A DNA stretch of 64,000 bases. Source: Melioribacteraceae bacterium (GTDB lineage Bacteria > Bacteroidota > Ignavibacteria > Ignavibacteriales > Melioribacteraceae). The stretch's first letter is position 1. Every line of letters begins with the position of its first letter. Shown piece after piece: positions 1 to 64,000 of the stretch. The notes under the pieces were generated by a model. That model had not been told where the DNA came from, did not search any database, and saw nothing but the letters and a program-made list of their open reading frames with translations. The DNA lies in assembly GCA_021740785.1 (NCBI GenBank), contig JAIOZI010000022.1:1-64000 (forward strand), read 5' to 3'. The translations under genes and the position numbers were made by a program.

Positions 1-2
1 GG

Positions 3-104
3 ATGACCCCTGCTGAGTTTGAAAAAGAAATTGAAATAATGGACGCGAAATATAGACCGATATTAAATATTTATAATTACAATTCACTAAATTATAGAAC
101 ATAA
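3..104 (+). CDS. 3' end of a truncated gene, product unknown
   Basis: An open frame enters from the left edge and ends at a TAA at 102-104, giving about 33 residues rich in charged and tyrosine residues. The ATG at 3 may be internal. The stretch MTPAEFEKE resembles the segment just before the end of some integrase-type transposases, but the tail is longer than usual and no catalytic region is in view, so this is only a hint. The heavy repeat load just downstream would fit an insertion-prone site. Function cannot be assigned. Confidence 0.5.
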   Translation: MTPAEFEKEIEIMDAKYRPILNIYNYNSLNYRT

Positions 105-185
105 AAAACGGTCAACTATTTTAGGGAATGACACAAAAATCAAACACCAAACAAATCTCAAAAAACAAACAACCAGAAACCCAAC

Positions 186-385
186 CTACGCTAAAACCCA
201 GCTTCGGTTGGCAGGCCCACCTACGCTAAAACCCAGCTTCGGTTGGCAGGCCCACCTACGCTAAAACCCAGCTTCGGTTGGCAGGCCCACCTACGCTAAA
301 ACCCAGCTTCGGTTGGCAGGCCCACCTACGCTAAAAGTCAGCTTCCACCTACGCTTAAGAACCAGCTTCGGTGGACAGGCCGGTG
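186..385. repeat. 35-bp tandem repeat with palindromic unit
   Basis: The unit beginning CTACGCTAAAACCCAGCTTC recurs at 186, 221, 256 and 291 with an exact 35-bp period, then degenerates from 326 to about 385. Each unit holds the inverted pair CCAACC/GGTTGG or its CCCACC variant, so each copy can fold into a hairpin. There are no spacers between units, so it is not a CRISPR array. A single diverged copy of the core (CCTACACTAAAGCTTCC) lies at about 7630, also beside a heptanucleotide array. Confidence 0.9.
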
Positions 386-399
386 GACAAGAAAAAGCA

Positions 400-480
400 A
401 ATGGCAAATAAATCACAAAAAACAAGTATCAAGTATCAAGTAGCAAGTATCAAGAAACAAATAACAAATAAATCACAAAA
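400..480 (+). repeat. heptanucleotide array (AAGTATC-type)
   Basis: From 424 the DNA runs as seven-base words: AAGTATC twice, AAGTAGC, AAGTATC, AAGAAAC, AAATAAC. It is preceded by GGCAAATAAATCACAAAAAAC. The same words and the same lead-in occur in inverted orientation at 7685-7800. It resembles the short tandemly repeated repetitive heptamers of cyanobacteria in style; no coding potential is visible. Confidence 0.8.
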
Positions 481-484
481 AAAA

Positions 485-516
485 CCCGACTATCAAATAT
501 CAGCCGGGCTTTTTTA
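485..516. terminator. bidirectional intrinsic terminator
   Basis: CCCGACT at 485-491 pairs with AGCCGGG at 502-508 with one A-C mismatch. A T-run follows on the plus strand and a T-run also follows on the minus strand. It lies just past the stop of the minus-strand gene at 531-1322. Confidence 0.65.
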
Positions 517-530
517 ATCATTTTAATTTA

Positions 531-1322
531 TTACCTAACAAACTTCCACCAGTAGAAATATTTATTTTCCATGTCAGACATTGACGGCATTGGGAAAAAT
601 TTCAATTCTTCACCTGAAGAAAACCAGAATCCATGACGCAGGAACTTATAGGAAATATCCCTCAATAAGCTGCCCAATCCGATAGTTTTAGTCAATTTTT
701 CAGGTTTATCTTTTAATTCGGTTATGCAATCATAGAATCTGTACGGATTAACATTCGGCAGATCAATCTGGAATATCTCTCTATTTTTATTGCTCTGCAA
801 AAATTGTTGAATATTGAAATCGATTTGAGTGAAGCACATTTTCGGTGCGCCTTTTGACGTTGTTTCGGTTGTAATAAATTTACCGAACTCTCTTTGGTCT
901 TTTGTAGAAGCCACCAAGGTTTCAAGTGGTGTGATTTCCTGGTAAATCCTTATCAATCCGGGCTCATTATATGCATTATAATCGGCAGGTTCAATCGGAA
1001 GCACTTTCCCGTTCGAAGTACACAGAAACAACTTGTTGATTGCCGATAAATCAACATGTTCCAGAACATTATATGATTTAATAAACTTTGTCTTTTTCGG
1101 ACCACCGTCACTATGGGGCGCTGTTTTTGCCAGGTAGTCTTCAATTTCAAAATAGTCGTTTCTAAAATTTATATCCAATTCAGCAAATATCATTTTCCCG
1201 CTGAAATGTTTTGCGCTTCCGGTTGTATAATGCTCACCAAACATATCCGGTTCTAACTGTGATGCAACCAATGCATTGATAGGGAACACTATCATATATA
1301 AATGTTTCTGGTATTCAGCCAT
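531..1322 (-). CDS. hypothetical protein, 263 aa
   Basis: I do not recognise this protein. It is full length between a clear ATG and stop, has no signal peptide or membrane segment, and has an ordinary mixed composition, so it is probably a soluble cytoplasmic protein. The C-terminal 40 residues are aromatic-rich (a run KYFYWWKF sits near the end). Nothing in it matches a catalytic motif known to me. It stands alone, divergent from the redox cluster that starts at 1480 and followed by a terminator at 485-516. The length and codon use support a real gene. Confidence 0.7.
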   Translation of the reverse strand: MAEYQKHLYMIVFPINALVASQLEPDMFGEHYTTGSAKHFSGKMIFAELDINFRNDYFEIEDYLAKTAPHSDGGPKKTKFIKSYNVLEHVDLSAINKLFLCTSNGKVLPIEPADYNAYNEPGLIRIYQEITPLETLVASTKDQREFGKFITTETTSKGAPKMCFTQIDFNIQQFLQSNKNREIFQIDLPNVNPYRFYDCITELKDKPEKLTKTIGLGSLLRDISYKFLRHGFWFSSGEELKFFPMPSMSDMENKYFYWWKFVR

Positions 1323-1479
1323 TCATTTCTCCGATATTTATTATTTACAAACCAAACCTAAAATTATCAAAAGACTTTAATAAGAGCAAGAATAAGGACT
1401 TGAAACTTTTCTAATTGTTTTACATCCTATGTTAATAAAAATCTAATAAAATCATAGACTATTCGGAAAGGCAGATAAA

Positions 1480-1698
1480 TTGAAAATTGACAAAAATTTA
1501 TTACTAAGACGTGTGCTGCCCGTAATTGCCGGAGGATTAATCGGTTACGCATATTATTATTACATCGGATGTTACAGCGGAACTTGTCCAATACAAAGCA
1601 ACCCTTATATTTCAACACTTTACGGAACTGGAATCGGGCTGGTACTTGCATGGCCGTCAAAAAAGAAAAAAGTTCAGGCTGAGGATCAAAATGGATAA
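1480..1698 (+). CDS. DUF6132-type small membrane protein, 72 aa
   Basis: The predicted TTG start at 1480 is preceded by GGAAAGGCAG. Residues 10-30 form one hydrophobic helix (PVIAGGLIGYAYYYYIG), followed by GCYSGTCPIQSNPYISTLYG and a second hydrophobic stretch. The GC.SGTCPI.SNPY pattern is the hallmark of the DUF6132 family of small inner-membrane proteins of unknown role that often sit near thioredoxin or rhodanese genes. The two cysteines could be redox active. The last codons overlap the next gene by 8 bp, so the pair is translationally coupled. Confidence 0.8.
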   Translation: MKIDKNLLLRRVLPVIAGGLIGYAYYYYIGCYSGTCPIQSNPYISTLYGTGIGLVLAWPSKKKKVQAEDQNG

Positions 1699-1903
1699 AA
1701 TCACAAAGGAAATTGAAATTGAAGATTTGGTAAGTTTAGTTCCAAAATCCGTTACTTATTTAATGGATAAGGGAATTAGATGCCTTAGATGCGGTGAGCC
1801 GATTTGGGGGTCTTTAGAAACCGCGGCAAAGGAAAAAGGATTCAACGAAATTGAGATAGAAAACTTTGTGAAAGAATTGAATGAACTGTACAACAAAAAT
1901 TGA
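1691..1903 (+). CDS. DUF1858 domain protein, 70 aa
   Basis: I choose the ATG at 1691 rather than a longer upstream frame, because it begins exactly where DUF1858 proteins begin and overlaps the preceding stop. The protein has the pattern of a short helical domain with a CLRCGEP motif around residues 36-42, where the two cysteines may bind metal or act as a redox pair. DUF1858 proteins are small helical domains often found with redox or iron-sulfur enzymes; their function is not established. It lies in one operon with the membrane protein before it and the TlpA-like protein after it. Confidence 0.85.
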   Translation: MDKITKEIEIEDLVSLVPKSVTYLMDKGIRCLRCGEPIWGSLETAAKEKGFNEIEIENFVKELNELYNKN

Positions 1904-1957
1904 AATAAATTGTATAACTTCATGTTTTAGAAAAATATAATTTAGCAAAGGATACAA

Positions 1958-2611
1958 ATGAGTCAGAAAAACAACAAACAAAAGCAAAATGATGCCGGGT
2001 CACAGGATCTCAGATTTGGCTTAACGAAAAAACAAAGAAGCTGGTTATATACAGGAATTTTTTTTACGGTAGTCTTGATTCTCTTCGTTATTAACAATTC
2101 AGGGGGCGAGTCTGAGCAGGGACCGTATCCTCCGAATTATGTTAGAACAACAGGCGAGACAATTAGTCTTTCGGATTACGAAGGAAAAGTTGTTCTGCTT
2201 GATTTTTGGGCTACCTGGTGCCCGCCATGTAGAAGAGGAATTCCGGATTTGATAGATTTAAAAAACACTTACGGCTCACAAGGTTTTGAAGTGATTGGAA
2301 TTTCAATGGACGGATTTACACGGGGCGGCAGAACAAAGCAGGATGTTGTTCCATTTATGGAAGAGTTTGGTATTAATTACCCGATTGTTTACGGAACACC
2401 GCGCATTGCAGATCTTTACGGAGGCGTACAATCGATCCCGACCTCGTTTATTATTGACCGCGAAGGCAGGGTATTCTCGCGTCACGTTGGTTTGGTTCCG
2501 AAATCAACTTATGAAGACGAAATAAAACAATTACTCTCGGATAACTATATAAAAGATAAACTCCCCACTGCACCGGATTTTGATTTACCCGCAGCCGGAG
2601 ACGGAAAATGA
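1958..2611 (+). CDS. TlpA-family thiol-disulfide oxidoreductase, 217 aa
   Basis: A periplasm-facing thioredoxin-like protein that probably reduces or rearranges disulfides, as in cytochrome c maturation. An N-terminal membrane anchor spans about residues 29-46. The redoxin fold follows, with FWATWCPPC placing the active-site CPPC at residues 88-91, and the cis-proline turn falls in the segment GGVQSIPTSFIID. Its length is usual for TlpA/ResA-type proteins. The stop overlaps the start of the next gene in an ATGA, and that neighbour has a CxxCH heme motif, so a role in keeping heme-site cysteines reduced is plausible but inferred. Confidence 0.88.
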   Translation: MSQKNNKQKQNDAGSQDLRFGLTKKQRSWLYTGIFFTVVLILFVINNSGGESEQGPYPPNYVRTTGETISLSDYEGKVVLLDFWATWCPPCRRGIPDLIDLKNTYGSQGFEVIGISMDGFTRGGRTKQDVVPFMEEFGINYPIVYGTPRIADLYGGVQSIPTSFIIDREGRVFSRHVGLVPKSTYEDEIKQLLSDNYIKDKLPTAPDFDLPAAGDGK

Positions 2612-3177
2612 GGAAATTACTATTTCTAATTTTGATCGGTTTGCTTTTTGCGTGTTCGGATGAAGAATCAAGTAAAATTGAAGATACAACCGAATACAGA
2701 AAAATCAGTTCGCAGTTTGTAAAAAAACTCGGATCAGTTTTGATGAAAGAAATGCAGACGGGCGGTCCGATGCGTGCGGTTGCTGTTTGTGCTGATACTG
2801 CTCAGGAATTAACGAACTCGGTTGGTCAGGAGTTCGGTGTAGATATCTCCAGAGTCAGCTTAAAAAGCCGTAACCCGCTGAATGCACCTGATGAAAATGA
2901 AGCGGCAATCCTCAAACGGTTTGAAGAATTAAAATTATCCGGGGAATTGACTGACACCACTGAATTTGCTCAAATGATCTCTAAAGATGGAGTAAATTTC
3001 ATTCATTATATGAAACCGATAACAACTCAGCCGATTTGTTTAACATGCCACGGAAGCGAGAAAGAAGTGAGTCCCGAAGTAGAAAATTTAATAAAATCAA
3101 AATACCCTGAAGATAGGGCAAGAGGTTATAAAATCGGAGATGTACGCGGGGCAATTTCAATTTATAAACAGATTTAG
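2608..3177 (+). CDS. DUF3365 heme-binding lipoprotein, 189 aa
   Basis: A probable outer or periplasmic lipoprotein with one c-type heme. The signal peptide ends in the lipobox LLFAC (Cys16). The DUF3365 (Tll0287-like) domain is recognised from VAVCAD, the segment SRNPLNAPDENE near residue 88, and the CLTCHG heme-attachment motif (Cys144, Cys147, His148). In other proteins this domain is a small sensor-like fold that binds heme. It overlaps the TlpA gene by 4 bp and is followed by a strong terminator, so it closes a four-gene redox cluster. Its partner and substrate are unknown. Confidence 0.85.
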   Translation: MRKLLFLILIGLLFACSDEESSKIEDTTEYRKISSQFVKKLGSVLMKEMQTGGPMRAVAVCADTAQELTNSVGQEFGVDISRVSLKSRNPLNAPDENEAAILKRFEELKLSGELTDTTEFAQMISKDGVNFIHYMKPITTQPICLTCHGSEKEVSPEVENLIKSKYPEDRARGYKIGDVRGAISIYKQI

Positions 3178-3202
3178 TTTAATGCTCTTCCGGATTCTCC
3201 AT

Positions 3203-3230
3203 AAGCCCCTCTTTTCGAGGGGTTTTTTTA
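3203..3230 (+). terminator. intrinsic terminator of the redox cluster
   Basis: CCCCTC at 3206-3211 pairs perfectly with GAGGGG at 3217-3222 around a TTTTC loop, followed by seven T. It lies between convergent genes ending at 3177 and 3232. Confidence 0.85.
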
Positions 3231-3231
3231 T

Positions 3232-3432
3232 TTATTCTTTTTCCGCCTCTTTCTTTTTCTCGGGTTCGTTTTGTTCAACAAATTTTTTCACATCCTCATA
3301 ATAATCCAGTATGGCTTTTGCCTTGCCGAGACCGAATGTGAATTTAAAACTCGGATTTCTATTAATGAAAATTGTCATGGTCGGACTCCCCATGTATTCA
3401 CCAAATGAAGCTTGTGGTTTTTCATCAGACAT
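3232..3432 (-). CDS. hypothetical protein, 66 aa
   Basis: A small protein with an ordinary N-terminus and a basic/acidic C-terminal tail rich in Glu and Lys (ending KKKEAEKE). No signal peptide or membrane helix is seen. The pattern SFKFTFGLGKAKAILDYY is regular enough to suggest a short strand-helix fold. A GGGAGTG sequence lies close upstream of the ATG on the minus strand. It is a lone gene between a terminator and an intergenic gap. I do not recognise the family. Confidence 0.6.
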   Translation of the reverse strand: MSDEKPQASFGEYMGSPTMTIFINRNPSFKFTFGLGKAKAILDYYEDVKKFVEQNEPEKKKEAEKE

Positions 3433-3620
3433 CTCAACACTCCCTTTGTTGATTATTTTAATGATTTTCTTAATCTAAAAAATTTTAATAAAAGTTGACA
3501 GTATTATTTTATAATAATCAAAGAAAAGTATATAATGAAACATCTGTTTTACATCCCCCAAATTATTTCATTTAGTTTTATACAGCCTCTTTACGAAGAG
3601 GAAAATGAGCGAATACTTTT

Positions 3621-4730
3621 CTACTGAATTTTTCTTCCTTTCCATTCGGTTTTTCTCTTGAGATTAACATACATTGAATAAATTCCGGTGACTAAAACCG
3701 CTATCATCTGCAGAGGATGAAGCAAGACATTGTAAAAAAGATTCTGCCTGCTGATGATTGCAACTACCATCCGGTTAAATGCAATTGTTAAAACAATCCA
3801 AAGGAAGAGAAAGTTTATAATGCTTAAAAATATGGGGACAAAAAAGAACAAGAGAATAAAAAATAAAATCAACGAGAATTGAAATGGAGAAACTTTAAAA
3901 CCCGGGAAGAAGTTTTTTGAAAAACCAATAACCGAATTTGCGAATCCGCTGTACATCTCACAATAAATTGCATCATTACCCAGTACTGTAATTATCTTCT
4001 TTGCTCTTCGTTTCATTAAGCGCGCCAGCTCCATGTCCTCAACAACTTTATCCTGCACTGCTTCGTGTCCGCCCACCTTATTATATATCTCTTTATCAAT
4101 AAGAATGAACTGACCGCTTGCGGCAACATATGATTTTTTTGGTGATGTGTATACTTTATTAAGCGGCAGAAATGTTAGCAGCATCCAATTCATAAGAGGA
4201 ATAACCAGCCATGCACCGAAGTTATCTATTATTTGGGTAGGGAAACATGACAGCATTGAAACATTCCTTTTTTGGTAAGTATTAACAGCAGACGCAATGG
4301 CAAAATTTGAGAGTTGAACATCGGCATCCATAAACAAAAGAAGTTCGCCGTTTGCTTCTTTTGACAATTGGTGACACGCCCAATTTTTCCCCAGCCAATG
4401 TGCAGGTAAATCTAAGCCCTTAATCAATCTTACGTTTTCATATCTTTTTGTGAACCACTCGGTCACGATAACGGTGCTGTCTGTTGATCCGTCATCAAGA
4501 ATAATAATCTCGATATTTTTATATGTCTGCGTCAACAAAGAGTTCAACGCTTTGCTTATGTGATTCTCTTCATTGCGGGCGGGAATTAAGACTGAAATCA
4601 AAGGCTGCCGTTCCAGGTCATATTCCCTATTATAAAGTTTGGGGGCGGTATACATGTTACTTATAACAACAGTGGTTACTATAATCATGACAGCCGCCAT
4701 GATTATAAAAATTATGGTGAGAAATTCCAT
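3621..4730 (-). CDS. family 2 glycosyltransferase, membrane-anchored, 369 aa
   Basis: A processive-type GT-A glycosyltransferase that probably moves a sugar to a lipid or carotenoid-like acceptor at the membrane. An N-terminal helix (about 3-25) precedes the catalytic domain, which shows ISVLIPARNEE, the DDGST nucleotide-binding turn and the metal-binding DADVQL motif. Further on, VEDMELARL matches the ED-type acceptor motif of this group. Three C-terminal hydrophobic segments follow (about 280-360). The layout resembles CrtQ-type glycosyltransferases, though that substrate is a guess. It is a lone gene, downstream of a decayed gene on the same strand. Confidence 0.82.
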   Translation of the reverse strand: MEFLTIIFIIMAAVMIIVTTVVISNMYTAPKLYNREYDLERQPLISVLIPARNEENHISKALNSLLTQTYKNIEIIILDDGSTDSTVIVTEWFTKRYENVRLIKGLDLPAHWLGKNWACHQLSKEANGELLLFMDADVQLSNFAIASAVNTYQKRNVSMLSCFPTQIIDNFGAWLVIPLMNWMLLTFLPLNKVYTSPKKSYVAASGQFILIDKEIYNKVGGHEAVQDKVVEDMELARLMKRRAKKIITVLGNDAIYCEMYSGFANSVIGFSKNFFPGFKVSPFQFSLILFFILLFFFVPIFLSIINFLFLWIVLTIAFNRMVVAIISRQNLFYNVLLHPLQMIAVLVTGIYSMYVNLKRKTEWKGRKIQ

Positions 4731-4767
4731 ATCATTCCAAAAAGTGTTAGAAGAAAACTCTTAACTA

Positions 4768-5034
4768 TTATTCAACAAACAAATCTTTTATAAGTTCTTT
4801 TTTATATATAGCTCGCTTAAGTAAATCAAGATTTTCCGTGACCCGATCTTTATAATTTTCATAGTCTTGGATTACGGCACTATTCGGTCACCAAACCTGC
4901 AGATAATCGCCGGATGTTTAAATGATACCATTGGTGTTATTAAGCATTAATGAGTACGCACCCAATTTACTAAAAAAATTATACTTTGCCAGTGGTTCTT
5001 CCAGCATCATAAAAATTTTTTCTATTATAAAGCT
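4768..5034 (-). pseudogene. decayed gene with two in-frame stops
   Basis: On the minus strand one reading frame runs from about 5034 to a TAA at 4768-4770 with protein-like composition (for example YENYKDRVTENLDLLKRA near the end and EEPLAKYNFFSKLGAYS near the beginning). It is interrupted by an in-frame TAA and an in-frame TGA in its middle. About 89 codons are recognisable. No start with a ribosome binding site is left. I cannot name the ancestral family. The even protein-like character on both sides of the stops is why I read it as one broken gene, not noise. Confidence 0.5.
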
Positions 5035-5231
5035 GTAATAAAATTAAAAATGAAGCGACATAGAAGACAGCTATAAATTAATTAAACCGCAACAATCCGG
5101 CTGAGAAAAACATGTTTGTTTTGAAATCAATTTTAATAATCGATGCGAAATACGATTCCAATAAATATTTATTTTCATTTTCTTATCTTTATGATGCTCA
5201 TCTCAACTATAAATAAAGACAGGGTCTTATT

Positions 5232-7403
5232 ATGATCAAAAGAAAAGTTCTATTAGCATTTTCCATAATATCCTTTGTGATTATTGCAGGTATGATTCCC
5301 ACTAATCCTGAAGAGGGAATGTACCCGCTGAGTGAAATTAAAAATGTTGATCTTGTTGAAGCCGGATTAAAAATTGATCCGGGTGAAATTTACAATCCCG
5401 ACGGTATTAGTTTAATTGACGGACTTGTCCGCCTTGGTGGATGTACCGGATCATTTGTGAGCAACGAGGGACTAATACTAACCAACCATCACTGTGCTTT
5501 CGGCGCTATTAACCGGGCGAGCACACCTGAGCAAAACCTTTTACAAGATGGATTTCTTGCAAAGACACGTGAAGACGAAATTCCCGCAACGGGTTATACT
5601 TGCCGAATAACCGAATCTTACGAAGATGTTTCGGATGAAATACTCGATGCAGTGAAAGATATTGAAGATGTAACGGAAAGATTAAGCGCAATCGAAAGTA
5701 AGATCAGAGAAATCGAAGAAGCCGCAACGGATGAGGAAAACTCTATCGAGGCAAGAGTATCGGAAATGTTCATTGGCAAAACATATATACTTTTCAAGTA
5801 TAGAACAATGAAGGATGTGCGCTTAGTTTATGCACCGCCGCAAGCGATAGGTAACTTCGGAGGTGAAACGGATAACTGGATTTGGCCTCGCCATACCGGC
5901 GACTTTTCGTTCATGCGGGCTTATGTTGCTCCCGACGGAAGTTCGGCAGAATATTCAGAGGATAATGTTCCCTATACTCCTAAAAGATATTTAAAAGTTA
6001 ACGCCGGCGGTGTTGATGAAGATGATTTCGTTTTTATTCTTGGTTATCCCGGCAGAACTTACCGCCATCAGCCTTCGCAATTTTTAGAGTTCCAGGAAAA
6101 TTACCAGCTCCCCTACATTCAAAACATTTTCTCATGGATAATCAAACAGCTCGAAGATATCAATTCCGACGATCCGGCAATGCAGCTTCAATTCGCATCA
6201 CGCATAAAAGGATTGGCGAATGTTGAAAAAAATTACCGCGGGAAAATGCTTGGTTTGAGCAGAATTGGATTGGTAGAAAAGAAAAAATCCGAAGAAGCCG
6301 AACTGCAAAAATTTATAGAATCCGATACGAAGTTAAATGAACAATACGGTGATCTGCTTAATAAAATTGATGAGGTATATCAATCCAGATTGGAAACCGC
6401 ACAAGCCGGGTTATGGTTTTCTCAGTTTACCCGAATGTCAACAATTTATAACTATGCTGAATTTGTATTGCGCTATGCCGAAGAAATGCAAAAACCCAAC
6501 GAGGAACGGGACAGAGCTTTTAAGGAGGAAAGCATTGAACAAACCAAAGGTAGGTTAGCATATTTTTCTGCAAACTATATGAATGAATTTGAGAAACGGT
6601 TCGCGATGAAGATGTTCTCCGATGCGTTGTCTTTTGAAGAAACCTCGCAGATTAATGCAGTAAATAACATTGCCGGTGATGATGATCAGTACGAAGATGT
6701 AAATGAATTTGTACAAAACGAGTGGATTAAAACAAATCTATTGGATCAAGAATATCTTGAAACGATGCTGGAAAAAACTCCTGATGAATTAATGGCGATG
6801 AATGATCCTGTGTTAAATTTCGTAAATGAAGTAATGAAACAAAACAAAGTTGTTGCTGCCGAAACCGAAAGAGTATTCGGCGAACTAAATAAACTGCTTG
6901 CTCAATATGTTGATGCAAAAAGCGAATATAGGAAACAATCTTTTATTCCCGATGCAAACGGTACACTCCGTTTAACATACGGATATATCCGTGGTTACTC
7001 TCCCCGTGATGCGGTTTACTATTCACCTATCACAACATTGGAAGGTGTAATTGATAAGAGCACGTATGGCAATCCTGATTATGAGCTTCCGGAAATTATC
7101 CGCGAATTATATGAGAAAAAGGATTACGGAAGATTTTATGATGATAAAGTAAAGGGTCTGCCTGTAGGAATATTATACAATATGGATACGACCGGCGGGA
7201 ACTCCGGAAGTCCTGTTCTAAATGCTTACGGTGAATTGATCGGATTGAATTTCGACCGGGCATTTGAAGCAACAATAAATGATTTCGCGTGGGATGAATC
7301 ATACAGCCGTTCAATTGGTGTTGATATCCGTTATATTTTGTGGATTGCACAAAAAGTCGGAGGCGCCGATCATTTACTCGAAGAGATGGGTGTCGAGATT
7401 TAA
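5232..7403 (+). CDS. S46 family peptidase, DPP11-like (Asp/Glu-specific) 723 aa
   Basis: A secreted or periplasmic serine exopeptidase that removes dipeptides from peptide N-termini. A signal peptide covers about residues 1-20. The chymotrypsin-like fold is split, as in all S46 enzymes: GGCTGSFVSNEG and LTNHHC near residue 87 give the catalytic His, and TTGGNSGSP gives the catalytic Ser658. In characterised S46 enzymes the residue 18 positions after the Ser sets specificity: Gly in DPP7 and Arg in DPP11. Here it is Arg676 (NFDRAF), predicting preference for Asp/Glu in the second position. Length is exactly usual. It suits a protein-fermenting lifestyle. Confidence 0.92.
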   Translation: MIKRKVLLAFSIISFVIIAGMIPTNPEEGMYPLSEIKNVDLVEAGLKIDPGEIYNPDGISLIDGLVRLGGCTGSFVSNEGLILTNHHCAFGAINRASTPEQNLLQDGFLAKTREDEIPATGYTCRITESYEDVSDEILDAVKDIEDVTERLSAIESKIREIEEAATDEENSIEARVSEMFIGKTYILFKYRTMKDVRLVYAPPQAIGNFGGETDNWIWPRHTGDFSFMRAYVAPDGSSAEYSEDNVPYTPKRYLKVNAGGVDEDDFVFILGYPGRTYRHQPSQFLEFQENYQLPYIQNIFSWIIKQLEDINSDDPAMQLQFASRIKGLANVEKNYRGKMLGLSRIGLVEKKKSEEAELQKFIESDTKLNEQYGDLLNKIDEVYQSRLETAQAGLWFSQFTRMSTIYNYAEFVLRYAEEMQKPNEERDRAFKEESIEQTKGRLAYFSANYMNEFEKRFAMKMFSDALSFEETSQINAVNNIAGDDDQYEDVNEFVQNEWIKTNLLDQEYLETMLEKTPDELMAMNDPVLNFVNEVMKQNKVVAAETERVFGELNKLLAQYVDAKSEYRKQSFIPDANGTLRLTYGYIRGYSPRDAVYYSPITTLEGVIDKSTYGNPDYELPEIIRELYEKKDYGRFYDDKVKGLPVGILYNMDTTGGNSGSPVLNAYGELIGLNFDRAFEATINDFAWDESYSRSIGVDIRYILWIAQKVGGADHLLEEMGVEI

Positions 7404-7427
7404 GCACCTCTAACAATTGGTATAAAG

Positions 7428-7461
7428 AACCCGGCTAAATCAATTTTGTGCCGGGTTTTTT
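7428..7461 (+). terminator. intrinsic terminator after the S46 peptidase
   Basis: AACCCGGC at 7428-7435 pairs with GCCGGGTT at 7450-7457, followed by a run of T to 7461. It lies 25 bp past the peptidase stop. Confidence 0.85.
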
Positions 7462-7524
7462 ATTGATCGTAAAGATTACCGCTAGGATGCTAAGGCGAGA
7501 AGTGGGGAATATGTCGGATAATGG

Positions 7525-7600
7525 TTATTTGTTATTCAGTTATTGGGTTATTGAGTTATTGGGTTATTGGGTTATTGAGTTACAAAGTTACAAAGTTTTT
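7525..7600. repeat. octanucleotide array (TTATTGGG/TTATTGAG)
   Basis: Eight-base words run in register: TTATTCAG, TTATTGGG, TTATTGAG, TTATTGGG, TTATTGGG, TTATTGAG, TTACAAAG, TTACAAAG. The two main variants differ by one base. It is a non-coding tandem repeat of a kind prone to slippage. Confidence 0.85.
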
Positions 7601-7684
7601 GAGGAGTGGGAAATGGATAATTGGCTATCACCTACACTAAAGCTTCCCCCCTCGTTAAAATTTATCAAACGTAACAATTGGTGA

Positions 7685-7800
7685 AGTTTCTTGTTTCTTG
7701 CTACTTGATACTTGGTTTTTGAGATTTATTTGTCATTTGCTCCTTGTGATTTGATTTTTACTAGCCATTCTCTGCTTTGCCCTATGCTCTTTGCCATTCC
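7685..7800 (-). repeat. heptanucleotide array, inverted copy
   Basis: Read on the minus strand the words are AAAGAGC, ATAGGGC, AAGGAGC, AAATGAC, then AAATAAATCTCAAAAACC, then AAGTATC, AAGTAGC, AAGAAAC, AAGAAAC. This matches the array at 400-480 in word set and in the spacer before AAGTATC, in opposite orientation. Confidence 0.75.
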
Positions 7801-8161
7801 TCAGCACCCGAGTATAGCTTTACACCTCGAGAGAAAAGACAGCGTCAACCTCAGGAAGAACAGTTAAATTCACAACTACCTGCAAAATCCGGGCTATACG
7901 AAAATGACGGACTGAATCTTTAAGAAATCGCCATCTAACTTTTATTTCAGTTGTAGATTTCCAAATGGATTTTTATTTTAGCGGGTAAAATAATATAAAA
8001 ACATCCGTTTGTGCTTGTAAACAGAGGGCATGTCTGCTTTTTCTCAAAAAAACGAAATAAAATGACCTCTTTTCCGGAATGTGGGAAAAAATTGCTATAT
8101 ACCCTAAAAAAACTTTAGTCTGTCAAATATTTTTAGTTGGCAAGATAGTTGATATTTATAG

Positions 8162-8644
8162 ATGTCAACAATTATAAAAGAAACAAACATTTTGATGAAT
8201 ATAGATATTTTACACAACGAACCGATCTTTCCGATCGGCACTGCAGCCAAGTTGCTGAACATTTCAGTTCACACTCTCAGGATGTATGAACGAGAAGGAT
8301 TGATTATCCCTTACAAGAAGGAAACGAATCAGAGAGCTTACTCAAAAGCGGATCTCGAACGAATAATGTGTATCCGGAAAGCGATTAATGAGTCAAAGAT
8401 CAGCATAAATGGAATTAAAACAATCTATTCATTAATTCCGTGCTGGGACATTGTGAAGTGTTCAGAGGAAGACAGGAAGGTATGCGAGTCTTATAATAGT
8501 CATTTCAAACCGTGCTGGTCGTTCAATCATCCGAACACTGTTTGTGAAGGATCGGACTGCAGGGAATGTGATGTTTACAAGAACAACGAAAATTGCGGAG
8601 ACGTAAAGGAATTAATTAAGAATATATCAGGTGACGGAAAATGA
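8162..8644 (+). CDS. MerR-family regulator with cysteine-rich C-terminus, 160 aa
   Basis: Probable regulator of the sulfur operon it heads. The winged helix-turn-helix is at about residues 24-75 (GTAAKLLNISVHTLRMYERE is the recognition segment). Instead of the usual dimerisation coil and effector domain, residues 94-145 carry eight cysteines, seen as CWDIVKC, PCW, SDCREC and NENC, plus Cys70 in the DNA-binding part. This suggests binding of a metal or Fe-S cluster, or direct thiol/polysulfide sensing. That is inference; similar Cys-rich MerR proteins exist but their ligand is not known to me. The stop overlaps the next start in ATGA, so it is co-translated with the oxidoreductase. Start at 8162; an ATG at 8195 is possible. 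Confidence 0.85.
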   Translation: MSTIIKETNILMNIDILHNEPIFPIGTAAKLLNISVHTLRMYEREGLIIPYKKETNQRAYSKADLERIMCIRKAINESKISINGIKTIYSLIPCWDIVKCSEEDRKVCESYNSHFKPCWSFNHPNTVCEGSDCRECDVYKNNENCGDVKELIKNISGDGK

Positions 8645-10851
8645 ATTCACTATCACGTAGAAGGTTTTTGAAAATATCAGGCGCAACAATTGCATTTGCC
8701 GGCGCTGCAACATCAATGGGGACTTTTGTTAAAGGTGCGGAAAAAGTTGAAGAGAAGACCGGGTCGATTGTTAAAGGAATTCAAAAGATTCCCACTTATT
8801 GTGATGTCTGCTTCTGGAAATGCGGAGCTATCGCTTATGTAAAGGATGGAAATCTCTGGAAAATTGAAGGCAACCCGGATGACCCGTTGAGCAACGGAAG
8901 GTTATGCCCCCGCGGAACCGGTGGAATCGGAGCCTCTTTTGATAAAGACAGGCTGCGTGCGCCGCTTATGAGAAAAAGTGTGCGCGGTGAGGATAAATGG
9001 GTAGAAGTTACCTGGGATGAAGCGCTCGGATATATTGCAGATAAAATGAAAAAAATAAAAGTTGAGTACGGACCGGAAGCGATGGCGTTATTCAGTCATG
9101 GTGTGGGCGGAAATTTCTTCAAACATACAATTAAAGCCTACGGCTCCCCGAATATTACGGCTCCATCTTTTGCACAATGCCGCGGACCCCGGGAAACCGG
9201 GTTTGAACTTACGTTCGGTGATGTTCTCGGTTCGCCTGAAAGAACTGATATAAAAAATGCCAAATGTTTGGTTCTGCTAGGCTCTCATCTTGGTGAGAAT
9301 ATGCACAATACCCAGGTTCAGGAATTTGCCGAGGCAGTTGAAAATGATGCATCAATCATCGTGGTAGATCCGAGGTTTTCCGTCGCAGCCAGCAAGGCAA
9401 AATATTTTCTGCCGATTAAGCCGGGCACCGATATGGCTCTGCTCCTCGCATGGATGAACGTAATTGTTAAAGAAGAATTATATGATAAAGAATATGTTGA
9501 AAAATTCGAATTCGGTTTTGAACAGTTTGCCGCAGAGATTGCTGAAAACACACCCGAATGGGCTTACCCGGTAACCGGTATTGATCCGAAAGTTATAAGG
9601 GAAACCGCAAGGGAAATGGCAAAAAATAAACCGGCATCACTTGTACACCCGGGAAGACATACAACATGGTACGGTGATGACGCTCAGCGAAGCCGTGCAA
9701 TTGCATTGCTGAATGCTCTACTCGGAAGCTGGGGAAGAAAAGGCGGATTTTATACTCCGTACAGCACAAGAATCCCGGGCTACCCTTATCCGGCTTATCC
9801 AAAATCGGAGAAAGGAACCGCGGATAATCCGAATCACAAATATCCTTTTGCCGAAGGCGAATTGATTTCAACCGGACTGCGAGAAGCAACTATAACCGGG
9901 AATCCCTATCCAATTAAAGGATGGCTGGTTTACGCTACTAATTTAATGCAGTCATTACCGAACCGTGAAGAAACGATTAAAGCGATTCAGAATCTTGACT
10001 TAATGGTTGTAGTTGATGTTGTGCCGAGTGAAATTACAGGGTGGGCAGATGTAGTTCTTCCCGAATCAACTTATTTGGAAAGATACGACGATCTGAACAC
10101 GGCGCCGTTCCGCGAAAGTTTTGTCTCGCTGCGTCAGCCGGTGATTGATTCACCAAACGATCAAAAACCAAACTGGTGGATGGCAAAGAAACTTGCCGAA
10201 AAATTGGGATTGGGTAACTATTACCCGTGGAAAAATATCGAAGAATATCTTGATACAAGATTAAAATCCGCCGGATTAAGTCTTGAAATCATGAAGAAAA
10301 AAGGTGTTGTTAAAGGTCCGAAACAGCCGATTTTTTATGAAGATGGTGTCCCGCCGGTATTCTGGACACCTTCCGGGAAGATTGAATTTTACTCGCTTAG
10401 ATTAAAAGAGCACGGATTCGATCCTGTACCGAAATTCACCAAGCATGAAGAACCGCCTGCAGGATATTTCAGATTATTATTCGGAAGAGCGCCGGTTCAC
10501 ACATTCGCTAAAACACAATCCAACCCTATTCTAAAAGATATGATGGAAGAAAATGAACTCTGGGTAAATAATGATATCGCCCGGAGATATGGATTGAAAT
10601 CCGGTCAATATATAAAATTGAAAAATACAGATGGAATTGTAAGCAATAAAATTAAAGTAAAAGCTACGGAAAGAATTAGAACCGACTGTGTTTATATGGT
10701 TCATGGTTTCGGGCAGAACTCGAAACGCTTAAGATCAACTTTCTTAAAAGGAGCCAGCGATTCTCAGTTAGTTACTAAATATAATACTGATCCGCTGATG
10801 GGAGGTACGGGAATGAACGTCAATTTTGTAACATTTGAGTGGGAGGCGTAA
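8641..10851 (+). CDS. TAT-exported molybdopterin oxidoreductase, PsrA/PhsA type, 736 aa
   Basis: Catalytic subunit of a membrane complex that reduces a sulfur compound (polysulfide or thiosulfate) or a related oxyanion at the periplasmic face. The twin-arginine motif SRRRFLK is at residues 5-11. The N-terminal [4Fe-4S] site is Cys54, Cys57, Cys61 and Cys89. A candidate Mo-ligand Cys180 lies in SFAQCRGPRE, as in polysulfide/thiosulfate reductases rather than the Ser or Asp of other subfamilies. The C-terminal molydopterin-dinucleotide binding domain starts near residue 615. The ferredoxin and NrfD-type anchor genes follow directly. The substrate cannot be fixed from sequence; tetrathionate, arsenate or selenate remain possible, but YeeE and rhodanese neighbours favour sulfur. 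Confidence 0.88.
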   Translation: MNSLSRRRFLKISGATIAFAGAATSMGTFVKGAEKVEEKTGSIVKGIQKIPTYCDVCFWKCGAIAYVKDGNLWKIEGNPDDPLSNGRLCPRGTGGIGASFDKDRLRAPLMRKSVRGEDKWVEVTWDEALGYIADKMKKIKVEYGPEAMALFSHGVGGNFFKHTIKAYGSPNITAPSFAQCRGPRETGFELTFGDVLGSPERTDIKNAKCLVLLGSHLGENMHNTQVQEFAEAVENDASIIVVDPRFSVAASKAKYFLPIKPGTDMALLLAWMNVIVKEELYDKEYVEKFEFGFEQFAAEIAENTPEWAYPVTGIDPKVIRETAREMAKNKPASLVHPGRHTTWYGDDAQRSRAIALLNALLGSWGRKGGFYTPYSTRIPGYPYPAYPKSEKGTADNPNHKYPFAEGELISTGLREATITGNPYPIKGWLVYATNLMQSLPNREETIKAIQNLDLMVVVDVVPSEITGWADVVLPESTYLERYDDLNTAPFRESFVSLRQPVIDSPNDQKPNWWMAKKLAEKLGLGNYYPWKNIEEYLDTRLKSAGLSLEIMKKKGVVKGPKQPIFYEDGVPPVFWTPSGKIEFYSLRLKEHGFDPVPKFTKHEEPPAGYFRLLFGRAPVHTFAKTQSNPILKDMMEENELWVNNDIARRYGLKSGQYIKLKNTDGIVSNKIKVKATERIRTDCVYMVHGFGQNSKRLRSTFLKGASDSQLVTKYNTDPLMGGTGMNVNFVTFEWEA

Positions 10852-10852
10852 G

Positions 10853-11392
10853 ATGGCACGATTTGCAATGGTAATCGATACGAAAAAATGCGTTGGTTGT
10901 ATGGATTGTGTTGTCGCATGTAAAACAGAAAACAACGTGCCGGAAGGCTATAATAGAGATTGGATAACACAGGAAGCATTCGGGAATTTTCCGAATATAC
11001 AGCTTGAAATCAGAAGCGAGAGATGCAATCACTGCGAAAACTCTCCATGTGTAAGCAGTTGTCCGACAGGCGCAAGTCATTACCATGATATCGGCGGGGT
11101 TGTACTTGTAAATCATGATGAATGTATTGGATGTAAAGCATGTGTTGCTTCATGTCCTTATGATGCGCGGTTTATTCATCCCGACGGTTATGCAGATAAA
11201 TGTACATTCTGTATTCACCGGGTTGAAAAAGGAGACAAGCCGGCATGCGTTTCTGTTTGTCCTACCAATTGTATGTACTTCGGTGATTTGGAAGATCCTA
11301 ACAGTGACGTAAGCAAGTTGCTGAAATCAAGAAAATGGCATACACTTCATCCGGAAGCCGGCACTAATCCACATGTATTTTATTTAACGTAG
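10853..11392 (+). CDS. four-cluster ferredoxin subunit, PsrB/PhsB type, 179 aa
   Basis: Electron-transfer subunit linking the membrane anchor to the molybdenum enzyme. I choose the ATG at 10853, which follows GGGAGG by a normal distance; the longer upstream frame lies inside the oxidoreductase gene. Cysteine groups CVGCMDC (from residue 13), CNHC, CIGCKAC and CTFC, each completed by a later CP or C, form four [4Fe-4S] sites as in DmsB/PsrB/NrfC proteins. It has no signal of its own, as expected for a partner carried across by the TAT-tagged subunit. It starts 1 bp after the preceding stop. Confidence 0.92.
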   Translation: MARFAMVIDTKKCVGCMDCVVACKTENNVPEGYNRDWITQEAFGNFPNIQLEIRSERCNHCENSPCVSSCPTGASHYHDIGGVVLVNHDECIGCKACVASCPYDARFIHPDGYADKCTFCIHRVEKGDKPACVSVCPTNCMYFGDLEDPNSDVSKLLKSRKWHTLHPEAGTNPHVFYLT

Positions 11393-11403
11393 AGGATTTT
11401 GAG

Positions 11404-12348
11404 ATGCACGAACTAACAACAACACGAAATAATTATCAAATTGATCCGGTACTTACGGTCTGGGGATGGGAAATACCGGTTTACCTTTTCCTCGGCGGAA
11501 TGGTTGCCGGAATGATGATAATATCAGGATACTTTTTATTTAAAGGAAGACAAAAGGAACCAACATGCTCATGTTTTTACGTTCCATGGGTAAGTTTAAT
11601 TTTACTAAGCCTGGGAATGTTTTCACTCTTTCTCGATCTATCTCACAAAGTATATGTATGGAGATTGTACACCACCTTTAAAATAGCTTCGCCAATGTCC
11701 TGGGGCGCATGGATTTTAATTCTAGTTTATCCCGTAATAATTGCCAACATTTTTATAAGGCTGCCGAAATTTGTAACCGACAAATTCCCGGGGTTAGAAA
11801 AATATTCAAAGATGTTAACCGACCGCCCGAGATTAATTCAAAATATCGGTGTTGCCAATATGATACTCGGAGCACTTCTCGGAATGTACACGGGAGTTTT
11901 ACTCAGCTCGCTTGGTGCAAGACCTTTGTGGAATACATCAATTCTGTGGCTGCTCTTTCTTGTTTCCGGTTTATCGGGTGCTGCGGCATTTGTACACATG
12001 GTGGCGAAAAATATTTATGAACGCGAGCTGCTCGCAAAAGCAGACAACGGCTTTCTTACTTTCGAAATTTTTGTAATCGGGTTGATGTTCATCGGTCTGG
12101 CTACATCGACTGAAGTTCACCAAGAAGCTGCACAGATGCTGTTGAGCGGATCATTTGCCCCGGTATTCTGGGTGTTTGTCGTGGGAATAGGAATAATCAT
12201 CCCGCTGATAATTCAATTGTTCGCAGTCAATCATAAAATTCAGCATACGCCTGTCGCACCGATTATGGTAATTGCAGGCGGATTGATATTAAGATTTGTA
12301 ATAGTAAATGCCGGACAGGTAAGTCATTACCTGAACGCACATTTTTAA
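11404..12348 (+). CDS. NrfD/PsrC-family membrane anchor, 314 aa
   Basis: Quinone-interacting integral membrane subunit of the oxidoreductase complex. About eight hydrophobic helices are visible, starting with VYLFLGGMVAGMMIISGYF near residue 25; FLGG near the first helix is typical of NrfD proteins. The HEL start and length of 314 fit PsrC. Charged and polar residues in the helices (for example STEVHQEA near residue 236) could take part in quinone or proton handling. It follows the ferredoxin by 11 bp and completes the three-subunit set. Confidence 0.9.
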   Translation: MHELTTTRNNYQIDPVLTVWGWEIPVYLFLGGMVAGMMIISGYFLFKGRQKEPTCSCFYVPWVSLILLSLGMFSLFLDLSHKVYVWRLYTTFKIASPMSWGAWILILVYPVIIANIFIRLPKFVTDKFPGLEKYSKMLTDRPRLIQNIGVANMILGALLGMYTGVLLSSLGARPLWNTSILWLLFLVSGLSGAAAFVHMVAKNIYERELLAKADNGFLTFEIFVIGLMFIGLATSTEVHQEAAQMLLSGSFAPVFWVFVVGIGIIIPLIIQLFAVNHKIQHTPVAPIMVIAGGLILRFVIVNAGQVSHYLNAHF

Positions 12349-12384
12349 TTAATTGGAAATTTTCTCAATTGGAGTAATAAGAAA

Positions 12385-12969
12385 ATGACATCTCTAACTC
12401 ATGTTTTAACAAAATTTAAAACTGCCGCGGGTGAAAAATCCCACGAGCATGTTGTTGAGGCGAAGCCGTACTCAAATCCATATTATGTCGGCGTTGGTCT
12501 GGGTTTGGTTCTACTCGCCGCCTTTGTGATAATGGGACGCGGGCTCGGTGCATCGGGCGCGCTTTCAACTGTTACTGCATTAACTGTAAATACTGTTGCC
12601 CCTTCTCATGCCGAAGGCAATCAATTTTATCAAGGATACTTAGGAGACGGAACTACAAATCCTCTTAAAGACTGGCTGGTATTCGAAGTGCTGGGTGTTC
12701 TGGCAGGCGGATTTCTTTCGGGAATATTTGCGGGCAGAATTAAAGTTAAGGTTGAAAAAGGTCCGAGAATATCATCAAAGAAAAGATTGGTTTTTGCATT
12801 TCTGGGCGGCGCACTGATGGGTTTCGGCGCTAAACTTGCAAGAGGATGTACGAGCGGACAGGCTTTAACCGGCGGCGCTTTACTTAATCTAGGAAGCTGG
12901 GCATTTATGATGGCGGTATTTGCCGGAGCCTATGCATTCGCTTATTTTATGAGGAGGCAATGGACATGA
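12385..12969 (+). CDS. YeeE/YedE-type sulfur transporter, first subunit, 194 aa
   Basis: Inner-membrane protein of the YeeE/YedE (sulf_transp) group, half-size here. In characterised YeeE, conserved cysteines in the membrane pass thiosulfate. The half motif GAKLARGCTSGQALTGG near residue 150 carries that Cys; four or five hydrophobic segments surround it. It overlaps the following half-transporter by 10 bp, so the two probably form one transporter from two small proteins. The position right after the reductase anchor suggests import of the reductase's substrate or product sulfur. Direction and substrate are inferred. Confidence 0.85.
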   Translation: MTSLTHVLTKFKTAAGEKSHEHVVEAKPYSNPYYVGVGLGLVLLAAFVIMGRGLGASGALSTVTALTVNTVAPSHAEGNQFYQGYLGDGTTNPLKDWLVFEVLGVLAGGFLSGIFAGRIKVKVEKGPRISSKKRLVFAFLGGALMGFGAKLARGCTSGQALTGGALLNLGSWAFMMAVFAGAYAFAYFMRRQWT

Positions 12970-13571
12970 ACGCACCATTTTATAAATTCGGATTCTTCTC
13001 TTTTGATGTTAGTTTAATAGTTGCATTTGTTATCGGTATCGGGTTCGGCTTTATGCTTGAACGAGGCGGATTCGGGAATGCCAGGATCTTAGCCGCCCAA
13101 TTCTATTTTACCAACATGCGCGTGTTAAAGGTTATGTTCACGGCAATAGTTACTGCGATGATCGGAATATTTTATCTTTCCCTTATAGGCTGGGTGGATC
13201 TTTCTCTTGTTTATCTCAGCGATACTTACATCGTTCCGCAGGTAATTGGCGGTTTAATTTTAGGATTTGGATTCGTTATCGGCGGATACTGTCCCGGGAC
13301 ATCTTTCGTTTCGCTTGCAACCGGAAGGTATGATGGATTGGTATTTGCGCTTGGCGTTGTTGCAGGTATTTTTGTCTTCGGTGAACTCTTCCCGTACATA
13401 TCCGATTTTTTCTATTCAACTCCGATGGGAAAAGTAAGATTAAATGAATGGCTGGGAGTTTCATACGGAATGATCGTTCTTGCAGTTGTACTGATGGCGC
13501 TCGGCGCTTTTGCCGCCGCAGAATGGGGAGAAAAAGTAATGGCAAAGAAAAACGGCGGGGTGATTGAATGA
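12960..13571 (+). CDS. YeeE/YedE-type sulfur transporter, second subunit, 203 aa
   Basis: Partner half of the preceding gene. GFMLERGGFGNARI near residue 30 and GFVIGGYCPGTSFVSLATG near residue 103 are the two conserved YeeE half motifs; the Cys in GYCPGTS is the expected thiosulfate-contacting position. Five or six hydrophobic helices are present. The start ATG at 12960 lies inside the upstream gene, and its stop overlaps the rhodanese start in ATGA, so the three are translationally coupled. In this form the two motif types are split between two proteins rather than sitting in one long YeeE chain. Confidence 0.85.
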   Translation: MDMNAPFYKFGFFSFDVSLIVAFVIGIGFGFMLERGGFGNARILAAQFYFTNMRVLKVMFTAIVTAMIGIFYLSLIGWVDLSLVYLSDTYIVPQVIGGLILGFGFVIGGYCPGTSFVSLATGRYDGLVFALGVVAGIFVFGELFPYISDFFYSTPMGKVRLNEWLGVSYGMIVLAVVLMALGAFAAAEWGEKVMAKKNGGVIE

Positions 13572-14218
13572 AAAACTTATTCGAAAAATTAAGCGGATCG
13601 CAAAAACTTGCGGCTGCCGCTATTTTGCTGGGTCTATTTGCTGCATTTGCCGGTGATCCTTTCGATAATACCTACACAAAAATAAATACAAAAGAGATTG
13701 CTCTAGATGCAATGAATAATTCCGATAAGGTTGATGTAAGAGAACTGGCGGAATGGCTGATTGAAGCTAAAGCCGATTTTAGATTGATTGATCTGCGAAC
13801 TGAGGAAAAATTCAACGAGTATTTTATTCCATCTGCAGCTAATATTCAACCGGCTGAATTGATGAATGCAAACTTGATGAGGAATGAAAAGATTGTTCTT
13901 TATGCTGATGAAAATACAACTGCCGCACAAGCATGGTTTTTGCTGAAATCCAAAGATTACAAGGCGGTATATATTTTAGAAGGCGGACTTGATATGTGGA
14001 AGGATAAAGTTCTCTTTCCTAAACTTGCTTCCGATGCAGATGCCGAAGAAAAAATGGAGTTTGCAAAATTTTCGGAGGTAAGTAAGTTTTTCGGCGGTAT
14101 GCCTCAGACGGGATTAGAAGAAATTGATAAAGCGGAGCAAAAACTCCCGGAACTGAAACTGCCAGCATCAACTACACTTGATATTCCAAAGAAGAAAAAG
14201 AAAAGAGAAGGCTGTTAA
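13568..14218 (+). CDS. membrane-anchored rhodanese-fold protein lacking the active-site Cys, 216 aa
   Basis: One N-terminal hydrophobic helix (about 12-29) anchors a rhodanese-like domain (about 45-150), seen from LIDLRTEEKFNEYFIPSAANI and the helix after the active loop. Where a rhodanese carries the persulfide-forming Cys in the loop after the central strand, this protein has LYADENTTA (residues 111-119), with no cysteine. The only cysteine in the whole chain is the last residue, Cys216, at the end of a tail KKKKKREGC. It may bind rather than transfer sulfur, or use Cys216 as a mobile carrier; both are inference. Last gene of the sulfur operon. Confidence 0.85.
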   Translation: MKNLFEKLSGSQKLAAAAILLGLFAAFAGDPFDNTYTKINTKEIALDAMNNSDKVDVRELAEWLIEAKADFRLIDLRTEEKFNEYFIPSAANIQPAELMNANLMRNEKIVLYADENTTAAQAWFLLKSKDYKAVYILEGGLDMWKDKVLFPKLASDADAEEKMEFAKFSEVSKFFGGMPQTGLEEIDKAEQKLPELKLPASTTLDIPKKKKKREGC

Positions 14219-14229
14219 TTTTTATTTAT

Positions 14230-14256
14230 CCCGGATTTTCCATTTGAAAATCCGGG
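14230..14256. terminator. terminator hairpin between convergent genes
   Basis: CCCGGATTTTC at 14230-14240 pairs perfectly with GAAAATCCGGG at 14246-14256. It lies between the end of the sulfur operon and the convergent fucosidase gene. There is no long T-run on the plus side, but the 11-bp perfect stem is strong. Confidence 0.7.
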
Positions 14257-14261
14257 TTAAT

Positions 14262-15332
14262 CTATTCACTTATTAGTTCCCCGATCTTTTTTAAAGAATC
14301 ATAAACCTTGATTTCAAAATCACCTTTGCCGGTCGGACCGATTCCCAATAATAAATTGCCTCCTTTTTCGTTTACGGCTGTAAGCATTTGTATTATCTCT
14401 TCGGGGGATTTGTATTCATCATTTTCAACCCAGCCCCAATTTTTTGTCAACGTGATGCAGCTTTCCCACGGAACATTGATCGGTTCATCAGGAATTTTCT
14501 GTTCCGGTGTTAAATAGTTTTCGTATTCACCGCCGACCCAGCGGTCTACGATAATAAGCCATGGCTGCTTTTCCCGGGCAAACTTTGCAATCGATTGAAT
14601 ATTTATATCGAGATCATGCGGGTATTTACATATTGATTCGACCTGTTTGTTTATGGTATGTTTGGGGCGGACCCATGTTCCGTCGAGCCAAAGGATATCA
14701 ATTTTTCCGTACTCAGTTAGCAATTCTTTTAATTGAGCATGAGTGTATTCTACAAATTTATTCCATCGCTCGGGATATTTTGTGATATCATAATTAGGAT
14801 TGCGGTCAATAGGCGGAAAATATTCCCACCAGTAATATGGCGATGACCAATCCGGTTTCGAAAAATAAATTCCTACTGCAAGTCCTTCATCCCGGCATGC
14901 ATCCAGAACTTCCTTCGTAATATTTGACTTGGAGTTTTGTGAAAAGGGGCATCTTGGATTTGTGATTTTGAAATCGGATTGTGCCGTATCGAAAAGAGCA
15001 AAGCCGTCGTGATGTTTAGCTGAAAAGATAACATACTGCGCCCCGGAGTTTTTAATTGCCCGCGCCCATTTTACGGGATCAAAATTAAGCGGATTGAATT
15101 TTGAAATTGCGTTACGGTAGTTTTGTACATATTCGAAATAATTATCGAAGCCGCTTCGATTTATCCATTCTTCATCTTCGGGACAAAGTCCCCAGCTTTC
15201 AACAACGCCAAGATGCGAGTACAACCCGAAATGAATCAGCACACCGAATTTGTATTCACGCCATTTATTAAGATTGGCTAAAACTTTGTCATCTTTTGGA
15301 TAAAAATATTTTCCGGAATTCAAATTTGTCAT
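14262..15332 (-). CDS. alpha-L-fucosidase, GH29, 356 aa
   Basis: Cleaves alpha-linked fucose from glycans. GH29 landmarks are HFGLYSH near residue 34, SAKHHDGFALF at 104-114, and DILWLDGTW at 212-220, in which Asp217 is the expected nucleophile. There is no signal peptide, so it probably acts in the cytoplasm on imported fragments. It contains the barrel domain only; the C-terminal carbohydrate-binding part of many GH29 enzymes is missing, as in short bacterial forms. The acid/base residue varies within the family and I cannot place it. Lone gene. Confidence 0.85.
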   Translation of the reverse strand: MTNLNSGKYFYPKDDKVLANLNKWREYKFGVLIHFGLYSHLGVVESWGLCPEDEEWINRSGFDNYFEYVQNYRNAISKFNPLNFDPVKWARAIKNSGAQYVIFSAKHHDGFALFDTAQSDFKITNPRCPFSQNSKSNITKEVLDACRDEGLAVGIYFSKPDWSSPYYWWEYFPPIDRNPNYDITKYPERWNKFVEYTHAQLKELLTEYGKIDILWLDGTWVRPKHTINKQVESICKYPHDLDINIQSIAKFAREKQPWLIIVDRWVGGEYENYLTPEQKIPDEPINVPWESCITLTKNWGWVENDEYKSPEEIIQMLTAVNEKGGNLLLGIGPTGKGDFEIKVYDSLKKIGELISE

Positions 15333-15662
15333 GATTTATAATATCGGGTATTTTATGAATTTATCAAACGGATAATTTTATATGTTTCGTTTTATTAGCA
15401 CGAGCAGTGTGTAAATGTACAGAAGGTTTTTCTCATCCTTCAATTATGAGATCAGTTATAATTGTTACTTAATGCCCATTTCAATTCTTACGAAGCCTAG
15501 TAAAAGTAAAAATTCTGTTGTTCAGATTAAAAAACCGGTAATGAATGAAGTGGATACTTTGTGCAGCGTATTAGTGTTAGAGAATTTTTAATTCATTTTG
15601 TAAAACTGGTTCTCCATATTTACTGCTCACACAAGATATTAAATTATATTTTAATAGTACTC
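15333..15662. other. gap without a recognised gene
   Basis: About 330 bp, AT-rich. A plus-strand frame of 39 codons (15472-15591) opens with MPISILTKPSKS and is followed by an ordinary stop, but it has no ribosome binding site and no recognised relative, so I do not call it. No hairpin or tRNA-like fold stands out. Confidence 0.5.
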
Positions 15663-17057
15663 TTACTTCCTGTATTTTGAAATAAATTCTTCCACTTCCG
15701 GCAAGCCTCCTTGATATATAAGATACCCGTTGCTCGGTTCCCGTTCTGTTGTTTCGCCTGCTACCGGGGTCAGCATAATTTCTTTAACTTTTTCAAGATC
15801 ACCGGTTTGACCAAGCGCCCAGCCCAATTTTACATAAGCGACTTCGGGCAGCATATTTGCCGCCGGAACAACTCCCAATTGCAGCATCTCCCGACCGGTT
15901 TCATAAACATACATCTGGACGTATCCCCACAAAGTTTGTACAGTCATATAAACCGCAACATTTTTTTCTTGTGCACGTTTGAGTGCGGCATACGCAGGTT
16001 TGTTTACGTGACCAAGTCCCGTTCCCGCAATCACGATACCCTTGTAACCATTATCGATCAGTGAATCAATAATATCCGGCTGCATATTTGGGTAATAATA
16101 AACGATACTAACTTTTTCTTCAAAGACTGCATTTATCTCAACGTTTTTATCTTTGCGCCTTTTCTTATAATCTTTTCTCAGCGGCGTTATACTCTCGCGG
16201 TCTACCTTTGCGATCGGTATATCGCCTATGGTGCGGAATGTTGACCGGTAACTAGAATGCATTTTTCTAACCCGGGTTCCCCTGTGCAGCAATCCGTATT
16301 GATCCGAAGTAGGACCGAACATACAAACCATCACTTCTGCAATATCGCTTTCCGCTGCAGTTTTTACTGCATGTATTAAATTTAATGCCGCATCGGAAGA
16401 AGGACGATCGCTGGAGCGCTGCGAACCAACCATTACAATCGGCACCGGTGAATTTTGCACCATGAATGAAAGTATAGCGGAAGTATGATGCATAACATCG
16501 GTTCCGTGACCAATTACAATTCCGTGCGCACCGTTTTCAATCTCCTTCCCGATTGCTTTGGCGGTGCCTATCCATTGTTCGGGACCCATATTTTCACTGA
16601 ACACACCATAAAGTTTTTCGGTATGGAGATTGCAGTAATCCGCTAATTCCGGAACTGAGCCGTACAACTCACCGGGTGAAAATGCAGGTATTACAGCGCC
16701 GGTTCTATAATCCAAACGGCTCGCAATTGTTCCGCCGGTTCCAAGTAATTTTACATTGGGTTTGTTTTCATCATAGGGAAATTCTTTTTCCGGTATTTTG
16801 TAATGCGCTTCTTTAAATCCGTTTATCTTTATATCAACTATCGACCGGGCGGCAATTCCTATGTTGTATCCGACCGGCATTTTTAATACAATATGAAGAT
16901 TATCTGCAGTTTCGGAACGCGGAAGGATTAATCCTTTATAACTTCCCTTTGCTGTGATCAATTCCACCTCACTCCATACCGGAGCCTTAAATTTCTTTAA
17001 TACCTCAAGCGCATTACCGCTGTAACCTTTGAAGCTGTTTTCGTTAATAATTGTCAT
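15663..17057 (-). CDS. gatD: Glu-tRNA(Gln) amidotransferase subunit D, archaeal type, 464 aa
   Basis: Glutaminase subunit of the GatDE enzyme, which converts Glu-tRNA(Gln) to Gln-tRNA(Gln). An N-terminal beta domain (about 25-85) precedes an asparaginase-like domain. Active-site residues can be read: Thr110 in LGTGGTIAS, Thr186-Asp187 in GHGTDVMHHT and Lys265 in RVRKMHSSYR. The last is a GatD mark rather than a plain asparaginase one. Length fits the family. It lies 104 bp downstream of gatE on the same strand. GatDE is classically archaeal, while bacteria use GatCAB, so its presence here is notable. I see no frameshift or missing residue. Confidence 0.9.
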   Translation of the reverse strand: MTIINENSFKGYSGNALEVLKKFKAPVWSEVELITAKGSYKGLILPRSETADNLHIVLKMPVGYNIGIAARSIVDIKINGFKEAHYKIPEKEFPYDENKPNVKLLGTGGTIASRLDYRTGAVIPAFSPGELYGSVPELADYCNLHTEKLYGVFSENMGPEQWIGTAKAIGKEIENGAHGIVIGHGTDVMHHTSAILSFMVQNSPVPIVMVGSQRSSDRPSSDAALNLIHAVKTAAESDIAEVMVCMFGPTSDQYGLLHRGTRVRKMHSSYRSTFRTIGDIPIAKVDRESITPLRKDYKKRRKDKNVEINAVFEEKVSIVYYYPNMQPDIIDSLIDNGYKGIVIAGTGLGHVNKPAYAALKRAQEKNVAVYMTVQTLWGYVQMYVYETGREMLQLGVVPAANMLPEVAYVKLGWALGQTGDLEKVKEIMLTPVAGETTEREPSNGYLIYQGGLPEVEEFISKYRK

Positions 17058-17161
17058 TTTTTACCACGCAGTGTTTTCAATTTTATCAAGGTTTTTGTAA
17101 TTACTTTATTTTCCAATCCCGCTAAAAATTTCGATTCAACAAAATCTTACAATTATTGTCA

Positions 17162-19072
17162 CTAGAGAATATTGTTTAGAACTCTGCTTATTTCTTCACC
17201 GCTGATGCTGACGCGCAATCGATTCATAACTTCACCCATTATTATATCTTTTCTTTTTTCATCATTATTAATCTTCAACCCATTTACAGCGTCAATTGAT
17301 TCGCGAATAATGTTATCAATTTCATTTTTAGTGCGTGGTTTCGGAAGCATTTCGGGATAAAACTTTCCACGGATTAACGACTTTTTGAGTACCGGTAAAA
17401 TCCCGTCACGCGAAATTAACTTCAAGGAATATGCATCAAAAATTTCACTAAACATTTCTTCGGTTATCAGGTTTATATCATACCCTTTTCTTTTCAATCT
17501 TTTCGGAAATTGAATTATCGTAACTGCTGCAAGTGTCGGATTAATATTCTTCTCATTAACCAATTGTTTAAACAATTCCGCAAATTGAGAAATGGCAAGC
17601 GGTCTGCGGGTATCTTCCGGGATGCCCAGTTCAGCATACCATTTTTCCCTTACCCAGTAAAGTTCGGGAACACGCATTCTTATCAATTTAATTCTTTCGG
17701 GAGCTATCATTATCGGAGGCAGATCGGTATCGGGATACATTCTATCGGCTCCCGGCAATATGCGTTCAAAACCATTTGTTCCATCGCTAAGCGCCTGACG
17801 GGTTTCGGACGGGATTCCGGTTGCAGCTTCCTTCGCCCGAATAATTATTTCCTTTACGGCTGTATCCGTATCGTCTTCATCTCCCCATACAAGAACCATT
17901 GTATCATCATCTCCGGCTCCAACCGTTTTTTTTACAAGCCGCCATTCGGAGGAAATAAGGTTATCTCCTTTGCTGTCGGAATGTGCAAGGTTTGGTATTG
18001 TAGTTAGACAGGCAATAACTCTTATCCTATCTGAGATTTCTTTTGAAAAATATGTATCCGTCTGAGTCTGCCAATGAAGCAAGTCTTTGAATCCTTTCAA
18101 AACAACACATTTAATTTTCAGATTTTGTTCAACTGCTTTTTCTAGCGGGAGATAATTCGGATGCTTAATCAAACCGGTAATATCATAGCTCTCGGCTTCA
18201 AATGTACCGGGAGTGATTCCCCGCCGCTTTAGTTCTTCTCTTAATCTCAAAAGATTCCACTGGCGCATAGCTTCGTTATAAGTGAGCAGCGGTATCATGG
18301 GGAGACGCGGAACACCTTTGATTTCAATCCTCGTTCCGCCGTCAACACTTACGTTAACATCCTGCCTTGCCGCGCCAATTCCACGTCGTACTTTATGAGT
18401 GCTTCTGACTAAGTTGCTCAAGATTTTTCCTACCTCTGCAACTTCAACTGGTGTTTTCATATTTGGTCCGGTTACCGTTTCGATGAGCGGCATGCCCAAG
18501 CGGTCTGCAACATAAATTCTTTGGTGACCGGTATCATTAACTTCGCGGCATGAATCTTCTTCAATTGATAACTGAACAATTTCTATTTCACGATCTTTGT
18601 ATGGAATCTTGCCGTCAACCGCAAAGACTGCAGTTCTTTGAAATCCTGTTGGAATACTACCGTCGAGATATTGTTTCCGGGTAATGTGAATCTCGTCGAC
18701 AATGTTGCAGCCGTAAAGCAGACCAATTTCAATCGATATATCCAGAGCCTGATCATTAATTAGGAACGGGGGCGTATCATCCATTTCATATGTGCATACA
18801 GTGTCGCGGTTTATCCTGTAAATAATATTTTTCTTCGTCTTGAATTCCATTAAAGCCGTGCCGTCGTATTCACCCAATTCGGAAAGTGTCGGACGCATAT
18901 GCCGCAATATTTCAGCATCATACTTATCACTGTATAACCCGGCGGGGCACCGGCAGAACAATTTTTTGTCTGTTAGCAGCTGCTGATGGATTTCCAAACC
19001 GGATTTAAAACCAACTTCGGCATAATCTTCATCTGTCATTTGCTCGAATGGCTTAAAGATAAAATCTTTCAT
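17162..19072 (-). CDS. gatE: Glu-tRNA(Gln) amidotransferase subunit E, archaeal type, 636 aa
   Basis: tRNA-binding and amidating subunit of GatDE. The start GLEIHQQLLTDKKLFCRCP (about residues 26-43) is the GatB/GatE kinase-like signature, and the Cys pair belongs to its zinc site. The chain is about 150 residues longer than GatB because it contains the AspRS-like insert (about 270-420) found only in GatE. The C-terminal YqeY-like tRNA-binding tail ends at SISGEEISRVLNNIL. It precedes gatD, so both subunits are encoded together. The insert is what separates this from a bacterial GatB. Confidence 0.9.
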   Translation of the reverse strand: MKDFIFKPFEQMTDEDYAEVGFKSGLEIHQQLLTDKKLFCRCPAGLYSDKYDAEILRHMRPTLSELGEYDGTALMEFKTKKNIIYRINRDTVCTYEMDDTPPFLINDQALDISIEIGLLYGCNIVDEIHITRKQYLDGSIPTGFQRTAVFAVDGKIPYKDREIEIVQLSIEEDSCREVNDTGHQRIYVADRLGMPLIETVTGPNMKTPVEVAEVGKILSNLVRSTHKVRRGIGAARQDVNVSVDGGTRIEIKGVPRLPMIPLLTYNEAMRQWNLLRLREELKRRGITPGTFEAESYDITGLIKHPNYLPLEKAVEQNLKIKCVVLKGFKDLLHWQTQTDTYFSKEISDRIRVIACLTTIPNLAHSDSKGDNLISSEWRLVKKTVGAGDDDTMVLVWGDEDDTDTAVKEIIIRAKEAATGIPSETRQALSDGTNGFERILPGADRMYPDTDLPPIMIAPERIKLIRMRVPELYWVREKWYAELGIPEDTRRPLAISQFAELFKQLVNEKNINPTLAAVTIIQFPKRLKRKGYDINLITEEMFSEIFDAYSLKLISRDGILPVLKKSLIRGKFYPEMLPKPRTKNEIDNIIRESIDAVNGLKINNDEKRKDIIMGEVMNRLRVSISGEEISRVLNNIL

Positions 19073-19330
19073 TTCGCTTCCTTGATGATTAGGTAAGGTA
19101 AAGTGTGATTGAGAAATAAGAAGATATTAAGTAAGTAATCTGTATTCATGAACTCCAGAAAATATCGGATAATTAAGTGTTCAAATTACTTACATCGTTT
19201 ATGAGTTGCAACATGGCTTTATTAAATTGAATAACAACTCTATCTCAAGTAACCGCTTGATTTTTTTTTAGAATTGTATTCAACAAGAAAAATATATTTT
19301 GCCGCCTGATTACTCGATTCCGAATATGTT

Positions 19331-21202
19331 TTATTGTTTCATCTTGCGCGGCTTTATCATATTCTCGGGCGCAAGAAGGTTATCCAATTCTACCTTGCTC
19401 AGCAATTTTTTCTCCAATACAAGTTCATATACCCCGCGGTTGGTTTTAAGCGCTTCTTGTGCAAGCGATGTGCTGACTTCATAACCCAGCACCGGGTTTA
19501 ATGCCGTTACCAATCCAATGCTGCCCTCAACAAGCTGGCGGCATCTCTCTTCGTTTGCCGTAATACCGTCTATACATTTATAAGTAAGAGTCATCATTCC
19601 GTTCTTCAGCATTTCTATCGATTCAAATATACTTTGAACGATTACCGGTTCCATGACATTTAACTGAAGCTGTCCCGCTTCCGCGGCGAGTGTTACGGTT
19701 AAATCATTACCGATAACCTTAAACGCGATTTGATTAACAACTTCGGGAATAACGGGATTTACTTTCCCAGGCATTATTGAAGAACCGGGCTGCATCGGCG
19801 GCAGGTTAATTTCATTTATCCCTGTCCGCGGTCCCGACGAAAGCAAGCGAAGATCATTCGACATTTTCGAGAGTTTAACCGCAAGCCGTTTAATTGCGGA
19901 TGAGTACATCACAAACGCACCGGTATCTTGTGTCGCTTCAACTAAATTTTGTGCAAGTTTTAAATCATGACCCGATATTTCCCTCATATATTTTATGCAC
20001 TTCTCGCCGTAATCGGGATCTGCATTAATTCCGGTACCAATTGCGGTTGCGCCCATATTTACTTCGAGAAACAAATCGGCATTCTGTTTTAATCTTTGAA
20101 TCTCCTCTTCAAATGTAACGGCATACGCTTCGAATTCCTGTCCCAGTGTCATCGGCACGGCATCCTGTAACTGGGTTCTGCCCATTTTCAATATATGAGA
20201 AAACTCTTCGGCTTTTTTATGAAGTGATTTAATGAGTAACTGCAAAACTTCAACAAGTTTTTCATTTGCATTAATTATAGCGAGTTTTACTGCCGTAGGA
20301 TAAGCGTCATTTGTTGATTGTGAAAGATTTACATGGTTATTCGGATGGCAATATTTGTATTCACCTTTCTCATATTCCAATATTTCCAATGCACGGTTTG
20401 CAATCACTTCGTTTGCGTTCATATTGGTTGATGTGCCTGCGCCGCCTTGTACCATATCAACAACAAAAAATGAGTGATGCTTTCCGTTTAGTATTTCATT
20501 GCATGCTTGAATTATTGCATCGGAAACCGGTTTGGATAATAGCCCCAATTCAAAATTGGCTTTTGCCGCAGCCATTTTAACGATTGCAAGAGCTTCAATT
20601 ATAACCGGGTAAAAATTTAGCGGAACTCCGCTTATGTTAAAGTTTTCTAATGCACGAAGCGTTTGAATTCCATATAAATATTCATGAGGAACTTCTCTAT
20701 CGCCGAGTAAATCATGCTCCGACCGGGTTCTTCCCGAAAGGTATTGATGCGCAACGTTAATTACTCTTGTATTTGCCTGACGCATACGCCGCGAGATTAC
20801 ACGTGCCACATGCGAAAATATTTTCAGTGCAATCGCGCCGTGTTTTTCGATAAGTGCGGTAAACTTTTCCCGGCTGATAAAAAGAGCCGTAGTTCTTAAT
20901 AAAGCCCGTGCGGATGTAGAATGAGGAGAATCATCAAGAAGCGAGCCCTCGCCGAGAAAATCATATTTGCTGAAAAAGGCTAAACGTTTTTCATCACCGA
21001 AGGAAGTCCGCTTGAACAGTTCAACCTCGCCGTCAAATATTACATAAAGATTACGCCGAGGATTGTTCTCGCTGAAAAGGAGTTCCGAAGTGTCAAAAGT
21101 TTTTTCTTCAAAATTTTCAGCAAGCAGATTTATTTCTTCTGCATTTAATTCCTTAAAAAGAGCTACACTCTTTAAAAATTCTTGAACAAGATTTACTTCC
21201 AT
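19331..21202 (-). CDS. aspA: cNMP-binding-like domain fused to aspartate ammonia-lyase, 623 aa
   Basis: The C-terminal 460 residues form an aspartase that deaminates aspartate to fumarate. The fumarase/aspartase signature GSSIMPGKVNPV is at 473-484; QGGAGTSTNMN (252-262) and NLSQSTNDAYP (292-302) are substrate-site segments, and the latter group favours aspartase over fumarase. The N-terminal 145 residues are a cyclic-nucleotide-binding fold (DGEVELFKR, then FLGEGSLL). The nucleotide cassette usually ends in PRSA; here it reads SPHSTSAR, so the key Arg is shifted or lost and the ligand is uncertain. This fusion suggests allosteric control of the enzyme by a small ligand. A GGAGAGGGT ribosome site precedes the start. 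Confidence 0.88.
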   Translation of the reverse strand: MEVNLVQEFLKSVALFKELNAEEINLLAENFEEKTFDTSELLFSENNPRRNLYVIFDGEVELFKRTSFGDEKRLAFFSKYDFLGEGSLLDDSPHSTSARALLRTTALFISREKFTALIEKHGAIALKIFSHVARVISRRMRQANTRVINVAHQYLSGRTRSEHDLLGDREVPHEYLYGIQTLRALENFNISGVPLNFYPVIIEALAIVKMAAAKANFELGLLSKPVSDAIIQACNEILNGKHHSFFVVDMVQGGAGTSTNMNANEVIANRALEILEYEKGEYKYCHPNNHVNLSQSTNDAYPTAVKLAIINANEKLVEVLQLLIKSLHKKAEEFSHILKMGRTQLQDAVPMTLGQEFEAYAVTFEEEIQRLKQNADLFLEVNMGATAIGTGINADPDYGEKCIKYMREISGHDLKLAQNLVEATQDTGAFVMYSSAIKRLAVKLSKMSNDLRLLSSGPRTGINEINLPPMQPGSSIMPGKVNPVIPEVVNQIAFKVIGNDLTVTLAAEAGQLQLNVMEPVIVQSIFESIEMLKNGMMTLTYKCIDGITANEERCRQLVEGSIGLVTALNPVLGYEVSTSLAQEALKTNRGVYELVLEKKLLSKVELDNLLAPENMIKPRKMKQ

Positions 21203-21204
21203 TT

Positions 21205-21339
21205 CTAACCCTCTCCTTTACTGTCGTTGGAATTTTTCTTTTTATGTTTCTTCTTCCGCGTATATACCTTTTTATCTTTTTCAACCTTAGGAGGTTTCTG
21301 CGGAACCGGTATTCTTAGTTTTGGTTTTTTCTTTTTCAT
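21205..21339 (-). CDS. small basic protein, 44 aa
   Basis: An ATG at 21337-21339 opens a 44-codon frame ending 2 bp before the aspartase start. The product is extremely lysine-rich (MKKKKPKLRIPVPQ at the start, KKKHKKKNS near the end) and contains a PVPQKPPK segment. Small basic proteins with a PVPQKP motif occur in related bacteria and may bind RNA or ribosomes, but that is inference from composition. The stop context doubles as the ribosome site of the aspartase gene, which argues for co-translation. It is too short for most gene finders. Confidence 0.55.
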   Translation of the reverse strand: MKKKKPKLRIPVPQKPPKVEKDKKVYTRKKKHKKKNSNDSKGEG

Positions 21340-21412
21340 AATTATTTTGAAAATGCTTTTTGAAACCTAATTAACGGATTCGGTGTAATCAAGAAAAAGA
21401 TTTTACGTAATG

Positions 21413-21498
21413 TTAATCCCAAAAATTCATTGGAAATAAATTTTTGCCGTTGGCTGCTCATAAAATGTTTAAAAAAACATTTTATGTTACGGGATTAA
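21413..21498. promoter_or_regulatory. nested inverted repeats in a divergent gap
   Basis: A perfect 12-bp inverted repeat, CATAAAATGTTT at 21459-21470 and AAACATTTTATG at 21475-21486, encloses a loop AAAA. It is itself enclosed by TTAATCCC at 21413-21420 and GGGATTAA at 21491-21498. It sits between the divergent starts at 21339 and 21558, so an operator or an mRNA leader fold is possible; it is not followed by a T-run. Confidence 0.5.
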
Positions 21499-21557
21499 TA
21501 ATAACACAATTGTTTTGATTTTATAATTATTTTTGATGTAATTACAGCAAGTCAATT

Positions 21558-23210
21558 ATGAAAATTACTCGTCCGATATACATATTACTAATTGCCGTAA
21601 ATGTGTTAATTGCTCAAGCCCCTAATAATTTACCTGATGCGCTTATGAGTATTTCGGGACAAGCAATAAAACGGCATCTCGATTTTTTAGGCAGCGACCT
21701 GTTTGAGGGAAGAGGCACCGGAACAACAGGCGGAAACCTTGCGGCAAAATATCTTGCACAGGAGCTTAATAAAATCGGTTTGGAACCGGTGGGATCAGGC
21801 GGGACTTACTATCAGCACATCCCGATGCACGGAAGCACAGCATTAAATTCATCTAAGTTAGAAGTTTTCACTGAAGGTACGAGTGTCGTACTTGAGCTTT
21901 GGAGTGACTATTTACTTTTTAAATCCGGTGATCAGACCTTTACACCCAATCCGATACCACTTGTCTTTGTCGGTTACGGCATTAACGCCCCGGAATTCGA
22001 CTACAATGATTATCAATCTATTGATGCCGAGGGTAAAATAGTTGTCTTCTTAGATGGTGAACCAATCTCCGATAATGACGATTATTTTAACGGTGCCGCA
22101 CCGTCAATTCATTCATCACCGGAAGCTAAACAGCGGACAGCTTTATCAAGAGGCGCCCGCGGTTCGATATTAATACCGGAATTAAAAAATGACGGAAATT
22201 CCGATTGGCAAAATCTTATCCGCGAATTCAAATTTGAAAATGTGACATTAGCTTATTCTGCAACCGGGAGTTTAAGCTTATTAATAAATCCCAAAGCGGC
22301 AGAAAAGATTTTTCAAAAATCCGGGAAAAGTTACAGCGATATTTTATCGATGCATGATGAAATGCGTATGACAAGTTTTGATTTGAGTTCTTCGATTTCC
22401 TTTAAGGGAGAATTTAAAAGAAGAGATTTTATTGCGCCCAATGTTGTAGGCATGATTGAAGGCAGCGACCCGGAATTACGCAACACTTATGTTTTAATTT
22501 CAGCTCATTATGATCATCTTGGAATCGGACCCGCGGTTAAAGGAGATTCGATTTATAACGGAGTTTTTGATAATGCAGTAGGAGCAGCCGGGTTATTGGA
22601 AATTGCACGGGTTGTAAATTCATTAGATGTAAAACCGAAAAGGTCAATCGTCTTTTTGCTGTTAACCGGCGAGGAAAAAGGATTGCTCGGATCACAATAT
22701 TATGTCGATCATCCGATTTTTCCACTGTATAAAACAGTAGCAAATATTAATGTTGATGGCGTTGCGCTGTGGGATAATTTCAAGTCGATTGTTGCGCTGG
22801 GTGAAAATTATTCCACCATTCAATCCTTCGTTTATGAGACTGCAGATAAATTCGATCTGGATGTTGTTCCAATTCCGGAACAATTTATGCAGTTGGAATC
22901 ATTCAGCCGATCGGATCAAATTTCTTTTGCGAATGCGGGAATACCTTCTGTGCTAATTTATGAGGGTCCGGATTATGTTAACATGACTTACCAAGAAGGA
23001 ATCGAGAAGTTGATTTTTTACAGCGACAGCATTTATCACACACCGTTTGATGATTTGAATCAGCACTTAAATTTAGAGGCTGCGGTTCAGCATCTCCAAA
23101 TCATCCTTGACGTTGCTTACTCAATCGCCGATTCCGAAACAGAGCCCGAGTGGAAACCGGGATCACCCTTTATTAATGCCCGTTTAAGATCAATTGCCGA
23201 GAGAAGATGA
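21558..23210 (+). CDS. M28 family zinc metallopeptidase, 550 aa
   Basis: A secreted aminopeptidase or carboxypeptidase-like enzyme. The signal peptide covers about residues 1-20 and ends in LIAQAP. A PA-like insert lies at about 100-250. The peptidase core shows the zinc ligands HYDHLG (317-322), FDNAVG with Asp338 and TGEEKGLLGSQYY with Glu372-373, and a later histidine in SIYHTPFDD. That is the M28 pattern. No sorting domain is present at the C-terminus, so it is probably periplasmic. The stop overlaps the following lipoprotein gene in ATGA. Confidence 0.88.
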   Translation: MKITRPIYILLIAVNVLIAQAPNNLPDALMSISGQAIKRHLDFLGSDLFEGRGTGTTGGNLAAKYLAQELNKIGLEPVGSGGTYYQHIPMHGSTALNSSKLEVFTEGTSVVLELWSDYLLFKSGDQTFTPNPIPLVFVGYGINAPEFDYNDYQSIDAEGKIVVFLDGEPISDNDDYFNGAAPSIHSSPEAKQRTALSRGARGSILIPELKNDGNSDWQNLIREFKFENVTLAYSATGSLSLLINPKAAEKIFQKSGKSYSDILSMHDEMRMTSFDLSSSISFKGEFKRRDFIAPNVVGMIEGSDPELRNTYVLISAHYDHLGIGPAVKGDSIYNGVFDNAVGAAGLLEIARVVNSLDVKPKRSIVFLLLTGEEKGLLGSQYYVDHPIFPLYKTVANINVDGVALWDNFKSIVALGENYSTIQSFVYETADKFDLDVVPIPEQFMQLESFSRSDQISFANAGIPSVLIYEGPDYVNMTYQEGIEKLIFYSDSIYHTPFDDLNQHLNLEAAVQHLQIILDVAYSIADSETEPEWKPGSPFINARLRSIAERR

Positions 23211-24043
23211 AAACATTGTTGATAAAAATTTCACTGATGATTCTTACTATCATAACAGTTTCATGCAGTTCTGAAACATACACGGTAGGAACAATAAAAA
23301 TCAAAGGTTCCGATACAATGCTTCCGTTAACGGAAATGCTTGCGGAAGAATACATGAAAAATCACCCGGGAATTTCAATTTATGTAAGCGGCGGCGGTAC
23401 AACATCCGGAATCAAATCGCTGATAAATGGTGAGATTGATATTTGTACTGCTTCGCGAAATTTAAATGCCGGAGAAGCGAAAACGCTCGCAGAATATTAC
23501 GGTACAATAGGAATGTTTTTCCTCGTAGCAAAAGATGCATTGAGCGTATATGTAAATGAAAAGAACCCTGTTAAAAATTTCACTGCGGAAGAACTCGCAA
23601 AAATATTTTCTTGCGAGATAACCAATTGGAAAGAATTAGGCGGAAACGATGAACCGGTTAAGGTAATAATTCGTCCCCCTAACTCAGGCACTCATCAATA
23701 CTTCCGTGAGCATATTTTGGATGAACGAGAATACTGCCACGATGCGGTAATTATGCCGACAACCGATCAAATAATCGAAGAAGTGAGTGACAGCAAAAAC
23801 GCAATCGGTTACGGCGGCATTGGATTTCAAGATGATGTTATTCATGCATCGATTAACGGTGTTGCTCCGTCGGAAGATAACGCGCGGAATGATAAGTATC
23901 CGCTTACCCGGTACCTTCATTTTTTTACATCAAAAACACCGAAAGGAAATGTAAAGGAATTTATCGATTGGGTTCTTTCTCCGGATGGACAAAAAATCAT
24001 CAAAGCTTCGGGTTACATACCGCTCTGGGAAATCTCATTTTGA
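23207..24043 (+). CDS. PstS-like phosphate-binding lipoprotein, 278 aa
   Basis: A periplasmic solute-binding protein, type II fold, related to PstS. The signal peptide ends in lipobox TVSC (Cys20). The anion-site segments are IKGSDTMLPL (residues 31-40), SGGGTTSGIKSL and PNSGTHQYF, which contact phosphate in PstS. It is not in a transport operon; instead it shares translation coupling with an M28 peptidase. A complete pst operon with its own PstS lies at 34431-38812, so this orphan may scavenge phosphate or another oxyanion. A duplication followed by specialisation is likely but not shown. Confidence 0.82.
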   Translation: MKTLLIKISLMILTIITVSCSSETYTVGTIKIKGSDTMLPLTEMLAEEYMKNHPGISIYVSGGGTTSGIKSLINGEIDICTASRNLNAGEAKTLAEYYGTIGMFFLVAKDALSVYVNEKNPVKNFTAEELAKIFSCEITNWKELGGNDEPVKVIIRPPNSGTHQYFREHILDEREYCHDAVIMPTTDQIIEEVSDSKNAIGYGGIGFQDDVIHASINGVAPSEDNARNDKYPLTRYLHFFTSKTPKGNVKEFIDWVLSPDGQKIIKASGYIPLWEISF

Positions 24044-24706
24044 GTTTATCAAACTTTGATTGAAAATCTTTCCCAACAGTTCCAAATCAATATTGTGCCC
24101 GCCTTCATAATTGATAAAGCTGCAGTTAATACCGGCTGATTTTACCCTCTCAATTTCCTCATCAACTTTTTCCGGTTTGATAAATTGATCGTGATTCCCG
24201 ATACAAATTGTAATCTTCGTATCTGCAGATTTTTCTTTTATCCCTGTCAATTCAACATCATGAGGCAAACCTCCGCCCCAAAGAATTATCTGATTGAAAT
24301 CAACTTGCTCTTGAGAAAACCAACGCATTAAAGTTGCAGTTCCCTGCGAAAAACCGAGTGCGTTAAATTTCACATTCTGATTTGATAACTGAATTTTTAT
24401 TTTACTGATAAGTGAAGTGAGATATGCGTTATTGTCTTCAATATCTTTTTCCCAGTCTTCTTTTGTCATCCATGAAGCGCCAACTTTTCCGCTGAAACCT
24501 TTTAAATAAAATCTGTGTGTTCCTTCCGGGGCAATAATTACGGTTTCATCATTAACAAACTTTTCGAAAATATTAATAAAATCACCGGCAAGCTGACCAT
24601 AACCGTGCAGCACAAACCAAACCGATTTGGTTTTACTCGAAAATGTTCCAAGCCGGTAATAACGGGCTGATTTCTTTATGGTAATGTGTTCGATTAATGC
24701 TTCCAA
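24035..24706 (-). CDS. alpha/beta hydrolase, phospholipase/carboxylesterase type, 223 aa
   Basis: A cytoplasmic serine hydrolase. The nucleophile elbow is GFSQG with Ser120; the oxyanion segment LHGYGQLAGDF is at 33-43; a likely acid is Asp in GNHDQFIKPEKV and the His is in EGGHNID near residue 204. This arrangement matches the carboxylesterase/phospholipase family (Abhydrolase_2). No signal peptide. It converges on the PstS-like gene, overlapping it by 9 bp at the stops, and lies 20 bp downstream of alaS on the same strand, so it may be read through from alaS. Substrate unknown. Confidence 0.8.
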   Translation of the reverse strand: MEALIEHITIKKSARYYRLGTFSSKTKSVWFVLHGYGQLAGDFINIFEKFVNDETVIIAPEGTHRFYLKGFSGKVGASWMTKEDWEKDIEDNNAYLTSLISKIKIQLSNQNVKFNALGFSQGTATLMRWFSQEQVDFNQIILWGGGLPHDVELTGIKEKSADTKITICIGNHDQFIKPEKVDEEIERVKSAGINCSFINYEGGHNIDLELLGKIFNQSLINSK

Positions 24707-24726
24707 TTATTAGACTGTCTTTGAAA

Positions 24727-27315
24727 TCATTTAACAATGTCTTTAACAATTTCATCAAACTTATTAATTGCTTCGTCTATCTTATCAATGTCTTTTCCGC
24801 CTGCAGTTGCCATGTGAGGTCTTCCGCCTCCGCCTCCTCCGACAATTTTAGCAACGCTTCCAACAATCTTTCCGGCTGACACTTTTTTCTCTTTCACCAA
24901 ATCATCAGTAACAACGCATACCATTTGTACTTTATCTTCAACCTGTGCGATTAATAATCCAACACCGCTTTTCATTTTATTTCGAAGATCGTCACCCATC
25001 GATTTTAATTCATCCATTCCGGAAACTTCAACTCTTCCTTTAAATATTTTTAACCCGTCCGCTTCTACCGGGTTAGAAATAATATCATCAATACCGCCAA
25101 GCTTTTCTTCTAACTGAAGTTTAGCAATCTCTTTTTCAAGTTTCCTTTTTTCTTCAACCAGTTCCGCAGCTTTAGCTTCCGCATTTTTAATTTTTTCATT
25201 CTGTTCGATAATGTATCGCTCAACACCCGCGCCGGTTACGGCTTCAATTCTTCTGATTCCGCTTGCAATTGAAGATTCACTTATGATTTTGAACAGACCG
25301 ATTTGCGAACTGTTTTTTACATGAGTGCCGCCGCAGAATTCCAATGTGTAATCACCGAACTGAACAACGTTTACTTTATCGCCGTATTTATCACCGAAGA
25401 ACATCAGCGCACCCATATTTTTCGCTTCATCAAAAGGAATGTCTCTGTGATGTTTCAACTCAAGATTTTCACGAAGCTTTTGGTTTACTTCCTTTTCAAT
25501 CTGATGCAATTCTTCTTCAGTCAATTTGGAAAAATGTGAGAAGTCAAAACGAAGTCTATCCGGACCAACATAAGAACCCGACTGCTGAACATGATTACCC
25601 AAAACTTTCCGCAACGCTTTGTGCAGAAAATGTGTCGCCGAATGATTACGCATGATATCCCACCGGCGGTTACGGTCAACGGTTACCGTAACTTCATCTC
25701 CCAGCTTTATTTCAGTGTCTGCAGCACCATCAACAATATGAATGATTTTGTTATCAATCTTGAGAAGCTCGGAAATCTCCAGCTTCGAATCATTAATCAA
25801 TATATATCCGTGATCATCAATCTGCCCACCTGCTTCAGCATAAAAAGGAGTTTTATCCAAAATTATATAAGCCGCATCATTTTCTTTTTTTAATCCGATA
25901 ACTTTTGATCGAGATGAAAGGTTATCGTAACCGGTGAAGATTGTTGAATTGTCGTTAAGAAGTTCGAAATTTTCAAGTCCGCCATCCAACTTATGTGCTT
26001 CGCCATGTTTTTCTTTTGTTGATTTCCGTGCTCTTTCTTTCTGCTCATTCATCAATTCATTAAAGCGGTTTTCGTCTATCGTCATTCCAATTTCATTTGC
26101 CATCACGTTTGTTAAGTCAACGGGGAAACCGAAGGTATCGTACAATTTAAATACATCATCACCCGGAATTATACTTTTATTATTGTTCCTTACCTTAGTA
26201 GATATGTTGTCGAACAATTCAATGCCTCTATCAAGTGTTTGATTGAAGCTTTCCTCTTCGGCATTTATTATTCTTTCGACATTAGATTTATTCTCAACCA
26301 ATTCCGGAAATTGATCGGACATATTATTTACAACTGTTTCTACAACTTTATAGATAAACGGCTCGGTTAAATTTAATTTTCTTCCGTAGCGGGCAGCTCT
26401 TCTTAAAATTCTCCTCAGAACATAACCTCTTCCGTCATTGCCCGGAGTGGCGCCATCAGTTATGGCAAAGGTTAATGTTCGAACGTGATCTGCAATTACA
26501 CGCATTGCAATTTGATCTTCGGTGTTATCATATTTTTTACCGGAGAGTTCCCCGATCTTATTAATGATCGGTATGAAAACATCAGTATCGTAATTCGAAT
26601 CTTTCTTCTGCAGCACAGCGCAGACTCTTTCGAATCCCATCCCGGTATCAACATGTTTTGAAGGCAGATCATGCAGTGTACCTTTTTCATCTCGATTATA
26701 TTGAATAAATACAAGATTCCAAATTTCAATACATTCCTGTTTGCCGGCATTTACCCATTTGGGATTATCATAATCATCGCTGAGGTTTATGTGAATTTCG
26801 GAACATGGTCCGCACGGACCGGTATCACCCATTTCCCAAAAGTTATCTTTCTCGTCGAAACGTAAAATGTGATCATGTTTAATACCGGTTTTATTTTTCC
26901 AAATCTCGAATGCTTCATCGTCGGTCCTGTAAACGGTTGCCCATAATCTTTCCTTAGGTAGTTTCCAAACACCGGTTAACAATTCCCATGCCCATTCAAT
27001 TGCTTCCTCTTTATAATAATCCCCAAACGACCAGTTGCCGAGCATTTCAAAAAAAGTATGGTGATAAGTATCGCGTCCCACTTCCTCAAGATCGTTGTGT
27101 TTTCCGCTTACACGAATACACTTTTGAGTATCGGCGGCGCGGCTGTAATCACGCGTTCCTCTGCCTAAAAAAACATCTTTGAATTGATTCATTCCCGCAT
27201 TAATAAACAATAAAGTCGGATCACCGTGAGGCACAACAGGGGCGCTGTCAACTATTCTGTGTCCTTTATCCTTAAAAAAATCCAAAAATTGCTGTCGTAT
27301 TTCGTTCGATGTCAT
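24727..27315 (-). CDS. alaS: alanyl-tRNA synthetase, 862 aa
   Basis: Charges tRNA(Ala). The class II catalytic domain begins with FLDFFKDKGH and contains NAGMNQFKDVFLG (motif 2 region). The editing domain carries HSATHFLHKAL and FCGGTHV, the zinc-binding His/Cys set. The C-terminal DHHA1-type domain ends in a glycine-rich VGGGGGGRPHMATAGG segment. Length is normal. A -7-like box TATATTTG lies at 27356-27363 on the minus strand, 41 bp before the start codon. Confidence 0.95.
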   Translation of the reverse strand: MTSNEIRQQFLDFFKDKGHRIVDSAPVVPHGDPTLLFINAGMNQFKDVFLGRGTRDYSRAADTQKCIRVSGKHNDLEEVGRDTYHHTFFEMLGNWSFGDYYKEEAIEWAWELLTGVWKLPKERLWATVYRTDDEAFEIWKNKTGIKHDHILRFDEKDNFWEMGDTGPCGPCSEIHINLSDDYDNPKWVNAGKQECIEIWNLVFIQYNRDEKGTLHDLPSKHVDTGMGFERVCAVLQKKDSNYDTDVFIPIINKIGELSGKKYDNTEDQIAMRVIADHVRTLTFAITDGATPGNDGRGYVLRRILRRAARYGRKLNLTEPFIYKVVETVVNNMSDQFPELVENKSNVERIINAEEESFNQTLDRGIELFDNISTKVRNNNKSIIPGDDVFKLYDTFGFPVDLTNVMANEIGMTIDENRFNELMNEQKERARKSTKEKHGEAHKLDGGLENFELLNDNSTIFTGYDNLSSRSKVIGLKKENDAAYIILDKTPFYAEAGGQIDDHGYILINDSKLEISELLKIDNKIIHIVDGAADTEIKLGDEVTVTVDRNRRWDIMRNHSATHFLHKALRKVLGNHVQQSGSYVGPDRLRFDFSHFSKLTEEELHQIEKEVNQKLRENLELKHHRDIPFDEAKNMGALMFFGDKYGDKVNVVQFGDYTLEFCGGTHVKNSSQIGLFKIISESSIASGIRRIEAVTGAGVERYIIEQNEKIKNAEAKAAELVEEKRKLEKEIAKLQLEEKLGGIDDIISNPVEADGLKIFKGRVEVSGMDELKSMGDDLRNKMKSGVGLLIAQVEDKVQMVCVVTDDLVKEKKVSAGKIVGSVAKIVGGGGGGRPHMATAGGKDIDKIDEAINKFDEIVKDIVK

Positions 27316-27355
27316 CTAAAAAAACCTGTATCATTGATCAATTTTTATTAAGCAA

Positions 27356-27363
27356 CAAATATA
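27356..27363 (-). promoter_or_regulatory. possible -7 box of alaS promoter
   Basis: On the minus strand TATATTTG matches the Bacteroidota sigma -7 consensus TAnnTTTG exactly. No good -33 TTTG is at the expected distance, so this is a weak call. Confidence 0.3.
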
Positions 27364-27493
27364 CGAAATTGGTTTCCGAAAAGTAATTTTGCAGATCGTT
27401 GAAAATCAGCGCACCGGGTAATCATAACTAATAATTGATTTTTAACTTACGGAAGTTTACTTTTATTAATTAAATAAAAGGGATTAGTTTAAT

Positions 27494-28069
27494 TTGGCTC
27501 AGCTCAAAGAGCTCTCCGACATAGAATTGATGAAGCGTGTTGCAAAGTATGAATCCGATGCTTTGTATGCCCTTTACGATAGATACACTCCTTTATTATT
27601 CAGCCTATTGAAAAAAATTCTCGGCGACCCGGCAATTGCGGAAAATGCTTTGGTCGAAGTTTTTACAATCGTTTGGCGTAAAGCCGATCGTTTTGATTTC
27701 AGAACCGAGAATGTTTACACATGGCTGGTAACATTAACAAGAAACCGTGCAGTTGATACGGTTAGAAGGGAACGTGCCGAGAAGGGTCAAACTTATTACG
27801 ATGATAATTACGAAAACAAGTATGTTGTTCCTCATCTTTCACCTAATCTCGATGCACTTGATCTCAACACGGCAATGAAAATTAAACCTCAGGTTGAGAA
27901 AGCTCTTGCAAAATTAACCGATGCACAAAAGTATGTACTTCACCTTGCTTATTATGAAGGATACACACTGGACCAGATTTCAAGGAAATTAAGAATTCCA
28001 CTTGAGACTGTTCGCAATAAAACAATGAAAGCGCTTTATAATCTTAGAGACAACTTATTATCGGAATAG
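27494..28069 (+). CDS. ECF-type sigma-70 family factor, 191 aa
   Basis: Directs RNA polymerase to a set of stress genes. Region 2 spans about 12-80 (YALYDRYTPLLFSLLKKILG, then TWLVTLTRNRAVDTVRRER), and region 4 about 130-185 with LAYYEGYTLDQISRKLRIP as helix-turn-helix. Start is TTG at 27494, after GGGA at about 27480. It is followed 11 bp later by its probable anti-sigma factor, the usual arrangement of an RskA-type pair. No region 3, as expected for this class. Confidence 0.9.
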   Translation: MAQLKELSDIELMKRVAKYESDALYALYDRYTPLLFSLLKKILGDPAIAENALVEVFTIVWRKADRFDFRTENVYTWLVTLTRNRAVDTVRRERAEKGQTYYDDNYENKYVVPHLSPNLDALDLNTAMKIKPQVEKALAKLTDAQKYVLHLAYYEGYTLDQISRKLRIPLETVRNKTMKALYNLRDNLLSE

Positions 28070-28080
28070 GATATTAATTA

Positions 28081-29223
28081 ATGGCTGACAAAGTTATATC
28101 GGAAATGATTACCGCTTATGCATTAGGCTGCATGGATAAGGAGAACTTTGATCAGTTTCACCGTCATTTAAAAAAGGGCGGCAAAATCCCTCTCGGTGAA
28201 CTGGGTGAATTACAGAACCTTTCGGTTCTTATTCCTTCCCTCCTTGAATTAGAAGCGCCCAACCCGATGTTGAAAGAAAAGTTAACTGAAAATCTTCTTG
28301 CTCTACGCGATGAGATTGAAAGGAAAAAACAAGCAGCCGAAAGAAAAACAAAAGCAGAAAAACCCCAGCCAAAGCTAAAGCTTGAAGAAGATAAAATTCA
28401 ATCTCCTCCCGAGATTGCCGAAGAAACCGGGAAAACAATAGAAAAAATTCCGAAGGGTATTTCTTTTTCAAGTACGGATAAGTATAAAGAGACAACTAAA
28501 GAAAAGCTCACTCAGCAATCTTCGGCTGAGCAGGTAAAAACTTACATTGATCAACCGGATGATAAAAAGGTTACCGATGTTCCGCCGACTAGGGAAACTC
28601 CTAAACCGCAGTTTATAAATCTCCAGCCTGGCGACAAAGATTGGTTTAATAATTTTATTAAATCTAAAACCACCTGGATTCTCGCCGGTATTCCGCTGTT
28701 TTTATTTTTGCTGTTGTTAATTATTTTCGGTTCTCAAATTGGTTCCTTGAGTGATTCCATTGATAAACTGAATAACAATGTATCCGGTTTGCAATCAGAA
28801 GTTGAAAGAAACAAAGAATTTGTAAGCAGGCACCTAGCGCTAGTTGAATTTTTCAATAACACCAATATTGACGTAGTTGAATTATCCGGAACTGATTTAT
28901 ATCCCGGAACAAACGGGCAGCTCCTCATAACATTTACAGAACGCGAAGGTTTGTTGAAACTAAATAATATGCCTATTCCTAAAGGAAATGAAGCATACCA
29001 ATTATGGATGGTCAGTGACGGTCAATCTTACTCTCTCGGCGTATTTGTTCCGAACCTAAGTGAAAAATATATTAGAATCGATAACGTTCCATTTATTCCA
29101 AGAGAGAACGTTGAAATGTTTAGAATAACAAATGAACCGAGAAGCGGTTCTGAAATGCCCACAGGACAAACTTATTTATTCGGCTCATTATATCAGCCCC
29201 AGGAAGAATCAAAAAGAAGATAA
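28081..29223 (+). CDS. RskA-like anti-sigma factor, membrane, 380 aa
   Basis: Holds the preceding sigma factor at the membrane. An N-terminal helical cytoplasmic part is followed by a Lys/Glu-rich linker (about 85-190), one transmembrane helix (about 198-220, WILAGIPLFLFLLLLIIFG) and a coiled segment. The C-terminal RskA domain (about 275-375) shows LLKLNNMPIPKGNEAYQLW and YSLGVFVPN. The linker is longer than in most RskA proteins and the N-terminal zinc-binding anti-sigma motif is not seen, so it is a diverged member. Release probably involves regulated proteolysis. Confidence 0.82.
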   Translation: MADKVISEMITAYALGCMDKENFDQFHRHLKKGGKIPLGELGELQNLSVLIPSLLELEAPNPMLKEKLTENLLALRDEIERKKQAAERKTKAEKPQPKLKLEEDKIQSPPEIAEETGKTIEKIPKGISFSSTDKYKETTKEKLTQQSSAEQVKTYIDQPDDKKVTDVPPTRETPKPQFINLQPGDKDWFNNFIKSKTTWILAGIPLFLFLLLLIIFGSQIGSLSDSIDKLNNNVSGLQSEVERNKEFVSRHLALVEFFNNTNIDVVELSGTDLYPGTNGQLLITFTEREGLLKLNNMPIPKGNEAYQLWMVSDGQSYSLGVFVPNLSEKYIRIDNVPFIPRENVEMFRITNEPRSGSEMPTGQTYLFGSLYQPQEESKRR

Positions 29224-29225
29224 AA

Positions 29226-29732
29226 TTATTTATACCTATTCAGAAGCACACCCAATCCCATCAACACCAGGAACACCGCCCAATAATCAATAAATATAAT
29301 GTTTATCCTGGTTATGAAATCAATAATTCCGCTTGAGCCGGAAAAGTAAATAATTAGGATTGAAGCCGTATAAAGTATAAGTGAGGAAAAAAGAAATGAT
29401 TTTTCATTTGTATTATCGATAAACAAAACCATGAAACCGGAACCCGAAATAAACAGAACAGAAGGGAGAATTATATCATACTTGTTGAGAAGTTCGTATT
29501 GCGAAATAACATATAAAACCACCCCGATTAAAAACGCAGCGGTTGAAATGAATAAACGTCCGCGTTGATCGCTTCCTAATGAAAGATAAACTGAAATTAA
29601 ACCGTAACCCAAGAGTGCATAAGCAAATACCAAATTAGATTTAAGCGATACCAGACCTATCGAATCAATAAGCAGAGCCATTCCGACAAATAACAGAAAC
29701 AAACCGAGAAGAAACTTATTATTGTTCAACAT
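29226..29732 (-). CDS. hypothetical membrane protein, LiaI/DUF5668-like, 168 aa
   Basis: Five or six hydrophobic helices fill the chain, beginning FLLGLFLLFVGMALLIDSIG and ending WAVFLVLMGLGVLLNRY. The repeated pairs of short helices with a Leu-Gly-rich turn look like the LiaI-LiaF-type TM region that often accompanies PspC proteins in cell-envelope stress genes. It overlaps the end of the PspC gene by 14 bp. Function not established. Confidence 0.7.
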   Translation of the reverse strand: MLNNNKFLLGLFLLFVGMALLIDSIGLVSLKSNLVFAYALLGYGLISVYLSLGSDQRGRLFISTAAFLIGVVLYVISQYELLNKYDIILPSVLFISGSGFMVLFIDNTNEKSFLFSSLILYTASILIIYFSGSSGIIDFITRINIIFIDYWAVFLVLMGLGVLLNRYK

Positions 29733-30435
29733 TTACTTCAATTTCCCTTTCAGCGAAAAACATTATCAATAAATATAATACGATTCCGAGTCCGAATGTT
29801 GCAAACGTAAAAAAGATCCAGGTAATTCTTATGAGTGTAACTTCCATCGAAAAGTATTTCCCAAATCCACCACATACACCTCCGAATTGTCTTTCGGATG
29901 AAGTGAGAAAAAATCCGGAAGGTTTATTCATTTGCGGGACTGAAAATTCACCGGCTTTAATTATTAAAAAAATTCCGCAGGCAATAAAAATAAAAGGAAG
30001 CAAATACTTTTGAGAAATTCCAAGAACGAACAGGTAGTCAATTATTCCAAATGAATAAAGCATCAAGTAACCGCCGACAAGAAGCATCGTTAAACCGGCA
30101 ACAGTGCGGTAATTTGAAATCTTCGTTTTTCTTATTTCATCACTGTTAGTTGCAAAATCTTCAGTAGAGTTCGGCATAAACAGCGCTGCGATAATATATG
30201 CAGCAATTCCCCATCCTCCGAAAAAAAATGCTATAATAAAAACACCTCGAATAATCACCGGGTCGATTTTAAAATATTCCCCTATACCACCGCAAACACC
30301 GAGCGCAACTCTATCTTTTAGTGATCTTGCAAGTCTCCGGTTGACCGGTACCTTTTGTTCAACTAAGGATGTTTCACTTTGGAATTTTTCTTGCCCGGAT
30401 TCTGATTCTTCTATGCTGTTATTTTCTTCATTCAT
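29719..30435 (-). CDS. PspC-domain membrane protein with two PspC units, 238 aa
   Basis: A probable envelope-stress protein. I choose the ATG at 30435 because the longer frame up to 30513 would overlap the neighbouring cyclo-ligase gene by 35 bp. Two PspC domains are present: the first (about 36-90) contains RVALGVCGGIGEYFKIDP; the second (about 175-235) contains FGGVCGGFGKYFSMEVTLI. Between them are further hydrophobic helices. Tandem PspC units in one chain are a common Bacteroidota arrangement. It is transcribed with the LiaI-like gene downstream. Confidence 0.82.
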   Translation of the reverse strand: MNEENNSIEESESGQEKFQSETSLVEQKVPVNRRLARSLKDRVALGVCGGIGEYFKIDPVIIRGVFIIAFFFGGWGIAAYIIAALFMPNSTEDFATNSDEIRKTKISNYRTVAGLTMLLVGGYLMLYSFGIIDYLFVLGISQKYLLPFIFIACGIFLIIKAGEFSVPQMNKPSGFFLTSSERQFGGVCGGFGKYFSMEVTLIRITWIFFTFATFGLGIVLYLLIMFFAEREIEVNVEQ

Positions 30436-30478
30436 AAAATTGATTAATAATTGGAAGAGATAAAATTTTGATGCACGA

Positions 30479-31078
30479 TTAATACCAGCCGTGATTTGGA
30501 TTGCGGGTATCAATTACGCGTCTCTCGGTGATTATTTTATCGACGCGAACATCATGGACTGAAGATTCAAGGTATTCAAAAATTTGAAACTCGAAAGCAA
30601 GAACATACTTCGGTGCAAATGTCCCTCTTAAAAGTTTATCATAATAACCGCCGCCGTACCCGACTCTCTGTCCATGCTTAGATACCGCAAGAGCAGGCAC
30701 AATAACCAAATCGATATCACTCATATCCTCATCAATCCCAACACGGGGCTCAAGATATCCCTCATTGTTTTTCACAAGATGATCCCATCCCATAAATTGG
30801 AATCTTGCAAAACTTTTTTTCGATTTGTTAAGTTTTGGGATAATAATTGACTTCCCCATTCCATGCATTTCATCGATCAATCCACGGGTTTCAACTTCGC
30901 CGGGACGGCTGGCGACGTAACAATGAATGTTCTGCGCATGGATGAAATCATCCTGTGATTTTAATCTCTCAACAATGAACCCGGCTTTTTTTCGAAGATC
31001 GGAATCAGCATGTTCATTTCTGCGCGCAACTACCATTTTCCGCGCTTCTGACTTTGGAACGAGCGTTTTTAATTTCAA
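30479..31078 (-). CDS. 5-formyltetrahydrofolate cyclo-ligase, 199 aa
   Basis: Converts 5-formyl-THF to 5,10-methenyl-THF with ATP, salvaging a folate storage form. The substrate and phosphate-binding segment VPALAVSKHGQRVGYGGGYYDK (about 148-169) is diagnostic of the family, and ARRNEH near the start matches the N-terminal pattern. Length is normal. It is the first gene of the minus-strand group 29226-31078 and lies divergent from the metal-uptake operon. In some bacteria the 6S RNA gene is beside it; I see no clear 6S fold in the 195-bp upstream gap. Confidence 0.88.
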   Translation of the reverse strand: MKLKTLVPKSEARKMVVARRNEHADSDLRKKAGFIVERLKSQDDFIHAQNIHCYVASRPGEVETRGLIDEMHGMGKSIIIPKLNKSKKSFARFQFMGWDHLVKNNEGYLEPRVGIDEDMSDIDLVIVPALAVSKHGQRVGYGGGYYDKLLRGTFAPKYVLAFEFQIFEYLESSVHDVRVDKIITERRVIDTRNPNHGWY

Positions 31079-31167
31079 TTTATACCTGTCTTTCTTTAAT
31101 CGAAATTATATAAAATAAACCAGACAATTACCATCCAAAATTTATTTTTATTTTATTAACAATTGCT

Positions 31168-31190
31168 TAAATGCAAATCATTTGCAGTTA
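31168..31190 (+). promoter_or_regulatory. Fur/Zur-like palindromic operator
   Basis: TGCAAAT-C-ATTTGCA at 31172-31186 is a perfect palindrome around one base. The outer TAA/TTA at 31168-31170 and 31188-31190 extend it to 23 bp with one mismatched pair. The TGC-N9-GCA spacing is like the binding sites of Fur-family repressors. It overlaps the -33 box of a promoter for the ZnuD-like receptor operon. Confidence 0.55.
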
Positions 31191-31212
31191 TGATCAAGAA
31201 TCAATAGATTAG
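31181..31212 (+). promoter_or_regulatory. Bacteroidota-type promoter of the metal-uptake operon
   Basis: TTTG at 31181-31184 is followed by 20 bases and TAGATTAG at 31205-31212, close to the TTTG-N19-21-TAnnTTTG consensus with one mismatch. The operator palindrome overlaps the -33 half, the right place for repression. Confidence 0.45.
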
Positions 31213-31273
31213 AGGTCTAGTTTTATCTGCTTTTTACAATTTATTACAATAAGAAAGAATTATCTAATCATTT

Positions 31274-31627
31274 ATGTTTTTCGCAAAAATAAATAGCATG
31301 AATAAGTCGATTGCCGGAACATTATTAGTTTTTTATGTTCTTCTTGTTGGGGTGATTTCTTTCCATTCGCATCAAATTAATCTTAATTCCGGCAACAGGA
31401 TATCGATAAGCAGCTTTGACGATACCGGTAATTCCGGTCATAAATTTTCAGCATTAACCTGCCCGATAATCCAGCAGTCATCTATAATTTCGAACCTGTT
31501 TTTTGAAGATGCACATCAGGCAATAGTTACAAATGATGTTGTGGTTTTCAAATCATCAACTAATCAATATTACCTTTCAGAACATTTTATAAATTTATCA
31601 CTACGGGGACCTCCCGAGAAAGCATAA
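31274..31627 (+). CDS. small exported protein of the metal-uptake operon, 117 aa
   Basis: Not a family I can name firmly. A hydrophobic N-terminal segment (about residues 13-30 from the first ATG; about 5-22 from the ATG at 31298) is followed by FHSHQINLNSG and a polar domain. It ends in NLSLRGPPEKA. A terminal R(G/A)PP run is common in small periplasmic proteins sitting beside TonB receptors for metals. The His pair in FHSH could bind metal. Start at 31274 or 31298 cannot be decided; neither has a strong ribosome site. Confidence 0.6.
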   Translation: MFFAKINSMNKSIAGTLLVFYVLLVGVISFHSHQINLNSGNRISISSFDDTGNSGHKFSALTCPIIQQSSIISNLFFEDAHQAIVTNDVVVFKSSTNQYYLSEHFINLSLRGPPEKA

Positions 31628-31679
31628 ACTTCCGTCAGCATCAAAATCATTTTTAATAATTATTAAAAAAGGAAGCATT

Positions 31680-32162
31680 ATGTTTTTATATAAAAATATA
31701 TCCTTATACAAAGTATCATTGGCGATTATAACAATAATTTTATCTGCAATAATAATTTCATGCAGTGAAGAAAGCGATCCGGTTGCACCGCAGGAAGATC
31801 ACTTTGAAGCAATCGGTGTTGTATTATATAATTCCGGAATTGAATTAGCTTCTATTCTTAGAGGGGAAACCAACGACACTCTGCATGCTCCGTTAGGAGA
31901 AATAAGCGATCACTTCGAAGTAAAATTTTACAATGAAGACGAAACAATTATCGATCCTCCCGGTACAGAACACCAGACACTTTCTTGGGAAATTGCAGAC
32001 ACATCAGTTGCCGAAGTATGGCAGCATCCGGGCGAAGAAGGCGGATTTGAATTTCATCTAAAGGGTAAAAAAGTTGGGACAACAACTTTGGAATTGTTTG
32101 TTTTGCATGAAGGTCACCGTGATTTCCGTTCCGGACTTTTTCCTGTTAAAGTTGTTGAATAA
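31680..32162 (+). CDS. probable metal-associated lipoprotein, 160 aa
   Basis: The signal peptide ends in a lipobox (IISCSEES, Cys28). The mature domain begins SDPVAPQEDHFEAIGVVLYN and has several histidines (EDHFEA, DSLHAPLG region, SDHFEV, EHQTLS, HEGHRD). The repeating strand pattern and the end HRDFRSGLFPVKVVE look like a small beta-sandwich seen in other phyla beside ZnuD-type receptors. It may capture zinc at the surface or hand it to the receptor, but this is inferred from place and histidines. It is in one operon with the flanking genes; the receptor frame begins right after its stop. Confidence 0.7.
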   Translation: MFLYKNISLYKVSLAIITIILSAIIISCSEESDPVAPQEDHFEAIGVVLYNSGIELASILRGETNDTLHAPLGEISDHFEVKFYNEDETIIDPPGTEHQTLSWEIADTSVAEVWQHPGEEGGFEFHLKGKKVGTTTLELFVLHEGHRDFRSGLFPVKVVE

Positions 32163-32180
32163 TTGTACGGGTACAGCCAA

Positions 32181-34436
32181 ATGTTAAAATCAAATATCCG
32201 CCGGTTTCGATTTATCTTTACAGTGTATTGTGCATTGATGATCAGTTTATTTTCAGTTATGAACATTTACGGAATGAACTACAGAACGCTTGAAGTTAAT
32301 TTTTCCGGAATCATTATCGATTTGGAATCAAATGAGCCGGTAGAAGGCGCTGCAGTTCATATTCTCGAAAATGATCTTTTCAGCACAAGCGACAAAAACG
32401 GAAAATTTAATTTTAGTGAAATTGAAGAAATGATTTATAGTGTTGAGATCTCACATGTTGCCTACAAAACAAAAAAGATCACAATTGATTTAAGCGATCA
32501 AAGGGATAGAGCGATAATAATTTACCTGGAACCCAAAACAATTGAGATTTCGCAAATAGTTGTTTCAACAGAAAAGCCGCGAACGCTGTTTGAAGATATG
32601 GAAGAAAGTTCTAATGTTCTGAAGGGAAGAGAGTTAGAAAAAGCGCTTGGATATAATTTAGCCGCAACATTGAAAAATGAAACAGGTTTGGCAATCCGTT
32701 CAATGGGTCCGGCGCCCGCAAGACCGGTTATTCGCGGACTTGGAGGCGACCGGGTTGTAATTTCGGAAGACGGCGGCAAGACAGTCGATTTATCCGCTAC
32801 CTCGGCAGATCATGCCGTTACCGTCGAAACTTTTTCCGTTGAAAGAATTGAAGTCCTTCGCGGACCCCAGGTTCTGCTGCACTCCCCAACAACTATCGGC
32901 GGAATTGTTAATGTTGTAAGAAATGAAATTCCGACTGAGAGACAAAACAATATAACCGGGAACATCGGTGGTTATTGGGAGACTGCAAACTCCGGTCTGC
33001 TCGGCTCCGGTGTTGTTACAGTTCCGGTTAAAAATTTTTCGTTTCGCGGTGAATTTTCTCACAGGCATGCTGGAGATATCTCAACACCCATCGGCACACT
33101 GAAGAATTCCTATTCCGATAATCTCAATATGAGCGCCGGCGCAGGATATATTTATGATTTTGGAGTTTTGGGATTTTCATATAGAAACTATGAACTTGAT
33201 TATGGTGTGCCTGGCGGTTTTGTTGGTGCGCACCCCGGCGGTGTTGATATTGAAATGATAAGAAAACAATTCAATGGTAAGTTTATATATAATTTTGAAT
33301 CTGGGCTGTTTGAAAATCTTGAAGCAGATTTCAGTCGTGTTTATTACAGGCACAAAGAGTTTGAAGCAAGCGGTAATATTGGCGCTGAATTCCGGATACT
33401 TGATTATCTCGGCAGAGTTCAACTGAATCATAGACAAATTGGATTTCTTACAAGCGGTTCAACCGGAATTTCAGCAGAGTACAGAGATTTCAATATCGGT
33501 GGTTTAGTTTTCACCACGCCGGCAAAGTTGTTAAATCTCTCCGCGTTTTTATTTGAACATTTCACTACCGGAAATTTTCATTATGAATTTGCCGCCCGGT
33601 ACAACATCGATAAAATCGATCCATTACATAAAATATATGATGACAAACTTGGTCAGATAAAAGAGCGAAACTTTTCGACCTATTCATTTTCTTTTTCAAC
33701 AATGTATCAATTATCTGAGGTAGTGCACTTTGGTGCAAACATAAGCAAATCGTCAAGAGTACCGACGATTGAAGAACTGTTTTCGCGCGGTCCTCATTTA
33801 GCTGCATATTCTTATGAAATCGGGAATCCTAACTTACCTGATGAGAGTGGTTTGGGTGTTGAGTTATTTGTTTATCACAAATTCAGCAATTTCTTTTTCA
33901 ACTTCAATTTATTCAGAAATGATATCAACAGTTATATAATTCCCCGCAATACAGGCGAGAAAAATTATCAAACATTTCTTTCGGTCTATCAAACTTCAAG
34001 TGTTGATGCAGTTCTTCAGGGTTTTGAAGGACAAATCGAATATTCTCCATATGATTTTTTTACGATCTCAGCCAACATTAGTTATACCTCGGGAAAGTAT
34101 GCAGACAATTCAAAAAATCTGCCGCAAATACCTCCATTGAAAAGTACTTTGGAGCTAAAATTTAGTTATGAAAATTTTTCGGTTTCCTCCGGTTTGGAAG
34201 GAGCTTCATCACAAAGAAAAGTTGATGATTTCGAACAACCGACAAGCGGTTATATAATTTTGAATTCAACAGCGCAGTATTCGTTCCAGTCAGGCGATCT
34301 CATTCATAACATCTCACTAAATCTCGATAATATATTCAACAAGGAATACAGGAATCATCTTTCGCGTGTAAAATCAATCTTACCGGAAGCAGGAAGAAAT
34401 GTAAGATTGACCTACAAAATGTTTTTTGTTTTATGA
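32181..34436 (+). CDS. ZnuD-like TonB-dependent outer-membrane receptor, 751 aa
   Basis: Energised outer-membrane importer, probably for zinc. I start at ATG 32181, giving a clean signal peptide (MLKSNIRRFRFIFTV...); a TTG at 32163 would add six residues. A carboxypeptidase-like regulatory domain (about 40-120) precedes the plug, in which DLSATSADHAVTVE and IEVLRGPQVLLHSPTTIGG resemble the DxSxxSPDHAV and IEVLRGPATLLYG segments of ZnuD. A 22-strand-type barrel ends in an aromatic residue pattern RLTYKMFFVL. The barrel end overlaps the convergent phoU by 6 bp. Regulation by the upstream Fur/Zur-like palindrome is likely. Confidence 0.85.
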   Translation: MLKSNIRRFRFIFTVYCALMISLFSVMNIYGMNYRTLEVNFSGIIIDLESNEPVEGAAVHILENDLFSTSDKNGKFNFSEIEEMIYSVEISHVAYKTKKITIDLSDQRDRAIIIYLEPKTIEISQIVVSTEKPRTLFEDMEESSNVLKGRELEKALGYNLAATLKNETGLAIRSMGPAPARPVIRGLGGDRVVISEDGGKTVDLSATSADHAVTVETFSVERIEVLRGPQVLLHSPTTIGGIVNVVRNEIPTERQNNITGNIGGYWETANSGLLGSGVVTVPVKNFSFRGEFSHRHAGDISTPIGTLKNSYSDNLNMSAGAGYIYDFGVLGFSYRNYELDYGVPGGFVGAHPGGVDIEMIRKQFNGKFIYNFESGLFENLEADFSRVYYRHKEFEASGNIGAEFRILDYLGRVQLNHRQIGFLTSGSTGISAEYRDFNIGGLVFTTPAKLLNLSAFLFEHFTTGNFHYEFAARYNIDKIDPLHKIYDDKLGQIKERNFSTYSFSFSTMYQLSEVVHFGANISKSSRVPTIEELFSRGPHLAAYSYEIGNPNLPDESGLGVELFVYHKFSNFFFNFNLFRNDINSYIIPRNTGEKNYQTFLSVYQTSSVDAVLQGFEGQIEYSPYDFFTISANISYTSGKYADNSKNLPQIPPLKSTLELKFSYENFSVSSGLEGASSQRKVDDFEQPTSGYIILNSTAQYSFQSGDLIHNISLNLDNIFNKEYRNHLSRVKSILPEAGRNVRLTYKMFFVL

Positions 34437-35144
34437 TTCGGAATTAAAATCGTGATCGCGGAAAAGATCATCCTCATCTCTATGCTTTATTGAGCGCGCT
34501 TTTACAATAAAATAAACTTCCTCGCTGATATTTGTTGCATGATCTCCCAATCTTTCCAGCTCCTGAAAAATGGAATAAAACTTAAGAGCCGGCTCAATAT
34601 TGTTTTGATCTTCTTTCATAATTTCAATGAGAGTCTGCGAAGTTTCATGTACCATATTATCAAGCTTATCGTCACTCGCCAGTACTCTACGCGCCAAATC
34701 CGAATCACCGCCGATGAAGGCATCGATAGCATTTTTAATCATCTCCCTGGTGAGGAATGCAATTTCCATGAAATGTAATCGAGAATAGAATCCCGGCTTG
34801 GCAGGCAGTTCTTTTGCGAATCTTGATATATTTACGGCTAAATCACCGATACGTTCCAGGTTAGAGTTTATTTTTAATGCCGACATAACAAGGCGCAAGT
34901 CCATTGCAACAGGCTGATTAAGCGCAAACAGTTTCTGACAGATGCGTTCGATTTTGGTGTCATATTTATCTACTTTTAAATCCCGCTCAATCACCAAATC
35001 TGCAAGGGAGATGTTTTTTTCATCAACCGATCTAATTGCAAATTCAACCTGTTCATCAACCAAGCTGCACATTTTGATTAACTTTACTTTCAGTCTGTCG
35101 ATTTGTTTATCAAAAGGTCTTTCCATAATTTTTATATTTCTCAA
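34431..35144 (-). CDS. phoU: PhoU phosphate-signalling regulator, 237 aa
   Basis: Negative regulator linking Pst transport to the Pho two-component system. Two three-helix PhoU repeats are present: the first around SLADLVIERDLKVDKYDTKIER and the second around SDLARRVLASDDKLDNMVHE, each with the acidic metal-site residues. It ends the pst operon, 39 bp after pstB, and converges on the TonB receptor gene with a 6-bp overlap. Confidence 0.92.
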   Translation of the reverse strand: MRNIKIMERPFDKQIDRLKVKLIKMCSLVDEQVEFAIRSVDEKNISLADLVIERDLKVDKYDTKIERICQKLFALNQPVAMDLRLVMSALKINSNLERIGDLAVNISRFAKELPAKPGFYSRLHFMEIAFLTREMIKNAIDAFIGGDSDLARRVLASDDKLDNMVHETSQTLIEIMKEDQNNIEPALKFYSIFQELERLGDHATNISEEVYFIVKARSIKHRDEDDLFRDHDFNSES

Positions 35145-35183
35145 CCAAGAAAAATTAAACTTCGTTCAACAATTAGTTTGTTC

Positions 35184-35942
35184 TTACCCGAATCTTCCCG
35201 TTATATAATCTTCGGTTTGTTTATTAGAAGGATTAGTAAATATTTTTGTTGTTTTTTCAAATTCAACGAGCTGACCAAGATAAAAGAATGCCGTAAAATC
35301 ACTGATGCGAGCTGCCTGCTGCATGTTGTGAGTAACGACTAAAATGGTATAATCTTTTTTTAATTCAAAGATCAATTCCTCGATTCGCGATGTAGAAATG
35401 GGATCCAGCGCGCTTGCCGGCTCATCCATTAAAAGAACATCGGGATTAACCGACAGTGCACGCGCGATACATAATCGCTGCTGCTGCCCGGCAGATAGAT
35501 TCAGTGCGTTATCATTTAGGCGGTCCTTAATTTCGTCCCAGATCGACGCCTGTGTACACGATCTTTCAACTATTTCATCAAGTTTATTTTTGTCTTTAAT
35601 ATTATTTAATTTCGGTGCAAATATAAGATTCTCATAAACCGATTTCGGAAATAGATTCGACTTTTGAAATACCATTCCAACCAGTTTACGTAAATTAACG
35701 ACATCAATATTATCATCATAAATATCTACTCCGTCAATCTTAACTTCACCTTTCATTTTAAAACCGTGCATCAAATCATTCATTCTGTTCAACGTTCTGA
35801 GGAAACTGGTTTTACCGCAGCCGGAAGGTCCGATAATTGAAGTAACACGATTGGCTTTTATTTGAATCGATACATTGTTAAGCGCTTGAATGTAATCAAA
35901 AAACACGCTTAGATTTTCCGTATATATTTTTACGTCTTTCAT
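35184..35942 (-). CDS. pstB: phosphate ABC transporter ATP-binding protein PstB, 252 aa
   Basis: ATPase of the high-affinity phosphate importer. Walker [10 protein letters not shown] (about 37-45), signature LSAGQQQRL (about 148-156), Walker B VLLMDEP (about 169-175), and the H-loop His in VVTHNMQQ are intact. Length fits PstB. It lies 3 bp after pstA. Confidence 0.95.
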
Positions 35943-35945
35943 AAA

Positions 35946-36935
35946 TTAATTTTCTCTTACTACCTGTAGTGTTCGTCTGAACTTAAATCTAAAAATCACA
36001 GCGGTAATATTAAGCAGAACCGTTAGAGTAATCAAAACTGCGGCAGTTCCAAACTGTACCGGCATCGTCAAAGTTGGATTTGAAGACTGAGTAGCCAGAA
36101 TGAAAATATGATACGATAAGTACATAAACTGTTCCGCCGGATTAATAAACGGAACAGCAAACAAACCTAAATCCAAGTAAGCAACCGGCAGTTGAGGAAG
36201 AAAAAACGCACAACCCAAAAAAAGAACCGGAGCCGTCTCACCTGCACCACGGCTAACTGCGAGTATAATTCCCGTTAATATTCCCGAACGCGACTGAGGT
36301 AAAACAACACCTTTAATTGTCTGCCATTTCGTAGCTCCCAATCCATAAGCTGCGGCTCTTTGGCTGTGCGGTACTGCGTTCAACGCTTCGATTGTTGAAA
36401 TAATTATTGTAGGTAAAACCAAAACAGCTAGAGTTGCAGATGCCCACAACATGGCAGGCTGACCGAGCAGAAGTCCGGTTCCCATAACTTCATCAAAATT
36501 TTTTCCGATAAACAAAACAAAAAAACCGAGTCCGAATAACCCGAACACAATTGAAGGAACTCCTGCTAAATTATTAACCGATGCACGGATTACTCTTTGA
36601 GCAAGATTATCTTCCGCATATTCATTTATATAAACTGCCGAAAATACTCCAATCGGAACTGCGAATATTATCATCAAAAACATCACGGAAACCGTTCCAA
36701 AAATGGCGGGACCAATTCCACCCTCGGTCATATTATTTCTCGGCGCTTCTGTTAAAAATTGATAATCGATTATACCGGCGCCTTCGTAAAATATTTTTCC
36801 CAGTACCAAAAACAGAATCAGAAAAACGAATGCGGTTATTACCTGCACCAATCCAATTGCGAAGTACTCGTAATACTTTGTAGAAGCAGGCAGCTTCCGG
36901 ATTTCCTTATTTTTAATATTTTTTTCTTCCGGCAT
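35946..36935 (-). CDS. pstA: phosphate ABC transporter permease PstA, 329 aa
   Basis: Inner-membrane permease. Six main hydrophobic helices and the permease EAA-like loop (AAAYGLGATKWQTIKGVVLPQSRSG, given here in two halves: AAAYGLGATKW and QTIKGVVLPQSRSG) are present. Its stop side meets pstB and its start overlaps the pstC stop by 1 bp. The N-terminal 25 residues are charged, as in many PstA. Confidence 0.92.
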   Translation of the reverse strand: MPEEKNIKNKEIRKLPASTKYYEYFAIGLVQVITAFVFLILFLVLGKIFYEGAGIIDYQFLTEAPRNNMTEGGIGPAIFGTVSVMFLMIIFAVPIGVFSAVYINEYAEDNLAQRVIRASVNNLAGVPSIVFGLFGLGFFVLFIGKNFDEVMGTGLLLGQPAMLWASATLAVLVLPTIIISTIEALNAVPHSQRAAAYGLGATKWQTIKGVVLPQSRSGILTGIILAVSRGAGETAPVLFLGCAFFLPQLPVAYLDLGLFAVPFINPAEQFMYLSYHIFILATQSSNPTLTMPVQFGTAAVLITLTVLLNITAVIFRFKFRRTLQVVREN

Positions 36936-37888
36936 CAGAATCGAATCTTTTTTCTCATTTTATTAATTATCAGCTCCGCAATTAAATTGAGCAAAAACGT
37001 TCCGATAAACAAAACGGTGCCAATAAAAAAGAGAGCAAAATAATGCTGCGAACCTGCCGATACCTCCCCGAGTTCGGCTGCAATTGTTGCGGTCATGGTA
37101 CGAACACTTCTAAAAACATCTAAAGTTAATTCCGCCGCATTTCCCGATGCCATCAAAACAATCATAGTTTCACCGACTGCACGTCCGAATCCCAGAATAA
37201 TTCCGGCAGAAATTCCGCTTACTGCAGTTGGAATTATCACCCGGCTGATCGTCTGCCATTTAGTTGCGCCCAGAGAATAAGAAGCCATTCTGAGTTCTAG
37301 AGGAATTGATCTCAGCGCTTCCTCCGTTAATGTTGCAATAATCGGAATGATGATAAATGATAATCCAACCGCTGCTAAAATTGCATTCAGACGGCTGGTA
37401 GTAAAAAAAACATCCTGAAAATATGTTGCGCCTACGACCAGCATAAAAAAGCCCAAAACAACTGTCGGTATTCCGGCAAAGAGCTCAATTATTGGTTTTA
37501 AAATTTCACGCAGACGGCTTCCTGCAATTTCGGAAAGATAAATTCCGACAAAAACACCAAGCATGGTTGAAATAATTGTTGCAGGTATCGCAGTAAGAAG
37601 TGTACCTAAAATAAGGGGTACGATTGATAACCGTTGATCTTCGGACGTTGGAAACCATTCAAATATTTTTTCCGTCGAGCCGTCGGCTAAAGTCTTTTCG
37701 GTAAAAAAGTATTCCGATAAATTAAAATCGGTGTAACCTGCAAAACTTTCTTTAAGCAGAAAAAGAAAAATCAGAAGGATTAATAAAACCGTAACGAAAC
37801 CATTCAAAAAGAAAAAATATTTTATCAGCTTTTCTTTTGCCCGGAATCTTTTAGATATTTTTTTAGCATAAGGGGATTGAGTATCCAT
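36935..37888 (-). CDS. pstC: phosphate ABC transporter permease PstC, 317 aa
   Basis: Second permease of the Pst complex. Hydrophobic helices begin at about residue 23. The EAA loop is LELRMASYSLGATKWQTI (about 197-214), and the stretch GFGRAVGETMIVLMASGNA is conserved in PstC. It starts 12 bp after the pstS stop. Confidence 0.92.
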   Translation of the reverse strand: MDTQSPYAKKISKRFRAKEKLIKYFFFLNGFVTVLLILLIFLFLLKESFAGYTDFNLSEYFFTEKTLADGSTEKIFEWFPTSEDQRLSIVPLILGTLLTAIPATIISTMLGVFVGIYLSEIAGSRLREILKPIIELFAGIPTVVLGFFMLVVGATYFQDVFFTTSRLNAILAAVGLSFIIIPIIATLTEEALRSIPLELRMASYSLGATKWQTISRVIIPTAVSGISAGIILGFGRAVGETMIVLMASGNAAELTLDVFRSVRTMTATIAAELGEVSAGSQHYFALFFIGTVLFIGTFLLNLIAELIINKMRKKIRF

Positions 37889-37900
37889 ATCGTAATATAA

Positions 37901-38812
37901 TTATAATTGATTTTGATAATCCAATAAGGGGATATACTCCATCTCTGCGACGATTTTTTGTCCTTCTTCCGATAAAATGAAATCTAGAAACTCCTTTATT
38001 TCACCGGAAGGAGTACCGTTAGTATAGCAATAGAGAAATCGCGAGAGTGAATAATCACCATTATATATTGCCTCATAATTCAGGTTATTGTCGCTCTCAA
38101 TTGGAGAAATCGGAAGAGCGTTATTGTCCTTTTTGATGCTTAGTATCTTTAGATCTTTTCTGTTAGCAAAATAGCCGACTCCGCCGTAACCAATTCCACT
38201 CCTATCGTGAGAAACCGCTTCACCCAGAGCCGCCGTACCCTGAAGAACCTGGGTTGAGGTTGCGAAATCCAATTGTTGGTTTCCGTTCGCGGTTCCCAAT
38301 ACTGTTTGCCTAAAATATTCATAAGTTCCGGAACTGTTCTCCCTGCCGTATAAAACAATTCTGCGGTCTTCACCGCCTAGTTCCATCCAATTGTTTAACT
38401 CACCCGAGAATATTTTTCTGATCTGAATTAATGTCAATGAATCGATGGGATTGGATGGATTTACAATCAGCGCAATACCGTCGAGCGCCACACGAAATTT
38501 CATCGGTTCAACATTTAATTCTCTCGCATGTTCAATCTCCCCGTCTTTTAATTCACGGGAAATGTTTGCGAGCATTGCCGTTCCGTTCAGCAGTGCGGCA
38601 ATCCCCGTACCCGATCCGCCGCCGGTAATCTGTATGGAAACTTTAGGATTTTTCTTCATGTAAACCTCAGCCCATTTTTGCGATAGATTCACCATCGTAT
38701 CTGAACCGCGGATTGTAATTACCGTTTTATCGTGAAGTTGTGGGTTTTTACATGATGCAGCGAAGAGTAAAATAATTGAGAGAAAAACTAATTTTGATTT
38801 TAAAATGAACAC
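37901..38812 (-). CDS. pstS: phosphate-binding lipoprotein PstS, 303 aa
   Basis: Periplasmic receptor of the Pst importer. The signal peptide ends in AASC (lipobox Cys21). Phosphate-contacting segments IRGSDTMVNLSQKW, TGGGSGTGIAALLNG and RENSSGTYEYF are present. It is the first gene of the five-gene operon. A TATCTTTG box lies about 27 bp before the start on the minus strand. Confidence 0.93.
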   Translation of the reverse strand: MFILKSKLVFLSIILLFAASCKNPQLHDKTVITIRGSDTMVNLSQKWAEVYMKKNPKVSIQITGGGSGTGIAALLNGTAMLANISRELKDGEIEHARELNVEPMKFRVALDGIALIVNPSNPIDSLTLIQIRKIFSGELNNWMELGGEDRRIVLYGRENSSGTYEYFRQTVLGTANGNQQLDFATSTQVLQGTAALGEAVSHDRSGIGYGGVGYFANRKDLKILSIKKDNNALPISPIESDNNLNYEAIYNGDYSLSRFLYCYTNGTPSGEIKEFLDFILSEEGQKIVAEMEYIPLLDYQNQL

Positions 38813-39140
38813 GCTTTTTATCTTCTATTAATTTTTAGCAAAGATAACAATAATAACACTGCCCGCTTTCATTTTGAAATTAAATAATGGTTAAGTTTTG
38901 GATGATATCATCGAATAAACTTTACCAAAAAATTTACCTTTCGATTTTATTGATCGAGATTTTCTTGTTTGATCAACACAAGAAATAGACAGTAAGCGTT
39001 ACCTCGAATTCACAATTTATTAAATATTCATAGTGAATATTAACATGGTGATAATTACCCGATTTTATTTGCAACTCTATGCCTCCTTCTTTAACTTTTC
39101 AGCACAATTTTTATTAATTAACAATTAACCGCGGTAAAAA
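38813..39140. other. divergent gap between pstS and the symporter genes
   Basis: About 330 bp, AT-rich. On the minus strand TATCTTTG (38839-38846) matches the -7 TAnnTTTG consensus for pstS. No clear Pho box or paired TTTG was found. On the plus side there is nothing I can name. Confidence 0.5.
38839..38846 (-). promoter_or_regulatory. possible -7 box of the pst operon
   Basis: TATCTTTG on the minus strand fits TAnnTTTG exactly and lies about 27 bp before the pstS start. No TTTG at the expected -33 distance was seen. Confidence 0.35.
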
Positions 39141-39353
39141 ATGCCATCATTCTTTAATAGTTGGCTCCCTTTCATATACCTCTATGGTGTAGGTGGATTA
39201 TTATTCCTCTCGGGAATGGTGATCGCCCGGAAATCCGGAGCACTTAACATGCAGAGAAAAACCCACCGCTATTGGTACAAAGTGCTGATATTCGGTTATT
39301 TCTATTTTGTTTTCATTCATGCATTTTTAACAATCGCAGCACTATATTGGTAA
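39141..39353 (+). CDS. small two-helix membrane protein before a symporter, 70 aa
   Basis: Two hydrophobic helices (about 7-27 and 47-68) flank a short basic loop (ARKSGALNMQRKTHRYW). It ends 3 bp before the symporter start, so the two are co-translated. Small membrane partners of this kind occur upstream of some sodium:solute symporters and may stabilise them. I know no name for the family. Confidence 0.75.
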   Translation: MPSFFNSWLPFIYLYGVGGLLFLSGMVIARKSGALNMQRKTHRYWYKVLIFGYFYFVFIHAFLTIAALYW

Positions 39354-39356
39354 GCC

Positions 39357-41471
39357 ATGGAAAAATTTCATAATATCGGAACGTCAACCGACTGGATAGT
39401 GATGATTGTTTACTTCACGGTAATTATGCTTTTCGGCACCTATTTCGGTCGGTATAACAGAAGCACAAAAGATTTCTTTTTCGGCGGTAGAAGATTCGCC
39501 TGGTGGTTGATTGCTTTTTCGATCGTCGCCACAGGCGTAGGAAGCCACAGTTTTGTTAAATATTCAGCCAAGGGATTCGAGCACGGAATATCTTCTACAA
39601 TGACATACATAAACGATTGGTTCTTTGTCCCGTTCTTTATGTTCGGCTGGCTGCCGATAATTGTATATACTAAAATCCGCTCCATTCCCGAATATTTCGA
39701 AAAGAGATTTAGTCCTTCCGCCAGATTTTTAGCTACAATTCTTTTACTCTTTTACATGATCGGCTATATCGGGATTGGATTTTTAACTCTTGGAAAAGCT
39801 GCCATGCCGATGCTGCCTGAATCATTCTCACTTTTCGGCTCTGTCTATCCAATTACTCTTATGGGTGTAATAATAATTATTGCCGTTATAACCGGGATCT
39901 ATATTACATTCGGGGGACAAACCGCGGTAATTTTCACCGATCTTCTGCAGGGATTTATTCTGCTCTTTGCGGGTCTGCTTCTATTTTTCTTCGGTTTAGA
40001 TTACCTGGGAGGATTTGGAGTTTTCTGGGATATTCTGCCGACCGAATGGAAAATGCCGCTTGCGAGGTTTAACGAACCGTCGGATTTCAATTTTGTAGGA
40101 ATATTTTGGCAGGATGGGATCGCGGGATCCATTGGATTCCTCTTCATGAATATGGGTCTTGTAATGAGATTTATGGCAACAAAAAGTGTAAACGAAGGAC
40201 GTAAAGCCGCTGCGTTCAATATACTTTTTATGCTTCCCATTTCTGCTATTGTAGTTGGAAACGCCGGCTGGGTTGGAAAGGCAATTTCAGTAATTCAACC
40301 GGATGTTGTTCCGCCGAATACATCTCCCGATCAAATTTTTGTTGTTGTTGCAAACATTGTATCTCACCCGGGTGTATTCGGATTTATAATGGCGGCATTA
40401 ACTGCAGCACTAATGTCAACGGTTGACACATTGATAAATGCAACCGCGGCGATTTATATCAACGACGTTCACCGTCCGGTTAAAAAATTCATCAAAGCGA
40501 AATTATTATCGGAAAAAGAGACAGACAAACGTGAACTTTCTGCAGCCCGTTATTCATCGATAGCAATCACAATGCTGGGTGTGCTCTCGGTGCTTGCATT
40601 CAAAAGTTTCCCGACAGTTTATGAAGCACACGGATATTTTCATTCTACTCTAACTCCACCTCTGGTTGTTGCTATTTTCCTCGGAGTATTTTGGAGAAGA
40701 TTCACGCCGGCTGCGGTGATATCTACATTTGTGGGCGGTGTCGCGCTAATGATTCTCGGAGCGTTTTATCCTTCGGTATTAATTGCCCCGTTTGATCACG
40801 GAATTCAAATGGATCCGTCGCATCCTTACTCTTATATTCGCGCGTTTTACAATTTGTTCGTATGCATGGCTATTGCGTTAATGGTAACTTTCACAACTTC
40901 TCATCAGAAAAGTTTTATTGAGAGATTAAAAGCAGGTGATAATCACAGGCAGATAATGACAATCATAACAACAATATCAGTGTTGATTTTTATATCAATG
41001 CTCGTAGTTCTAAACTTGACTTCTGCCGGTTGGGTTATTCCCGTTTATATGATTCTTGTTTTTGTTATGTCGTATATTGTTTCGCTGTCGGTTACTTATT
41101 ATGTAAAATATGACGAAAAGAACAACACCGAAGGTTTGACTGCTTGGTCACTCACTAGGGCAAAGGAAATGTTCAAGGGGAGTAAACTGAATGAAAGAGA
41201 AGGTGAAAAAGCCTATGTTAATTGGAAACTGAAAGAGGGTGAAGACGACACAGTTAATCTATCGCGTAAAGCCTTGGAAACGATGGCTGCGGATGTTGGT
41301 GACCTGGTTTATATTTGTGATACCAGGGGATATTTGGGGGGACTCAAATCCTGCCATTCGGTAATTGGCGAACCCCATGAAGAAGACGGAATTATTTATA
41401 TTAACGAGGAACACAAACAGACCGGATTGTTTGTTGAAGGAAGAAAACTTTATGCAGAGAAAGAAATGTAA
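39357..41471 (+). CDS. sodium:solute symporter family protein with C-terminal extension, 704 aa
   Basis: A secondary transporter of the SSS family using the sodium gradient. About 13 to 14 hydrophobic helices are seen; FFFGGRRFAWW near residue 40, GGQTAVIFTDLLQG near residue 185 and ALMSTVDTLINATAA near residue 350 are the family's conserved segments; the last contains the Na-binding Ser/Thr pair. The final 110 residues (after about 590) are soluble and charged, which is longer than usual. The substrate is not evident: carboxylates, sugars or amino acids are all possible. Confidence 0.85.
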   Translation: MEKFHNIGTSTDWIVMIVYFTVIMLFGTYFGRYNRSTKDFFFGGRRFAWWLIAFSIVATGVGSHSFVKYSAKGFEHGISSTMTYINDWFFVPFFMFGWLPIIVYTKIRSIPEYFEKRFSPSARFLATILLLFYMIGYIGIGFLTLGKAAMPMLPESFSLFGSVYPITLMGVIIIIAVITGIYITFGGQTAVIFTDLLQGFILLFAGLLLFFFGLDYLGGFGVFWDILPTEWKMPLARFNEPSDFNFVGIFWQDGIAGSIGFLFMNMGLVMRFMATKSVNEGRKAAAFNILFMLPISAIVVGNAGWVGKAISVIQPDVVPPNTSPDQIFVVVANIVSHPGVFGFIMAALTAALMSTVDTLINATAAIYINDVHRPVKKFIKAKLLSEKETDKRELSAARYSSIAITMLGVLSVLAFKSFPTVYEAHGYFHSTLTPPLVVAIFLGVFWRRFTPAAVISTFVGGVALMILGAFYPSVLIAPFDHGIQMDPSHPYSYIRAFYNLFVCMAIALMVTFTTSHQKSFIERLKAGDNHRQIMTIITTISVLIFISMLVVLNLTSAGWVIPVYMILVFVMSYIVSLSVTYYVKYDEKNNTEGLTAWSLTRAKEMFKGSKLNEREGEKAYVNWKLKEGEDDTVNLSRKALETMAADVGDLVYICDTRGYLGGLKSCHSVIGEPHEEDGIIYINEEHKQTGLFVEGRKLYAEKEM

Positions 41472-41516
41472 TTGTTTTGTTAGTCAGATAATTCGACAGA
41501 AGTAATGTTTTAGAAA

Positions 41517-41537
41517 AGCTCGGTTACATAATCGAGT
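41517..41537 (+). terminator. weak terminator between convergent genes
   Basis: A CTCG/CGAG stem with a ten-base loop is followed by TTTTTCTTTTTT on the plus strand. It overlaps the end of the convergent coaD gene. Confidence 0.4.
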
Positions 41538-42039
41538 TTTTCTTTTTTAAACTCTCCGGTTTTATTTTATCCTTCAGTTTCTCTATAACGATATGTGGAA
41601 CAAAGTCGCTGATATCTGCATTAAATTGTGCAAGATTTCTGATTATGGTTGAATTCAAATAAGTATATTTCTCGTGCGGCATAAGAAAAATTGTTTTTAA
41701 GCCGTTAGATAATTTTCTATTCATCAATGCCATTTGAAATTCAAACTCAAAATCACTTATAGCACGTAAACCCCTTATTATTCCTACAGCGCCAACTGCA
41801 CGGGCGTGATCAACAACAAGACCATCGAACGCATCGACTCTAACATTAGGGAAATCTTTTAATGTTACCTCTAGCATTTCAAGTCGCTCACCGACTGTAA
41901 ACAGACTTGTCTTGGCAGGGTTCCGGGCAACCGTTACGATTACTTCATCAAACAAATCCATTGCACGTTTTATAATATCAACATGTCCAAAAGTTATAGG
42001 ATCGAATGTGCCGGGATAAATAACTTTTCTTAACGCCAT
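41524..42039 (-). CDS. coaD: phosphopantetheine adenylyltransferase, 171 aa
   Basis: Fourth step of coenzyme A synthesis. The nucleotidyltransferase signature YPGTFDPITFGHVDII (about 7-22) contains the HxGH-like site TFGH. The later segments RGLRAISDFEFEFQMA and NSTIIRNLAQF match the family. I prefer the ATG at 42039 to the GTG one codon earlier. It is last in a run that contains rsmD; the rsmD-coaD pairing is common. Confidence 0.93.
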   Translation of the reverse strand: MALRKVIYPGTFDPITFGHVDIIKRAMDLFDEVIVTVARNPAKTSLFTVGERLEMLEVTLKDFPNVRVDAFDGLVVDHARAVGAVGIIRGLRAISDFEFEFQMALMNRKLSNGLKTIFLMPHEKYTYLNSTIIRNLAQFNADISDFVPHIVIEKLKDKIKPESLKKKNSIM

Positions 42040-42104
42040 CACTTTTCACTTTTGATTTATAGATATGCAAAATATAACAATATCTATTCGATTAAAAAAT
42101 TTTG

Positions 42105-42665
42105 TTAATTTAATTCATGATTCGAATCAATACGATATATAAGGCTGTCGCCTAAACGCTTTACGGGTTCTATCCGGAATTCTTCAATATCTTTTTTCTG
42201 AGTCTGAATGGATCTTTCGATTATCAGCAATCCATCCATGTTTAAATAATTTCTCTCTAATAAATTTTTAACCGCCTCGTGAATATCATCTTTGAAAAAC
42301 GGCGGGTCTGCAATTATTAAATCATAACTTTTATGCGCAGCCATCTTGGTAAATTTTACGGCGGGCATCTTAAAGATATTACAGTATTTATCGGCATCGA
42401 GCGATGAAATGTTTTTCTGTAATACTTTGTAAACGTGAAAATTCTTCTCGACAAAATCAATATTACCTGCGCCGCGGCTTAAAGCTTCTAATCCCAATGA
42501 ACCCGAACCGGCATAAATATCACAAACATCGATTTCATCAAACGGGATTTGATTGAAAAGATAATTGAAAATAGATTCTTTATTTCTATCGGTTGTTGGT
42601 CTAACAAGTTTTGATTCGGGGAATACTATTTTTCTGCCTTTATACTTACCTGCTATTATTCTCAT
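42105..42665 (-). CDS. rsmD: 16S rRNA G966 N2-methyltransferase RsmD, 186 aa
   Basis: Methylates G966 in 16S rRNA. The segment MRIIAGKYKGRKI is the usual N-terminus; the SAM motif is DIYAGSGSLGLEALSRG (about 49-65) and the catalytic NPPY-type motif is DPPF (about 121-124). Its start overlaps the stop of the preceding gene by 1 bp. Followed by coaD, as in many bacteria. Confidence 0.92.
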   Translation of the reverse strand: MRIIAGKYKGRKIVFPESKLVRPTTDRNKESIFNYLFNQIPFDEIDVCDIYAGSGSLGLEALSRGAGNIDFVEKNFHVYKVLQKNISSLDADKYCNIFKMPAVKFTKMAAHKSYDLIIADPPFFKDDIHEAVKNLLERNYLNMDGLLIIERSIQTQKKDIEEFRIEPVKRLGDSLIYRIDSNHELN

Positions 42666-43585
42666 TATATAAGTCTTATTGCAATTCCTAAAGATGAATA
42701 AAAATTTTTATCTGCTTCATTAATTAATCCTTTGCCAGGTATTGTTTCATTTTTTTCTATAGAATTATATGGATCGAATTTAACCGGCTCAATGCCAAAG
42801 ACATTCTGCGCGGCTTTATAAAGGCTTTCGTTAAAATCACTAAATAAAATTACTTGTTCAATATACTGTGTATTAATTTTCAGCCGGTCCATCTGCTCTT
42901 TCATTCTTAGGAGTTCGTGAGTGGTATCGGACTCTTCTCTTACTTCCAGCGTAGTAAAATAAACCGGGTAACTGTTTTCCATCAATGATGCGGAGAGGTA
43001 TCCGTCCTCAAGCAAAAGCGTTAATGTGACTTTTGATTCATCAAAGTCTTTCTGCATGTGCAATGTGAGATTTGCAGAGAGATGTGCGTTATCAACAAGT
43101 TTTAATTCAAGATTATTATGAACGCAAAACGCGTGTACTTTTTTTAATATTTTTTTATCAACCGCGACAACAACGGCTTTGCTAAACTTTCGGAGAATTG
43201 ATTTTTCCAGCGGAATATACTGAACGGCATAATCATCATTTTTATTTTGAGGAAAATTCTGATCTAGTTCCCAATGCATATGTTCACGAAGGTCCTGCTC
43301 AGTTAATGTTTCTTCGTAAGGAACTTCAAAAACTTTAAAAAATCGGTTCGATAATGAAAAGGATACTTGTACTGACTCTAATGATTTTCTTACGGTGATT
43401 TTGTTGTAGGCATTTTGGAGAATGGAGATGAACTGGGAATCGGTTATTTCATTCGATAATGGTTCATCAAAAATCTGCTCATCTACATTCTCCAGAATAA
43501 AATTCTTACTGTCAAAAATAATTTCAATTAATTCAATTTTCCTGCCGGTAAGATGAATTCCGGCATGATTTTGAAATAGGGACAT
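42665..43585 (-). CDS. PilM-like actin-fold protein, 306 aa
   Basis: Resembles the PilM family of type IV pilus or competence assembly ATPases, which have an actin-like fold. The opening FQNHAGIHLTGRKIELIEI fits the first strand-helix; LREHMHWELDQNFP (about 105-118) and the run VVVAVDKKILKKV follow as in PilM; the end SSLGIAIRLI matches the family's last strand. Sequence conservation is low and the nucleotide motifs are weak, so the call is tentative. The gene before it makes a single-TM protein, but no full pil operon is present here. Confidence 0.55.
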   Translation of the reverse strand: MSLFQNHAGIHLTGRKIELIEIIFDSKNFILENVDEQIFDEPLSNEITDSQFISILQNAYNKITVRKSLESVQVSFSLSNRFFKVFEVPYEETLTEQDLREHMHWELDQNFPQNKNDDYAVQYIPLEKSILRKFSKAVVVAVDKKILKKVHAFCVHNNLELKLVDNAHLSANLTLHMQKDFDESKVTLTLLLEDGYLSASLMENSYPVYFTTLEVREESDTTHELLRMKEQMDRLKINTQYIEQVILFSDFNESLYKAAQNVFGIEPVKFDPYNSIEKNETIPGKGLINEADKNFYSSLGIAIRLI

Positions 43586-43594
43586 TCCTTTTAA

Positions 43595-44152
43595 CTATTC
43601 CCAGGATGCAGCATTTTTCAGTGCATCATTATAAAGATCACCTATTGTTCCGTATCCATCAGGATCCTCGAGTAAATATCGGTCACCCATTACAATCAAA
43701 GTATCGATTGCTTTGATTCTGCCGTTTGAGAATAATATTGTATCCATACTTGTTGTTGTATCAATTTTCAGAATGAACCTGGAGCCCGATTTAGGTGTAT
43801 AGAAAAGAGAATCCGGGTTGAATTCCCCGTGTTTCAAATTCTTAAACGGGTTAGTTGATCTTTGTGTTAACGTATCAAAACCTGTAATAATTTTTTCAAC
43901 AGTCGTATCATTCTTAACAAAGTAAACAAGGCTGTCTAAGTTGTCGGTGAATTGACCATGCTTTTTCTCCCAGAGAATTTCTGCTTCTCTGATATTAGCC
44001 ATTCTTAATCTAGTTTCTTCCTTAAAATATTTTTCTCTTTCAACAACTTCACTTGGATTAATAATAGCCACTTGTAATAATACGTAAGCAAGTACAACAA
44101 TTATCGTATATAATACAGCGTGAATGTACCAAGGTTCAGACTTTCTAGGCAT
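43595..44152 (-). CDS. hypothetical single-TM protein, 185 aa
   Basis: I move the start to the ATG at 44152, which follows GGAGG at a good distance, instead of the longer frame. One N-terminal helix (about residues 9-30, YIHAVLYTIIVVLAYVLL) precedes a soluble part with a helix (REKYFKEETRLRMANIREAEIL) and a beta-rich region, giving a pilin-like lollipop outline. It lacks a prepilin cleavage motif I can recognise. It sits between a ComEA-like gene and a PilM-like gene, so a role in an envelope or DNA-uptake apparatus is possible. Confidence 0.6.
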   Translation of the reverse strand: MPRKSEPWYIHAVLYTIIVVLAYVLLQVAIINPSEVVEREKYFKEETRLRMANIREAEILWEKKHGQFTDNLDSLVYFVKNDTTVEKIITGFDTLTQRSTNPFKNLKHGEFNPDSLFYTPKSGSRFILKIDTTTSMDTILFSNGRIKAIDTLIVMGDRYLLEDPDGYGTIGDLYNDALKNAASWE

Positions 44153-44178
44153 TTTTCCTCCGGTAATTAAAAGTATTA

Positions 44179-44679
44179 TCACTCAATATAAACATAACGA
44201 GCAATTTTTGCATATTTTGCATCGCCAATTCCCTTTACTTCTTTCAGTTCCAACAGATTCTTAAACCCGCTTCTGCTTTCCCTATAGTTAATAATTTTCT
44301 CGGCAGTCTTTTTTCCAATGCCGGGAAGAAGAACCAACTGATCAATTCCTGCAGTATTAATATTGATACTTTTTTCAGCTAATTCTTGATTTTCCTCAGT
44401 CTCTAAAGAGAATTTATTCACACTAAAATCTAAAAGTTCCTGCTCATAATCAACTCTTTTTTCTATTATTTTACTAGAATCGAGAGTATGATTAGCAGCG
44501 TTAAATAAACTATCATGTTTCGAATAGTCAAATTTTTCAAGCGTTATTTCATCTTCAGCGAAGATGTAATATTTGCCGGCAATTCCTACAACAAAAACCG
44601 CAACGATGAAAAGTGAAATCGACAATTCTGTTTTGGTTAAGCCTGCCGATCTGGCTATTTCCTCTAACCTCTTAATCAC
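44179..44679 (-). CDS. ComEA-like helix-hairpin-helix protein, 166 aa
   Basis: A membrane-anchored DNA-binding protein. One hydrophobic helix (about 20-42) is followed by a linker and two helix-hairpin-helix motifs: INTAGIDQLVLLPGIGKKTA (about 108-127) and FKNLLELKEVKGIGDAKYA. ComEA proteins bind incoming DNA in the periplasm during competence. It lies 33 bp after dnaJ and overlaps the hypothetical gene frame only in its longer form. Confidence 0.8.
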   Translation of the reverse strand: MIKRLEEIARSAGLTKTELSISLFIVAVFVVGIAGKYYIFAEDEITLEKFDYSKHDSLFNAANHTLDSSKIIEKRVDYEQELLDFSVNKFSLETEENQELAEKSININTAGIDQLVLLPGIGKKTAEKIINYRESRSGFKNLLELKEVKGIGDAKYAKIARYVYIE

Positions 44680-44712
44680 GTCTCCGGATTGTTTCTACTT
44701 CAAATAAATTAA

Positions 44713-45834
44713 TTACTCGGGAACACGGATATTCGGCTGATTTTGTAATTCCTTTAATAATTCTTTTTCTTTGGAGCTTACTTTTTTCGGAACGTATATA
44801 TTTACCTTTACTAGTTGATCTCCTGCTCCATGCTGATTCAAATGCTGAATACCCTTTTCACGCATTTTCAAATATTTACCCGATTGAATTCCTGCTTCAA
44901 TTTTCAGTTTAGCTTTGCCGTTAAGAGTCGGGATCTCAACCTCGGTTCCCATCACTGCTTCGGGGTAACTGATGAATAATTCGTAAACAACATTATCTCC
45001 GTCCCTAACAAAATATTCATGAGCAATTTCCTGAAACACAACAATTACATCACCGGCGGGACCCCCGTTTTTCCCGGCATTTCCCTCACCGCGTAAAGTC
45101 ATGTAACTCCCTTCGCTAACCCCGGCAGGAACATTGATTCTGATCATCGTATCTTCATATGTTCTGCCTTCACCGCGGCATGTTTTACATTTGTCGGTGA
45201 TAACGCGTCCGGTTCCTTCGCAATTTCGGCATGGTGTAATATTAACAAACTGACCGAAGAGAGATTTCGATACCTGTCTAACTTCACCCGAACCGCCGCA
45301 AACCGTACATGTATTATATGAATCACTGCCATGTGCGCCTGATCCGTTACACGATCCGCATGTTTTGTACTTTTTGATTTTTATTTTTTTAGTTGTGCCC
45401 GAAGCAATTTCTTCCAGTTTCAGCTTAAGAACAATCTTCAAATCCGTGCCGGGCACTCCGGTTGATCTTCGCCGCGTTCTTTGTGAAGATCCGCCGCCGA
45501 AGAAATCGTCGAAAATAGATGATCCACCGCCGAATGCTCCACCGAAAATATCCGAGAAATGACTGAAAATATCATTTACATCATTGAACCCGTGGAAGTC
45601 CTGACCACCCTTTAATCCACCGTGCCCGAACCTGTCGTACTTTGATCTCCTATCGTCATTCCCCAGTACCTCATAAGCTTCAGCAGCTTCTTTGAATTTA
45701 TTTTCTGCTTCATCATTACCCGGATTCCTGTCCGGATGATGCTGCATTGCAAGTTTTCTGTATGCTTTTTTTATTTCGTCTTTTGATGCATTTTTATCAA
45801 CACCCAGAACTTCGTAATAATCTCTTTTACCCAT
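44713..45834 (-). CDS. dnaJ: chaperone DnaJ, 373 aa
   Basis: Co-chaperone that activates DnaK. The J domain (about 5-70) has the HPD motif in [10 protein letters not shown] Gly/Phe-rich linker follows. The zinc domain has four CxxCxGxG-type motifs ([36 protein letters not shown]). Full-length type I DnaJ. It follows grpE by 29 bp. Confidence 0.95.
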
Positions 45835-45863
45835 ATTTTAACAACCTTTTTCTAAGTCTATTT

Positions 45864-46538
45864 TTATTCTTTTTCGTTCCCGGAATCATCATCTGATTTT
45901 GCTTCTTCATTTTCAGATGCAGCAGATTCCTGGCTTACAATTACTTTTGCATGCCGGATAACTTTATCCTTGTAAAGATAACCGGGTTCAATTTCCTGAA
46001 TTACAGTATGAGCCGGAACATCATCAGCTTCCTGCTGCATCAATGCTTCGTGCAAATTGAAATCAAAAGGTTCACCCTTCGATTCAATCCTTTTTACGCC
46101 TTGCTCGCTCAAAACTTTTGTGAATTTATCATAAACCAATTTTAAACCGGATTTTACCCCGTCAATACTTTTTTCATCACCGATGTGAGAAATTGATCTG
46201 CCTAAATCATCATAAACTCCAAGCACACTTTTAATAAATGGTTCGGCGGCATACTTAATAAGATTAATCTGCTCGCTTTCAGAACGTCTTTTATAGTTTT
46301 CAAACTCGGCAACCTTCCTGAGCAATGAATCGTTAAGTAAAGCTATTTCTTTATGCAGCGATTCAATTTTATCATTTACATCCAAATCTTTCGCTTCGAT
46401 ATCTTCTCCTTCTTTTTCAACTTCCACTTTATTGTTTTGATTCTTTTCAGAAATGTCTTCGGATTCCTGTTCTAAGTTATCCGTTTCTTTCGTCTCTTTC
46501 ATTTCTTCGTCCATTTCTTTTTTGTTTTCTTTCTTCAT
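45864..46538 (-). CDS. grpE: nucleotide exchange factor GrpE, 224 aa
   Basis: Releases ADP from DnaK. A highly charged, Glu/Lys-rich N-terminal tail (about 1-60) precedes the long coiled coil (about 60-110, ENYKRRSESEQ) and the C-terminal beta domain (GYLYKDKVIRHAKVIVSQ). The tail is longer than in most GrpE. Between hrcA and dnaJ, as in many bacteria. Confidence 0.93.
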   Translation of the reverse strand: MKKENKKEMDEEMKETKETDNLEQESEDISEKNQNNKVEVEKEGEDIEAKDLDVNDKIESLHKEIALLNDSLLRKVAEFENYKRRSESEQINLIKYAAEPFIKSVLGVYDDLGRSISHIGDEKSIDGVKSGLKLVYDKFTKVLSEQGVKRIESKGEPFDFNLHEALMQQEADDVPAHTVIQEIEPGYLYKDKVIRHAKVIVSQESAASENEEAKSDDDSGNEKE

Positions 46539-46564
46539 GTTCTCTTTCCATCTCCGGTTAATTT

Positions 46565-47617
46565 CTACAAATTTGCTTTCTTAAGTTCTTTTGATAACAT
46601 CTCCGCAATATACACTACTGCGGCAATAGTTTTGGAATATTCCATTCTTTTGGGACCAATTATTCCAAGTGTACCGTGAATACCTCCGACTTTATAATCT
46701 TTAATAACCATGCTGTAATTTGACAATTTGTCTTCAAGATTTTCACGACCAATAGATATTGATAAATTATTAGGATTTAATTCCGTTTTCTTATCCATTA
46801 TATGAATTATTATATCCTTGTCTTCAACAAGTTCAATAACACTCTGAAGTTGTTCGTGATCTTCAAACTCCGGCTGCTTCAGAATATTTTTCGTGCCGGA
46901 GATAAAGGATTTATCGTTCACTTTAATATCCGCAAAAATTTTATCGGCTGAATCCAAAAACAGTCGAACAACAGGTTTTATTTCATCCGTCAGTCTATCT
47001 TTTACTCTTTCTTCGAACGAGTCTTTAATTTCGTTGAATGTTAATCCGGCTAACCTTTCATTTAATAATCTCTGAACTATCTCCGCCTTCTTTGCATCGA
47101 ACTCAATATTTAGTTCCAGCGTAATCGTTTTAACCATTCCGGATTTAATGCTCAGCACTACAAGAATACGCGTACTCGAAAGCGAAACGATCTGCACTTT
47201 CTGCAGCACGGCATTTTCAAATTTCGGATAGGTTACACACGCAAGTTGATTTGTTATTCTGCTTAATATGACGGATGTAATTTTCAACAAATCATCAGTA
47301 TCTGAAATATCCGAATCGAGTACCGATTCAATTATATCAATCTCTTTCTGATCCAGGAACGGCGGATCCATCAGGCTGTCAACATAAAACCTGTAACCCT
47401 TATCAGTCGGCACGCGTCCCGCTGAAGTATGCGGATGCCCCAGGAATCCATTGTCCTCAAGGTCAGACATAATATTCCGTATTGATGCAGGCGAAAGACC
47501 GATCTGGTATTTTTTCGATATGTTTCTAGAGCCAACCGGACTCGCGGTAAGTATAAATTGATGTATAACATACCGCAGTATTGATTTTTCCCGTTCGCTT
47601 AATTCCAAGCTACCCAT
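46565..47617 (-). CDS. hrcA: heat-shock repressor HrcA, 350 aa
   Basis: Transcriptional repressor of chaperone genes. The winged helix region (about 5-75) includes GSRNISKKYQIGLSPASIRN; the rest has the HrcA core and the end IIGPKRMEYSKTIAAVVYIA. It leads the hrcA-grpE-dnaJ run. I find no CIRCE inverted repeat (TTAGCACTC-N9-GAGTGCTAA) in the 195 bp upstream, so its target may be elsewhere or diverged. Confidence 0.93.
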   Translation of the reverse strand: MGSLELSEREKSILRYVIHQFILTASPVGSRNISKKYQIGLSPASIRNIMSDLEDNGFLGHPHTSAGRVPTDKGYRFYVDSLMDPPFLDQKEIDIIESVLDSDISDTDDLLKITSVILSRITNQLACVTYPKFENAVLQKVQIVSLSSTRILVVLSIKSGMVKTITLELNIEFDAKKAEIVQRLLNERLAGLTFNEIKDSFEERVKDRLTDEIKPVVRLFLDSADKIFADIKVNDKSFISGTKNILKQPEFEDHEQLQSVIELVEDKDIIIHIMDKKTELNPNNLSISIGRENLEDKLSNYSMVIKDYKVGGIHGTLGIIGPKRMEYSKTIAAVVYIAEMLSKELKKANL

Positions 47618-47812
47618 TCCATTATCTTATAAACACTTTTTCTATTGTTTTTAAACTTTAAATGTATCAAAAAATATCGATTTTTGCATTATATTGGATG
47701 TTGCTTTATGTGCAAAGTTGCAAGAAACTTAAGCATCGTTTTTTACAATATTTTTATGATAATGTTTCTATTTTGGCATGTGCATTTTTTTTAATAAAAC
47801 TTTAGGGTAATT

Positions 47813-48811
47813 ATGTCGGAGACATATAAAGCAGCAGGTGTTGATATCGAAGCCGGCGATAAGGTGGTCGGGAATATTAAATCATTGGTAAAATCTACAT
47901 TCAGCAAAAATGTGTTGACGGATATAGGGCACTTCGGAGCTTTTTACGAGCTTGATTTATCCGGTTATAAAAAACCCGTACTAGTTTCCAGTGTTGACGG
48001 AGTCGGCACCAAATTAAAGGTTGCATTTGCAATGGATAAACACGATACAGTCGGGCAAGATCTAGTAAACCACTGTATCAATGATATCGCGGTATGCGGC
48101 GCCAAGCCTTTATATTTCATGGATTATCTTGCATTCGGAAAACTAGTACCGGAAATAGCAGAACAAATAATAAAAGGATTTGCAGCAGCCTGCCGCGAAA
48201 ATGATGTTTCGCTAATCGGAGGTGAAACTGCTGAAATGCCCGGAATGTATTCTCCTGAAGAATATGACATCTCCGGAACAATTGTCGGCGTTGTTGATAA
48301 AGACGAAATTATAGACGGCAAAAATGTGAAAGAGGGAGATGTTTTATACGGCTTGCCTTCAACCGGGCTTCATACTAACGGGTATTCGCTGGCGCGAAAA
48401 ATTTTGTTCGATAAATTCAAACCTCATGACAAAGTACCCGGCATATCTAATTCAATTGGAGATGAACTTCTAAAAGTACATAAATCCTATCTTCCTGTTA
48501 TAACACATCTGAAAAAAGAAATTAAACTAAATGCCGTGTCTCATATCACCGGCGGCGGAATTATAGGAAATACCAAGCGCGTTGTACCGGAAAATTTTAG
48601 AATTGAGATCGACTGGAATTCATGGGAAATGCCTGAGATTTTCAAATTGATTAAAGAAACAGGCAGAATAGAAGATGATGAGATGCGGCATGTTTTTAAT
48701 TTGGGTATTGGATTAATAATAATTATTGATGAAACCGAAACAGAAAAAATTGAATCGGAACTAAATTCTATCGGTGAGACGTTTTACAGAGTGGGACGAA
48801 TTATAAAATAA
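47813..48811 (+). CDS. purM: phosphoribosylformylglycinamidine cyclo-ligase, 332 aa
   Basis: Fifth step of purine synthesis. The opening YKAAGVDIEAGDKVV, the segment SSVDGVGTKLKVAF and the run GGETAEMPGMY with its Gly-rich loop are diagnostic. Length is normal. Divergent from hrcA with a 195-bp gap. It stands alone, without other pur genes. Confidence 0.94.
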   Translation: MSETYKAAGVDIEAGDKVVGNIKSLVKSTFSKNVLTDIGHFGAFYELDLSGYKKPVLVSSVDGVGTKLKVAFAMDKHDTVGQDLVNHCINDIAVCGAKPLYFMDYLAFGKLVPEIAEQIIKGFAAACRENDVSLIGGETAEMPGMYSPEEYDISGTIVGVVDKDEIIDGKNVKEGDVLYGLPSTGLHTNGYSLARKILFDKFKPHDKVPGISNSIGDELLKVHKSYLPVITHLKKEIKLNAVSHITGGGIIGNTKRVVPENFRIEIDWNSWEMPEIFKLIKETGRIEDDEMRHVFNLGIGLIIIIDETETEKIESELNSIGETFYRVGRIIK

Positions 48812-48890
48812 GTGTAACCAAATAGAATATTTTTTCCTAAATTCCATCAAAAATCTCATATAATAACTTAAAAACCAATTTGGAACCAAC

Positions 48891-50582
48891 ATGGTAAAAT
48901 TAGAGAAGTTAACTCTACTCCACCTGCTAAAAAACAGTTATGAAAAATATAGAAACAACCCTTCTTTATCCTGGGTAGATTCCGACCCAATGAGTTATGA
49001 AGAGTTTTATAAGAAGGTATTAACTGTAAGTCAGTTTTTACACGAAAAGGGAATAATCCCCGGTGATAAGGTGGCAATCTTAAGTGAGAACCAGCCGAAT
49101 TGGGGAGTTGCGTATTTTGCAATCACAACATTGGGAGCTGTTGCTGTTCCGATTATGCATGAATTTCACAATACGGAAGTTCATCATATTTTGCGCCACT
49201 CAGGCAGTAAAGCAATATTTATCTCATCGAGACATTTTGGAAAATTAGAAGAGCTTGAATACCAGGAAATGAAAACAAAAGTACTTCTTGATGATTTCAC
49301 AATTATACCGGAAGACGCAAAAAAAGATTTACTTACAGAAGTGCTGGATGGCGGAAAAATTGAAATTGCCAAATTTAAAGGAGCCGCATTAAAATTTGTT
49401 GGGATGCTCCCCGGGGAAGTTGAAGAAGATAGTTTGGCTGCGATTATTTATACTTCCGGTACTACCGGGCATTCAAAAGGTGTAATGCTTACTCATAAAA
49501 ACCTGGTATATGATGCGGTGGCAACGCGGCAAATAGTTGACATTAACGAACCCGATCGGTTTCTTTCGATTTTACCATTGGCACATACCTATGAATGTAC
49601 CCTGGGATTAATTGCCCCGATAATGCTCGGAGCAAGCGTATATTATTTACGAAAACCTCCCACCCCCGCCGCTCTTTTACCCGCATTAAAGCAAGTTAAA
49701 CCGACTGTCATGCTTTCCGTTCCGCTGGTAATTGAAAAAATTTATCGCAATAAAGTTAAGCCTGAACTGAAAAAGAAGAAATTGGTTTCTGCATTAATGA
49801 AATTACCTGCTATAAGAAAAAAAATCCACGCGGTTGCAGGTAAAAAACTCGCAGAAACTTTTGGCGGGGAACTCAGAATATTTACAATCGGCGGCGCCGC
49901 ATTAGCAGCCGATGTTGAACTGTTTCTGAGAGAAGCTAAATTTCCGTACGCAATTGGTTATGGTTTAACCGAAACAGCTCCTTTAATTGTAGGAACGGGA
50001 CCCGACAAAACAAAATACAGATCTACCGGTACGGCTTTGCCCGGAATGGAATTTAAAGTTGAAAACCCGGATCCCAAAACCGGCGAGGGAGAAATTTTAC
50101 TTAAGGGTCCGAACATTATGAAAGGATATTACAGAGATTCTGAAAAAACCGCTGAAGTATTAAGTAGTGACGGATGGTTCCGTTCGGGCGACCGCGGTGT
50201 GGTTGATAAGGATGATTATCTATATATAAAAGGCAGATCGAAAAATGTTATCATTGGAGCAAACGGAAAAAATATATACCCGGAAGAAATTGAGTCCGTA
50301 CTAAACGAACAACCGTGTGTTGAAGAGTCGCTTGTTTATGAAAGAGAAGGTCAGCTTTGGGCAAAGGTATTCTTAAATTATAATATCGTTGATGAGTCAT
50401 TCGGAATAAATAGTTTATCTGAACCGGAAGCCAGGAAGAAAATTGCAGAACTATTGGATGAGATACTGAATATATTGAATGAGAGCGTTGCTTCTTATAA
50501 TAAATTGAAAAAAGTATTGGAGCAGCCGGAACCATTTGAGAAAACTCCAACTATGAAAATAAAAAGATATTTATACGTTTAG
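48891..50582 (+). CDS. long-chain acyl-CoA ligase (AMP-binding), 563 aa
   Basis: Activates fatty acids to acyl-CoA through an acyl-adenylate. The AMP signature YTSGTTGHSKGVMLTHKN (about 187-204), YGLTETAPLIVG (about 363), and the motif GWFRSGDRGVVDKDDYLYI with GRSKNVIIGANGKNIYPEEIE are all intact. The latter segment is the hinge. The short length and membrane-like loop MLSVPLVIEKIYRNKVKP match the FACL group with a luminal-type linker. It is followed by a small outer-membrane-like gene. Confidence 0.9.
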   Translation: MVKLEKLTLLHLLKNSYEKYRNNPSLSWVDSDPMSYEEFYKKVLTVSQFLHEKGIIPGDKVAILSENQPNWGVAYFAITTLGAVAVPIMHEFHNTEVHHILRHSGSKAIFISSRHFGKLEELEYQEMKTKVLLDDFTIIPEDAKKDLLTEVLDGGKIEIAKFKGAALKFVGMLPGEVEEDSLAAIIYTSGTTGHSKGVMLTHKNLVYDAVATRQIVDINEPDRFLSILPLAHTYECTLGLIAPIMLGASVYYLRKPPTPAALLPALKQVKPTVMLSVPLVIEKIYRNKVKPELKKKKLVSALMKLPAIRKKIHAVAGKKLAETFGGELRIFTIGGAALAADVELFLREAKFPYAIGYGLTETAPLIVGTGPDKTKYRSTGTALPGMEFKVENPDPKTGEGEILLKGPNIMKGYYRDSEKTAEVLSSDGWFRSGDRGVVDKDDYLYIKGRSKNVIIGANGKNIYPEEIESVLNEQPCVEESLVYEREGQLWAKVFLNYNIVDESFGINSLSEPEARKKIAELLDEILNILNESVASYNKLKKVLEQPEPFEKTPTMKIKRYLYV

Positions 50583-50595
50583 ATTTTATCTGCAT

Positions 50596-51156
50596 GTGAA
50601 ATTTATTTTTTTAATGTTCTTGTACTGTGCGTTAACAATGTCTGCGCAGACTTATCAATATTCGGCGAGTATTGAAGCTTTCGGAATGCGAGTTGACGGA
50701 ATTGATCCGAATGTTAATTATGATAAAAATATAAGTCTAAATTCTCCCACCAGTTTTTATTTCTCGATGTCATTCCAGTTTGTTGATGCCAACTTCGTAT
50801 CCATCCGACTGGGATATTTGGTTGCAGATAAAGAAAAGTATACCGGTCCGGAATTAGGCATTTATTACCGGCGCTATCTGCTGACGAAGAAAACTTACCT
50901 GTTAACCGGCGTGAATCTTCATCTTAACAACAGCTACGAAAGCGGAGTAGGTAAAACAAAGCAGAAAGGGATAACCCTTATTGGGTTGGGATTCGGTATT
51001 AATATAGATAAATACGGATTTTTTGAACTTCTCTTTTACCAGCCCCTCAATAACAATTTTGGATTTACTTATGATGAAGAATTCAATCCGCAAATCATCC
51101 GTAGAAATATTTACGGTATGGTAAAAGCGGGACTTGCGTTCAGGATTGATATTTGA
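50596..51156 (+). CDS. small outer-membrane-like protein, 186 aa
   Basis: GTG start at 50596, just after the ligase stop. A signal peptide (about 1-17, LMFLYCALTMSAQ) is followed by alternating aromatic/polar strands with the pattern of an eight-stranded beta barrel (SFQFVDANFVSIRLGYLVAD, then GPELGIYYRRYLL). The chain ends GLAFRIDI, a plausible barrel end. No named family; it may be co-transcribed with the ligase. Confidence 0.65.
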   Translation: MKFIFLMFLYCALTMSAQTYQYSASIEAFGMRVDGIDPNVNYDKNISLNSPTSFYFSMSFQFVDANFVSIRLGYLVADKEKYTGPELGIYYRRYLLTKKTYLLTGVNLHLNNSYESGVGKTKQKGITLIGLGFGINIDKYGFFELLFYQPLNNNFGFTYDEEFNPQIIRRNIYGMVKAGLAFRIDI

Positions 51157-51298
51157 CCCGGATTATTCGAGTTGAAGGTTGCCGTGGTTTATGATAATAA
51201 ATAAAGTAGGATTGTTAAGGGAATTGAATGAACCACGCTAGCGGTGAAATTTCAATAAAAACGTAAGCCCCAAGATTAGAAAAAACCGCGTGGCGGGG

Positions 51299-51383
51299 AC
51301 ATGTTATTTAGGCATAATGAACATGTCGATGATTTCGACATGAGAAACTAACGTGTCGAAAAACTCAAGAAATATCGACATGT
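51299..51383. promoter_or_regulatory. clustered TGTCGA/TCGACA inverted repeats before fic
   Basis: CATGTCGA at 51322-51329 pairs with TCGACATG at 51335-51342, perfect. ACGTGTCGA at 51351-51359 pairs with TCGACATGT at 51375-51383 with one mismatch. ACATGTT at 51299-51305 faces AACATGT at 51320-51326. Four copies of the TGTCGA core in 60 bp look like operators for a dimeric regulator. They lie about 55-140 bp before the fic start. Confidence 0.55.
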
Positions 51384-51437
51384 TGTTTGCATCTGAGCAC
51401 AAAATAGTCTAATTTAACACTAAAATTAGAGTATTAA

Positions 51438-52517
51438 GTGTTTAATAAAGGAAGCCCATATAACGATCTCCCATTGCTTCCCCCACTTATTGAATTGGAA
51501 ACCAAAGAAATTTTAAAGGCGGCAATTTCAGCGAATAAAGCTCTTGCTGAATTAAAAGGTGCGGCAAATACAATTCCAAATCAATCAATATTAATTAGCA
51601 CTCTACCGTTACAGGAAGCCCGCTCAAGTTCTGAAATAGAGAATGTTATTACAACCAATGATAAACTTTACGAAGCAATAGCTTCATCAACAAACAATTT
51701 TGATCCGCAGACAAAGGAGGTGTTACGTTACCGTGAAGCTTTGTGGGAAGGTTATAAAGAATTGCAAACAAGAAAACTTCTTACGACAAATCTTTATATC
51801 AGGATTTATCAAAAAATTAAGGAGACAAATGCAAGCATTAGAGTAACGCCGGGAACAAAGATTTCTAATTCCAAAGGAGAAGTAGTTTATTCACCGCCTG
51901 AAGGAGAAGAGGTAATTCGAAATAAGTTGAGAAATTTGGAAGAGTTTATTCACACAGATGACGAATTAGATGACTTAATTAAAATGGCTCTCATACATTA
52001 CCAATTCGAAGCGATTCATCCATTCACTGATGGTAATGGTAGAACAGGAAGAATTATAAATGTACTTTACCTAATTCTGAAAGGTCAACTTGATTTGCCA
52101 ATACTTTATTTGAGTAAATATATTATTGAAAACAAAAACGATTACTATAAGAGACTGCGAAACGTTACCGAAAAAAATGAATGGCAGCCATGGATTATAT
52201 ACATTTTGAATGCAATTGAAGATACAGCTAAATTTACCTCGGTTAAAATAATTCAGATAAAAAATCTTCTTGATAAAACAACAGAAGTTGCGAAGAACAA
52301 ACTTCCTTCGCGTGTGTATTCTAAAGAATTGATTGAATTAATTTTTGTGGAACCCTATTCTAAAACCGAATTTGTAGTTAATGCCGGGATTGCAAAACGA
52401 CAAACAGCAGCAGTATACTTGAAAGAACTTGAAAAAATAGGATTGCTCAAGAGTAGAAAAGTTGGTAAAGAAGTACTTTATTTAAATAATGACTTGCAAA
52501 AAATATTAGTGGATTGA
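51438..52517 (+). CDS. Fic-domain protein with N-terminal inhibitory motif, 359 aa
   Basis: A likely AMP- or UMP-transferase that modifies a protein side chain. The catalytic motif HPFTDGNGRTGR is intact at residues 194-205. An inhibitory motif of the (S/T)xxxE(G/N) type is read as SSEIEN at residues 64-69 (Ser64, Glu68, Asn69), which blocks ATP binding in class II Fic proteins. The C-terminal 80 residues form a winged helix (for example AKRQTAAVYLKELEKIGLLK), so it could bind its own operator. The GTG start at 51438 overlaps a TTAACACT/AGTGTTTAA near-palindrome. No toxin/antitoxin partner gene is adjacent. Confidence 0.85.
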   Translation: MFNKGSPYNDLPLLPPLIELETKEILKAAISANKALAELKGAANTIPNQSILISTLPLQEARSSSEIENVITTNDKLYEAIASSTNNFDPQTKEVLRYREALWEGYKELQTRKLLTTNLYIRIYQKIKETNASIRVTPGTKISNSKGEVVYSPPEGEEVIRNKLRNLEEFIHTDDELDDLIKMALIHYQFEAIHPFTDGNGRTGRIINVLYLILKGQLDLPILYLSKYIIENKNDYYKRLRNVTEKNEWQPWIIYILNAIEDTAKFTSVKIIQIKNLLDKTTEVAKNKLPSRVYSKELIELIFVEPYSKTEFVVNAGIAKRQTAAVYLKELEKIGLLKSRKVGKEVLYLNNDLQKILVD

Positions 52518-52733
52518 GGATTAATAATATTGACAAAACAAAAATAAAAAGCTGCAGAATGTGATGAAACAGGATGTCTTAATAAATTCATTCTTACAAT
52601 TACAATCTGCTGAAGAATTTTGCTGATTATAAAGATAAGCGGTATTGAATAACACCTATAGTTTGTCTTTGTTGTAATAAATCCTTTCTTAATCTTATTT
52701 TTATACATAGAAACGTTCGGCTATAAATTCGTA

Positions 52734-53201
52734 TTAGTCCTTTCTTGCCTTAATCCTATTTAGGATGACCGCTTCTACACAAATCTCACTAATTCTATCA
52801 GATAAAAAGTTGTTATCTTTTTTTCTAATTTGATCCCAAAAATCGCTTGTATAGTGTATTCCATTTTTTATTCCATGTCTGCCAGTTCTACTATGTGTAA
52901 AAATTAAATCAAAATGTTTTTGGCCATTTTTCTTTTCTCCACTTAGTGTCTTAGGATAAATCAAATCATCATTTAATGTTGGTATCTTAATTTCTCCGCG
53001 TATGCATCTCTCATCAAAATAGATTATCGTGATTTCCCAATTGTCAGTGTTTTTATCAAATGTAATAAATTTTTCAATTTCTTCTTTCGGATAGAATAAA
53101 TCAGTATTTCGAGTAATAAATAATTTATCATACCAAGAATTCGCATCTTCTCTTGATTCTCTTAAATCAAAAATCATATGGAAATATTTGAACTTTGTCA
53201 C
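52734..53201 (-). CDS. hypothetical protein, 155 aa
   Basis: I do not recognise it. The chain is polar with several aromatic strands (WEITIIYFDERCIRGEIKI) and a Lys-rich centre, and has no membrane segment or signal peptide. The pattern SRTGRHGIKNGIHYT and the C-terminal helix (SEICVEAVILNRIKARKD) suggest a globular fold. Base composition looks slightly more AT-rich than its neighbours and the gene sits in the accessory patch between fic and the NmrA remnant, so it could be transferred. Confidence 0.6.
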   Translation of the reverse strand: MTKFKYFHMIFDLRESREDANSWYDKLFITRNTDLFYPKEEIEKFITFDKNTDNWEITIIYFDERCIRGEIKIPTLNDDLIYPKTLSGEKKNGQKHFDLIFTHSRTGRHGIKNGIHYTSDFWDQIRKKDNNFLSDRISEICVEAVILNRIKARKD

Positions 53202-53540
53202 AATTCTCCATTTTTATTAAAATAAATATAATAAATTCGATCTACAACAAAGGGCACTAAAAATAAATTGTTTGTTTTCTGAATAAATAATATTCCACTA
53301 TAAATTTATATGGGTTTCCTTCATATTTATTCTAGGTTGTCACAAAGATAATATTCTTTCCGCAAAATTTACTGTGGTCATTTTCTGTTGATCAGAATTA
53401 TTGCCGCTCACATCACTCACCAACTCTCCATTTTGAAACTCTCTCTTCAAATCAGTTGTTAATAAATATTAAATGGGATATATTATCCGATGGTTGGGGC
53501 AAGTAAATTTATTAACTAGATTTTAGAAGGGGTAATATAA
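53202..53540. other. gap without a recognised gene
   Basis: About 340 bp. I find no gene, tRNA or clear hairpin. On the minus strand a TATCTTTG box at 53342-53349 faces the hypothetical gene, but it is 140 bp away. Confidence 0.5.
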
Positions 53541-53615
53541 ATGGCAGAGAAAAAAATCATCGCGGTTTTCGGCGCAACCGGTTCGCAAGGCGGCGGATTG
53601 GCTCGTGCAATTTGA
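53541..53615 (+). pseudogene. truncated NmrA-family dehydrogenase-like gene
   Basis: A start codon with GAAGGGG upstream opens 24 codons beginning MAEKKIIAVFGATGSQGGGL, the GxxGxxG nucleotide-binding start of NmrA-type Rossmann proteins, and then meets TGA. The remaining 250 or so residues of such a protein are not found downstream. The start signal is intact, so this looks like a gene cut short by deletion, not a small functional protein. Confidence 0.75.
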
Positions 53616-53824
53616 ACAAAAACCTGGGGTTGTCGAAAAATCCAGAAACTATGAGATTTGAGGCAGCCTCTTTTTATTGAACATTAACCTCATCAGCGGT
53701 GACATGTTTTTCTCCTCTCCATTACTCCAATTCTTTTTTTCAAAAACAATCATCAATCACAATATCTTCTCCCTTGCTCCCATTCTCCTTTTCAAAAACA
53801 ATTGTTACTATCAAATTCTTATCG
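53616..53824. other. gap after the NmrA remnant
   Basis: About 210 bp of AT-rich DNA with two related CTCC...TTTTCAAAAACAA segments (about 53735 and 53790). AACCTCATCAGCGGTGACATG at about 53688 recalls the AACCACGCTAGCGGTGAAAT at about 51231, so a short repeat may flank the accessory patch. Confidence 0.35.
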
Positions 53825-56476
53825 TTATTTAAGAATAAGCATCTTTTTTATTCCTGAATAATCTCCAGCATTCAATCTATAAAGATAAACTCCGCTCGGT
53901 AATTCAGCTCCATTAAATTCAACTTCGTAGGTGCCGGGTTGTTTGGCTTCATTTACCAGTGTTGTTATTTCTTCTCCGAGCATGCTGTAAATTCTTAAGC
54001 TTACGTTGTAAGACAATTCGCCGAATTGCTTATTCTTTTTGAGCGAAACAGCGTTTCGCTCAACAGTTGGTATTGTATATTTAATTTTTGTGGTTGGGTT
54101 AAAAGGATTTGGGTAATTTTGGTATAGTTTGAAATCACCCGCTACTGTTCTATCAACATCTTCATCAATATTTGTGATGGCATCGAGATCCATTTTATAC
54201 ATTGATCTGCCGTGTGTACCGACTGCCAGGTAATTTTCTGTCGGGTGAATTTTTATATCGCCAACCACCACCACGGGAAAGTTTTCACCCATCGAGTCCC
54301 ATCTTCTTCCGCCGTCGAATGATATGAACATTCCCACATCATTTCCCAGATACAACCTATCAGGGTAATTATTATCAACCGCGAAAGCATTAACCGGTGC
54401 ATCAGGAAGGTTCCCGCTTATGTTTGTCCAGCTTTCACCCATGTTGGTTGAGGCAAACACATGCGGCTGCGGGTCGCGCCATTTCAATCCCGAAAACGTA
54501 ACATAAAGCGTGCTGTCTTTGCTCGGATCAACAACAACGCGAGTCACCCATCTCTCCGGCAGCCCGTTTGAAATTACACGCCAGGTTGAACCATAATTAT
54601 CACTTACCCAAACATGACTGTCGTCTGTTCCGGCATAAATAACATTCGAATTAGAAGGAGCTACTGCGATAGTGGTTATTGTTCCCAGGCGCGGATGATC
54701 ACCGACAAGTATTCCGCTGACGGCTGTCCAGCTATCCGCTTTATTAGTAGTTCTGTAAATTTTATTCGTTCCGTAATAAAGAATGCTGGAGTTATTCGGA
54801 TCCATAGCCACGGGAGTTGACCAATTACGAGGATCGGATGAGTTGACTCCGTTAAGCGCATAATATGTATTCCAGCTTTCACCGGAAAAAACTAATTTAT
54901 TCAATCCGCCGTTTTGATATTCGGCGTACACAATGTTAGGATCTTCGTGATCAACAAGATTGTAGAATCCGTCACCGCCGAGAATAACGAACCAATCATC
55001 AAGATTACCGGTAGAAGTTCTCAATGAACTGTTGTCCTGTGTTCCGCCATAGAGCCGTTCAGGGTTATTTGCATCCAACCCGATCTCATAAAATTGAGTA
55101 GCGGGAAGTTGAACAGGATTACTCCATGTAACTCCGCCGTTAGTAGAGATATTCATTCCTCCGTCATTTCCGCTTATCAAATATTCGGGATTCTCAGGGT
55201 GAAATGCCAGCGCATGATGATCGACATGAAGCTGTGAGGGACCGCCGTAACCGTATTCAATCGGCCAGCTTGCTCCGGCGTTTGTAGATTTCATGAATGA
55301 TACATCCATCGCAAAAACCGTATTGGGATCAGCCGGGTGAACGCGAACTTGTCCGAAGTACCAGCTAAAGGTACTGGTTCCAAAATCAATTTCATTATCC
55401 GTGTCGGCATCACTCCATGTGTCGCCGTAATCGTCTGTTTTGTAAAAGCCGTGGTAAGTGTAGCCATCCGTATAAAGAGCATAAGCAATATTGGGATTTG
55501 ATTTGCTGATGCTCAGACCGATTCTTCCGATATTAGTTGCAGCGGGATTCGGAAGCCCGTTTTCGGTTCCGAGTTCTTCCCAGTTGGTACCGGCGTCGGT
55601 TGTTCTGAATATTCCGCTGGTCGGTCCGTAAAGGTGAGATGAATTCGGTCGCCTTACCCGTTCCCACATTGAGACCATTAGAAAATCGGGATCAGTTGGA
55701 TCCATTACAATATCGATCGCACCGGTAGAATCGGAAATGAAAAGAGATTTTTCCCAGGTAGCTCCTGCATCTGTCGATTTATATAAACCTCTTTCGGGAT
55801 TTGGCGCAAAGTAAGAACCCACTGCCGCCACATAAATTATATCAGGATTGTTGGGATTGATAACTACGCGTCCGATTGATACTGAACTGTCTAACCCGAT
55901 ATGTTCCCATGAAATGCCGGCATCAGTTGATTTGAACATTCCGCTGCCGGGGAAATTGTTGTGCCCGCCGTTTGGTTCACCTGTTCCGACATAAATTATA
56001 TCCGGGTTTACCGGATCAATACCAATATCTCCGATCGTTTGTGTCGGCTGATCATCAAAAATAGGAAACCATGTTTCACCCGTATCGGTGGATTTGAACA
56101 CACCCCCGGTTGCCGCTGCTGCATAAACAATATTAGGTTCTGCAGGATTAAATTCTATATCTACAACTCTGCCGCCGATGTTAATCGGACCGGCAAACTC
56201 CCACCCGGGAAACGAAACTCCTTTCCGAATCTGTCTTAATTCCTTTTTCATTTTCTGAGTCTGCTGAACGGCTTCCAATGTTGCGCGAGGATCTGCATCA
56301 AAGTGAGGGAATGTTCTTTGCATCCACGCCCATTCGTTGGGACGTGTATCGGGTCCGCTGAAATTTTTCGCGGGAGAAATTACATGCTGAGTCTGTTGAT
56401 TATTGATTTCGTTAATCAAAAAATATGAAAGAAATAAAACAGTTGCGAAAATTAAAAAAGTAATGTTTCGTTTCAT
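53825..56476 (-). CDS. T9SS-secreted BNR/VPS10-type beta-propeller protein, 883 aa
   Basis: A large extracellular protein. A signal-like helix (about 5-22) is followed by repeated blades with the pattern of WYSN/BNR Asp-box repeats: GVFKSTDTGETW, GMFKSTDAGISW, GLYKSTDAGATW and others, as in sortilin-like or sialidase-like propellers. About ten or more blades are visible. The C-terminal sorting domain begins at about residue 784 with YQNYPNPFNPTTKIKY and ends GIKKMLILK; it directs export by the type IX system and attachment to the surface. Right after the strand IKYTIP it has an extra loop VERNAVSLKKNKQFGEL... encoded by two palindromes (see 54014-54063). Ligand or substrate unknown. Confidence 0.88.
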   Translation of the reverse strand: MKRNITFLIFATVLFLSYFLINEINNQQTQHVISPAKNFSGPDTRPNEWAWMQRTFPHFDADPRATLEAVQQTQKMKKELRQIRKGVSFPGWEFAGPINIGGRVVDIEFNPAEPNIVYAAAATGGVFKSTDTGETWFPIFDDQPTQTIGDIGIDPVNPDIIYVGTGEPNGGHNNFPGSGMFKSTDAGISWEHIGLDSSVSIGRVVINPNNPDIIYVAAVGSYFAPNPERGLYKSTDAGATWEKSLFISDSTGAIDIVMDPTDPDFLMVSMWERVRRPNSSHLYGPTSGIFRTTDAGTNWEELGTENGLPNPAATNIGRIGLSISKSNPNIAYALYTDGYTYHGFYKTDDYGDTWSDADTDNEIDFGTSTFSWYFGQVRVHPADPNTVFAMDVSFMKSTNAGASWPIEYGYGGPSQLHVDHHALAFHPENPEYLISGNDGGMNISTNGGVTWSNPVQLPATQFYEIGLDANNPERLYGGTQDNSSLRTSTGNLDDWFVILGGDGFYNLVDHEDPNIVYAEYQNGGLNKLVFSGESWNTYYALNGVNSSDPRNWSTPVAMDPNNSSILYYGTNKIYRTTNKADSWTAVSGILVGDHPRLGTITTIAVAPSNSNVIYAGTDDSHVWVSDNYGSTWRVISNGLPERWVTRVVVDPSKDSTLYVTFSGLKWRDPQPHVFASTNMGESWTNISGNLPDAPVNAFAVDNNYPDRLYLGNDVGMFISFDGGRRWDSMGENFPVVVVGDIKIHPTENYLAVGTHGRSMYKMDLDAITNIDEDVDRTVAGDFKLYQNYPNPFNPTTKIKYTIPTVERNAVSLKKNKQFGELSYNVSLRIYSMLGEEITTLVNEAKQPGTYEVEFNGAELPSGVYLYRLNAGDYSGIKKMLILK
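54014..54063 (-). repeat. in-frame palindromic elements in the sorting domain (copy 1)
   Basis: Inside the 883-aa gene, TTGAGCGAAAC at 54039-54049 and GTTTCGCTCAA at 54053-54063 form an 11-bp perfect inverted repeat around AGC. CAATTCG at 54014-54020 and CGAATTG at 54022-54028 form a second perfect palindrome. Together they encode most of the extra loop after IKYTIP in the sorting domain. Confidence 0.85.
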
Positions 56477-56759
56477 TGTATACCCCTAATTATAAAAGCG
56501 TGAGTAAAATTTATAAGAAATGAGAAGAATAACAAGAGTAATATATTTGCTCTTGTTAAATTAATTAAATCAAGGAAAGTTTTTGAAAAATGAATGACAA
56601 TGGGAGAAACAATATATTAAATATCAGATAAAACATCATACCAATTACAAAAATCCCGCACTCATTAATTGTTTTTCTGTTATATTTAAACATGAAGATG
56701 TATCAAGTTTCTTCGCTGGGGAAATCAGGAAAAATTTATTAATAGTATCGAGGTTCACC

Positions 56760-59675
56760 ATGAATAAAAACTATATCAATAAATTATTGTTTATATTTTT
56801 GATAATTACAACGTGTTTATATTCACAAACAGAAACTTTTCACAAAATTTATTTTGAGTTTGGCGAATTTTCTACTGGGTATCAGGTATTGACTCTTGAG
56901 GATGGATCGTACTTAGTAGCAGGCTCAGCTAGTGATAATATCGAGTCCGAAAACAACTCACTGTTGTTGACCAGACTTGATTCAGACGGAAACATTATAT
57001 GGTCTACCGTTTCAGAAAATTCTCATGTATCATATAGTAAAAAAGTTCGCTTATCTCCAATTGAATTAGCAGGTGAAAATTCGATAGTTGCTGCATATTC
57101 TAAAGTAGAAGGTGATTCTTCATGTATATCTTTTGAGAAATATACCCTTGACGGAGAATTGGTTACTTCTAAATCACTCACCGAAATTAAAAAAGGTTTT
57201 GGGCTTGACCTTGAATTAAGTAATGACGGTGATTTATATCTTGCCGGTCTTGTACACGATAATATTCCGGTACTAATTAAATTGGATTCAGAAGGAAATA
57301 TTATCTGGAAAAAATATTTTGATCCGATTCTTTCTTTTACCATAACCACCTCACTTTATTCATTACAGGATGGAAATATTCTTTTTGCTAATGGCAGGGA
57401 GTTAATTAAATACAATTCTTCCGGTGATTCATTAGCTGCAGTTAATATCGGGTTCTTTCCTTATGATTATTCTGAAACTTCCGGTGAAATTTATATCTCA
57501 GGTTCTAATAAATATGCCAAAATAAATGTTGACTTAACTTCTGTCTGGGTAAAAAATATGGGAGGAGAAAATTTTGACATTATAACTGCGAGTAGTGACA
57601 GAGCGTATTTATTAAATGCTCTTGATGATAATACTGATTTAATTCGAATAGATTCAGAGGGAATAGTGAACTCGCAGCAGAATATTTACGGATATAATTA
57701 TTCATTTGCCAGATTACCAGAGTCTTATTTTGTTATTACCGGTATAATAGATAATAAAATGTTTTTAGCAAAAGCTGATTCCACGGGTTATATTAACGCA
57801 CTGTCTTTAGTAAGTCCCCGGAACAATAATTCAGTAAGAGCATTTCAGAATTATCAAATTAAATGGTACCAATCAAACATTCTTCAAGTAAATATTGATT
57901 ATTCGACCGACGGAGGAACTACATGGACGAACATTGCATCAAATATTGATGCAGAGACGGAATCATATACATGGCTGGCTCCGGGCACATTTTCCGATAA
58001 TTGTTTCATGAAAATAACTGCAGTTGAAAATCCTGATATATTCACTGTGAATACAGAGCCTTTCTCAATAATTGATTATCAGGATTACGATTACATTGCA
58101 GTTAACGAAGTAAAAATGTGGGTTGGGAATAATGGTGACGGATCACATGATCCCAATACAGATGCTTCTGGTTTTTATTGGCCCGGCGGTGAAGATGCAG
58201 CACTGACTTCTATTTATAAAGACGGTTTAGTTTTTGGCGGTGTTTATAATGGCGAAATAAGAGTAAACGGAAATACATACATAGAGGGACTAACTCCTGG
58301 AATGATACTCGGAAACGGACAGCCGGATGATCCGATGTTGTCTAAATACAAGGTATTCAAAGTGCGTGAGGATTGGGAATTGTTTCCCCCTGGAGTTCAA
58401 AAGGATAAATTGGAATATAATTATAACCATTGGCCTGTAGAAGCCGGGGCTCCTTTTGATGATAATGATAACGATGGTGAGTATAACCCGGAAATAGATT
58501 CTCCTTACTTTATTGGTAACGAGGTTTTATATTATGTAGCCAACGATATGGATAGCAGTGCGTCTACTTTTACTTATGGCTCGAATCCAATGGGTCTTGA
58601 ATTTCAAACTTTGATTTGGGGATATGGCTCAATACCCTCATTAAATGATGTCGTATTCAAGAAGTATAAAATAATTAACAAAAGTGATGTAACAATTGAG
58701 GATATGTATCTAACATATTGGACGGATGATGATTTGGGATTTGCGGGTGATGATTATGTTGGATGTGACACTACACTGAACTTAGGGTTCTCCTATAACG
58801 GGGACGAATGGGACGACGAATATAATGACCATGGATTTACCACCCCTGCTGTTGGACACATGATGATTCAAGGTCCCATTGTACCTGGGGAACCAAGTGA
58901 TACCGCTGTTTTTAATGGAAGGAAGATACGTGGGTTTAAAAATCTTCCAATGACGTCTTTTGTGTTTTATCAAAATGGAAGCAACTCTATTTATCAAGAT
59001 CCTGTAATAGGCGACTATCAGGGTACGCTTGAATTTTATAACATTATGCAGGGTAAATCAGTTGAAGGAGAATCGTTTATTGATCCGAGCACAAATGAAG
59101 AAACGGTCTTCGTATTAAGCGGCAATCCTGTTACAGGCACAGGATGGTATGAAGGCAGCGGTTGGCCTGGAGGTTTTGACCCTGGGGATAGAAGATACGT
59201 GATGTCATCCGGACCGTTTAATTTAGCTCCCGGACAAACGCAGGAAGTTGTGTATGCAATTTTCATGGGTATGGGAAACAGCAGGCTTCAAAGTGTATCG
59301 GAGCTTATGAACAAAGGTTTTGAAATACATCAATATTTCAATGATGTTTTGGTAAATATAAAAGATAAAACCGATATTATTGCTGATGAATTTGAGTTGT
59401 ACCAAAACTATCCTAACCCCTTTAACCCTACAACCACAATTGAATTTTCAATCCCCAATTTTGTAGGGGACGAAAATTTTCGTCCCCTACGCGGGGTTAA
59501 ATTAAAAGTTTTTGATATTCTCGGTCGTGAGGTGAAAACATTGCTAAACAAACCAATGCAGCCCGGCAGACATAAAGTTGAATTTGATGCATCTGGTTTG
59601 GCGAGCGGAGTTTATTTCTATCAGTTGAACAGCGGCAGCTATATAAATACAAAAAAAATGATTGTGCTTAAGTAG
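56760..59675 (+). CDS. large T9SS cargo protein, paralogue 1, 971 aa
   Basis: A secreted protein with a signal peptide (about 1-22) and no enzyme motif I recognise. The N-terminal 300 residues repeat a TDSDGNIIW-like blade pattern of a beta propeller. The middle holds an Ig-like stretch (YQSNILQVNIDYSTDGGTTW). Then comes a conserved block of about 400 residues with VNEVKMWVGNNG, the calcium-type loop DDNDNDGEYNPEID and a segment YVMSSGPFNLAPGQTQEVVYAI. The sorting domain starts at about residue 880 (YQNYPNPFNPTTTIEF). Its loop carries a 28-bp palindrome. It is about the same size and order as the next gene, 56 bp away. Confidence 0.88.
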   Translation: MNKNYINKLLFIFLIITTCLYSQTETFHKIYFEFGEFSTGYQVLTLEDGSYLVAGSASDNIESENNSLLLTRLDSDGNIIWSTVSENSHVSYSKKVRLSPIELAGENSIVAAYSKVEGDSSCISFEKYTLDGELVTSKSLTEIKKGFGLDLELSNDGDLYLAGLVHDNIPVLIKLDSEGNIIWKKYFDPILSFTITTSLYSLQDGNILFANGRELIKYNSSGDSLAAVNIGFFPYDYSETSGEIYISGSNKYAKINVDLTSVWVKNMGGENFDIITASSDRAYLLNALDDNTDLIRIDSEGIVNSQQNIYGYNYSFARLPESYFVITGIIDNKMFLAKADSTGYINALSLVSPRNNNSVRAFQNYQIKWYQSNILQVNIDYSTDGGTTWTNIASNIDAETESYTWLAPGTFSDNCFMKITAVENPDIFTVNTEPFSIIDYQDYDYIAVNEVKMWVGNNGDGSHDPNTDASGFYWPGGEDAALTSIYKDGLVFGGVYNGEIRVNGNTYIEGLTPGMILGNGQPDDPMLSKYKVFKVREDWELFPPGVQKDKLEYNYNHWPVEAGAPFDDNDNDGEYNPEIDSPYFIGNEVLYYVANDMDSSASTFTYGSNPMGLEFQTLIWGYGSIPSLNDVVFKKYKIINKSDVTIEDMYLTYWTDDDLGFAGDDYVGCDTTLNLGFSYNGDEWDDEYNDHGFTTPAVGHMMIQGPIVPGEPSDTAVFNGRKIRGFKNLPMTSFVFYQNGSNSIYQDPVIGDYQGTLEFYNIMQGKSVEGESFIDPSTNEETVFVLSGNPVTGTGWYEGSGWPGGFDPGDRRYVMSSGPFNLAPGQTQEVVYAIFMGMGNSRLQSVSELMNKGFEIHQYFNDVLVNIKDKTDIIADEFELYQNYPNPFNPTTTIEFSIPNFVGDENFRPLRGVKLKVFDILGREVKTLLNKPMQPGRHKVEFDASGLASGVYFYQLNSGSYINTKKMIVLK
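59463..59490 (+). repeat. in-frame perfect palindrome in the sorting domain (copy 2)
   Basis: GTAGGGGACGAAAA at 59463-59476 is followed directly by its reverse complement TTTTCGTCCCCTAC at 59477-59490, a 28-bp palindrome with no loop. It encodes VGDENFRPL in the loop after IEFSIP of paralogue 1. Confidence 0.92.
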
Positions 59676-59730
59676 GGAACTCAAAACATTTTGTTAGAAT
59701 TAAAAAATTTAGAAAAATCAAGAGGTCTAA

Positions 59731-62652
59731 ATGAAGCGTTTAATTCTTTGTATAATAGTGACAATGAATCCAATTATTAGTTGGTCACAAAACAATACAT
59801 TCGATATCACATTCAATGATTTTGCAGATATTGCAGCCGGTCAGCAAGTAGAAGTTTTACAAGGAGGATCGCTTTTAATTGCCGGTTCAACATACAACAC
59901 CTCAACAACTGAATCACCATTCTTTTTAGCGAATATTGATACAAACGGAAATATGTTATGGGGAAATATTTATGAAAACACATTTGCTTATAGTGATGAT
60001 TATAACAAGATTTCACCAATTGCAATTGTTCAAGGGGAAACCGATAAAATAGCAGCCGTATATTCAAAAGCTGTGGGTGATTCGTTTTGCGTTTCATTTG
60101 CTAAATTCTCTCTTGATGGCGAAGTATTGTTAGAAAAAATTATCACGGAGATAAAGCAAGGTTTTGGAATAGATATAGAAATCATTGATGATGGAAACTT
60201 TCTTTTGTCATATTTTTATATAAATGGGTTGAGTGCACTTGTTAAAATTGATTCCGAGGGTGAAGTTATCTGGGAAAAATATTTTCATAATAACACGCAT
60301 CCGTTAATGGATTGTATCGACAACAATACATTTTTATTTAGTGATAATAAAAGACTAATTAAATACAATTCTGCAGGTGATTCCTTAGATTCCGTCATAT
60401 TGGATTCTGTTTTCGATATAACTTCAATAGATGTTACTGAATCCGGAATTCTTGTAAGCACACTTGGGGGATATTTTTATAAAATAGACGAGAACTTAAA
60501 TGTGTTGTGGTCTAATAGAATAACCAATAGCACAAGGATAATGAAAATTATCCATGATAATGTTGGAGGTTATTTAATTAATTGTATATCTGGCAGCAAT
60601 ACTGATATTATAAAAATTTCCTTCGACGGGTCAATTCAGTGGCAAACGGATATTAGGGGACAAACATTTTCGCTTAAACAACTAGCCAATTCCAACATTG
60701 TATTAACCGGTGAGTTGAATGAAGAACTATATTTTGCAAAAACAGATTCTGATGGAATGATATACCAAATTGAATTATTGAAACCAACTGCCGGGCAGGT
60801 TTTGAAATCGTTTAATACATTCAATATAAAATGGTATAGTTCCTCAATAAACACATTAAATATAGAGTTATCAAGTGACGGGGGCGAAAACTGGGAACTG
60901 ATCGAAGCAAATGTAAACGCAACGGATCAACAATACAATTGGAATGTTCCCATTCTTTTTTCTAATAATTGTTTTATAAAACTCAGCTCGGTCGAATACC
61001 CGGAAGTATTTGGAATGAATTCCGAACCTTTTACAATCACCACTTATAAAGAGAACGATTATATTGCTGCAAATGAAGTTAAAATGTGGATTAGAAACAA
61101 TGGCTCAGGTTCTCATAATCCTTTAACCGATGGAGCCGGATTTTTATGGCCCGGTGGAGAAAACGCAACATTACCAGGTGTTTTTTATGATGGATTAGTA
61201 TTCGGCGGGAAATATGATGGAGAAATCCGGGTAAATGGCAGCACTTATAGATCCGGTTTACGTCCGGGGATGATTTTGGAAACAGGTGAACCGGATGATC
61301 CTAATAACCCGCTGTATAGTGTTTTCAAGTTGAATAAGTATTGGGAGTTATTTCCTCCCGGTACTGAGAAGGATATATTCGAATACAATCATGATAACTG
61401 GCCTGTTATTGCCGGTGCGCCTTTCATTGATAACAATAATGATGGCGTATATGATCCTGAAATTGATTCTCCGCGATATTTAGGCGACGAAACTTTATTT
61501 TCCGTTGCAAATGATAAAGATACCACTTACTCTGAGTTCGCTTATGGTTCAGAGCCCATGGGAATTGAATTTCAAACATTGGTTTGGGCTTTTAGTAGTA
61601 TCCCGGGATTGGATGACGTTGTTTATAAAAAATATACTATAATAAATAAAAGTAATACAGTAATTGAAGATATGTATCTTACTTATTGGGCAGATTGTGA
61701 TTTGGGGATTTGGGACGATGACTTTGCCGGATGTGACACCAATTTGAATCTAGGTTACATCTATAATGCCGATGAAAATGATGATGGATATTATGGATAT
61801 TCACCGCCTGCAGTTGGGCATATGTTACTGCAGGGTCCAATAGTACAAGGAGAACCAACAGATACTGCCGTTTTTAAAGAAAAAATATTAGTTGGATATA
61901 AAAATTTACCAATGACTTCATTTGTATTTTACGATGCTTTAAGTACATACTCCATATTACCAGAGGAAGGTAATTATCAGGGTACGTTAGAATTTTATAA
62001 TAACATGCATGGGAAAAAATCCAGCGGAGAGCCATTTATAAATCCAAATACGGATGAAGAAACAATCTTTCCTTTATCCGGAAATCCCGAAGAAGGAATT
62101 GGATGGTATGAAGGGGCTGGGTGGTCAGGTGGACTTTCGAAAGGAGATAGAATTTATGCCATGTCCTCAGGTCCTTTTAATTTTGCTCCCGGAGATACTC
62201 AAGAAGTCGTTTATGCAATTTTTATGGCAGAAGGTTCCGACAATTTGAACAGTGTAACTGAATTAAAAAGCAAAGGGGAATATATTCACCAGTATTTTGA
62301 TGATGTTCTTGCAGATGTTACGAAAGATAATGAAGTGGTAATAAGCGAATATAAATTATATCAAAATTACCCTAACCCGTTTAACCCAACAACAATTATA
62401 GAATTTACAATCCCAACTGTAGAGCGAGATTTATCTCGCTCAAACAGGAGCGAACTAAAGTCCGCTCTACAAACAAAGTTAATAATTTACGATGTGCTGG
62501 GAAGAGAAGTAAAAACACTCATCAACAAACCAATGCAGCCCGGAAAACATAAAGTGGAATTTAGTGCATCAGATTTAGCAAGCGGAGTTTATTTTTATCA
62601 ATTAAAAGCAGGTGATTATATAGATACGAAGAAAATGATACTACTGCGGTAA
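59731..62652 (+). CDS. large T9SS cargo protein, paralogue 2, 973 aa
   Basis: Tandem paralogue of the gene before it, with the same order: signal peptide (about 1-20), N-terminal propeller-like blades (ANIDTNGNMLW), Ig-like stretch (NIELSSDGGENWELI), central conserved block with DNNNDGVYDPEID calcium-type loop and YAMSSGPFNFAPGDTQEVVYAI, then sorting domain from about residue 876 (YQNYPNPFNPTTIIEF). Sequence identity along the central block is high by eye, while N-terminal blades have diverged more. Its sorting-domain loop contains the composite palindrome at 62418-62471. Role unknown; surface adhesion or binding is a guess. Confidence 0.88.
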   Translation: MKRLILCIIVTMNPIISWSQNNTFDITFNDFADIAAGQQVEVLQGGSLLIAGSTYNTSTTESPFFLANIDTNGNMLWGNIYENTFAYSDDYNKISPIAIVQGETDKIAAVYSKAVGDSFCVSFAKFSLDGEVLLEKIITEIKQGFGIDIEIIDDGNFLLSYFYINGLSALVKIDSEGEVIWEKYFHNNTHPLMDCIDNNTFLFSDNKRLIKYNSAGDSLDSVILDSVFDITSIDVTESGILVSTLGGYFYKIDENLNVLWSNRITNSTRIMKIIHDNVGGYLINCISGSNTDIIKISFDGSIQWQTDIRGQTFSLKQLANSNIVLTGELNEELYFAKTDSDGMIYQIELLKPTAGQVLKSFNTFNIKWYSSSINTLNIELSSDGGENWELIEANVNATDQQYNWNVPILFSNNCFIKLSSVEYPEVFGMNSEPFTITTYKENDYIAANEVKMWIRNNGSGSHNPLTDGAGFLWPGGENATLPGVFYDGLVFGGKYDGEIRVNGSTYRSGLRPGMILETGEPDDPNNPLYSVFKLNKYWELFPPGTEKDIFEYNHDNWPVIAGAPFIDNNNDGVYDPEIDSPRYLGDETLFSVANDKDTTYSEFAYGSEPMGIEFQTLVWAFSSIPGLDDVVYKKYTIINKSNTVIEDMYLTYWADCDLGIWDDDFAGCDTNLNLGYIYNADENDDGYYGYSPPAVGHMLLQGPIVQGEPTDTAVFKEKILVGYKNLPMTSFVFYDALSTYSILPEEGNYQGTLEFYNNMHGKKSSGEPFINPNTDEETIFPLSGNPEEGIGWYEGAGWSGGLSKGDRIYAMSSGPFNFAPGDTQEVVYAIFMAEGSDNLNSVTELKSKGEYIHQYFDDVLADVTKDNEVVISEYKLYQNYPNPFNPTTIIEFTIPTVERDLSRSNRSELKSALQTKLIIYDVLGREVKTLINKPMQPGKHKVEFSASDLASGVYFYQLKAGDYIDTKKMILLR
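62418..62471 (+). repeat. in-frame composite palindrome in the sorting domain (copy 3)
   Basis: Outer arms TGTAGAGCG at 62418-62426 and CGCTCTACA at 62463-62471 enclose two inner hairpins: GAGCGAGAT/ATCTCGCTC at 62422-62441 (perfect) and GAGCGAACT/AGTCCGCTC at 62448-62467 (one mismatch). It encodes VERDLSRSNRSELKSALQT in the loop after IEFTIP of paralogue 2. Its left end, ACTGTAGAGCGA, matches ACTGTTGAGCGA of copy 1 and is in the same reading frame. Confidence 0.88.
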
Positions 62653-62680
62653 ATGAAATCAAATGTGACAAATTTTTTAA

Positions 62681-62712
62681 TGGGAAATGTGGGATTAATA
62701 TCACATTTCCCA
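62681..62712 (+). terminator. strong hairpin after paralogue 2
   Basis: TGGGAAATGTG at 62681-62691 pairs perfectly with CACATTTCCCA at 62702-62712. A short CTTTT follows, so it could act as a terminator or mRNA 3' end. A second weaker AGAG...CTCTTTTTT structure lies near 62776-62799. Confidence 0.55.
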
Positions 62713-62946
62713 GACCCAACTTTTAATTAAATATTCTTAGCTCAATTTCTAAGCAATAGAGTTTTCTGCTGTTATAGAGTAAAAAACGCTCTTTTTTATT
62801 GCTTCTCGACTTTCATATTATTTCATTTTCTACGTACTTATACTGATTCTTTTAGACACATTCTTAATTATATTTTGATGTCTGTCATAAAAAGTCAGCA
62901 TGATATATTCGGGGGGATGATAATAAAAAACAATGGAGGTACATAT

Positions 62947-64000
62947 ATGCACCGTGTTCTCTTAGCACGTTCACTATTAATTCTTTCCTTTATCAGTATA
63001 ACCAGCCTTGCGCAATCTAAAACATGGGAAAATACATACCATGATCTCGGTGATTTTTCAGTCGGGTATCAAATTCAATTTATTAATGATGAGCTTATAA
63101 TTGCTGGGTCTAGTAAAAACCAGGGCGCTGATAACTATAGGTTTATCCTAGCCAAAACCGATACAAACGGAAACTTAATTTGGAATACTACATTGGGGAA
63201 TTCACACATTGCATATAAACCCACAAATAAGCTTTCGCCATTTGAAATAATAACAGAAGATATTAACAAAATCGCTGTTACATATTCGAAAGCTTCGGGC
63301 GATACATTTTGTGTCTCCTTTGCAAAGTTTTCGATGGATGGTGAATTGCTGATTGAAAAGACCTTGACTGAAGTAAAAGAAGGATTCGGTGTTGACATTG
63401 AAATAGCAGATAACGGTAGTTTCTTTATTGCTGCAATTGTAAATGGTAACAGACCTGCATTGCTTAAATTAAATCCGAATGGTGATTTATTATGGGTGAA
63501 ATATTTTGAGCCGATTATTGGATTTGATTATAGGACATCCGTACACATTATGGATGATGAAAATTTGCTATTTGCAAACGGACATCAGTTGCTAAAAATA
63601 AATGCAGCAGGAGATTCCCTGGCTGCAATTGAATTGGACTTTTTTCCTTTAAATTATTCTAATGGAAATGATGCAATTTATATTTCTGGTATGAATTATT
63701 ATGCAAAGGTTTATGATGATTTAAATTTGGAATGGTCACATCATATCGGGGGGAATAATTATGATATCCATGTGAAAAATAACGGGAATGCATATTTAGC
63801 TAATGTTTTGTTTGATAGTACGAGAGTATTTTGTATGGACCCAAATGGAGTGCCGCTATGGCGAAAAAGCTTGTATGGAAATATTTATTCAATTGATATA
63901 ACAACGGGTTCGGATATTTATGCTGCAGGTGAATTAGATGAAAAATTACTTGTTGTAAAAGCAGACTCTACTTTTATGGTAAGAGGCATTATTCTTAAGC
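62947..64000 (+). CDS. large T9SS cargo protein, paralogue 3, N-terminal part
   Basis: An ATG at 62947 with GGAGG at 62935-62939 opens a frame that runs off the right edge after 351 codons. The start is a signal peptide (MHRVLLARSLLILSFISITS, ending SLAQS). Then come the same blade-like segments as in the two upstream paralogues: LAKTDTNGNLIWN, SFAKFSMDGELLIEKTLTEV and LLKLNPNGDLLWVKYF. The equivalent positions in paralogue 1 read GFGLDLELSNDGDLYLAG and here GFGVDIEIADNGSFFIAA. The sorting domain lies beyond the window. Confidence 0.85.
   Translation, partial: MHRVLLARSLLILSFISITSLAQSKTWENTYHDLGDFSVGYQIQFINDELIIAGSSKNQGADNYRFILAKTDTNGNLIWNTTLGNSHIAYKPTNKLSPFEIITEDINKIAVTYSKASGDTFCVSFAKFSMDGELLIEKTLTEVKEGFGVDIEIADNGSFFIAAIVNGNRPALLKLNPNGDLLWVKYFEPIIGFDYRTSVHIMDDENLLFANGHQLLKINAAGDSLAAIELDFFPLNYSNGNDAIYISGMNYYAKVYDDLNLEWSHHIGGNNYDIHVKNNGNAYLANVLFDSTRVFCMDPNGVPLWRKSLYGNIYSIDITTGSDIYAAGELDEKLLVVKADSTFMVRGIILK

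Follow-up and report, generated by a model that had tools for sequence, protein, structure and literature searches.

A GatDE-family gene pair beside glutaminyl-tRNA synthetase in a Melioribacteraceae chromosome and its bacterial relatives

The gatE-gatD locus and its family

The window, as the whole 64,000-nucleotide stretch of Melioribacteraceae contig JAIOZI010000022.1 analysed here will be called, carries on its minus strand a gatE gene followed, across a gap of 104 nt, by gatD, and no terminator-like site was found between the two. The genes and their parts are:

17162-19072, minus strand: gatE, amidotransferase subunit E, 636 aa, first gene of the pair (TIGR00134, NF003107, 1zq1_C, AlphaFold model)
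18248-19030, minus strand: GatE N-terminal catalytic domain, residues 15-275, with H29, E171 and E198 of the ATP/Mg site (PF02934; invariant residues)
17813-18220, minus strand: GatE AspRS-like GAD insert, residues 285-420 (PF02938 in 26/28 relatives)
17165-17452, minus strand: GatE tail, GatB/YqeY-like tRNA-elbow domain, residues 541-636 (PF02637, 29 bits over stretch 500-636)
15663-17057, minus strand: gatD, asparaginase-like amide-donor subunit, 464 aa (TIGR02153, PF00710, PF17763, PF18195, 1zq1_A)
16827-16970, minus strand: GatD_N domain, residues 30-77 (PF18195, 44.6 bits)
15747-16760, minus strand: GatD glutaminase/asparaginase core, residues 100-437, with T110, T186, D187 and K265 (conserved residues)
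15666-15740, minus strand: GatD C-terminal extension, bacterial-only, residues 440-464 (alignment of 97 bacterial GatDs)

Both open reading frames are exactly those that a sequence-only reading had put forward as a gatE and gatD lying together with the motifs of true GatDE, and both exceed the cut-offs of the NCBIfam equivalog profiles, GatD with 513.8 bits against TIGR02153 (cut-off 324) and GatE with 476.5 bits against TIGR00134 (cut-off 319.6), besides 546 bits against NF003107. Pfam recognizes GatD_N and two asparaginase domains in the one protein and GatB_N and GatB_Yqey in the other. The top solved structures for both are the archaeal GatDEs 1zq1 and 2d6f, at E-values of 1e-95 to 1e-120 (GatD to 1zq1_A, 5e-120; GatE to 1zq1_C, 4e-104), and an AlphaFold model of GatE has 1zq1_C and 2d6f, of the same fold, as its first matches. 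The AspRS-like insert claimed for GatE is present, though weak in the window protein taken alone (PF02938, E 0.18), where the copy is degenerate, yet 26 of 28 relatives match it; the YqeY-like tail profile PF02637 is likewise matched in 26 of the 28. Judged by sequence, the window's gatE-gatD is confirmed as a true GatDE-family pair in a bacterial chromosome.

Contamination on a chimeric contig, which the same reading had named as a way for the pair to be dismissed, is ruled out. The genome (4.85 Mb in 115 contigs) is 99.88% complete and 0.15% contaminated, GC is unchanged across the pair, the closest relatives of GatE and GatD in trees are those of other Melioribacteraceae, and among the relatives are two chromosome-level records that carry gatDE, CP053447 and CP054675. 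The neighbours are, as had been said, bacterial: GrpE, DnaJ, a phosphate-type binding protein and AlaRS.

In its two subunits, domains and catalytic residues the pair is like the archaeal GatDEs of Pyrococcus abyssi (1zq1) and Methanothermobacter thermautotrophicus (2d6f), the common domains being GatD_N and the asparaginase core of GatD, and the catalytic, GAD, helical and tail domains of GatE. Unlike them, it belongs to a different clade, with identities to them of 33-35% in GatE and 47-51% in GatD, shares the cell with GlnRS and with tRNA-Gln lacking A1:U72, and has a hypervariable GatE tail, an extra GatD C-terminus and some 30 GatE positions differently fixed. GatB of bacterial GatCAB has catalytic and YqeY-like tail domains in common with GatE, but its glutaminase partner is GatA, of amidase fold and absent here, and GatE groups with archaeal GatE rather than with GatB. 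The type I asparaginases share core and catalytic residues with GatD; unlike them GatD has the GatD_N domain, an operon with gatE and a score above the GatD equivalog cut-off.

A bacterial clade and its distribution

In a tree rooted on GatB, the 68 bacterial GatEs group as one clade (SH-aLRT 94) next to the three from archaea (99), and the GatD tree, which has no outgroup beyond the archaea, splits likewise into bacteria and archaea (support 100). GatE identity is 49-53% between archaea, 57-70% from bacterial sequences to the window and 31-36% from bacteria to archaea; GatD identity is 71-92% within bacteria (about 80% across phyla) and 44-52% to archaea. With only a few archaea sampled, every one of them euryarchaeal, ancient divergence and an old transfer both fit. 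On these trees, bacterial GatDE is a distinct clade, sister to three euryarchaeal GatEs. GatE falls outside the GatB clade and GatD outside ordinary asparaginases, so that the placement of both within a bacterial asparaginase/GatB clade, on which the sequence-only reading would have been given up, was not obtained. Its label ‘archaeal-type’ holds as to GatDE family and the grouping with archaeal GatE, but not in the sense of a recent import from the sampled archaea, the bacterial clade being a separate one. A single extra archaeal gatE was seen, unannotated and in two reading frames, on the Natrinema thermotolerans plasmid record CP031304 (L235:2700-5200), and is probably frameshifted or the product of sequencing error.

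Of the phylum, 395 genomes were sampled and 29 proved to have GatE above the cut-off; these belong without exception to the window's class, where they represent seven family-level groups. Named genomes, when scanned, yielded 80 loci with 57-73% identity, mostly from Ignavibacteria and Kapabacteria, the other labels being Marinimicrobia, KSB1, Aminicenantes, Acidobacteriota and Chlorobiota; such MAG labels can err, as with a record labelled Desulfobulbaceae (L164) that shares its gatDE neighbourhood with an Ignavibacteriae record (L161). Within genera presence is patchy (four genomes with and one without in genus g6, for example), and no GatD relatives were found on viral contigs.

In the relatives gatE and gatD are adjacent, mostly overlapping or a few bases apart, in contexts otherwise scrambled, and no third gene that might name a substrate recurs among gatDE loci except where synteny is close; PhoH, aldehyde dehydrogenase and Ada are neighbours mainly in Melioribacteraceae. 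In the window an aspartate ammonia-lyase gene (19331-21202, minus strand) lies 258 nt upstream of gatE, and the N-terminal region of its product (about residues 1-150) resembles a cyclic-nucleotide-binding regulator; its like was not seen beside gatE at other loci, and its cluster has no other member. Apparent GatD fusions of 567 and 892 aa proved to be upstream open frames in GC-rich DNA and not domains.

Conserved active sites, a loosened tail and the tRNA-charging context

The GatD residues singled out from the sequence, Thr110, Thr186-Asp187 and Lys265, are present and 99-100% conserved in 97 bacterial and both archaeal GatDs, and H29, E171 and E198 of GatE are invariant in 106 bacterial and three archaeal GatEs; by alignment we take the latter to be the ATP/Mg residues H15, E157 and E184 of the Methanothermobacter enzyme. 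Such near-complete invariance across bacteria and archaea argues that both half-reactions are under selection, and with the two active sites and the operon so strongly maintained the pair very probably encodes a working amidotransferase.

Conservation along GatE is uneven. Its catalytic domain has a mean identity of 78% within the bacterial set and 43% to archaea. For the tail the bacterial mean is 24%, little above the 19% of shuffled tails and below the 38% that archaeal tails share. In the three genomes compared that have both enzymes, identity in the catalytic domain is 90-92% for GatE and 82-91% for GatB, and in the tail 40-55% and 70-87%; GatB here is a matched control, and the tRNA-elbow domain of bacterial GatE is thus under much weaker constraint. 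The tail nevertheless folds confidently in the AlphaFold model and in part keeps the motif G..M...R....G (G613/M616/R620/G625), so its divergence does not establish that tRNA binding has been lost. About 30 GatE positions, several of them in the catalytic domain, are fixed in bacteria at a residue unlike that of all three archaea. GatD for its part is lengthened at the C-terminus by some 25 residues (440-464; EPSNGYLIYQGGLPEVEEFISKYRK in the window), most positions of which are at least 97% conserved in the 97 bacterial GatDs and over which both archaeal GatDs are gapped except at the last column. The GatD monomer model is of low confidence at the extension and too weak to place it, as might be expected of a partner-binding segment, though that is no proof of one.

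Profile searches of the window's genome, on which the absences also rest, found GlnRS (contig C81, 784 bits), AsnRS, one bacterial GluRS, a bacterial AspRS and LysRS. The GlnRS and GluRS genes adjoin (L002/L003, contig C81), an arrangement repeated in many relatives. No Amidase-family (PF01425) match occurs anywhere in the genome, hence no GatA, and no intact GatB was found, only a 113-aa open reading frame that matches the C-terminal GatB tail alone (69.5 bits to GatB; L226:5832-6173, plus strand, contig C49), possibly a remnant of a lost gatB or else a stand-alone YqeY-like protein. The sequence-only reading had proposed a search for gatA, gatB and glnS and had left two alternatives, that Gln-tRNA formation depends on the pair or that the pair is a spare or has another RNA substrate. 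As GlnRS is present, the former is excluded for this genome, and the latter remains.

The same picture holds more widely. Among 57 different genomes with GatDE (29 of the class, for which completeness figures exist, and 28 from the named loci, whose absences are less secure) not one relies on the pair alone for Gln-tRNA, and GatDE as the only route is rejected. GatB is absent from 23, all of which have both GlnRS and AsnRS, and is retained in all eight that lack GlnRS as well as in all five that lack AsnRS; put otherwise, GatB has been lost in 23 of 47 genomes with both synthetases and in 0 of 10 others (Fisher p 0.004, uncorrected for kinship). With GatB lost only where both synthetases are present, GatDE seems unable, or insufficient, to replace GatCAB for decoding. 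Five GatDE genomes have AsnRS but no GlnRS and retain GatCAB, which must then be kept there for Gln despite an available GatDE.

Nor has tRNA-Gln the features expected from archaea. Archaeal GatDE needs the A1:U72 pair and D-loop of tRNA-Gln, and archaeal tRNA-Gln also has A73 (PMC9499178). The check proposed for these features came out against them, both tRNA-Gln genes of the genome having the bacterial-type U1-A72 and G73; the mismatch bears on the substrate and not on the protein family. U1-A72 is found in tRNA-Asn too, and, among the tRNAs read in the genome, A1-U72 only in tRNA-Trp. A G1-U72 first pair occurs in many tRNAs: four tRNA-Arg, two tRNA-Leu and tRNA-Glu CUC (L044, L047, L048, L039, L055, L061). 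Within one genus the tRNA-Gln(UUG) gene of G047, which lacks gatE, is letter-identical to that of four genomes with it; to judge from these genes, tRNA-Gln shows no sign of co-evolution with GatDE. As to the proposed check on GluRS type, the genome's enzyme agrees with the presumed discriminating enzymes of two relatives without GatB or GatE at 38 of the 50 diagnostic positions, a figure for which shared ancestry alone could account. If it is of that type, Glu-tRNA(Gln) should be rare. Arg358 was discarded as a marker, being present in both presumed non-discriminating enzymes also and known not to be transferable between phyla.

What the pair may do

An accessory GatDE amidotransferase working beside GlnRS is the reading tentatively preferred, at somewhat short of an even chance; its job would be the repair of stray Glu-tRNA(Gln). 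GatD would free ammonia from glutamine or asparagine and pass it to GatE, which, using ATP, would activate and amidate the carboxylate of glutamate (or aspartate) on the tRNA 3′ end. The stray Glu-tRNA(Gln) would arise by GluRS error or when GlnRS is limiting, with GatDE its repairer and not the bulk supplier of Gln-tRNA. That the GAD insert and tail motif are still present favours a tRNA substrate, and accessory status follows from the finding of GlnRS, AsnRS, AspRS and GluRS together with the pattern of GatB loss and the patchy presence of the pair. Against the correction of stray Glu-tRNA(Gln) stand the absence of A1:U72 from a tRNA-Gln that, as tRNA-Gln(UUG), is identical with and without gatE, the nearly unconserved elbow-binding tail, the 30 or so GatE positions that differ from archaea, and the failure of any of the eight GlnRS-less genomes to replace GatCAB by GatDE. 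Much of this is what one would expect had the substrate changed, the catalytic changes, loose tail and new GatD C-terminus reflecting the amidation of a different RNA-linked or protein-linked carboxylate. Proteins about 78% (GatE catalytic domain) and 80% (GatD) identical across phyla yet 43% and 48% to archaea, a near-random GatE tail where same-genome GatB tails hold at 70-87%, a near-invariant GatD extension, a pair that nowhere provides the only Gln or Asn route and a tRNA-Gln without the archaeal signature all speak for such a change; the retained GAD insert and YqeY-like tail with its partly conserved motif, and the want of a conserved third gene to name the substrate, speak against it. 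It is rated possible but doubtful, and correction of stray Glu-tRNA(Gln) is favoured over it in a close choice. A narrower form, in which the bacterial subfamily has left Gln-tRNA synthesis to amidate another aminoacyl-tRNA or RNA-linked substrate, with relaxed elbow recognition and the GatD C-terminus docking a partner, may be given about the same credence, and likewise with doubt.

Could the pair instead support tRNA-dependent asparagine synthesis on tRNA-Asn? The U1-A72 of the genome's tRNA-Asn, the aspartate ammonia-lyase gene just upstream of gatE and the part that GatCAB is thought to play in bacteria with AsnRS and GlnRS (PMC4206432) would suit it, but AsnRS is present in 23/23 GatB-less GatDE genomes, the 5/5 without AsnRS keep GatB and the archaeal enzyme is described as acting on Glu-tRNA(Gln), so this is improbable. 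A shade more improbable is a regulated asparaginase/glutaminase of free amino-acid metabolism with GatE a mere partner: the asparaginase fold of GatD and the adjoining aspartate ammonia-lyase are in its favour, and the invariant ATP/Mg site of GatE and the failure of that neighbour to recur at other loci are not. A dispensable relic or an assembly artefact without current function would accord with the patchiness within genera and is scarcely credible, refuted in practice by active sites and a GatD conserved almost completely across several phylum-level groups and by closed chromosomes that carry the pair.

There is a partial precedent in the bacteria, Bdellovibrio among them, that have AsnRS, GlnRS and GatCAB (PMC4206432), where an amidotransferase likewise stands beside both direct synthetases; unlike there, the amidotransferase here is GatDE, and 23 genomes have no GatB left. 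That survey of 2014, covering 547 genera, knew of no bacterium with both Gln-tRNA routes. Reviews of 2021 (PMC8007984) and 2022 (PMC9499178) have GatDE as archaea-only, build accounts of LUCA and of tRNA-Gln and GlnRS evolution on that, and explain the archaeal lack of GlnRS by co-evolution of GatDE with tRNA-Gln. Literature searches found no published description of bacterial GatDE; the gatD and gatE sequences themselves may well be public already with automatic annotations. A bacterial GatDE clade beside GlnRS contradicts the archaea-only statement, and the coexistence makes the co-evolution argument directly testable. GluRS specificity has been inferred from ‘GlnRS present, GatCAB absent’ (PMC3927822), an inference that misses GatDE-bearing genomes. 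Beyond such corrections, bacterial GatDE points to an extra amidotransferase function in several phyla.
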